NCBI GenBank assembly: GCA_007693395.1 | Contig: REDS01000093.1 | Span: 1 to 33,529, forward strand | Length of the DNA: 33,529 nucleotides | DNA from: Balneolaceae bacterium | GTDB lineage: Bacteria > Bacteroidota > Rhodothermia > Balneolales > Balneolaceae | Direction of reading: 5' to 3' | Part shown: piece by piece, positions 1 through 33,529 of the stretch | Layout: each line of letters begins with the position of its first letter | How positions within the stretch are numbered: position 1 is the first letter of the stretch | Program-made: the position numbers and the translations under genes | The notes under the pieces: generated by a model | Seen by the model: only the letters and a program-made list of their open reading frames with translations | Database searches by the model: none | Told to the model about the DNA's origin: nothing

Positions 1-788
1 ATATCCCGGTAGTATTGTGCAAATTTTTTGGATACATCTTCGGGCGAACCCTGTATTTTGGTTGGTTTAACATTTAGTTTTTCAAAAATTTCATCGAACT
101 GATTACCAAGGTGATTTCCCGTAACAACATGGTCGCTGTACTTCAACCCGATTTTCAGCATATCAACTGTGCCATTCTCGGTTAATGTGTCGTAATCAAC
201 ATCTTCCGGGAGGCCTAATTTGTCGAGTATGCTTGTTGATTCAAGAATTCCCTTATTCTCCGGATGGTGAAGGTTATAAACGATCTGGGTGTTCTTGAAA
301 ATTTCTTCATCTTTATATTTTGTTCTGGCAAGCAGAGGAATAAGCCCTGCAGGCCAGTCGTGGCAATGAATTACATCAGGTTGCCAGCCAAGACTAATAA
401 CTGTTTCCAGCACGCCTTTATTGTAGAAGGCAATGCGCTCGTCGTTATCATCGTAAAATTTCTCAGTTTTAGGATTTGTGAACATCGCTTTTCGTTTGAA
501 AAACTTGTCGTTATCCAAAAAGTAAACCTGCAATTTCGCATTTGGTATGCTGGCTACTTTAATCTTCATGCTTTGAATCTCGCCGCCTACCTCCACTTCA
601 ATTCCGGAAAGGCGAATTACTTCGTGCAATCTGTTTCTTCGATCGTTTATGGTGCCATACTTTGGCAGCAAAACACGAATTTCAAAACCCTGATCCTGTA
701 AAGAAGCCGGTAAAAACCGAAGCAGATCGGCAGTGTGAGTCATTCGTGCAAAAGGAGCGATTTCGGCTGCTGCGTAAAGTATTTTCAT
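1..788 (-). CDS. Glycogen/starch synthase-like GT5 protein (partial, runs off the window)
   Basis: Reading from an ATG at 788 gives about 262 codons before the window edge. The product begins MKILYAAAEIAPFARMTH and contains RRNRLHEVIRLSG and DVIHCHDWPAGLIPLL, typical of the N-terminal Rossmann domain of ADP-glucose:glycogen synthases (GT5). The usual KxGGL substrate-binding segment near residue 15 is replaced by ARMTHTAD, as I recall for the short (about 270 residue) Bacteroidota homologues that consist only of this half domain. The reading is already near that length at the edge, so the protein may be almost complete rather than heavily truncated. It is last in a minus-strand cluster after glgB, malQ and a ComA-like gene. 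Family assignment is secure; glycogen synthase activity is not, because the canonical nucleotide-sugar loop is missing and the C-terminal half is not visible. Confidence 0.85.
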   Translation of the reverse strand, partial: MKILYAAAEIAPFARMTHTADLLRFLPASLQDQGFEIRVLLPKYGTINDRRNRLHEVIRLSGIEVEVGGEIQSMKIKVASIPNAKLQVYFLDNDKFFKRKAMFTNPKTEKFYDDNDERIAFYNKGVLETVISLGWQPDVIHCHDWPAGLIPLLARTKYKDEEIFKNTQIVYNLHHPENKGILESTSILDKLGLPEDVDYDTLTENGTVDMLKIGLKYSDHVVTGNHLGNQFDEIFEKLNVKPTKIQGSPEDVSKKFAQYYRD

Positions 789-816
789 AATATTGTATCG
801 TTACGATGATTTATTA

Positions 817-1635
817 TTAATCTTGAGAAAAGCCTGTACTATTATTTTGATAAAGTTTCTGGAAATCCGGGTCTTCTATAGAAAAGAAATCAAACAGTGT
901 ATCACTGCGCAGGCCAAGGCGCAACGTTTCTAAAGATATTACTTCGCTCGGTTCGATATTGCCGAGATTTACATTACTACCAAACTTTTTAATGAACCAG
1001 GTTTGCTGCTCTTTTTTTGGTGCTTCGAAAAGTAAATGCTCTACAGGAATTTGATCGGCAATTTCATCAATTAATCCGGATCGTATTTCCCCGTTTGGCC
1101 TGAAGACACCCACATTGCCAGACTCTCTGGCTTCGCAGATAACCTTCCAGGCACCTGCTTTAATTTCATTATTGATAATATTTACCCATTTATAGGGTGG
1201 CATGATATCATCCGGATTTTTACTTCCCACTTCTGAGAGCACAGTAAAATCTTTGCTTAAATCATGTATAATATCATTTTTGCGACTTTCCGACAGCCAG
1301 ATTGTACCGTTTGATACTTCTACAAACCTTAACTCAAAACGATGTAAAAGTTGGATGTAATCTTCAAGCTGATTGCGCAGCACGTAGGCTTCAAAAAGTG
1401 TACCCCCAAAAAAAACAGGAATATTGTGCTTTTTATAAACCGCAAGCTTTTTCTCCAAATTTGGTGTAACAAAAGAGGTGCCCCACCCAAGTTTCACAAG
1501 ATCTGTATGGCCTGATGCTACTTCACAAAAATCTTCAACCTGTCGAACACTATATCCCTTATCAAGTGCGAGAGTAATTCCGTTTTCCCTGGGTTTTTGA
1601 GTTCTCTTGGGTAGATGATTTAATTGATATGACAT
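817..1635 (-). CDS. Phosphosulfolactate synthase (ComA family)
   Basis: The 272-residue product matches the ComA/phosphosulfolactate synthase family, which adds sulfite to phosphoenolpyruvate to give (2R)-phospho-3-sulfolactate in a TIM-barrel fold. Diagnostic segments are ALDKGYSVRQVEDF (about 23-36), LVKLGWGTSFV (46-56) and PVFFGGTLFEAY (73-84), followed by VEVSNGTI and LLFEAPKK near strand ends. Length is normal for the family (about 250-280). In archaea this is the first step of coenzyme M synthesis; in bacteria the product can feed sulfolactate or other C3 sulfonates. No ComB or ComC homologue is visible here. The gene lies 70 bp after malQ and 28 bp before the GT5 gene on the same strand, so co-transcription with glycogen genes is likely. 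The link to glycogen is unexplained. Confidence 0.87.
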   Translation of the reverse strand: MSYQLNHLPKRTQKPRENGITLALDKGYSVRQVEDFCEVASGHTDLVKLGWGTSFVTPNLEKKLAVYKKHNIPVFFGGTLFEAYVLRNQLEDYIQLLHRFELRFVEVSNGTIWLSESRKNDIIHDLSKDFTVLSEVGSKNPDDIMPPYKWVNIINNEIKAGAWKVICEARESGNVGVFRPNGEIRSGLIDEIADQIPVEHLLFEAPKKEQQTWFIKKFGSNVNLGNIEPSEVISLETLRLGLRSDTLFDFFSIEDPDFQKLYQNNSTGFSQD

Positions 1636-1705
1636 TCATCTAATTTAAAGTTCACAAACATTACAAGATACGAAACGAAGCTTTTATTAAAAAACTGCAT
1701 TCTGA

Positions 1706-3220
1706 TCAAACTCCATCCCCTGAATTGCCGCCTGCCCTGTTGGAAAGATGAACAAGATGCCTGATTTTATCCCGGTTTACAAGGTTCAGCATATCGGGGG
1801 TATATCGCCAAAGCCAGTTATCCTTTACTGTGCCGGGTATATTCATACGATGAGTTGCATCAAGGTTCATAAAATCCTGCAGGGGGAATATGGCTTGATC
1901 AGCAACTGATAGCATCCCAAGCCGAATTAGCTCCCAATTGATTTCGCGTCCGTCACTGCGCGAATATTCTCTTGCCCGGTGCTGCTCGGCCCCCGGTGCT
2001 GTACGGTACCAGCCGATTGTGGTGTCATTGTCATGCGTGCCGGTGTACACAACACAATTCTGCGGATAGTTATGAGGTAAAAAGCTGTTTGTTGAATCAG
2101 AATCGAAGGCGAACTGCAGAATTTTCATGCCGGGAAAATTGAATGAATCTCGCAGATCTTCAACCGTTGGAGTCATCACGCCAAGATCTTCAGCTATGAT
2201 GGGGAGCTCTCCAAGCTCTTTTTTGATGGTTTTGAACAGTTTTTTACCGGGTGCATTTACCCATTTACCAACTTCGGCTGTTTTTGCTTTGGCAGATACT
2301 TCCCAGTAGGCATCAAATCCGCGGAAATGATCTACACGTATGGCATCGTAAAGCTCAAACATCTGCCGGAATCGTTCTACCCACCAGCTGAAATTATCAG
2401 CTTCAAGCTCTTTCCAGTTATATAGCGGGTTTCCCCAAAGCTGACCTGTTGCACTGAAGTAATCCGGTGGTACACCCGCCACAAGTACGCGATTTCCTTG
2501 TTGATCTACCTCAAAATATTTGGGATTTCCCCACACATCAGCACTGTTGTGATCTACAAAAATGGGGATGTCACCTACAACCCGGATGCCTTTTGCATTG
2601 GCGTAGCCTTTCAAGGCGTGCCATTGGTTAAAAAATTCGAACTGTACCCAGGTTTGGTATGCGATTTCTTCTTGATACTCTTTCCTCAGTTTTTTTATGG
2701 CAGCAGGTTTTCGCTGCGCTATTTCCGGTGCCCACTGGTTCCATGGTATTCGGTTGTTGGCTTTTGAACAGGCTATGAACAAGCAGTAATCTTCCAGCCA
2801 AAATTTGTTCGACTTTTTAAATGCCTGCAATTGTTTCTCATCGCCTTTGCTCAAAGAAGCATAAAAACTTTCAGAGGCTTTTTTGTAAAGATTATTTTTG
2901 AGGCTGTACGACTTTTCGTAATCACTTCGTGTGGTTGAAGGCAGTTCGGCAGTTTTTGCTTCTTCTGCTGTTAAAAGCCCCTTTTCTACAAGAATATCAA
3001 GGCTAATAAGGTAGTGGTTGCCAGCAAAAGCTGAGTAACTGGCATATGGTGAATTGCCATAACCGGTAGGGGTGAGGGGCAGAACCTGCCAAATAGTTTG
3101 GTTGGTTTCTGTTAAAAAATCGATGAATGTTTTGGCTTCATAGCCAAAATCTCCCATCCCATATTTTGATGGGAAGGAGGTCGGGTGCACGAGTGTGCCG
3201 CACGATCTTGGGAATCTCAT
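1706..3220 (-). CDS. malQ: 4-alpha-glucanotransferase (amylomaltase)
   Basis: The 504-residue product is a GH77 amylomaltase that transfers alpha-1,4-glucan segments between maltooligosaccharides in the cytoplasm. It starts MRFPRSCGTLVHPTSFPSKYG and has PLTPTGYGNSPY near residue 50. The catalytic set is visible: nucleophile Asp297 in AIRVDHFRGF, acid/base Glu344 in IIAEDLG, and Asp397 in TGTHDNDTT. Length fits the bacterial short type (about 500). ATG start. It follows glgB by 18 bp on the same strand, so the two are almost certainly one transcript, combining branching with chain remodelling of storage glucan. Confidence 0.95.
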   Translation of the reverse strand: MRFPRSCGTLVHPTSFPSKYGMGDFGYEAKTFIDFLTETNQTIWQVLPLTPTGYGNSPYASYSAFAGNHYLISLDILVEKGLLTAEEAKTAELPSTTRSDYEKSYSLKNNLYKKASESFYASLSKGDEKQLQAFKKSNKFWLEDYCLFIACSKANNRIPWNQWAPEIAQRKPAAIKKLRKEYQEEIAYQTWVQFEFFNQWHALKGYANAKGIRVVGDIPIFVDHNSADVWGNPKYFEVDQQGNRVLVAGVPPDYFSATGQLWGNPLYNWKELEADNFSWWVERFRQMFELYDAIRVDHFRGFDAYWEVSAKAKTAEVGKWVNAPGKKLFKTIKKELGELPIIAEDLGVMTPTVEDLRDSFNFPGMKILQFAFDSDSTNSFLPHNYPQNCVVYTGTHDNDTTIGWYRTAPGAEQHRAREYSRSDGREINWELIRLGMLSVADQAIFPLQDFMNLDATHRMNIPGTVKDNWLWRYTPDMLNLVNRDKIRHLVHLSNRAGGNSGDGV

Positions 3221-3238
3221 ATGTATTTCTGTTGATTC

Positions 3239-5434
3239 TTATTTCTTAGGTTTTAGCACAACCCCGGCAAGAGGGGGAACCGGAATTATGATGTGGGAGG
3301 TTTTATTATGCCAGTGGCCTTTTTCACCTTTCACAATTACCGGCCCTGCATTGCTGCCGCCGTAGTGTGATGAATCACTGTTTAAGACCACTTCATACTC
3401 GCAATCATCAGGTACGCCGAATTTGTAGTGTTCGTGAAATGTTGGCGTGAAGTTGAGAATGAATACAAGGTAATCATCCGGGTCTTTTCCTTTTCTGATG
3501 AATGAGAGAAGACTATTGTCTGCATCACTAATATCAATCCATTCAAAACCTTCCCATTTGGCATCTACTTCGTGCATCGCTTTTTCACTCTTATAGAGAT
3601 TGTTCAGGTCTTTTACAAGGTTTTGTACGCCCTGGTGGGTTTCCCACTGCAGCAGGTGCCAGTCTATGGATTGGGATTCAGTCCACTCATTCCATTGCGC
3701 AAATTCACCGCCCATAAAAAGCAATTTTTTACCGGGATGGCCATACATATAGGTATAGAGTAGGCGAAGATTGGCAAATTTTTGCCAGTCATCCCCCGGC
3801 ATTTTGGAGAGAAGCGATTTCTTCATATGAACCACCTCATCATGTGAGAGCGGCAGGATAAACTGCTCAGAAAAAGCGTAAATCATGGAAAAGGAGAGCT
3901 GATCCTGATGATACTTTCTGTAAAGCGGATCTTTCTCCATGTAGGCAAGCGTATCGTTCATCCAGCCCATGTTCCATTTAAAATCGAAACCGAGACCGCC
4001 AGATGACGTTGGCTGAGATACCCCGCCCCAAGATGTTGATTCTTCGGCAAAGGTTAGCACACCCGGGAAGTATTGATGGGTAACCTCGTTGAACCGGCGC
4101 AGAAAATAGATCGCTTCGATATTTTCGCGGCCGCCATACTGATTGGGCACCCATTCACCCTCCTCGCGTGAATAGTCGAGGTAGAGAATGGATGCAACTG
4201 CATCAACCCGCAGGCCATCTATGTGAAATTCTTCGAGCCAGTAGATAGCATTGGATAGCAGGAAGTTTTGCACTTCTGAGCGGCCAAAATTAAAAATCAA
4301 TGTGCCCCAGTCTTTATGTTCGCCCTGTCGCGGATCTTCATGCTCGTAGAGTGCGGTGCCGTCAAACCGGCGCAGACCATGTTCATCTTTTGTGAAGTGA
4401 GCGGGTACCCAGTCAACAATTACTCCAATCCCGGCTTGGTGGCACCGGTCAACAAAATAGCGCAAATCATCCGGGTTGCCGAAACGGCTGGTTGGTGCAA
4501 AATAACCTGTAATCTGATATCCCCAGGATGGATCATACGGATGCTCTGCAATTGGCATCAGTTCCACATGGGTAAAGCCCATCTCTTTCATATAGGGTAC
4601 AAGTTCATCGGCAAGTTCGCGGTAATTCAGAAAGCCGGGATCTTCTCCTATTTTACGCTTCCATGAGCCGGGATGAATCTCATAAACGGAAACTGGTTGT
4701 TCATGGTGAGCCTTTTGCGAGCGCTCTTCCATCCACTTTTCATCATTCCATTGGTATGATGTGTTCCATATCTTAGATGCTGTTCCCGGCCGCATTTCAG
4801 AAAACCGTGCATAGGGATCTGCTTTCTTGAACGGAGCGCTTTGAGCAAAACTTTTTACTTCGAACTTGTAAAGGTCGCCTTCAGTAACATGCGGAATAAA
4901 AATTTCCCAAAGTCCTTGGTCAACATATTTTCGCATTCCGTGAACGCGGCCATCCCAGTTATTGAATGAGCCGATTACACTAACCCTGCTTGCTGAAGGA
5001 GCTGTTACCACAAAATGTGTGCCGTCAACACCATCTACAGTTTTGGTGTGTGCACCCATAAAACGGTAGGAATGATGATGATTTCCCTCGCCCCAAAGCT
5101 GCATATCAAAATCAGTTAGCAGTGTACCGAACCGGTAGGGATCATCAACGGTGTATGTATCCCCAACATACGGGTGCACTTTTATTTTGTAGGAAAACCG
5201 GTTCTTTTTGCGCGGAAAAACATATTCAAAAAGCCCCTCGTCGGATTTACGCTCTAACTGAACGGGTTTCCCGTTTTCAGGCAGAATAAAAATTTGTTTT
5301 GCATCCGGGCGGAAAGCACGGGCTACAAGTTTCTCTTTATTATCAATTGTTACTGTATGCAATCCCAGTACGGAAAATAGATCCCCATGTTCTCCGTTGG
5401 ATATTGCCTTAATTTCTTCGATTTTTAAAGTCAC
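3239..5434 (-). CDS. glgB: 1,4-alpha-glucan branching enzyme
   Basis: GH13 branching enzyme that creates alpha-1,6 branches in glycogen. The product has an N-terminal glucan-binding module, a CBM48-like domain (VIGSFNNWDG), then the (beta/alpha)8 core with SVYEIHPGSW, DWVPAHF, nucleophile Asp in DGLRVDAVASILYLDYSR, acid/base Glu in LTFAEESTSW and the third acid in LSHDEVVH. The spacing nucleophile to acid/base (53 residues) equals that of E. coli GlgB. Start choice: the open frame can be extended to a TTG at 5473, but that codon has no Shine-Dalgarno. A GTG at 5434 has GGTGAG six bases upstream and gives 731 residues, close to E. coli GlgB (728), so I prefer it. First gene of the minus-strand glycogen cluster and divergent from the permease at 5543. 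Confidence 0.95.
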   Translation of the reverse strand: MTLKIEEIKAISNGEHGDLFSVLGLHTVTIDNKEKLVARAFRPDAKQIFILPENGKPVQLERKSDEGLFEYVFPRKKNRFSYKIKVHPYVGDTYTVDDPYRFGTLLTDFDMQLWGEGNHHHSYRFMGAHTKTVDGVDGTHFVVTAPSASRVSVIGSFNNWDGRVHGMRKYVDQGLWEIFIPHVTEGDLYKFEVKSFAQSAPFKKADPYARFSEMRPGTASKIWNTSYQWNDEKWMEERSQKAHHEQPVSVYEIHPGSWKRKIGEDPGFLNYRELADELVPYMKEMGFTHVELMPIAEHPYDPSWGYQITGYFAPTSRFGNPDDLRYFVDRCHQAGIGVIVDWVPAHFTKDEHGLRRFDGTALYEHEDPRQGEHKDWGTLIFNFGRSEVQNFLLSNAIYWLEEFHIDGLRVDAVASILYLDYSREEGEWVPNQYGGRENIEAIYFLRRFNEVTHQYFPGVLTFAEESTSWGGVSQPTSSGGLGFDFKWNMGWMNDTLAYMEKDPLYRKYHQDQLSFSMIYAFSEQFILPLSHDEVVHMKKSLLSKMPGDDWQKFANLRLLYTYMYGHPGKKLLFMGGEFAQWNEWTESQSIDWHLLQWETHQGVQNLVKDLNNLYKSEKAMHEVDAKWEGFEWIDISDADNSLLSFIRKGKDPDDYLVFILNFTPTFHEHYKFGVPDDCEYEVVLNSDSSHYGGSNAGPVIVKGEKGHWHNKTSHIIIPVPPLAGVVLKPKK

Positions 5435-5542
5435 TACAATCTCACCGGTTAGATTATCTGATAGGCCGCTCAAGATAGTAATTTTAGGCGGAAATTAGGT
5501 AGTAAAGGAACTTAATGATTGGTTTAAATTCAAATATACAGA

Positions 5543-6763
5543 ATGAATGTCATTCAATTTATTTCGAGACGCTATCTTTTTTCGAAAAAGCACATTTCAC
5601 TTATCTCCATTCTTACGTCCATAAGTATAGCCGGTATCACTATTGGTACAGCTCTTTTAATTGTCATTTTATCTGTATTTAACGGCTTTTTTGAGGTAAT
5701 TCGGGGATATCTTCTCTCTTTCGATCCGGACATCCGCATAGAGCTGATTGATGAACCCACAATGGTGTTTGATGAAGAGCTGATGAACCGCATACTTGCT
5801 CATGAAGAAGTGGTGCAGATATCGCCCTATATTGAAGGTAAAGCCATGATGGTTTTCCAAAATAGCGGGCGTAACGAAGTGATGAATGTGCGCGGTATCG
5901 ACATGCAAACCGATTTCACCATTACAGATCTCCGGGAAGATCGTGAAATTGATCTCTCAGTTCGAGGCGGCAGGCCCGGGATGGTTGTGAGTGAAACCCT
6001 TATCAATCGTTACAGACTGAGTGCGGGTGATGAACTCGCCATGCTCAGCCCAACGGGAATGCGCCGGGCGCTAACTCAATTTTCATCGCCCAGAGTGAGC
6101 CGTTTCGATGTGCGCGATAGTTATGATATGCATCAGATTATCGACGGGGATATGGTCTATATCGATATAGCCGCTGCCCAGCGCTTGTTTAACATGCGCA
6201 ACGAAATTACCGGTTTCGATTTGAAACTGACCGATACCGATCGTGCTGAACGAGTAAAAGCTGAGCTCGAAGAGATGCTTGGCCCTCACTATAGAATTCA
6301 AACCTGGTACGATCTGCAAAGGCCGCTCTACGACGTAATGATGCTCGAAAAATGGGGATCCTATCTTATTCTGATGATCATAGTACTGGTGGCTGTTCTT
6401 AACATAGTAGGTTCGCTAACGATGATTGTTATCCAGAAAAAACGGGATATTGGAGTGCTGATTTCGATGGGAATGACACCCAAGAAAATCAAGAAAATCT
6501 TCCAAAGTCAGGGTTTGCGCATCGGTTTGATCGGGTGTGGACTTGGCGGTGTTGCGGGAATTCTTCTTGTTCTTGCTCAGAAAGAGTTTAGCCTGGTAAA
6601 ACTCTCATCATCGTTCATTATTGATGCCTATCCCGTGGCCATACATTTTTCTGATATCGCCATTATTTTGAGCGGAACCATGGTTCTTTGCCTGCTAGCG
6701 AGCTGGTACCCTGCTGTGCGTGCTGCCGCCATTCAACCCGCTGATGCTGTTCGAGACGAATAA
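5543..6763 (+). CDS. ABC transporter permease, LolC/LolE family
   Basis: The 406-residue membrane protein has the LolC/LolE/MacB-type layout: short N-terminal segment MNVIQFISRRYLFSKK, first membrane helix about 22-48, a large periplasmic domain of about 220 residues, then three C-terminal helices (about 275-300, 330-350, 368-395) forming an FtsX domain. The motif LVAVLNIVGSLTMIV and the cytoplasmic loop KKRDIGVLISMGMTPKKIKKIF, split here by a helix boundary, are characteristic. The family extracts lipoproteins from the inner membrane together with the LolD ATPase. No LolD-type ATPase is in this window, so the ATPase partner must be elsewhere. Six bases separate it from the next gene, suggesting one transcript. 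Whether it is a true lipoprotein-releasing permease or a related exporter cannot be decided from sequence alone. Confidence 0.88.
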   Translation: MNVIQFISRRYLFSKKHISLISILTSISIAGITIGTALLIVILSVFNGFFEVIRGYLLSFDPDIRIELIDEPTMVFDEELMNRILAHEEVVQISPYIEGKAMMVFQNSGRNEVMNVRGIDMQTDFTITDLREDREIDLSVRGGRPGMVVSETLINRYRLSAGDELAMLSPTGMRRALTQFSSPRVSRFDVRDSYDMHQIIDGDMVYIDIAAAQRLFNMRNEITGFDLKLTDTDRAERVKAELEEMLGPHYRIQTWYDLQRPLYDVMMLEKWGSYLILMIIVLVAVLNIVGSLTMIVIQKKRDIGVLISMGMTPKKIKKIFQSQGLRIGLIGCGLGGVAGILLVLAQKEFSLVKLSSSFIIDAYPVAIHFSDIAIILSGTMVLCLLASWYPAVRAAAIQPADAVRDE

Positions 6764-6769
6764 AAAAGT

Positions 6770-7765
6770 ATGGATCCATTAACTCACGGCCTTGTAGGGG
6801 CAACAGCATCATCAACCATTGCGAATAAAGAAAAACTGCGGCCTGCCGCGGCAACCGGGTTTATCGCTGCCATGCTCGCAGATCTGGATTATTACATCCA
6901 TATTCCGTCCGATCCGCTTTTTAACATCGAAATTCACAGACAGTTTACTCACTCATTTATTTTTATACCGGTGGGCGCACTGATTGCCGCAGCGCTTCTC
7001 TGGTTGCTGGTGAGAAAACACCTCTCATTCAAAGAGACCTATCTCTATAGCCTGGCAGCTTATGCCACATCGGGCATTATGGATGCCTTTACCAGTTATG
7101 GAACCCAGTTGCTATGGCCCTTTTCAGATACGCGTTTTGCATGGAATATTATTTCTGTGCTGGATCCGCTGCTCACAATAGGATTGCTGACATTAACCGT
7201 GATTTGTGTGTGGAAAAAGAGACAGGCCCTTGTCTGGTTTTCCTGGGCATGGCTGATTTTAATTTTGGCATATGGCTGGGTTCAAAAGGAGAGGGCAGAA
7301 ACGGCAGCGGTATCACTGGCAGAATCCCGCGGGCACACGGTTGATGATCTGGTGGTAAAACCGACAATCGGAAATCAGCTATTGTGGAGGGCCAATTATA
7401 TCTATGATGATCTGATCTTCACCGATGCCATTCGAACAGGGTGGATCAGGGGAGTTGCCATCTATGAAGGGGAGTCGGCACCATTGGTGAACATTGAAGA
7501 CGAGTTCAGTAGATTTGAAAACACCACGTTATTCGCTGATTTGCAACGTTTCTCGCGACTGTCTGAGGGATATATGGTTCGCCACCCCGATGAACCGATG
7601 GTTATTGGTGATGCGCGTTACTCTATGCTTCCCACTACAATGGTTCCGCTGTGGGGTGTTGAAGCAGATACAACCCGTGCTGATGAACATCTGCCATTCC
7701 TCTATTTCCGCGATGCAAGCGAAGAGATCAGAGAACCCTTTCTCGAAATGCTTTTGGGTCGTTAA
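6770..7765 (+). CDS. YdjM/DUF457 family membrane-bound metal-dependent hydrolase-like protein
   Basis: The 331-residue protein begins MDPLTHGLVGATASS and carries the YdjM/DUF457 signature: His6, acidic pair in MLADLDYYIH (about 35-44) and HRQFTHSFIF (56-65), placing candidate metal ligands at helix ends. Four or five hydrophobic helices follow (about 64-85, 97-115, 122-165), then a soluble C-terminal half of about 150 residues rich in aromatic and acidic positions, longer than in the short E. coli YdjM. The family is annotated as inner-membrane metal-dependent hydrolase but lacks a firmly assigned substrate. ATG start 6 bp after the permease stop; likely co-transcribed with it. Confidence 0.8.
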   Translation: MDPLTHGLVGATASSTIANKEKLRPAAATGFIAAMLADLDYYIHIPSDPLFNIEIHRQFTHSFIFIPVGALIAAALLWLLVRKHLSFKETYLYSLAAYATSGIMDAFTSYGTQLLWPFSDTRFAWNIISVLDPLLTIGLLTLTVICVWKKRQALVWFSWAWLILILAYGWVQKERAETAAVSLAESRGHTVDDLVVKPTIGNQLLWRANYIYDDLIFTDAIRTGWIRGVAIYEGESAPLVNIEDEFSRFENTTLFADLQRFSRLSEGYMVRHPDEPMVIGDARYSMLPTTMVPLWGVEADTTRADEHLPFLYFRDASEEIREPFLEMLLGR

Positions 7766-8192
7766 AAATTGGATCCAAATCTTAAATTAATAAAAAAGAC
7801 TCCCCTCCTTTTCAAGGAGGGGCCGGGGGTGGTTCACTGTGCTATTTCCAAGGGTATTGATTAAATACCAATTCATAGTCTTTTTCAGCTGCATCTAAAT
7901 CATTTCTCTCTGAGCCAGATTATTTCGGAAGAAGGGGCTAACTTTTTTACCAGCAAAGCGCTCAACTTTTGCACGTGAAGCGATTTAGAGTTATCAGGGA
8001 ATTCTATTAAATAGAGGCTCAAAATCCTAAGGCTCCCTCCCCTAGATCTTCCCCCGAAAAGATCAGGATCATTGACTTACACAGGAGGGTATATCTTTTG
8101 AGTACGAAGTGAAACGCAATAATCATCATTTTAGATTCGAACGAAGCTTCAAAATAAGTTGCGCCAAAAGTTTACTTTCATGAAATTCTGCC
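7766..8192. repeat. Gene-free stretch with MITE-like dispersed repeat, copy 1
   Basis: No convincing gene lies in this 427-base gap. It opens with AAAAAGAC followed by a perfect hairpin, CCCCTCCTT at 7802-7810 and AAGGAGGGG at 7814-7822 with a 3-base loop, then GGGGGTGGTT at 7825-7834. The same modules recur near 25300-25445 (AAAAAGAC, a CTCC/GGAG hairpin, GGGGTGGTT), and the word GAAGCGATTTAG occurs at 7977-7988 and again at 25344-25355. A second pyrimidine-rich block, CTCCCTCCCCTAGATCTTCC, lies at 8033-8052 and may be the other end of the element. I infer a non-coding dispersed element; boundaries are approximate. The 7802 hairpin might also end transcription of the upstream gene, but its T-run lies on the minus-strand side. 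Confidence 0.55.
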
Positions 8193-9080
8193 ATGGAATC
8201 TTTAATCACATTCTTTGAGGACATACCCACTTGGCTGCGGGCTTCTATCTTAATAGGCGGAATTTTTCTTTTTTGGGTGATGGAGGGCGTCATTCCGCTC
8301 TTCCGGTTCCAGTACAATAAAATCCGCCATGCCGGCATCAATCTTACCTTTACACTCTTCACAGCAATCATCGGGTTTGGCCTGGCGGGCATTCTCTATT
8401 TTACATCGTATTGGGTAGCAGAGAACGAATTTGGCCTGCTTTATCTGGCTGAAATACCACTTTGGGCAAAAATTATCATCGGGGTAATGCTGCTCGATTT
8501 TATCGGGGCTTGGCTGGTACACTGGATTGAGCACAAAGTGAAATGGATGTGGAAGTTCCACCTGATCCACCATACTGATACAACGGTGGATGTAACCACC
8601 GGCCTTCGCCATCACCCGGGAGAGACGGTTTTCCGGATCTTTTTCACCATTCTGGGAGTCTTTTTGATCGGGGTGCCCATCGGCATTGTGATGCTTTATC
8701 AAAGCTTATCGGTACTTTTTGCCCACATCACCCATGCAAATATCACGATGCCCAAAAAGGTGGATAATGCACTTTCATACATTTTTGTAACACCAAACAT
8801 GCACAAAATCCATCATCATTATACACAGCCGTTAACGGATACTAATTACGGCAACATTTTTGCCATTTGGGACAGGGTGTTTGGTACCTACGCTGAGGTT
8901 GATGACATCAAAAACCTGAAATATGGGATTGATACACATATGGATCCCGAAGAAAATGATCGGCTTGGCAACTTGTTGAAAATCCCGTTTCAGGAGTACA
9001 GGCCGCCCGTTGGGTCGAAATTCAATGCAGACAATGCTGAAAGCATAACCGAATCAAAAAAAGAGAGTAAGCGAAAGTGA
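8193..9080 (+). CDS. Fatty acid hydroxylase / sterol desaturase family membrane protein
   Basis: The 295-residue protein has four hydrophobic stretches (about 17-32, 50-72, 92-110, 150-175) and the di-iron histidine clusters of the fatty acid hydroxylase superfamily: HWIEH (110-114), HLIHHTD (123-129), RHHPGE (139-144), HITHAN (178-183) and HKIHHH (204-209). These enzymes use a membrane di-iron centre and O2 to hydroxylate or desaturate lipids; the substrate cannot be told from sequence. Length is normal for bacterial members (about 270-310). The final Lys/Ser-rich tail looks disordered. It overlaps the next gene by four bases (GTGA), so translation of the two is probably coupled. ATG start. 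Confidence 0.88.
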   Translation: MESLITFFEDIPTWLRASILIGGIFLFWVMEGVIPLFRFQYNKIRHAGINLTFTLFTAIIGFGLAGILYFTSYWVAENEFGLLYLAEIPLWAKIIIGVMLLDFIGAWLVHWIEHKVKWMWKFHLIHHTDTTVDVTTGLRHHPGETVFRIFFTILGVFLIGVPIGIVMLYQSLSVLFAHITHANITMPKKVDNALSYIFVTPNMHKIHHHYTQPLTDTNYGNIFAIWDRVFGTYAEVDDIKNLKYGIDTHMDPEENDRLGNLLKIPFQEYRPPVGSKFNADNAESITESKKESKRK

Positions 9081-9376
9081 ACAATCAGAATGAGCTTATC
9101 GATAATAAAGAGAGGAACCGGTTTGAACTCAAAACAGAGGATAAAACAGCGTTTATCGACTACATCATCAATAAAAATGGGATGATTTTTCTAACCCATA
9201 CTGAAGTTCCCGTTGGCCTGGAGGGTAAGGGTATTGCATCAGAAATGGTTTTGCAGGCGCTTAAAATCATTGAAGAGAGGGAGCTGAAACTAGTACCCAT
9301 CTGCCCGTTTGTAACCTCATATGTAATGCGCCATCCCGAGTGGAAAAAACTTCTGGATGAAAATCACAGAATGTAA
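9077..9376 (+). CDS. Small GNAT-like N-acetyltransferase (YjdJ/NATD1 type)
   Basis: The 99-residue protein has the compact Gcn5-related layout of the YjdJ/NATD1 group: an N-terminal beta meander (NRFELKTEDKTAFIDY), a central HTEVPVGLEGKGIASEM segment resembling the acetyl-CoA pyrophosphate loop, then ELKLVPICPFVTSYVMRHPEW, matching the conserved CPFV..YI..HPEW ending of this group. It starts at a GTG that overlaps the stop of the fatty acid hydroxylase gene, and this overlap supports the start. The substrate is unknown; the close coupling suggests a shared promoter, not necessarily shared chemistry. Confidence 0.82.
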   Translation: MNNQNELIDNKERNRFELKTEDKTAFIDYIINKNGMIFLTHTEVPVGLEGKGIASEMVLQALKIIEERELKLVPICPFVTSYVMRHPEWKKLLDENHRM

Positions 9377-9453
9377 AACTTTGAGCTGTAAATTGTCTTA
9401 AGTGGGAAAATCTCCGTTTCTTCAGATTCATTTTAAAACAAACTGATCAAAGT

Positions 9454-11874
9454 ATGACCACAGCGATACGTAACCTACTACTTTTTTTAGGGCTTTTTAT
9501 ATTCACACTATCATGCGCATCAACGGATCAGGTATCAGCTCCTGAGGCGAGGCAGGCGAACAGCTCATCAACCGATTACTGCAGAGTGATTACAGCCGAT
9601 GCAGTAACTGGAAAAGGTGTGATAGATGTGCATCAGGTTGGTGAAAAAGTGTACTACGAAATTCCGGACTCCCTTCTTGGCCGCGATTTTTTGATGGTGA
9701 GCCGTGTCGCTGCGGTTCCAAATAATTTCTTTGGCTTTAGAAGCAGCGGTTCTTCCGTTGCAGAGCAGGTAATTGTATTTGAAAAAGTGCGCGACAAAAT
9801 TAACATTCGTCAGCGGCTTTACAACAGCGTGGCACCCGATTCACTCCCTATTTCATACTCTGTTCGTGCAAACAACTTCGAGCCGGTTATTGCCAGTTTT
9901 GATATCAAAGCTATCGGGCCGGACAGCACCACATCCGTAATTGAAGTAAACAGCCTGTTTGAAACCGATGTGCCTGCTATTTCGGGGTTGAATCAGGGCC
10001 TCAGAAACATGTACCAGGTTCGCCGGCTCGATAATTCACGCAGCTACATCGACACCGTTCGCACATTTCCGCAAAATGTGGAGGTTCGCCATGTGATGAC
10101 GTATGAAGCCATGAACCCGCCATCATCGGCCGGTACCAATTCGCTCTCTTTACTGATGAACCAATCGATGATTCTGCTCCCGGCTGTACCGATGACACCC
10201 CGCTATCACGATTATCGTGTAGGATGGTTTACCATTAACCAGCTCGATTTTGGTTCAGATGAACAGAAAGCAGCCACACGTTCCCTTATCCGCCGTTGGA
10301 GACTGGAACCGTCAGATCCTGAAGCGTATGCGCGCGGTGAACTTGTGGAACCCGTAAAGCCGATTGTCTACTACGTGGATCCGGGCACACCGGAAGAGTA
10401 TCGCCAGGTGGTGATTGATGGCGTAGAAGATTGGAATGAGGCGTTTGAGGCAGCCGGTTTTAAAAATGCGATCAAAGCCAAACTGCCGCCTACAAAAGAG
10501 GAAGATCCCGATTTTGAACCCGAAGATATTCGCTACAATATGGTGCGGTGGATTGCCAATACGGTAAGAAATGCAACCGGCCCGAGCACGTCCGATCCCC
10601 GAACAGGGGAAATTATTGCAAGTGATATTTTCTGGTATCATAACCATATCCGTTCCTACCGAAACCGCCTGATGATCGAAACCGGTGCGGTAAATCCCAA
10701 AGCAAGATCGATGCGCGTAGATGATGATTACCTGAAGGAGTCGATCCGCCAGGTGATTGCTCACGAAATTGGCCATGCACTTGGGCTGCCACACAACATG
10801 GCTGCCAATTACGCCTATCCGGTTGATTCGCTGCGATCACCTACATTTACAGAGCAGTATGGTGTATCGGCTTCTGTGATGGATTATGCGCGCCAAAACT
10901 ACATTGCCCAGCCGGGTGATGGCGTGGAGAGATTTATCCGAAAAATCGGTCCTTATGATCTCTATTCGATCAACTGGGGGTATCGGGTAATTCCGGATGC
11001 AGAAACCCCGGAAGATGAAATAGCTACCCTGAATGAGTGGATACTTGAAAAAGCGGGAGATCCCATGTACCGTTTTGGTCAGTCAACCGGGTACGATCCC
11101 TCGGCTCAAACAGAAACCCTTTCGAATGATCCGGTTCAGGCTTCCACCTACGGCATGATGAACCTGCAGCGTGTGGTGCCCAATTTGCTTGAGTGGACAT
11201 CCACACCCGGCCGCGGATATGATGACCTTCAAGAAATTTATGGTGAGCTGATTACACAATGGAACCGGTATGTGAACCATGTGATCACCAATATTGGCGG
11301 TGTGTACTATTTCCGAATGGCATCAGATCAGGAGGGAAATATTTACCAGCCGGTGGAGAGGGAGTATCAGCAAAAAGCGATGGAGTTTTTAAACAGGTAT
11401 GCATTTACCACACCCGGTTGGCTTCTTGAAGAAGAAATTCTCAGGAATATTGAGCATGCCGGTGCCATCGGGCGGATCCAGCAATTGCAGGGTCGTCAGC
11501 TCGCAACCGTAATGAACCAGGCACGAATGCTGCGGTTAATTGAGGATGAAGCGTTCAGGGGCAGCGAAGCATACACCATTACCGAGATGCTTGAGGATGT
11601 ACGACAGGGTGTTTGGAGTGAGCTTTCTGATAACAGCACAATTGATGTGTACCGGAGAAATCTTCAGCGCGCGTACATCAGCCACGTTCACAGCCTGATG
11701 GAAAACCAGACGGATAGTGTGCACGGAAGCGACATCAAAGCTCTTTTGCGGGACGAACTCCAAACACTTAGAGAGCTGGTTGACCGTGCCATCCGCCCAT
11801 CGGGCAACAGGACCAATAGGGTTCACCTTCGCGATATACAATCAAGAATAGACCGAATACTCGACCCTGCCTGA
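9454..11874 (+). CDS. Zinc-dependent metalloprotease lipoprotein (DUF5117/DUF4953 type)
   Basis: An 806-residue exported protein. A lipoprotein signal ends at LSC with Cys21, so the mature enzyme is probably membrane-anchored. The middle carries the full metzincin-style zinc site HEIGHALGLPHNM (His437, Glu438, His441, His447) and a Met-turn-like SVMDYARQNY with Met476. The N-terminal part (about 50-300) with DSLLGRDFLMVSRV and VRHVMTYEAM resembles DUF5117, and the region from about 400 resembles DUF4953, a pairing common in Bacteroidota. Length is typical of the family (about 800-850). The physiological substrate is unknown. The gene has its own upstream spacer of 77 bp and is followed within 25 bp by a perfect 12-bp hairpin. 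Confidence 0.9.
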   Translation: MTTAIRNLLLFLGLFIFTLSCASTDQVSAPEARQANSSSTDYCRVITADAVTGKGVIDVHQVGEKVYYEIPDSLLGRDFLMVSRVAAVPNNFFGFRSSGSSVAEQVIVFEKVRDKINIRQRLYNSVAPDSLPISYSVRANNFEPVIASFDIKAIGPDSTTSVIEVNSLFETDVPAISGLNQGLRNMYQVRRLDNSRSYIDTVRTFPQNVEVRHVMTYEAMNPPSSAGTNSLSLLMNQSMILLPAVPMTPRYHDYRVGWFTINQLDFGSDEQKAATRSLIRRWRLEPSDPEAYARGELVEPVKPIVYYVDPGTPEEYRQVVIDGVEDWNEAFEAAGFKNAIKAKLPPTKEEDPDFEPEDIRYNMVRWIANTVRNATGPSTSDPRTGEIIASDIFWYHNHIRSYRNRLMIETGAVNPKARSMRVDDDYLKESIRQVIAHEIGHALGLPHNMAANYAYPVDSLRSPTFTEQYGVSASVMDYARQNYIAQPGDGVERFIRKIGPYDLYSINWGYRVIPDAETPEDEIATLNEWILEKAGDPMYRFGQSTGYDPSAQTETLSNDPVQASTYGMMNLQRVVPNLLEWTSTPGRGYDDLQEIYGELITQWNRYVNHVITNIGGVYYFRMASDQEGNIYQPVEREYQQKAMEFLNRYAFTTPGWLLEEEILRNIEHAGAIGRIQQLQGRQLATVMNQARMLRLIEDEAFRGSEAYTITEMLEDVRQGVWSELSDNSTIDVYRRNLQRAYISHVHSLMENQTDSVHGSDIKALLRDELQTLRELVDRAIRPSGNRTNRVHLRDIQSRIDRILDPA

Positions 11875-12199
11875 TTTGACCAAGGAAATTTCCAGCCACG
11901 ATTGAAGTGTCCGAAGGCCCTTCAATCGTGGCGGGTTGGCGGGGGTGAGTTCAGAGTTGTCACGAGAGGACGCTCGCGCCGGTTGTGTCCATGATGAATG
12001 GAGATCCATAACGCTTCAAGGAGAAGGCACGGTCGAAGGTTATTCAACGATTCCGGCTTTATTGAAGTGAGAGGTAGTTTATAACTCCTGGCTTGCCAAA
12101 CCGAGGCAGTTTTTTAAATGATATGAGCTCATTTCGAAGTATTTAGTGCATTACAGAGAAACAAACGTGAGAACCAAATTGCGTAATATCTCTGACACT
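11875..12199. repeat. Intergenic dispersed repeat, copy A, with perfect 12-bp hairpin
   Basis: A perfect inverted repeat, CCACGATTGAAG at 11896-11907 and CTTCAATCGTGG at 11920-11931 with a 12-base loop, starts the stretch. Downstream it shares GAGTTCAGAGTTGTCACGAG, CGCTCGCGCC, GGTTGTGT, ATGATGAATGGAGA, AACGCTTC and TCGAAGGTT, in the same order, with two further copies at about 13023-13261 and 13264-13500. Copy A is shorter because it lacks about 17-20 bases between the two GTTGTGT words. The hairpin could act as a transcription terminator for the metalloprotease gene but has no T-run. After about 12040 I recognise nothing until the start of the next gene. Confidence 0.75.
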
Positions 12200-13018
12200 A
12201 TGAAAAGCTTGTATCACACTCTGCATTTAACTCTTTTTTTAATTGTTATATCTGCACTCTTTCTTGTGTCCTGCAATAACAACCCCGGTGATCCGCTTCA
12301 GGGTGTTGTTGCCAATACCTGTAACAATATCAGCGGGGTAGAAGGGCTCTATTGGGATCTTTCCAACGGCTTTCCAAGAGGAGATATACCCGGTGGTTTA
12401 CCAACCATCCGTATTGTGGGCGGCAGTTTTGTGCATCCCGCTTTTCCGCTGCTGGGGTTTATTTACCCGGTTGGTTACCAGGCATTCGCGGATAACATAC
12501 AGGGTGCAATTGGGGTTAATGTAATTCGGGATGATAATCGGTCGGTCTGGCGGATGACCCAGATGAACTTTCCCGGCCAGTTTGTCCGTTCCGGCCCCAT
12601 GATGGATATTGAGCTGAACCGGTTGATGAGTTTCCTGGGTACAGACATCAATAATATTCAGGTGGTGTGCGTAGCCCAGTTTGTGGGCCCTGCGGGTGAG
12701 CTGGCACCAGGGCTTGTAAGGGATGCAACTAATCTGATGATCAGGGTGGGCGAGTTTACTGCGGTTGTGGTTGTGAATGTAACAAGGCTTGAGGGTTTTG
12801 ATGTCACTTTTTCCTCGCTCTCCATTGCAGTTTCGGCGGCACCGACTGTTGAGTTTGAGAATGAAATTATGAGAACTTATTTGCCCATCTCCTGGCAGAT
12901 GATGTTTAACGACAAAGGCGAACTCGACTCAGACGGCGACGGTGTTCCGGATAGCCGCGACCTCTGCCCCGGTACCCCGCCCGGAACCCGTGTTGATGCA
13001 AACGGCTGCCCGATTTAA
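12200..13018 (+). CDS. Lipoprotein with C-terminal thrombospondin type 3-like motif
   Basis: I prefer the ATG at 12200 over an in-frame ATG at 12146, because it places a lipoprotein signal at the N-terminus, with LVSC and Cys25 as the lipidated residue; this gives 272 residues. The body has no domain I recognise: a beta-rich segment with GLYWDLSNGFPRGDIPGG and repeated hydrophobic strands. The last 30 residues, DSDGDGVPDSRDLCPGTPPG and then a DANGCP ending, form one thrombospondin type 3/calcium-binding unit, the type that normally links a beta-barrel to an OmpA peptidoglycan-binding domain. Here the protein stops right after it. It may be a small surface lipoprotein or a truncated relative of an OmpA-like protein; the repeat copy immediately downstream makes loss of a C-terminal domain conceivable. 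Confidence 0.7.
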   Translation: MKSLYHTLHLTLFLIVISALFLVSCNNNPGDPLQGVVANTCNNISGVEGLYWDLSNGFPRGDIPGGLPTIRIVGGSFVHPAFPLLGFIYPVGYQAFADNIQGAIGVNVIRDDNRSVWRMTQMNFPGQFVRSGPMMDIELNRLMSFLGTDINNIQVVCVAQFVGPAGELAPGLVRDATNLMIRVGEFTAVVVVNVTRLEGFDVTFSSLSIAVSAAPTVEFENEIMRTYLPISWQMMFNDKGELDSDGDGVPDSRDLCPGTPPGTRVDANGCPI

Positions 13019-13459
13019 AACAATTTTAGCCTCATTGAAGCGTCCGAAGGTCCTTCAATCGTGGCGGGTTGACGGGGATGAGTTCAGAGTTGTCACGAGC
13101 GGGCGCTCGCGCCAGTTGTGTGCTCACGCCGGTTGTGTTAATGATGAATGGAGAGATCCTTTAGTCCACAACGCTTCGAGGAGCAAGCACGCTCGAAGGT
13201 TCTGTTCATATAAGGGGGTTCAGAAAGAAAGGAATGCAGCTTCTTTACTGAGTGCGTCGATTAATTTTAGCCTCATTGAAGCGTCCGAAGGTCCTTCAAT
13301 CGTGGCGGATGGCGGTGGTGATTTCAGAGTTTTCACGAGCGGACGCTCGCGCCAGTTGTATGCTCACGCCGGTTGTGTTAATGATGAATGGAGAGATCCT
13401 TTAGTCCATAACGCTTTGAGGAGCAAGCACGCTCGAAGGTTCTGTTTATATAAGGTGGT
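13019..13459. repeat. Tandem repeat pair (copies B and C) between lipoprotein gene and aat
   Basis: Two near-identical direct repeats, about 13023-13261 and 13264-13500, lie head to tail with a period of 240-241 bases and roughly 16 differences by eye, including one single-base indel. Both begin ATTTTAGCCTCATTGAAGCG and contain the hairpin ATTGAAG/CTTCAAT, GAGC(g)GGCGCTC-type dyads and AAGCACGCTCGAAGGTTCTG. Copy C runs into the last 13 or so codons of aat (13460-13500), and copy B ends with a duplicate of that aat tail at about 13221-13260. The core is also present as copy A at 11896-12030. An open plus-strand frame through both copies is repeat-driven, not a credible gene. Confidence 0.85.
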
Positions 13460-14068
13460 TCAGAAAGAAAGGAATGCAGCATCTTTACTAAGTGCGTCGG
13501 TTAGACGTTGTACATACTCTTCACGGCTGATTTCAATGCAACCAAACCGCCCCAAATGTTCGGTATAAAACTGCGTATCCCATAGTGTAAAATCGTTTGC
13601 CTGGAGAATGTCGTGGCAATGCCAAAGGGCAACTTTATCCGCCTCGGTTGCAGTTTTAAACATCGATTCACCAAAAAAAGCTGCCCCAACAGTAACACCA
13701 TAGAGGCCGCCAACGAGATTCAGGTCATCGTCATACGTTTCTACAGAGTGGGCATAGCCTGCAAGGTGAAGTACTTCAAAGGAATCGATAATCAGATCTG
13801 AAATCCAGGTTGATTCTCTGTCAGCGCATGATTCAACCACACTGCGGAAATTGCGGTTTACCATCAGATGATATTTTTGATTCCGGATCAGGCGCTTCAC
13901 ATTCGATGAAACTCTGAATTTATCCAACGGAATGATTCCCCGCTTTTTTGCAGAGTACCAGCTCACTCCGCTATCATCCCGCGATTCACTCATCGGGAAA
14001 ATTCCCTGGCGATACCCGTTCAGCAGAACTTCAGGCGGAATTATTTTTTTTCCGGCGTTTGATTTCAT
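13460..14068 (-). CDS. aat: Leucyl/phenylalanyl-tRNA--protein transferase
   Basis: The 202-residue product is Aat, which adds Leu or Phe from aminoacyl-tRNA to N-terminal Arg or Lys of proteins, marking them for ClpS/ClpAP turnover (N-degron pathway). Family blocks in order: LLNGYRQGIFPMSE (18-31), WYSAKKRGIIPLD (36-48), WISDLIIDSF, AHSVETYDDDLNLVGGLYGV with the VGGLYGV core, FFGESMFKTATEADKVAL and LWDTQFYTEHLGRFGCIEI. Slightly short but normal for Bacteroidota. ATG start. The last codons, about LTDALSKDAAFLSF, lie inside repeat copy C, so the C-terminal tail has been shaped by that repeat or has been copied with it. First on the minus-strand side after a 167-bp gap from the methyltransferase gene stop. 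Confidence 0.95.
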   Translation of the reverse strand: MKSNAGKKIIPPEVLLNGYRQGIFPMSESRDDSGVSWYSAKKRGIIPLDKFRVSSNVKRLIRNQKYHLMVNRNFRSVVESCADRESTWISDLIIDSFEVLHLAGYAHSVETYDDDLNLVGGLYGVTVGAAFFGESMFKTATEADKVALWHCHDILQANDFTLWDTQFYTEHLGRFGCIEISREEYVQRLTDALSKDAAFLSF

Positions 14069-14114
14069 GATTTTTTAGGCTTTAATCAACGCTTTTCACA
14101 TTCGCGAACACACC

Positions 14115-14147
14115 CCTGAATTCTCCGGCTCAGGCGGAGTTTTTTTA
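14115..14147 (+). terminator. Terminator-like hairpin with an overlapping alternative hairpin
   Basis: Read on the plus strand, CTCCG (14123-14127) pairs with CGGAG (14135-14139) and is followed by eight T residues, the form of a small intrinsic terminator. A second, mutually exclusive pairing is CCTGA (14115-14119) with TCAGG (14130-14134). The stems are only five base pairs. Flanking genes are both on the minus strand, so the orientation is antisense to them and its role is unclear. Confidence 0.3.
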
Positions 14148-14235
14148 CACTGTCTCCTCAAAGAATGTGTTGCCCGAATGTTAGCAGTTCCATGGTGTAT
14201 GTCTCCTACGGAGTACTTATTGCAACAAACGTGCG

Positions 14236-14796
14236 TTAAATAACATTTTTGTACACTTTGTACACAAAATAGGGTGGCAGATTAAGCGGTATAAAATCCG
14301 TTTCAAAGTTGCCGAAAACTTCCATTACCGGCTTTTTCAAGTGACCGCTGGTTTGATAGGCCAAAAACAGCCCGCCATCTTTGAGTATCGATTTGGTTGC
14401 CTCAAGAACTACTTTTTTTCGCTCTTTATCGAGGAATGAAAAAGGGATGCCGGAAAGAACGTAGTCTACATTTCCTACAAGAGAGGGCTCAAGAACGGCT
14501 TGTACATCGCCGGCGCGGATGTTAAAAATGTCAACCCGCGGATCAACAATAGTTTCTCTGAGATGAGTGTAGAAATCTTCATTAAGCTCAATGAGAATAA
14601 GCTTTGAGCCAGGTGTCATCTTATCAAGAAGGTATCGCGAGAAAACACCATCGCCCGGCCCATACTCCACCAGAGTGATATCTCTGCTAAAATCGATATT
14701 TGTGCACACTTTTTTTACACAGTGCTGGGATGTGGGAGTTACAGAAGCAACATCTTTGTCTTTAATAAAGGTCTTTAAAAAATCAATCTTACTCAT
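14236..14796 (-). CDS. SAM-dependent methyltransferase, phospholipid N-methyltransferase-like
   Basis: The 186-residue protein is a class I Rossmann methyltransferase. Motif I is VEYGPGDGVFSRYLL (about 43-57), the acidic ribose-binding end of strand 2 is LILIELN (about 65-71), and DVQAV and the strand-4 region VDYVLSGIPFSFLD follow. The overall pattern, including SGIPFSF in place of the NPPY of DNA methylases and a tail of YKVYKN, is like the PmtA phospholipid N-methyltransferase group, which is related to rRNA adenine dimethylases. Substrate is therefore inferred only: phosphatidylethanolamine or a small molecule. Its ATG lies 13 bp after the uvrB stop, so the two genes are likely co-transcribed, although no functional link with repair is known. 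Confidence 0.72.
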   Translation of the reverse strand: MSKIDFLKTFIKDKDVASVTPTSQHCVKKVCTNIDFSRDITLVEYGPGDGVFSRYLLDKMTPGSKLILIELNEDFYTHLRETIVDPRVDIFNIRAGDVQAVLEPSLVGNVDYVLSGIPFSFLDKERKKVVLEATKSILKDGGLFLAYQTSGHLKKPVMEVFGNFETDFIPLNLPPYFVYKVYKNVI

Positions 14797-14809
14797 CGGT
14801 AATGCCTGT

Positions 14810-16858
14810 TCAAAGTTCTTTTTCTAATTTAGCAATTTGATCTCTAATTCTTGCAGCTTCTTCGAATTCCATATTTTTTGCAGCGTGTACCATCGAGTCG
14901 CGTAGATAATCGAGAAATTTATCTTTGCTTTCGAATGTAACTTCTTTCATTGCAGGGCTGGCTTTATACTGAATTCCTTCATCAGCAACTTTCACTACTT
15001 CCAGATAATCACGTTCATCTTTTTTGCCGGTATCGAGCGTAAAATCCTGTGTGGAGATCAGAGATGGATCAACCAGCGGCTTTAGCTCTTTTACAATTGT
15101 TTTGGGTGTAATACCGTGTTTCTCATTGTACTCTTTCTGTAATTTACGGCGTCTGTCTGTCTCATCAATCACTTTTTTCATGCTGTTTGTAATTTTATCA
15201 GCATAGAGAATAGCGCGTCCGTCAACATTTCGGGCAGCACGGCCAACAATTTGAAACAGAGAGGTTTCTGATCGTAAAAAGCCCTCTTTATCCGCATCAA
15301 GAATGGCAACGAGGCTCAGCTCGGGGATATCAATACCCTCGCGCAGCAGGTTGATACCTACCAGTACATTGAAATCGCCACGTCTGAACTTGTAAAGCAC
15401 TTCAACCCGCTGCATGGCATCGAGCTCACTGTGCATGTATGCTGCGCTAATACCCAGATTTTTCAGGTATTCGCTCAGCTCCTCACTCAGCCGTTTTGTA
15501 AGTGTGATACAGAGAACCCGCTCATTTTTCGCGGCCCGTACCCGTATCTCTTCCAGCAGATCATCCACCTGGGTATCGAGCGGACGAACTTCAATTTCGG
15601 GCTCCATCAGGCCGGTTGGCCGTATGATCTGTTCCACGTAAATACCACCTGATTTTTCAAGCTCGTAGTCGCTTGGTGTGGCACTTACAAAAATCACCTG
15701 GTTAAACATGGTTTCCCACTCTTCGAATGTAAGCGGGCGGTTGTCGAGCGCGGATGGCAGCCTGAAGCCGTGCTCAACAAGCTCAATTTTTCGGGAGCGG
15801 TCGCCGCCATACATGGCACCTATCTGGGGAACCGTTTGATGGCTCTCATCCACAACGAGCATATAATCTTTGGGGAAGTAATCCATCAGGCAGTATGGGC
15901 GTTCTCCGGGCTTACGCGCGCTGAGATATCGCGAGTAGTTTTCAATTCCGGAGCAGTACCCGATCTCCTGCATCATTTCGATATCAAAAAGAGTGCGCTG
16001 CTCCAGGCGTTTTGCTTCCAGGAATTTCTCCTCATTCTTCAGTACTTCCACACGCCAGTACATCTCATCACGAATCTGTTCGATGGATTGATCAAGCCGC
16101 CCCTTTGTGGTTACATAATGCGATGCCGGATAGATCCTGAATTCATCAACTTCATCGATGATATTTCCGGAATCTACATCAAAAATTTCAAGTTTCTCGA
16201 TCTCATCACCCCAGAAGGAAATACGAAGCCCCTCTTCTGAATAGGCAGGATAGACATCCACCACGTCGCCACGAACACGAAATGTGCCTCGTTTAAAGTC
16301 CAGGTCGTTGCGGTTGTAGTGAAGATCAACCAGATCATACAAAAGGGTATTTCGTGGAATCTCCTGCTCAACGTTCAGCTGGATGATTAACTGCTCATAC
16401 TCTGAAGGCGAACCGATACCATAGATACAGCTTACAGATGAGACGATGATCACATCGCGCCTGCCGGAAAGCAGCGAACTGGTAGCCCTGAGGCGCAACC
16501 GTTGGATTTCCTCGTTGATGGAGAGATCTTTTTCGATGTATTTATCCTGCGCAGAGATGTACGCTTCGGGCTGATAGTAATCGTAGTATGATATGAAAAA
16601 TTCAACCCGGTTTTCAGGAAAAAAATCACTCAGCTCCCTGTAGAGCTGGGCAGCGAGTGTTTTATTGTGGCTCATTACGAGCGTTGGTTTCTGTACATTT
16701 TCTATAACACCGGCCACGGTTCGGGTTTTACCCGATCCTGTAATACCGAGAAGTGTCTGAAATTTATCATTCTGCTTAATTCCCTCCGTTAATTCACGAA
16801 TGGCATTTGGCTGATCGCCGGCAGGCTCCCAGGGGGAATGCAGTTTAAATTGTGACAT
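14810..16858 (-). CDS. uvrB: Excinuclease ABC subunit B
   Basis: The 682-residue product is UvrB, the helicase-like damage-verification subunit of nucleotide excision repair, loaded by UvrA and recruiting UvrC. It begins with FKLHSPWEPAGDQPNAI and Walker A GITGSGKT (38-45), then the beta-hairpin region FISYYDYYQPEAYI, Walker B MLVVDESHQTVPQ, the helicase block VGINLLREGIDIPE and QIVGRAARN, and ends with the UVR/coiled-coil motif AAKNMEFEEAARIRDQIAKL that contacts UvrC. Length is normal (about 660-690). ATG start at 16858. Followed at 13 bp by the methyltransferase gene. Confidence 0.98.
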   Translation of the reverse strand: MSQFKLHSPWEPAGDQPNAIRELTEGIKQNDKFQTLLGITGSGKTRTVAGVIENVQKPTLVMSHNKTLAAQLYRELSDFFPENRVEFFISYYDYYQPEAYISAQDKYIEKDLSINEEIQRLRLRATSSLLSGRRDVIIVSSVSCIYGIGSPSEYEQLIIQLNVEQEIPRNTLLYDLVDLHYNRNDLDFKRGTFRVRGDVVDVYPAYSEEGLRISFWGDEIEKLEIFDVDSGNIIDEVDEFRIYPASHYVTTKGRLDQSIEQIRDEMYWRVEVLKNEEKFLEAKRLEQRTLFDIEMMQEIGYCSGIENYSRYLSARKPGERPYCLMDYFPKDYMLVVDESHQTVPQIGAMYGGDRSRKIELVEHGFRLPSALDNRPLTFEEWETMFNQVIFVSATPSDYELEKSGGIYVEQIIRPTGLMEPEIEVRPLDTQVDDLLEEIRVRAAKNERVLCITLTKRLSEELSEYLKNLGISAAYMHSELDAMQRVEVLYKFRRGDFNVLVGINLLREGIDIPELSLVAILDADKEGFLRSETSLFQIVGRAARNVDGRAILYADKITNSMKKVIDETDRRRKLQKEYNEKHGITPKTIVKELKPLVDPSLISTQDFTLDTGKKDERDYLEVVKVADEGIQYKASPAMKEVTFESKDKFLDYLRDSMVHAAKNMEFEEAARIRDQIAKLEKEL

Positions 16859-16974
16859 GCGCAGTACTAAAACTTCTCATTTTAACCATAACTATCAAAG
16901 ATAAAACAATAACGGGTGGGAATCATTTCTTTAGGGTGGGGGAATTATCTTCAAGAGCAGTTTTTTTGAAAACC

Positions 16975-17895
16975 TCACTCAAGCGCAAACCTATCCAAAA
17001 AGGATGTGATTGCATCCATCAAATCTTGCTGATTTTCAAGAAATGGCATATGCGCAGTATCAGCCGGCCAAAGCATCATGTTTGGAAAATGCACGCTTTG
17101 GTAGTGTTCCGGACCGATCATCCAATCGCGGGTGCCATAATAGAAAAGCACGGGCATGCTGAGAGTTGCAGAAACCAGCCTGAAATCATTGATATACTCA
17201 TCGTATTGGTCAAAAAAATTACTGAAATCGGGGTTCCAGTTTTCAATGTCCCGGTATGTGAGGTTCATGGTGTCAAGACTTTCGCGATGGCTATAACCCA
17301 TTTTCCACATCAGATCACGTTCATTCAGGTCACTTATGAGTGCTCCCCAGCGGTCGAATAGTGGTTCTGATTCATCAAGGCATGGTAGTGGTTCGGGAAT
17401 ATCCAAAAGTTCTGATGCTTTTGGGCACCAGCTTGAGCGAAAAGAGTATGCCATGTCGAGTGAACCGTTAATGATCATCATACCGAGAATCACATCAGCA
17501 TGGTGGCTTGTATACGCTGTTTGGAGAATGCCGCCAAATGAGTGTCCCATCGTGAGCCATGCGTCGATTTCAAGTGCCAACTTTACCTCCTCAAAATCCT
17601 TGATAAACCGATCCAGTGAAAAGTCGCCGCCGGCCGGGCTGCCTGATCTGCCCACACCGCGCTGATCGAGGTATATCATTCGAAAATGTTCTTCAAGAAG
17701 ATCGCCCATGAATACTTCCATCCAGTAACTGCCGCTGCCGGGCCCGCCGTGCAGATAGAGGACAGGGATTCCGCTTCCACGAATGGAAACATGGAGTTCA
17801 ACTCCGTCAGAGGTTGTGATTTTGGCTTCTTCTGAGGAGATTTGAGTGGGATGTATTGCTAACAAGAGAATGATTAAAAATGCGGGAATAAACAT
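16975..17895 (-). CDS. Exported alpha/beta hydrolase, proline iminopeptidase-like
   Basis: The 306-residue protein starts with a Sec-type signal of about 20 residues (MFIPAFLIILLLAIHPTQIS). The mature part is an alpha/beta hydrolase with oxyanion segment LYLHGGPGSGSYW (47-59), YLDQRGVGRSG (75-85), nucleophile Ser119 in MGHSFGG, acid Asp257 in YGTRDWMIG and His282 in DTAHMPF. The HGGPG and DQRGxGRS pair is the hallmark of the S33 prolyl aminopeptidase group, but substrate is not certain. Probably periplasmic. It is convergent in direction with nothing; it follows sucC on the same strand after a strong terminator, so it should have its own promoter, and a GTATAC dyad sits 28 bp upstream of its start. 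Confidence 0.85.
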   Translation of the reverse strand: MFIPAFLIILLLAIHPTQISSEEAKITTSDGVELHVSIRGSGIPVLYLHGGPGSGSYWMEVFMGDLLEEHFRMIYLDQRGVGRSGSPAGGDFSLDRFIKDFEEVKLALEIDAWLTMGHSFGGILQTAYTSHHADVILGMMIINGSLDMAYSFRSSWCPKASELLDIPEPLPCLDESEPLFDRWGALISDLNERDLMWKMGYSHRESLDTMNLTYRDIENWNPDFSNFFDQYDEYINDFRLVSATLSMPVLFYYGTRDWMIGPEHYQSVHFPNMMLWPADTAHMPFLENQQDLMDAITSFLDRFALE

Positions 17896-17922
17896 AGATC
17901 TTCTCCAAAAGTTGATTCTGAT

Positions 17923-17938
17923 GTATACGTTTGTATAC
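17923..17938. promoter_or_regulatory. Paired GTATAC palindrome upstream of the alpha/beta hydrolase gene
   Basis: GTATAC occurs at 17923-17928 and again at 17933-17938, giving a 16-base near-dyad in the only spacer able to hold the promoter of the hydrolase gene (start 17895). It could be an operator for a dimeric regulator or simply part of an AT-rich promoter. No regulator gene is adjacent. Confidence 0.3.
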
Positions 17939-17980
17939 GGAGGGAGTTGGAGTTAGATACAGGTGGCGGGAGAAATGTGA

Positions 17981-18036
17981 CAATAAAAACCCCCACCTGT
18001 AAGGGTAATTCATAATTTTTCTTTACCGGTGGGGGT
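17981..18036 (-). terminator. Intrinsic terminator downstream of sucC
   Basis: Plus-strand ACCCCCACC at 17989-17997 is the exact reverse complement of GGTGGGGGT at 18028-18036, with a partly paired interior. Read on the minus strand the hairpin is followed directly by TTTTTATTG (17981-17988 region). It lies 25 bp past the sucC stop and is a convincing rho-independent terminator. Confidence 0.85.
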
Positions 18037-18060
18037 CGTTGAATTAGTTTTTAAAAAAAA

Positions 18061-19269
18061 TTACGCTGCAAGTACTTTTGATACAGCTTCAGCGGCTTCT
18101 TTCAGAAGAACGGCAGAGATCACATTAAGATCGCTGTTGTCGATAATCTCCTTTGCCTCTTCGGCATTGGTACCCTGCAGGCGTACGATAATTGGAACAC
18201 CTTCTACTTTTTTGGCAATTTCAGGATCTTTAATGGCCTCAATAACACCATTGGCAACACGATCGCAGCGCACAATTCCGCCAAAAATGTTGATGAGAAT
18301 CGCTTTTACGCTTTCATCTTCAAGGATAATACGGAAGCCGTTTTTCACAGTCTCAACGTTAGCACCACCTCCCACATCGAGGAAGTTGGCAGGCTCACCA
18401 CCTGAGAGTTTAATGATATCCATCGTGGCCATAGCCAGACCTGCACCGTTCACCATACAGCCTACGTTACCATCAAGCTTGATGTAGTTCAGGTCGAATT
18501 TGGATGCTTCCAGTTCAATCGGGTTTTCTTCAGCGGTATCGCGCAGTTCGGCAATATCTTTGTGACGATACATAGCATTTCCGTCGAAGGTAACTTTCGC
18601 ATCCAGCGCAAGCACATCGCCACCGGGGGTAAGTACAAGCGGATTGATTTCAACCATATCCGCATCTTTCTCAACATAGAAATTGTAGAGGGATATGATA
18701 AATTTCACCGCTTTTTTGAAAGCATCGCCTTCGAACCCGAGTGCAAATGCGAGACGACGTGCCTGATTTGGCTGGAGTTCCATACCCGGCTCCACCCACT
18801 CCTTCACAATTTTTTCGGGAGTTTCTTCGGCTACCTGTTCAATCTCTACACCACCTTCGGTAGATACCATAATTACATTCTTGCTTACAGCACGGTCGAG
18901 CAAAATTCCCAGATAGAACTCTTTTTCAATATCCACACCATCAGTTACATAAATAGTTTTAACTTCCTGGCCTTCGTCACCGGTCTGGATGGTAACGAGC
19001 GTATCGCCAAGGAGTGACTCAGCCGCTTCGCGAACTTCATCAATGCTGCGGCAGAGAATTACGCCTTTCGCATTATTCTTTTTGGTGCGGCCTTTTCCTC
19101 GACCACCGGCATGAATCTGTGCTTTCACAACAAACAGTGAGGTTCCGTTTGCCTTCATCTCTTCAGCAGCTTTTACTGCCTCGTCAACAGAGGACGTGGC
19201 AACACCTTCAGGTACGGCAATTCCGTAATTTTTAAAAAGCTCCTTCGCTTGATATTCGTGTATTTTCAT
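18061..19269 (-). CDS. sucC: Succinyl-CoA ligase [ADP-forming] subunit beta
   Basis: The 402-residue product is the beta subunit of succinyl-CoA synthetase, which makes ATP (or GTP) from succinyl-CoA in the citric acid cycle together with SucD. The N-terminus MKIHEYQAKELFKNYGI is diagnostic. An ATP-grasp domain follows, with AQIHAGGRGKGR (about 51-62), and later EINPLVLTPGGDVLALDAK (metal-binding Glu/Asn region), then the CoA-ligase half with FLDVGGGAN and INIFGGIVRCDRVANG. Length is slightly above E. coli SucC (388). No sucD is adjacent, so the partner is elsewhere, as often in this group. It is the only gene in its transcript: terminator after it, divergent gene before it. Confidence 0.97.
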   Translation of the reverse strand: MKIHEYQAKELFKNYGIAVPEGVATSSVDEAVKAAEEMKANGTSLFVVKAQIHAGGRGKGRTKKNNAKGVILCRSIDEVREAAESLLGDTLVTIQTGDEGQEVKTIYVTDGVDIEKEFYLGILLDRAVSKNVIMVSTEGGVEIEQVAEETPEKIVKEWVEPGMELQPNQARRLAFALGFEGDAFKKAVKFIISLYNFYVEKDADMVEINPLVLTPGGDVLALDAKVTFDGNAMYRHKDIAELRDTAEENPIELEASKFDLNYIKLDGNVGCMVNGAGLAMATMDIIKLSGGEPANFLDVGGGANVETVKNGFRIILEDESVKAILINIFGGIVRCDRVANGVIEAIKDPEIAKKVEGVPIIVRLQGTNAEEAKEIIDNSDLNVISAVLLKEAAEAVSKVLAA

Positions 19270-19419
19270 GGATAAATCAGTTTTTCAGTCAGTTTTTTAT
19301 TTCGGGTAATAATACCCAAATCGGCAGGCAAATAAAAGCAATCTGATTTTCTATTGTAAGGAATTGCCGTTTTTCTGCTCATACTATAAAAGAGACAATA
19401 TTGAAGAAACGGAGATTTT

Positions 19420-19968
19420 ATGAGACCGAGGAAAACAAGAAAACAGAAAGAGCTTATTTATGCAGAGCTGCGCGTAGCAGGTGATGTATGCCTGTTCCTG
19501 AAGCCTCAGATAATGGCGAAAATTATCAGCGGGCTACAGTGGTGCTGCGATAAACGCGGGCTGCGTATTTACGAATACTGCATTTTGCCCGACAGAGTTC
19601 TGCTGCTCGCCAACACGGCGTGGGGCAGTGTGGCTGAGGTGATTGAAGCGTACAAAGATTTCAGCTCGAAAGCGGTGATGTTGATTTTGCGGCGTGGTAG
19701 TTCAAATGGAAAACAATCGTGGATCTTCTCCGTGTTTCAGGAGCACGGGCCAACAGGCAAGGCAGAGGGAATACACATTTGGGAAGAGGAGACACTGATG
19801 CAGTCTCTCTTTAAGCAGGATGATATTGATCAGCTATCCACAAGTATGAAAAACAGGCCGGTAAAACTTGGGCTGGTTAAAAAGGCGGAGCACTATCTTA
19901 ACAGCAGTGCCCATCCTGCAAATCCACTTGGAGGGTGGATAGTTGAAGCTACCGATCCGTGGAGTTGA
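19420..19968 (+). CDS. RAYT/IS200-like Y1 transposase homologue lacking HUH histidines
   Basis: The 182-residue protein aligns by eye along its whole length with REP-associated tyrosine transposases (Y1_Tnp, IS200-like) of Bacteroidota: GLQWCCDKRGLRIYEYCILP (38-57), then EVIEAYKDFSSKAVM (about 74-88), a variable segment with IHIWEEE, and RPVKLGLVKKAEHYLNSSAH near the end, matching the usual NPVxAGLVxxPEDYxYSSA. In active members the segment PDHVHLL holds the metal-binding HxH. Here it reads PDRVLLL, with Arg59 and Leu61, so both histidines are gone. The reading frame is intact, with a good GGAG 6 bases before the ATG, so I infer a domesticated, non-catalytic DNA-binding descendant. Divergent from sucC. 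Not part of an IS: no terminal repeats seen. Confidence 0.75.
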   Translation: MRPRKTRKQKELIYAELRVAGDVCLFLKPQIMAKIISGLQWCCDKRGLRIYEYCILPDRVLLLANTAWGSVAEVIEAYKDFSSKAVMLILRRGSSNGKQSWIFSVFQEHGPTGKAEGIHIWEEETLMQSLFKQDDIDQLSTSMKNRPVKLGLVKKAEHYLNSSAHPANPLGGWIVEATDPWS

Positions 19969-20281
19969 GATTTCAAACGTAGATGCCCGGTTTTCATCAT
20001 TAGATCCCAATTTCTTAATTGAAGTTTATTGGTGAATAATCCGGTATAAGCACGGAAAACGCTGAATATTCCGTGTTTCCGTGGCAATAATGCAATTTTT
20101 TAGACTGCATTTTTTGTTGATTTATAATTTTCATGCGGCCATTTAAGAGGGAGCTGTCTTTCGTTTCAAATCAATATGCCCACAAGAATTTCTGTAGAGC
20201 TATTATTCCACCGGCTTATTTAGGGCGGCTCGATTCAGTTCCTGAACTTAGATTTAAAGTGACCAAATTTTACAATTCTCA
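19969..20281. other. Gene-free convergent spacer with nested hairpins
   Basis: No gene is supported in these 313 bases between the RAYT-like gene and the MFS gene, which are convergent. CACGGAAA at 20051-20058 can pair with TTCCGTG at 20069-20075 or with TTTCCGTG at 20076-20083, giving two alternative hairpins. Slightly further on, ATGCA at 20090-20094 and TGCAT at 20106-20110 form a weak stem followed by a T-run, a possible terminator for the plus-strand gene. The rest, to 20281, shows nothing I recognise. Confidence 0.4.
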
Positions 20282-21457
20282 TCAATCCACATAGACATTT
20301 TTCCCAACGTACCAGCCAGATAGCATCTTCAAAAGAGCGATAACAATCAGGAGCAAAATGGGATAAAGCCACGCATTGGTCAGGTCATAAAGTGCACCAA
20401 AAAGAACCGGGCCTGTTGCGGCAAATGTGTACCCCACAGATTGCGACATCCCCGATAGTTCATTTGCGCTGTCAGTAGTGCGGGTGCGGAGGATAATCAC
20501 CAGAAGCGCCAGGCCAAAACTGCCGCCAAGGCAAAAACCCATGGTCGACACCCACAAGCCGGTGTAGGCAACCGTGGGAATCATAAGGCCGGCAAGGCTG
20601 ATCAGCTCAAAAAAAACAAGCAGGAAAATCGGGAATACCTGGCTGCTTCGTTTTGCACACCAGGCCGGGATAATAAATGTGCTGATGATACCCACACCCT
20701 GCATTAAGGCGAGCATCCATCCGGCTTCAGAGGCACTCATTCCGCGATCAGCCAGTAACTCCGGTAGCCATGTTATTAATGTATAGAATGTGAATGACTG
20801 AAAGCCCATAAAGAGGGAAACCATCCATGCCAGTTTTGACCTGCCAAGTTGCCGGAGGGATTCCCGGAAACCTTTTCTTGTGACAACAGGCAGATTGGCA
20901 TTGAGCTGAGGAAGCCAGGCCAGAAGGGCCACGAAACTCAGAATAGCCCAGATACCGAGTGCCCATCGCCAGCCAAACCCTGCCGATTCTGACAAAGGAA
21001 TACTTACCCCTGATGCAATTGCAGCGCCCAAACCAAATGTGGCGGAATAGATTCCCGTGATCACACCGACCCTGGCAGGGAATTCCCGTTTTACGATACC
21101 GGGCATCAACACATTACCAAGTGCAATGCCAATGCCAAGCAGGCCTGTACCTATAAAAAGGATAAGGTGTGAGGGAACCACCCGCATCAAACTACCCGCG
21201 GTAAGCAGTATCAGGGCGAGTGCCATTGTGCCTTCAGTGCCAAACTTGCGTGTAAACAGGGCGGTTAGTACCGAGAAAATTCCGAATGCAAGTACAGGCA
21301 ATGTCGTTAACATGCCCAGTGCTGAGCTGGAAAGGCCGGTGTCAAGACGTATTTCACCGATCAGCGGCCCAACACCTGTAATTGCCGGACGCAGATTCAG
21401 CGAGATAAGAATGATTACGAATAAGAGCAGCAGTTTTCGGCGCTGTTCGTCCGGCAT
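20282..21457 (-). CDS. MFS transporter, CynX/NimT family
   Basis: The 391-residue protein has 12 predicted membrane helices spaced through its length. The N-terminal LLLLFVIILISLNLRPAITG then VGPLIGEI, with the conserved NLRPAIT/VGPL pair, is the signature of the CynX/NimT (cyanate/nitroimidazole) branch of the major facilitator superfamily. Positive loops such as RKFGTEG after helix 2 and KREFPARVG after helix 4 fit the cytoplasmic side. Substrate is unknown; family members export or import small organic anions. Single gene, divergent from the lipoprotein gene at 21718 with a 260-bp spacer in which I see no motif. ATG start. Confidence 0.9.
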   Translation of the reverse strand: MPDEQRRKLLLLFVIILISLNLRPAITGVGPLIGEIRLDTGLSSSALGMLTTLPVLAFGIFSVLTALFTRKFGTEGTMALALILLTAGSLMRVVPSHLILFIGTGLLGIGIALGNVLMPGIVKREFPARVGVITGIYSATFGLGAAIASGVSIPLSESAGFGWRWALGIWAILSFVALLAWLPQLNANLPVVTRKGFRESLRQLGRSKLAWMVSLFMGFQSFTFYTLITWLPELLADRGMSASEAGWMLALMQGVGIISTFIIPAWCAKRSSQVFPIFLLVFFELISLAGLMIPTVAYTGLWVSTMGFCLGGSFGLALLVIILRTRTTDSANELSGMSQSVGYTFAATGPVLFGALYDLTNAWLYPILLLIVIALLKMLSGWYVGKNVYVD

Positions 21458-21717
21458 TTGATTGTTTGTTTGGTTTACATTAAAGTAAGAAGAAATATTC
21501 TCTAAGGGAGTAGGCAGGGAGTAAGTTGTATAAGATCATTATCAGTTTGGAAAGCAATTCCTGTTGTGTAGAAGTGACTTTGGATATTAGTATTAAGTTT
21601 AAAAACTCAGATAATGTTCAAATTCTCATTATTAAACACATTGCAGTAATTTAAAGCTCAAAGCACATGCTTTGAATTAGATTTTTTGTAAAATTTTAGG
21701 TATCTAAAAGTCTGCTT

Positions 21718-22599
21718 ATGAATAAGTTGCATATCACAATACGAATCCTTCCGGTATTTCTTTTTTATGGCTGTGGAGGCGGAACTTCTGATACCGATCA
21801 GCACGGTGCTCAAATTATCTTTTCCGATCCGGACATTAGATGTGATATGAACCTGTCTCCCGATCATCAACTTATGGTTGTTCCGGTTATAACCATGACG
21901 CATGATGATGACGGACGACCCATAAAGAGTATTGATCGACCGTTGCTGATCAGAGTACCGTCAGGAGAAGTGATTGATGTTATAACAAGTCCCGAGGTTG
22001 AGGCTATTGCAGTAGAAGGATTTATACCAACCGGCACAGGCTGTTTCAGTGAAGACTCACAGAGGCTTTATTTTATGAGCATGCGAAGTGCCGGGGTCAG
22101 GCAATTTGAGAGAGTGAGATTTGTTGCAGACCTGTCTGCTGAACAACCAACCTTCCGGATTGTGGAGGAAGCTGATTGCCTGCAAAGCGGACCGAATATT
22201 CCTGCTAATGTTCGAGTTAACAGATTGTCAGATAAAGAAATACATATTCTAAGTACAGATGGTACACTTCTCGGTAAACACACGCCACGCGGCAGATTAA
22301 ATCCCCGGGTTTCGGTATCGGATACAGACGTAGAATATGGTTACAGCTCCTTCAGGCAGCATCCGGAGAAAGATTTACTGGCCTACAGTGTTAGTGAAAG
22401 CAGCGTTACAGGCTTTTCTGCACCGGGAGGGTCCTATTTTGTTCGAACAGCACCACCATACATGCGTGAACCTTTTTTTCTTGGCTCAATAGTCTATGAA
22501 ATGGTTTGGGCAGATGATGGGTCACTTTACGGCTGTTCATCGCATAGCGAGCACAAAAGAACGATTGTAAGATGGCCGCCCGAACTGTTTAGCATGTAA
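21718..22599 (+). CDS. Hypothetical lipoprotein
   Basis: I do not recognise this 293-residue protein. A short hydrophobic leader ends at FYGC with Cys19 followed by GGGTSDTD, a good SPase II lipobox and flexible linker, so it is probably membrane-anchored. The rest is rich in short beta-like strands with recurring patterns such as SPDHQLMVV, SEDSQRLYFMS, HPEKDLLAYS and ADDGSLYG, spaced in the way of WD40-like/TolB-type beta-propeller blades (each strand after a Pro/Ser-Asp turn). A propeller fold is inference only. It has its own transcript: divergent from the MFS gene and 198 bp ahead of pyrR. Confidence 0.7.
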   Translation: MNKLHITIRILPVFLFYGCGGGTSDTDQHGAQIIFSDPDIRCDMNLSPDHQLMVVPVITMTHDDDGRPIKSIDRPLLIRVPSGEVIDVITSPEVEAIAVEGFIPTGTGCFSEDSQRLYFMSMRSAGVRQFERVRFVADLSAEQPTFRIVEEADCLQSGPNIPANVRVNRLSDKEIHILSTDGTLLGKHTPRGRLNPRVSVSDTDVEYGYSSFRQHPEKDLLAYSVSESSVTGFSAPGGSYFVRTAPPYMREPFFLGSIVYEMVWADDGSLYGCSSHSEHKRTIVRWPPELFSM

Positions 22600-22797
22600 A
22601 TTTTAGGGTGGGATATTTCTGTAATTTAATTGCCAGTCTGCAAAGTGCTCAAATGGCCATACCCTTCGGCTCTAACTGACGATATTTTACAGAGCATCTC
22701 TAGCAGCAGGTACTAAGATTCGTGCTCCTTCTTCTTTCAATTGTTTTACACCACCTCAACCCTTAATTTTAAAAAAAAATCACCCTGAGGTACTTTT

Positions 22798-23340
22798 TTG
22801 GAACAAGCCAAAATAATGACGGAAGAGGATCTGAATCGCACCTATCTGCGATTTGCCCATCAATTCCTTGAACCGTACGAAGATCCCGCCGAACCTGTGA
22901 TTATCGGTATGCAAACCCGAGGGGTGTATATGGGGCGGCGAATCGTGAAGATTATCGAGCAAAAGCTACAGGTAACCCCCGATTTTGGCGTGCTTGATGT
23001 AACCTTCTACCGGGATGATTTTCGCACAAAACTTAAAATGCCCGAAGTAAAGGTTACCGAAATCCCCTTCGACCTGTTCAACCGCGATGTGATTCTGGTT
23101 GATGATGTTCTCTATACTGGACGAACCGTACGCTCGGCCATGGATGCGCTGATGGCATACGGCAGGCCAAGGAGCATCCGGTTTTGTTGTATGATTGACC
23201 GCGGGCACAGGGAACTCCCGGTTAGTGCTGATTATGTGGGGCAGTTTATAGCCACCCATGCCGACGAAGAAGTGCTGGTAAAGGTGAAAGAGCTTGACGG
23301 AGAAGATGCCGTTTACGTTTTAAAAACATGGAAGGAGTGA
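22798..23340 (+). CDS. pyrR: Bifunctional pyr operon regulator / uracil phosphoribosyltransferase
   Basis: The 180-residue product is PyrR: a type I phosphoribosyltransferase whose Bacillus relative binds pyr mRNA in response to UMP and also makes UMP from uracil and PRPP. The PRPP-binding loop is VILVDDVLYTGRT (98-110); other family blocks are KIMTEEDLNRTYLRFAHQ, VIIGMQTRGVYMGRRI and LDVTFYRDDFRTK. Start: a TTG at 22798 with GAGG seven bases upstream, giving MEQAKIMTEEDL, which matches usual PyrR N-termini; the first ATG (22816) would cut that block. The 198-bp leader shows no clear PyrR-binding hairpin or attenuator. It overlaps pyrB, so the two are co-translated. Confidence 0.93.
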   Translation: MEQAKIMTEEDLNRTYLRFAHQFLEPYEDPAEPVIIGMQTRGVYMGRRIVKIIEQKLQVTPDFGVLDVTFYRDDFRTKLKMPEVKVTEIPFDLFNRDVILVDDVLYTGRTVRSAMDALMAYGRPRSIRFCCMIDRGHRELPVSADYVGQFIATHADEEVLVKVKELDGEDAVYVLKTWKE

Positions 23341-24296
23341 TGGTTACAAACACGCAGGCAAATGTATATGAATTTAAGCAAAAACATCTGCTTGGCCTGT
23401 CCAATTACTCACCCGAAGATATTCTTTTTGTTCTCGATCAGGCCAAAACATTTCGTGAAGTATTGGAACGCCCTGTACCGAAAGTGCCCACTCTGCGCGA
23501 TAAAACCATTGTAAACCTTTTCTACGAAAACAGTACACGCACCCGCCTCTCATTCGAGCTTGCCCAAAAGCGAATGGGTGCCGATGTGGTGAACTTTTCT
23601 GCGAGCCAGTCGAGTACACGGAAAGGGGAATCGCTGAAGGATACCATTCGCAACATCAGTTCCATGAAAATTGATATGGTGGTGGTAAGGCACGAGAGTC
23701 CGGGTGTGCCTCACTTTTTAACGCGCTGTGTGGAAGCATCCATCATAAATGCGGGTGATGGTGCCCATGAACATCCCACTCAGGCACTGCTCGATATGTT
23801 TACCATTCAGCAGATTCATCCGGATTTTCACGGTAAAAAAGTGGCCATTATAGGGGATATAAGCCACAGCCGCGTGGTGCGATCAAATATAATCGGCCTT
23901 CTGAAGGTTGGGGCTCATGTTACAATCTGCGGGCCAAAATCTTTGATGCCTGTAAATGTGGAAACACTTGGCGCAAATGTATCCTACAATCTGGATGAAA
24001 CACTCGCATGGTGCGATGTTGCCATGGCTCTGCGTATTCAGATGGAACGGATTGGCGGAACAACAGATCTTTTTCCGAGCCTTCGGGAGTATCATGAACT
24101 ATTTGGCATAAAAATGGCTCACCTTGAGAAGTATCCCGATTTTATGATTATGCACCCCGGGCCAATCAACCGCGGTGTGGAGATGGAGAGCGATGTTGCA
24201 GATAGTGGCAGGGCGCACATTTTGAACCAGGTTACGAATGGGCTTGCTGTACGGATGGCCATTCTGTATCTGCTAAGCGGCGGTACGCGTGTCTGA
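23340..24296 (+). CDS. pyrB: Aspartate carbamoyltransferase catalytic subunit
   Basis: ATCase joins carbamoyl phosphate and aspartate in the committed step of pyrimidine synthesis. Carbamoyl-phosphate loop FYENSTRTRLSFE is present, then SASQSSTRKGESLKDT, the HPTQALLDMFTI block and the terminal MHPGPINRGVE. About 318 residues, normal for the catalytic chain; no pyrI regulatory gene adjoins it, so a PyrI-independent enzyme is likely. Start: the frame opens with an ATG at 23328 without ribosome site; the ATG at 23340, sharing one base with the pyrR stop and preceded by AAGGAG (though only two bases away), looks more natural. Either way the gene overlaps pyrR and forms one operon with it. Confidence 0.96.
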   Translation: MVTNTQANVYEFKQKHLLGLSNYSPEDILFVLDQAKTFREVLERPVPKVPTLRDKTIVNLFYENSTRTRLSFELAQKRMGADVVNFSASQSSTRKGESLKDTIRNISSMKIDMVVVRHESPGVPHFLTRCVEASIINAGDGAHEHPTQALLDMFTIQQIHPDFHGKKVAIIGDISHSRVVRSNIIGLLKVGAHVTICGPKSLMPVNVETLGANVSYNLDETLAWCDVAMALRIQMERIGGTTDLFPSLREYHELFGIKMAHLEKYPDFMIMHPGPINRGVEMESDVADSGRAHILNQVTNGLAVRMAILYLLSGGTRV

Positions 24297-24324
24297 TGAT
24301 TTAACTTCTTTCGTTAATAAGAAA

Positions 24325-25224
24325 TCAGCGCAATGTTTTCCCATAACGGGTTAAAACAATACCCAGAATTACCACTGCTGAACCGGCATATTGCAGCATT
24401 TCCAGGCTCTCTCCAAGCAGAACAATGCCAAACACCAGCCCAAGAACAGGTACAAGGTTCTGGTAGGTTGCCGTACGAACCGCCCCAACATTCATAATGC
24501 CGTTGTTCCAGATGATGTATGCAAGGCCGATGGCCAGCAGGCCGCTGTAAAAAACTCCCCCCCATGCAGCGTATGATACACTTTGCCATTCGGTTTGGCC
24601 TGCAAAAGGGATGGCAATCAGCGTAAGTGAAATGGCGCCAATGGTTGTCATAATTGCGGAAAATTGCAGTGGTGAATATTGGGTAAGGAAGCTTTTCGAG
24701 TATATGGTAAACAGCGCCCAGACTACTGCAGCGATAAGTATCAGCAGATCTCCCAGAAAATATTCCGAACCGAAAGAGATGGGATTTTTCCCAAATACCA
24801 TAATTGCTGCAACTCCGGCAAATGCAAAAACAACACCGGCTATTTTGATTCGGTTAAGAAACTCGAAAGACAAAAGATGCGAAAACAGAGCTACCCATAT
24901 CGGAATGGTGCCAAGAAGCACGGCGGCATTTGCGGCAAGTGTAAAATCTATCCCGATGATAAAAAGCAGCTGGTAGAGAACGTTACCCAGCAACCCGATT
25001 ACAATAATTCGTTTCCAGTCGCTTCGCTGAATACTGAACCAGGCACCTCTCTGCGCTATAACAATCCACATAAATGCTGTTGCAAGAAGAAAACGAAGTG
25101 CATTGAATGAGTAGGGATCAATCTCAGACAGACTCGCTTTGATTACCGTGAAATTGAGAGCCCAGACTACCGCGATGCCGAGCAGTGAAAGGTCGGCAAT
25201 CAGGTTTTTCTTTTTTTGATTCAT
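24325..25224 (-). CDS. EamA/DMT family transporter
   Basis: The 299-residue protein has ten membrane helices in two repeated five-helix EamA halves, the layout of drug/metabolite exporters such as RhaT and YdcZ relatives. The first half begins LGIAVVWALNFTVIKASL and FNALRFLLATAFMWIV; the second half begins LILIAAVVWALFTIYSKSFL, with internal similarity between VVWALNF and VVWALFT visible by eye. Substrates in this family are amino acids, nucleosides or other metabolites and cannot be assigned here. Convergent with pyrB (28 bp apart). ATG start. Confidence 0.9.
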   Translation of the reverse strand: MNQKKKNLIADLSLLGIAVVWALNFTVIKASLSEIDPYSFNALRFLLATAFMWIVIAQRGAWFSIQRSDWKRIIVIGLLGNVLYQLLFIIGIDFTLAANAAVLLGTIPIWVALFSHLLSFEFLNRIKIAGVVFAFAGVAAIMVFGKNPISFGSEYFLGDLLILIAAVVWALFTIYSKSFLTQYSPLQFSAIMTTIGAISLTLIAIPFAGQTEWQSVSYAAWGGVFYSGLLAIGLAYIIWNNGIMNVGAVRTATYQNLVPVLGLVFGIVLLGESLEMLQYAGSAVVILGIVLTRYGKTLR

Positions 25225-25511
25225 GCATGCATTTTTGAAAGGCTCTGTGTAAAATTAAAATAACCTGAGTTCGACATAAGCTCCTTGAATTTGGTAACGA
25301 AAAAGACCTCCCTTTTTTAAGGAGGGGCTCATCTTTATACTGCGAAGCGATTTAGGGGTGGTTGAAAAAGCCCAATGAGCTGATTTCTCAAATTGTATCC
25401 ATAAACAAAGAACTGTAACCACCCCCGACCCTATCCGACTTAGGCGGGAAGAGAGTTTCTTGTTCTGTATTCTTATCTCGAACTCACGCTAAAATCTAGA
25501 AATTACATCAA
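25225..25511. repeat. MITE-like dispersed repeat, copy 2
   Basis: No gene is visible. AAAAAGAC at about 25300-25307 leads into a CCTCCC/GGAGGGG hairpin around 25307-25327. AGGGGTGGTT at 25355-25364 and AACCACCCC at about 25422-25430 form an inverted pair, and the reverse complement of the second end reads GGGTCGGGGGTGGTTAC, matching GGCCGGGGGTGGTTCAC of copy 1 at about 7820. GAAGCGATTTAG at 25344-25355 also occurs in copy 1. A transposase-less dispersed element is the simplest reading; exact ends are uncertain. Confidence 0.6.
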
Positions 25512-28106
25512 CTAAGGTGCACTTGGACCGAGGATTACTGCATTCAGAAAAAGCCTGTCTGCACCGCGCCAGTAGCCGCGAAAATTAACATCCTCAGCGA
25601 ATGCAATTATTCTGCCAGAGCCAACTCTCTCTTCATATAAAAACACAGTTCCCGGCAGGCGTTCTTTATTTTCATCCCATAAATGGCCCGAAATAAGAAA
25701 CTCATCACTACTGTTAACGGCTACCGGTGTTCTTCGGTCAGGAGAGGGTGGCCCGCCTGCATTTCTAAACAGCCGGTTTGAATTTATGAGCAGCGGAAGG
25801 GGATAATCGTACCCGGAAACAAGCCACTCATTCATATCAAATTCTGCCTGAACAAAAGCTCCCGGTGCAATTACCCGCTGCGCATCACTGTTTTCATCAT
25901 AGTCGTACCAGGTTGTGAGATTACCCAACCCGAGGTTTTGCGTAACAAATGCAGAAGCTGAGCCCAGGCTCACAAGCGTACCACCGTCACGAACCCAGCG
26001 CTTGATTCGCTCCATACCAGCTTCGCCAAGATATCTCTCCATTTCACTGCTGTTCTGCACCTCGGGGATGATCAACACATCAAACCGCTCCATTGGTGTT
26101 GAGGCAATATTGGTGGTATTAATAACGGTGTGCGGTATTTCATAAACCCGATCCAGTGTGTGCCATGCCCAGCCAAATGAGTATGCATCCAGCGGGTAGT
26201 TTGCCAGTAGTGCTATGGAAGGTTTATCGATTCTGTTACCCTCTACGCTGCCAAGAGGCGGGAAGCCCACATCAACGCGGCCACTGTTAACAGCATCAAT
26301 CTCAAGATCAAACCGTTGGGATAAATTAGTCAGAATATCGTGTACCTCCCGGTTTCTGCCATCCGTCCGTACCACCACTGTGCCTGAAGAGTACCCTTTC
26401 CCATCAATTTGAGTGAATTTGTAGAGTATATGCAGCCGTATTCCATTTTCACGCAGCAGATGGATAGTGGAAAGTGCAGCAGCCTGATTCCCGTTAATCA
26501 AATAGGCGTATTCGGCAACAGATTCTGTCATGCCTCCGGGATTTCTGACCGGTTCACTAACGCGCTCAGCAGAAACCGTGCGATTATCCGATGTGCTGAA
26601 ACCCTGCAGGTTATACATCAGCGGGAGTGACCACGACGTGATGTCATAAAATCTTGGATTTTCTCCGCGATCAATGCGTTGGCGTGCTTCGAGAAGAAAG
26701 TCTTCCGGGATTTCAATATGCGATTCAAGCAATTTTCTGATAAAAGCCATTCTTGGCTGGGATGCCTCAACAATGTAGCTGCCAGGGTCAAAAGTCAGCG
26801 AACCCACACTATTGCCTTTTCGATCGGATACATTTCTAAGCGTAACTTCTGATGTAAGCTTGTACACCTCAATGCCGCTTCTCTTCAGAAGGTTTACAAC
26901 TTCTGCAACGAGATGAGGGTCGCCCTGTTGGGTAATGATATAGCGTACGTTGCCCGAAGCGCCTTGCTCGAGGGCGTTACGGTTGGCTTCGTAGTAATCA
27001 TTAAGCAAATCTGTGCGCCGATAAGAAGAGAGGCCAATCATTGCCCGCAGGGCCGTGTATTGCTGAAAAGCGGCACGCTCCAGTGTGCGTATGGTACCGT
27101 CAGAGAGTTGCCACGCAAACCCACGGGAGGAGCCCTGTTCGTAAAGCATGCCAACGGCGCCCTGGTAGCTCATATATGAGGTGAAGTAAGCCGGGTAGAA
27201 AAAATTAAAAATTTCGCGTTTGGTGTACTCTACATGCTCACGGTCAAAGGCTTCGGCATGTGCGCGGCCATACTTTTCGAACCACGTTGTGCTGTATTCG
27301 GGGAAGAAAGGTGAGAACGGACCGGTTGGCGGATCAACATAAAATTCCCTTTCGGCACCCATTTCATGAGCATCCACACCGGCTTGAGGCCTCCATTCCT
27401 GCAAAATAGCAGCCCGGTTCCTGGTTTCGGGGTGAGTGTGCGCAAACCAGTCACGGTTCAGGTCAAAATAGTAGTGGCTTGTGCGGTATTTGCGTCCGTC
27501 CCATCCTGTAAAATCGTTCGACCAATCTGCTATATCAGGATTGGCGTTACGCCCGCGATGCCGGTGGTTAAATTGTGCAAATGCATCACGGCCATCTGAA
27601 TTGATTACAGGATCGGCAATGATCACCGTGTTTTGTAATTCGGCAATTGTTTCGGGATCGTTTGCTGTAGTGTAGTGCTCAATCATCATCAGTACACCCT
27701 CAGTTCCGGAGAGCTCAAAACCGTGAATAGAGCCGGCAAGGTAGAGAATGGCCGGTTGGTTTTTTATGATTGCGGCGGCTTCATCCCGGCTTGTGATCCG
27801 CGGATCATTCAGGCGCTGTGCATTTTCCCTGATCTCATCAATTCGCGCATGATTTTCCGGCGATGTAATGATGGCAGCCATCTGCCTTCGGTGATCTATT
27901 GTAGTGCCAATTTCGATTAGGGTTACTCTGTTTGATACTACTTCCAGATAGTTCAGATAATCAAGAATTTGATGGCTTTGTGTAATACGCTCTCCAAAAT
28001 TATGGCCCACAATTTCTTCGAAGGGCTTTACCTGAGAAAAGGCAGTAGCTGGCAAAAGTAGAATAAGATATGTGATAGCAAAAAAGCGGAAAAAACAGGG
28101 AGGCAT
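25512..28106 (-). CDS. M14 family zinc carboxypeptidase-like exoprotein
   Basis: I start at the ATG at 28106 because it puts a Sec signal at the N-terminus (FAITYLILLLPATAFSQ, cut after about residue 24); an upstream in-frame ATG at 28184 adds 26 unlikely residues. The mature enzyme, about 840 residues, is an M14 metallopeptidase. Zinc ligands are His128 and Glu131 in GSIHGFELSG and His247 in VDAHEMG, and the likely catalytic Glu323 is in GMLYEQGSS; DLNRDWFAHTHPET is also typical. The C-terminal half (from about 430) contains a region like class I glutamine-amidotransferase folds (SIALLANYPLDAYSFGW, FDVLIIPEVQNSSEM), which is common in the large bacterial M14 proteins. Periplasmic or secreted. 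Divergent from lepA. Confidence 0.87.
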   Translation of the reverse strand: MPPCFFRFFAITYLILLLPATAFSQVKPFEEIVGHNFGERITQSHQILDYLNYLEVVSNRVTLIEIGTTIDHRRQMAAIITSPENHARIDEIRENAQRLNDPRITSRDEAAAIIKNQPAILYLAGSIHGFELSGTEGVLMMIEHYTTANDPETIAELQNTVIIADPVINSDGRDAFAQFNHRHRGRNANPDIADWSNDFTGWDGRKYRTSHYYFDLNRDWFAHTHPETRNRAAILQEWRPQAGVDAHEMGAEREFYVDPPTGPFSPFFPEYSTTWFEKYGRAHAEAFDREHVEYTKREIFNFFYPAYFTSYMSYQGAVGMLYEQGSSRGFAWQLSDGTIRTLERAAFQQYTALRAMIGLSSYRRTDLLNDYYEANRNALEQGASGNVRYIITQQGDPHLVAEVVNLLKRSGIEVYKLTSEVTLRNVSDRKGNSVGSLTFDPGSYIVEASQPRMAFIRKLLESHIEIPEDFLLEARQRIDRGENPRFYDITSWSLPLMYNLQGFSTSDNRTVSAERVSEPVRNPGGMTESVAEYAYLINGNQAAALSTIHLLRENGIRLHILYKFTQIDGKGYSSGTVVVRTDGRNREVHDILTNLSQRFDLEIDAVNSGRVDVGFPPLGSVEGNRIDKPSIALLANYPLDAYSFGWAWHTLDRVYEIPHTVINTTNIASTPMERFDVLIIPEVQNSSEMERYLGEAGMERIKRWVRDGGTLVSLGSASAFVTQNLGLGNLTTWYDYDENSDAQRVIAPGAFVQAEFDMNEWLVSGYDYPLPLLINSNRLFRNAGGPPSPDRRTPVAVNSSDEFLISGHLWDENKERLPGTVFLYEERVGSGRIIAFAEDVNFRGYWRGADRLFLNAVILGPSAP

Positions 28107-28256
28107 AGCGGCGTTTTTTTTGGTTATTGAATGAAAATAACAGTGACTTTGAATAAAGCGCCAATAAATACTTACAAATAACATTTAAATGCAATCACCG
28201 TTTCGAATTTGTATATTTAGCGCTGCCTGAATTATAGCATTTCAACAATTTTTTAC

Positions 28257-30056
28257 ATGAATAACATCCGCAATTTTTGCATCATTGCCCATATCGATCA
28301 CGGGAAATCTACGCTGGCTGATAGATTGCTCGAACGCACCGGGGCCATCAGCGAGAGGGAGATGCAGGCGCAGATTCTTGACAGCATGGATCTTGAGAGG
28401 GAACGTGGTATCACCATCAAAAGCCATGCTATTCGGATGGAATACATCAGGCCAAACAAAGAGAAGTATATTTACAATCTGATCGATACACCCGGCCATG
28501 TTGATTTTGCCTACGAAGTGTCCCGGGCACTAAAAGCGTGCGAAGGTGCACTGCTGATTGTGGATGCTGCCCAGGGTATTGAAGCGCAAACCATTTCCAA
28601 CCTCTATCAGGCTATCGAACAGAATCTTGAGATTATTCCGGTTCTCAACAAAATAGACCTTCCCGGAGCTGATCCTGAGGGTGTTGGCCAGCAAATAGTT
28701 GATCTGATTGGCTGCGATCCCGATGAAATACTACATGTATCCGGCAAAACGGGCGAAGGCGTAAATGAACTTCTTGAAGCTATTGTAGATCGGGTACCCG
28801 GACCTGAGCAGAATATTGAAAAACCACTGAAAGCTCTCATTTTCGACTCTATTTTTAACACATACAGAGGCTCTATCGCGTATGTTCGTGTAGTTGAAGG
28901 TGTGCTGAAAAAGGGGGATGATATTCTCTTCATGGCCACAAAGAAAGAGTATTCGGCTGAAGAGATTGGCTACCTTCAGATGAAAATGCACCCCACACAA
29001 GAGCTGAAGGCCGGAGAAGTTGGCTATGTTATCGGGAGTGTAAAATCCCTGCAGGATGCGAAGGTTGGCGATACAATTACCCACGCCAAAAAGAAAGCAG
29101 ATAAAGCCATTGAGGGTTACAAAGATGTAAAACCAATGGTTTTCAGTGGAATTTTCCCAACGCAATCGGAAGATTTTGAAGACCTTCGCTCAGCACTGGA
29201 AAAGCTTCAGCTGAACGATGCTTCATTAACGTATCAGCCGGAAACCTCAAAGGCATTAGGATTTGGATTCAGGGCCGGTTTTCTTGGGTTGCTCCATATG
29301 GAAATTATCCAGGAACGGTTAGACAGGGAATTTAACATCGATATTATCACAACCGTACCCAACGTGCGGTATGAGATTGATACTACCGATAAAAAACGAA
29401 TTCGGGTGGATAACCCCAGCGAAATGCCCGATGCCGGAAATATTGAAGCTGTATGGGAGCCATTTATCAAAGCGAGTATCATCACTCCGGCCGATTATAT
29501 AGGGCCAATTATGTCTCTGTGCCAGGAGAGGCGGGGAGTTTATGTAAATCAGCACTTTATGCAAAATAATCGTGTTGAAATAACCTACGAGTTACCCATG
29601 GCAGAGGTGGTTTTCGACTTTTATGATAAGCTGAAAAGTGGTACACGTGGTTATGCTTCTCTCGATTATGAATTTATTGAAAACAGAAAAGGCCATTTGG
29701 TGCGTTTAGATATTCTGTTAAACGGAGAACCGGTTGATGCGCTCTCAAGCATCTCGCATCGTGATAAAGCGTACTATCAGGGGCGCAAGATTTGTGCCAA
29801 GCTGAAGGAACTTATTCCAAGGCAGCAGTTCGAAGTAGCAGTGCAGGCTGCAATCGGCAACCGGGTTATTGCCCGCGATACGATACGAGCTTTACGAAAA
29901 GATGTAACTGCAAAATGTTATGGCGGTGACATCACACGAAAACGTAAATTGATTGAGAAACAGAAAGAAGGTAAAAAGCGAATGAAGCAGGTTGGTACTG
30001 TAGAAATTCCGCAGGAAGCCTTTCTTGCTGTACTCTCAATGGACGATGAAGATTAG
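28257..30056 (+). CDS. lepA: Elongation factor 4 (LepA) GTPase
   Basis: The 599-residue product is the ribosomal GTPase LepA/EF4, thought to back-translocate or aid ribosome function under stress. G1 is AHIDHGKST (11-19), switch [18 protein letters not shown]4 [11 protein letters not shown], followed by domain II, EF-G-like domains III and V, and the LepA-specific C-terminal domain with [20 protein letters not shown] and [18 protein letters not shown]. Length is normal (about 600). ATG start, 150 bp from the divergent M14 gene. Followed closely by an exported protein gene and lepB, a frequent lepA-lepB order. Confidence 0.98.
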
Positions 30057-30080
30057 TAACCAAACCCTATATTGCTTCCG

Positions 30081-30650
30081 ATGAAAAAAACAGGATTAAC
30101 ACTTCTCTTTTCATTGATCTGGCTGTCAGCAGCTTTTGCTCAATTCGAAGATCCACAAATTCGTAAGGTAGAATACAACGAACGAACTCAATTTCAGCAG
30201 CGCTTTGCCGATATAAACTGGACCGGCCAGGGGCTGTACAATCCAACCACGATCGACAGAATACCAACCATAGAGTTGCGCTCCAGACTGCAGGCTGCAT
30301 TTGGTAATCCAACCCAAACAATTGGTGATTTAATAAACGCCAATAATTTCCGCCCAGGAAAAGCCATTCAGTTTGAATATTGGTTTATTATTGATGATGA
30401 AATGCCGCTGATGATTCTGGATCTTGACGGTCCATTTGAAAACGGACTGGTTTATGTTGGTGCCAGCCGCTTTATTGATATGATGCCACAAGTAAAACGA
30501 ACACTCAACCGAATGTTGATGGGTGAAGATGGAAATCCTGCGGAATTCTCAGACTACTTCTTCTCTCCGGAACGCGACCAATGGTATATGGTTCAATACA
30601 AAGATGGCGAATATACGCGTGAGATGATCAGCAGGCCAAGATTTAATTAA
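30081..30650 (+). CDS. Hypothetical exported protein
   Basis: I start at the ATG at 30081 (an upstream TTG at 30072 is unlikely) since it gives a clean Sec signal, MKKTGLTLLFSLIWLSAAFA, cleaved before QFEDPQ. The mature protein is about 170 residues, without a domain I can name. It contains acidic and aromatic segments (FEYWFIIDDEMPLMILDLDG, SRFIDMMPQVKRTLNRML) and ends with EYTREMISRPRFN. It lies 24 bp after lepA and 14 bp before lepB, so all three are likely one transcript; a periplasmic role connected to export is possible but not shown. Confidence 0.75.
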   Translation: MKKTGLTLLFSLIWLSAAFAQFEDPQIRKVEYNERTQFQQRFADINWTGQGLYNPTTIDRIPTIELRSRLQAAFGNPTQTIGDLINANNFRPGKAIQFEYWFIIDDEMPLMILDLDGPFENGLVYVGASRFIDMMPQVKRTLNRMLMGEDGNPAEFSDYFFSPERDQWYMVQYKDGEYTREMISRPRFN

Positions 30651-30664
30651 CTACAGCAAATACT

Positions 30665-31753
30665 TTGAAAAAGGAAAAAGGCTCAAAAGAAAACGTATCG
30701 GGGAAACGCCGAACCGGCAAAAGTAAGAAAGAGGAAAATAGCGCAAAACACTGGGCACGTGAGTGGCTTGATGCTTTGGTTTGGGCCGCAATTGCTGCCA
30801 TAATTTTGCGGACATTTTTCTTTGGAGCCTACCGAATTCCAACACCAAGTATGGAAAAAACCCTGATGACGGGTGATTTTCTGATTGTTACCAAACTCGC
30901 TTACGGCCCGCGCACCCCAATGACACTGTCCGTACCGTTTACCGATATCTATATGCCGGGAGTAAATTTGCCGTGGTTTCGAATCCCCGGTTATTCTGAA
31001 ATTAAACGCGATGATATCGTTGTGTTCAACTATCCCATCGATGTGGCACCGGTTTCGGTTAAAACCAACTACATTAAACGCGCGGTGGGTATTCCCGGAG
31101 ACAGGCTGCGTATTGAAAATAAACGACTCTATGTAAATGGTGAAGAGTCAGAGCGATTTGAAACACTGATGTATAACTATCGGGTAAATGTGCGTGACCG
31201 CATTCGCCTGAGCCCCACAAAAGTGCGGGAGGCCGGTGGTTCTATCGTGCAGAGCGGAACCGGTTCACACATTATCAATATGACACCTGAAGTGGCAAAC
31301 GAAATAGCCGGCTGGGCTGAAATTGAAAGTGTTGGAAAATTTACACTGCCAGAAGATTATGATCTGTTCAGCCGCCGCGGGTTCAATTTTTCGCGCGGAT
31401 TTAACAATCACGACCATATGGATGAGTTTCAGGTACCCTACAGCGGCATGGAGATTGAGCTCACAGCCGATAACTGGCATCTCTACCAGGATATTTTAGA
31501 GCGCTATGAGCGTAGAAGTGTTCAGCGGAACGGTGATGTTTTTATGATAGACGGAGAAGAGACCAACCGCTATACCATTCAAAAAGACTACTACTTTATG
31601 ATGGGAGACAACCGGGATGACAGTGAGGACAGCCGCTTCTGGGGATTTGTGCCGGATGATCATGTAATCGGAAAAGCCGGAATTATCTATTTCTCATGGG
31701 ATGGCGAAAACTGGATGCCACGCTTCAACCGAATCCTGAATTTGATTCATTAG
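30665..31753 (+). CDS. lepB: Signal peptidase I
   Basis: The 362-residue product is a type I signal peptidase that removes Sec signal peptides in the inner membrane. A basic N-terminus precedes one membrane helix (about 35-54), then catalytic Ser62 in IPTPSMEKTL and catalytic Lys138 in YIKRAVGIPGD; MGDNRDDSEDSRFWGFV closes the active-site fold. Between about 160 and 285 there is a large insertion compared with E. coli LepB, as is usual in Bacteroidota. The start is a TTG at 30665 without obvious Shine-Dalgarno; no better start exists before the membrane helix. Last gene of the lepA transcript. Confidence 0.95.
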   Translation: MKKEKGSKENVSGKRRTGKSKKEENSAKHWAREWLDALVWAAIAAIILRTFFFGAYRIPTPSMEKTLMTGDFLIVTKLAYGPRTPMTLSVPFTDIYMPGVNLPWFRIPGYSEIKRDDIVVFNYPIDVAPVSVKTNYIKRAVGIPGDRLRIENKRLYVNGEESERFETLMYNYRVNVRDRIRLSPTKVREAGGSIVQSGTGSHIINMTPEVANEIAGWAEIESVGKFTLPEDYDLFSRRGFNFSRGFNNHDHMDEFQVPYSGMEIELTADNWHLYQDILERYERRSVQRNGDVFMIDGEETNRYTIQKDYYFMMGDNRDDSEDSRFWGFVPDDHVIGKAGIIYFSWDGENWMPRFNRILNLIH

Positions 31754-32073
31754 GTGTGATTGAGTATCAAGTATTGAGATTGAAATAGCGCAAGCAGCCT
31801 GTACTGAGCCTGTCGAAGCATCCCATTTGTTCTACAATAAAGTGAAATCTCACTACTTGCTACTCATTACTCACTACTCCTGATACTCCCCCTCATAAAC
31901 TCAATCCGGCCGGCGATCTCTTCGCATTTGTTCGGCAGATCGGCCAATTCATTTAAATTGTCCAGAGCCTCTGTGACCCCCAAAATAATAGGGGTGCAAA
32001 GTTATTTGGTTTTTAATATTGTACAAGAAGCCAAGCCGCTAAAAACTCTCAAATAAACCAAAAGGTGTAAACA
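31754..32073. repeat. Intergenic palindromic element with 18-bp word shared with window end
   Basis: GAGTATCAAGTATTGAGATT (31762-31781) and AATCTCACTACTTGCTACTC (31846-31865) form a 20-bp inverted pair with two mismatches around a 64-base centre. GAAATAGCGCAAGCAGCC sits just inside the left arm (31782-31799) and recurs exactly at 33512-33529, at the window edge. The centre also holds ACTGAGCCTGTCGAAGC, a word widespread in bacterial intergenic repeats. The rest up to 32073 has a short minus-strand frame described in the findings, an ACCCC/GGGGT hairpin at 31976-31995 and AAGGTG at 32062-32067, a ribosome site for the next gene. Confidence 0.7.
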
Positions 32074-32286
32074 ATGAATGATTTATTAAAAGCAGGCCAA
32101 GTTTTAGGCCGAGAGGAAATGAAAAATATAATGGCGGGTTCTGGAAATGCGTGCCAGGTGTGTACAGATATAGCTGCGGCGTGCTATCAATATGTTGTTG
32201 ATACAATAGACCAAGCTGACGATGAGTATTCCCAAACCGTAGAGATATGTAAAAATCAAGCAGATGCTTGTTTATCTATGTGTTAG
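32074..32286 (+). CDS. Cys-rich peptide with double-glycine-like leader (candidate RiPP/bacteriocin precursor)
   Basis: A 70-residue protein with ATG start and AGGTG six bases upstream. The first 22-24 residues, MNDLLKAGQVLGREEMKNIM then AGSG, look like the leader of double-glycine peptides (EEMKNIM followed by a small-residue cleavage site, here AG instead of GG). The remaining 46-48 residues carry six cysteines at 27, 30, 37, 59, 66 and 70, spaced x2, x6, x21, x6 and x3, in an acidic, helix-prone sequence that could form a disulfide-stapled helical hairpin. The last residue is Cys. No peptidase-transporter or modifying enzyme is visible in this window. It is 44 bp ahead of a beta-propeller lipoprotein gene. 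A bacteriocin, signalling peptide or small secreted factor are all possible. Confidence 0.75.
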   Translation: MNDLLKAGQVLGREEMKNIMAGSGNACQVCTDIAAACYQYVVDTIDQADDEYSQTVEICKNQADACLSMC

Positions 32287-32330
32287 TGTTGGTGGTTTAA
32301 ATTGATCAAAAAAAGTTAAAAATGGGTTAA

Positions 32331-33467
32331 ATGAACTTTTTAAAAACGATCTTTGCTCTATCCAAACTGTTCTTCATCTTTTATTTTCTGCTATCCTGTA
32401 AAGGTGGAGGGGACATCTCAGTTATTTCAGAAGATCCGTTTATTCGGGAAATCAAGGATAGTACATCAGAATTGAATGTTGAATTAGGAGTTTTTAAGAA
32501 TATATCCCCCGAGTTGGTACCGATACGGATAATGCCTATTCCGGATAGCGATTTTTTGGTTGTTCTTGATTATGTAACTAAGTCTGTTGTGCTTGTTGAT
32601 AAAACAGGTATGGAATATTCAAAGGTTGGAGGCCCCGGCCGGGGCCCTGGAGAGTTCAAAGGGATGGGTAGAATCCATATTGGAGCTGACGGACTTTTGT
32701 ATGTTATGGATTCGTATTTTAGGCGCTATAATATCTTTGAAATTGATGTAGAAAATACGGAGTTACGTTATCACACAACTATAGTGCCGAAGCCCGATTT
32801 AAATTTTCGTTTGCAAGAAGCCTATGTAACAGAAAGTGGGCGTTTTGGAGTATTTAACCAAATAACAGATTATCAAACAGGAGAAAATAGTTACTATCTT
32901 TACACAATAGATGAAACGTTCAGCCCGATTGAGCGCCTTTTGGAAATGCCCGGAAATGATAAACTAAAGCTGTCGCAAGTTTTTTTTATTAATAATTCGG
33001 TTGGCCAATCCACCTATTGGGATCTGGATGGAGAATGGTTTTATTATATTAACTCTCATAGTTCTGTTATCAAAAAATATCATCTCAAAACAGGTAAATT
33101 TAAGACCATACAATATTTCGAATTTGGAGATCGAAAAAATAGTTCTTACAACATTACCTCATTAAATGAAATACTGGAACGTTTAATTGAGACAAATCCG
33201 CCCGTAGGAGAAGCAATCGAAAACAGCAAAACTCTTCCGCTTTTTGGAGGCTTTATAGTTCAGGATAACCGAATATTGTTTGAAATGTATTATGCCGGTG
33301 GTGAAAACAACATTTTTTTGCTTATTGACCAATCATCAGAGAAAGTGTCATTTATGGAAGTACCACCTTTTTTTCGTCGATATGCTATGCAGGGTCATGT
33401 TATTTATGGATTAGGTAATACAGGGCTTCATGACAGACAAATAAAATTTTTGAACATATACCAGTAA
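32331..33467 (+). CDS. 6-bladed beta-propeller lipoprotein
   Basis: The 378-residue protein has a long hydrophobic leader ending at FLLSC with Cys23 followed by KGGGD, a clear lipoprotein signal. The body matches 6-bladed beta-propeller (BF3164-like/NHL-related) lipoproteins of Bacteroidota: SDFLVVLDYVTKSVVLVDKT, then the family signature GGPGRGPGEF (about 100-109), then HIGADGLLYVMDSYFRRYNIF. These proteins are common, of unknown function, and typically outer-surface or periplasmic. As I recall, in Bacteroidota they often sit beside small peptides with NVEALS- or GG-type leaders, which fits the gene just upstream. The region is visibly AT-richer than the neighbouring lepA-lepB stretch. Confidence 0.85.
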   Translation: MNFLKTIFALSKLFFIFYFLLSCKGGGDISVISEDPFIREIKDSTSELNVELGVFKNISPELVPIRIMPIPDSDFLVVLDYVTKSVVLVDKTGMEYSKVGGPGRGPGEFKGMGRIHIGADGLLYVMDSYFRRYNIFEIDVENTELRYHTTIVPKPDLNFRLQEAYVTESGRFGVFNQITDYQTGENSYYLYTIDETFSPIERLLEMPGNDKLKLSQVFFINNSVGQSTYWDLDGEWFYYINSHSSVIKKYHLKTGKFKTIQYFEFGDRKNSSYNITSLNEILERLIETNPPVGEAIENSKTLPLFGGFIVQDNRILFEMYYAGGENNIFLLIDQSSEKVSFMEVPPFFRRYAMQGHVIYGLGNTGLHDRQIKFLNIYQ

Positions 33468-33511
33468 TGGAAAAGGTGCCGGACAAAGAGAAGATTTTTT
33501 TATTAAAAACC

Positions 33512-33529
33512 GAAATAGCGCAAGCAGCC
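33512..33529 (+). repeat. Direct repeat GAAATAGCGCAAGCAGCC at window end
   Basis: Exact 18-bp copy of the sequence at 31782-31799. The window ends inside it, so the true length of identity is unknown. Together the two copies bracket the peptide and propeller genes. Confidence 0.85.

What the first reader, a model, noticed from the sequence alone, without database searches (positions are those of the whole stretch)
31762..33529. Compact cassette: six-Cys double-glycine peptide plus propeller lipoprotein between direct repeats
A 70-residue peptide (cysteines at 27, 30, 37, 59, 66, 70 behind a leader ending EEMKNIMAGSG) is followed 44 bp later by a 6-bladed beta-propeller lipoprotein, and both are bracketed by an exact 18-bp repeat (31782-31799 and 33512-33529). 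The stretch is AT-richer than neighbours: by hand count 17 of 60 bases are G/C at 33121-33180, versus 26 of 60 at 28681-28740 in lepA. The layout suggests a mobile or recently acquired peptide-and-surface-protein module; I know of no described function for such a pair.
Basis: partly seen in the sequence, partly recalled or inferred. Interest (0 to 1): 0.75.

Follow-up and report, generated by a model that had tools for sequence, protein, structure and literature searches.

The report
Cysteine peptide and cognate propeller lipoprotein
A small, probably secreted, cysteine-rich peptide gene sits directly in front of a matching lipid-anchored propeller protein gene in a strain-variable insertion spot; across related salt-loving bacteria the same two-gene pair recurs dozens of times and the two partners vary together, as a peptide weapon (or signal) and its dedicated immunity (or receptor) protein would.

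Summary
In detail: 70-aa six-Cys peptide, 44-bp gap, lipoprotein propeller, exact 18-bp repeats, low GC. Two corrections. (1) 33529 is a contig end. The 18-bp word starts a ~150-225-bp repeat made of the lepB/ABC-F spacer plus a decayed copy of the ABC-F gene's 3' end. It has four copies, all at this locus, punctuating an array of propeller genes that continues on contig C128. The nearest relative has one propeller there; another is empty. (2) The pair is not isolated: of 36 double-glycine (GG) peptides found genus-wide by peptide profile, 35 are followed directly by a propeller lipoprotein. Relatives encode C39-peptidase ABC exporters, HlyD, VKOR-thioredoxin, LanC-like and glycosyltransferase genes beside them; no C39 peptidase was found in this genome. 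Propeller clade predicts the Cys framework of the peptide core (hairpin frameworks only in the window's clade, 11/11 after two frameshifted peptides were read in another frame), even where a Sec signal replaces the GG leader. Best reading: bacteriocin-like peptide plus cognate immunity lipoprotein; receptor or maturation partner remain open. No described match was found in the libraries and papers searched.

The parts
31782..31954 (.). Repeat copy R1: starts with the 18-bp word, then spacer, then a decayed copy (about 75-90 bp, reading on the minus strand) of the 3' end of the ABC-F ATPase gene
   Evidence: blastn 76.6% to C128:2836-3013; minus-strand reading NELADLPNKCEEIAGRIEF against ABC-F tail NELAELLNKWEEIAGRIEF
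31976..32019 (+). Upstream element CCAAAATAATAGGNGTGCA, exact only here and before the second hairpin-peptide/propeller pair of this genome (C49); the flanking pairs differ in a compensating way (ACCCC/GGGGT against ACACC/GGTGT), so possibly a hairpin
32074..32286 (+). Double-glycine leader peptide gene, 70 aa, core framework CX2CX6CX21CX6CX3C
32331..33467 (+). Six-bladed beta-propeller lipoprotein (PF17170), proposed cognate partner/immunity protein of the peptide
33512..33529 (.). First 18 bp of repeat copy R2, cut by the contig end; the array continues on contig C128 (L010) with a 5'-truncated propeller, a membrane ORF, repeat R3 (1255), a complete propeller (1536-2816), repeat R4 (2836) and the intact ABC-F gene (2938-4884)

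Best explanation
The cassette encodes a bacteriocin-like peptide and its cognate immunity lipoprotein. The peptide is made with a double-glycine leader that a C39-peptidase ABC exporter would cut after Ala-Gly; the 48-residue core folds into a disulfide-closed helical hairpin (CX6C...CX6C) and acts outside the cell. The lipid-anchored six-bladed propeller binds that core specifically and protects the producer by sequestering it, as lipoprotein immunity proteins of the NisI/SpaI kind do. Such modules accumulate at a lepB/ABC-F insertion spot by recombination through the ABC-F gene end, leaving a copy of that end beside each insert. Shown here: pairing, co-variation of core and propeller, leader exchange, the variable site. 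Inferred: secretion, binding, killing, protection, and the recombination route. In this genome, which lacks a detectable C39 exporter, the pair may now be mainly an immunity reserve.
For: 35 of 36 GG peptides found by peptide profile in the genus are followed directly by a propeller; peptides precede 33/207 (GG) and 18/207 (Sec) propellers against 0/477 and 3/477 other genes. Neighbouring C39-ABC, HlyD, VKOR-thioredoxin, LANC-like and glycosyltransferase genes in relatives. All nine hairpin-framework peptides belong to one starred propeller clade of 11 (support 98), and the two exceptions in that clade proved to be frameshifted hairpin peptides. Core similarity tracks propeller similarity (r 0.29, 0 of 2000 permutations as high) but leader similarity does not (r -0.04). 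Window core (GG) and C49 core (Sec) align at score 58 against 26 on average for Cys-fixed shuffles, 0/300 as high. Frameshifted peptide beside an intact propeller in L123 and L126. Locus: empty in G013, one propeller in G007 (lepB 97%); no propeller above 37% identity to the window's in 27 congeneric genomes.
Against: No activity data. A peptide and its receptor would co-vary in the same way. Immunity proteins of small peptides are usually much smaller. This genome and two congeners with GG peptides (G018, G008) show no C39 peptidase. The propeller family is broad and many peptide-less members are distant, so orphan counts are weak evidence. The fold of a peptide-propeller read-through fusion gave only a low-confidence hairpin for the peptide and no usable docking.
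Confidence: 0.5

Rival explanations
1. The peptide is a pheromone-like signal and the propeller lipoprotein its surface or periplasmic receptor.
For: Core-specific co-variation fits a ligand-receptor pair; structural neighbours include ligand-binding propellers (LRP6 with a disulfide-constrained peptide); a LuxR-type HTH gene precedes the pair on C49.
Against: No histidine kinase or other output gene was seen consistently next to the pairs; up to ten pairs in one genome (G021); modification genes (LANC-like, glycosyltransferase) beside some pairs suit antimicrobials better.
Confidence: 0.2
2. The propeller is a chaperone or surface anchor that helps mature, retain or display the peptide; the pair makes a structural or adhesive surface product.
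For: Strict adjacency and order, lipoprotein anchor, and use with both Sec and C39 export.
Against: Many peptide-less propellers, and propellers kept intact where the peptide is frameshifted.
Confidence: 0.15
3. The window pair is a decaying remnant with no present function: a GG peptide without an exporter.
For: No C39 peptidase in a 98%-complete genome; the neighbouring propeller on C128 is 5'-truncated.
Against: Both window genes are intact with conserved leader, framework and lipobox; the genome is a 227-contig draft with a gap inside the array.
Confidence: 0.12
4. The array is an integron-type or other site-specific cassette system acting on the 18-bp word.
For: A repeat copy after each gene unit; an integron integrase is present elsewhere in the genome (C188, 417 bits).
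Against: No RYYYAAC/GTTRRRY boxes in the repeat copies; copies carry ABC-F coding sequence of different lengths (about 40 and 75-90 bp), unlike a fixed att site; no integrase gene seen in or beside the array.
Confidence: 0.03

Closest known systems
Double-glycine leader peptides exported by C39-peptidase ABC transporters (class II bacteriocins, AMS/PCAT substrates; PMC6363468)
   Same: Leader type LxRxEMKxIMAG, short Cys-containing core, C39-ABC and HlyD genes beside the peptides in relatives
   Different: Core matches no described bacteriocin family; leaders match NCBIfam leader models only weakly (NF047798, TIGR04149, best E about 0.01); nearly every peptide is paired with a ~380-aa propeller lipoprotein; no C39 exporter found in this genome
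Pfam PF17170 (DUF5128) six-bladed propeller proteins; BF0058 of Bacteroides fragilis (PDB 4raa); DUF4221 (PDB 3s9j)
   Same: Fold and, for PF17170, sequence above the curated cut-off
   Different: Those entries have no assigned function, and no peptide partner is described in what was searched
Lipoprotein immunity proteins NisI/SpaI of lantibiotic producers (from memory, a lead)
   Same: Lipid-anchored protein that sequesters a secreted peptide
   Different: Different size and fold class; immunity not tested here
NVEALA peptides with BF3164/TolB-like propellers of Bacteroidales (from memory, a lead)
   Same: Short exported peptide near a six-bladed propeller lipoprotein
   Different: No peptide scanned here matched an NVEALA model, and the propellers score as PF17170 rather than TolB_like

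Membership tests
Double-glycine peptide exported by a C39-ABC transporter | Leader of the double-glycine type before a short core | tested here: met
   A2 alignment of 21 peptides: M16, G22 invariant; L11, R13, E15, K17, I19, A21 at least 90%; curated HMMs match only weakly
Double-glycine peptide exported by a C39-ABC transporter | C39-peptidase ABC exporter available in the genome | tested here: not met
   None in this genome; present beside the peptides in seven of the eleven congeneric genomes with GG peptides. Draft genome, so absence is not final; the window peptide is therefore not filed as a member, only as resembling one
Double-glycine bacteriocin | Antimicrobial activity | not testable with these tools
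   needs an assay
PF17170 six-bladed beta-propeller | Score above the curated cut-off and a propeller fold | tested here: met
   36.5 bits against 22.9; model Z 17.4 to 4raa over 287 residues, rmsd 4.1
Bacterial lipoprotein | Signal peptide ending in a lipobox with invariant Cys | tested here: met
   FLLSC, Cys23 invariant in A1 and A3; lipidation itself not tested
Integron cassette array | attC sites with RYYYAAC and GTTRRRY boxes | tested here: not met
   absent from R1, R3 and R4 on both strands
NVEALA peptide / BF3164 propeller pair | Peptide matches an NVEALA model | tested here: inconclusive
   no match for the window or C49 peptides in Pfam or NCBIfam; I did not confirm that such a model is in the library copies
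TIGR04149 radical-SAM-modified RiPP | Radical SAM enzyme beside the peptide | not tested
   three of 21 peptides hit TIGR04149 weakly (best E 0.014); clusters were not scanned for radical SAM domains

The most novel reading that the evidence does not exclude
A large, undescribed family of secreted disulfide-rich peptides in Balneolaceae in which each peptide core is recognised by its own six-bladed propeller lipoprotein (immunity protein or receptor), cores change export route by swapping Sec and double-glycine leaders while keeping the propeller partner, and modules are collected at chromosomal hot spots.
Probability: 0.5. Interest if true: 0.78.

Novelty: new variant of a known kind. Interest (0 to 1): 0.63.

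Why it matters
It would give a function to a large propeller lipoprotein family (PF17170) that has none, and would offer dozens of natural cognate peptide-protein pairs for testing recognition specificity. The leader exchange separates recognition from export. It also lets the Cys framework of an unseen peptide be predicted from its propeller, a prediction that held for two frameshifted genes.

Tried and rejected
Integron reading of the array: no attC boxes. Scattered-repeat reading: the 18-bp word and the adjoining GTACTGAGCCTGTCGAAGCAT stretch occur only at this locus. Rfam: nothing in the window. PADLOC: no match. Radical SAM or lanthipeptide family assignment: only weak leader matches. Literature: 'double-glycine' with '6-bladed beta-propeller' 0 papers; 'bacteriocin', 'immunity lipoprotein' and 'propeller' 0; 'NVEALA' 0; other searches listed nothing on such a pair by title; subscription papers and preprints are not held. 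A peptide-stop-propeller read-through fusion used as an in silico docking proxy (L121 pair, P0004) gave two helices for the peptide core at low confidence and no coordinates to inspect, so it neither supports nor refutes binding. The shared upstream element was exact only in C9 and C49 and was not pursued. The solved-structure sequence search gave NHL-type propellers and 4raa only.

Full report
What is there. The window is the whole of contig C9 of a 3.56-Mb, 227-contig draft genome. Related loci come from Rhodohalobacter, Fodinibius and other Balneolaceae. After lepA, a small exported protein and lepB (stop at 31753) come the 18-bp word, a spacer, the peptide gene 32074-32286, a 44-bp gap and the propeller gene 32331-33467; the 18-bp word returns as the last 18 bases of the contig. 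The cassette's 36.1% GC lies below every same-size window of the rest of the contig.

The repeat. The word has four copies in the genome, all in one orientation: two in C9 and two in C128. They are the left end of a longer repeat. C128 copies R3 and R4 are 93% identical over 151 bp; window copy R1 is 77% identical to R4 over about 180 bp. R4 runs straight into the 3' end of an intact ABC-F ATPase gene (C128:2938-4884, minus). R1 and R3 hold decayed pieces of that gene end: R1 reads NELADLPNKCEEIAGRIEF on the minus strand against NELAELLNKWEEIAGRIEF in the gene, and R3 keeps about the last dozen residues. C128 carries, from its left end, a propeller lacking its 5' part, a 146-aa membrane ORF, R3, a complete propeller lipoprotein, R4 and ABC-F.

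The site is a variable insertion spot. In congener G013 (lepB 92%) lepB is followed directly by ABC-F. In G007 (lepB 97%) exactly one propeller, 98.8% identical to the last one on C128, lies between them with a repeat copy on each side. G012 and G017 have the two genes adjacent; G003 has a GH5 cellulase there. This synteny also makes it very likely that C9 joins C128. Copies of the gene end of different length next to each insert fit integration by recombination through the ABC-F end (inference); fixed integron attC boxes are absent. The window's propeller has no relative above 37% identity in 27 other congeneric genomes.

The pair recurs. A peptide search of relatives found GG-leader, Cys-rich peptides whose leaders are alike (LxRxEMKxIMAG) and whose cores are not. 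A profile of them finds 36 in the genus at E below 0.01; 35 are followed directly by a propeller lipoprotein on the same strand. Independently, of 207 distinct propellers in 120 loci, 33 have a GG peptide and 18 a Sec-signal Cys peptide just upstream, against 0 and 3 of 477 other genes (Fisher 1e-18 and 1e-7). In relatives the pairs lie with C39-peptidase ABC exporters, HlyD-type proteins, VKOR-thioredoxin fusions, and in some clusters LANC-like proteins and glycosyltransferases: a peptide export and disulfide-forming setting. This genome itself has no C39 peptidase match, like two other congeners with such peptides.

Core and propeller vary together; the leader does not. In a tree of 53 paired propellers, the nine peptides with a hairpin framework (CX6C-X12..21-CX5-6C, or CX10C-X13..14-CX10C) all belong to one starred clade of eleven that includes the window's (4 label changes, shuffled mean 8.6, 0 of 200 as low). 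The two apparent exceptions, in Fodinibius salsisoli (L123) and a Balneolaceae MAG (L126), turn out to be frameshifted: another frame reads CQVCYDIAQAC...CDRQLECCVAQC and CNDISSAC...CWDHHDLC, both hairpin frameworks. That makes 11 of 11 inside and 0 of 42 outside. Within the clade three peptides (C49 of this genome, L126, L133) have Sec signals and eight have GG leaders. The window core and the C49 core are alignable beyond their cysteines (score 58, Cys-fixed shuffles 26 on average, 0 of 300 as high); L133's core shares the framework with the window's but not the sequence (same call). Across all GG pairs, core similarity follows propeller similarity (r 0.29; 0 of 2000 permutations as high), leader similarity does not (r -0.04). 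Recognition of the core by the propeller is the simplest reason (inference).

Structure. The propeller model is confident (pLDDT 91, pTM 0.85) and matches NHL-type propellers and the Bacteroides proteins BF0058 and DUF4221 at Z about 17. A read-through fusion of the L121 pair gave two helices for the peptide core but at low confidence.

How it probably works. A GG- or Sec-exported peptide with a disulfide-closed helical hairpin acts outside the cell, and the lipid-anchored propeller encoded next to it binds that core. Immunity is preferred because peptides are almost never without a propeller while propellers often lack peptides, because propellers stay intact where the peptide is frameshifted, and because the neighbouring genes are those of antimicrobial peptide clusters. 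A receptor or a maturation partner would give much the same sequence pattern and cannot be excluded. For the window pair the exporter is missing from the draft, so it may be an immunity reserve or a remnant.

Novelty. Each component belongs to a known kind; the pairing, the co-variation and the leader exchange were not found in the family libraries or in the open papers searched. Limits: the genus survey counts sequences, not independent events; the loci were chosen partly through the propeller (one search is free of that bias); the propeller family is broad; the hairpin frameworks were defined after looking at the window and C49 peptides, though the two frameshifted cases were a fair test; nothing was tested in the laboratory.

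Noticed in passing
L266 (G000:C188:42899-43837, minus): Full-length integron integrase (TIGR02249, 417 bits, cut-off 265) close to a contig end; a chromosomal integron in this lineage, cassettes not seen because the contig stops.
   Followed up: partly
L011:2855-3115 and 3191-4568 (C49): LuxR-type HTH gene whose stop codon lies in the CCCAAAATAATAGG element shared with the window, followed by a Sec-signal Cys peptide and a propeller.
   Followed up: partly
L010:798-1238; also L057:15007-15399, L060:11546-11917, L066:6953-7324: Small membrane protein family with no Pfam match, repeatedly next to propeller genes.
   Followed up: no
L104:1326-2441 (G003): A GH5 cellulase-like lipoprotein occupies the same lepB/ABC-F site in another congener: the site accepts unrelated genes.
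   Followed up: no
L121:3567-3623: Inverted repeat (GGCCTGTAC...GTACAGGCC) between peptide and propeller genes in Fodinibius halophilus, possibly an attenuator setting the peptide-to-propeller ratio.
   Followed up: no
window 12942-13568: Open frame holding two near-identical stretches (TSGRSRQL.AHAGCVNDEWRDPLVHNA); probably a non-coding direct repeat read as an ORF.
   Followed up: no
window 19420-19968: 182-aa protein that looks, by eye, like a REP-associated or IS200-type transposase.
   Followed up: no
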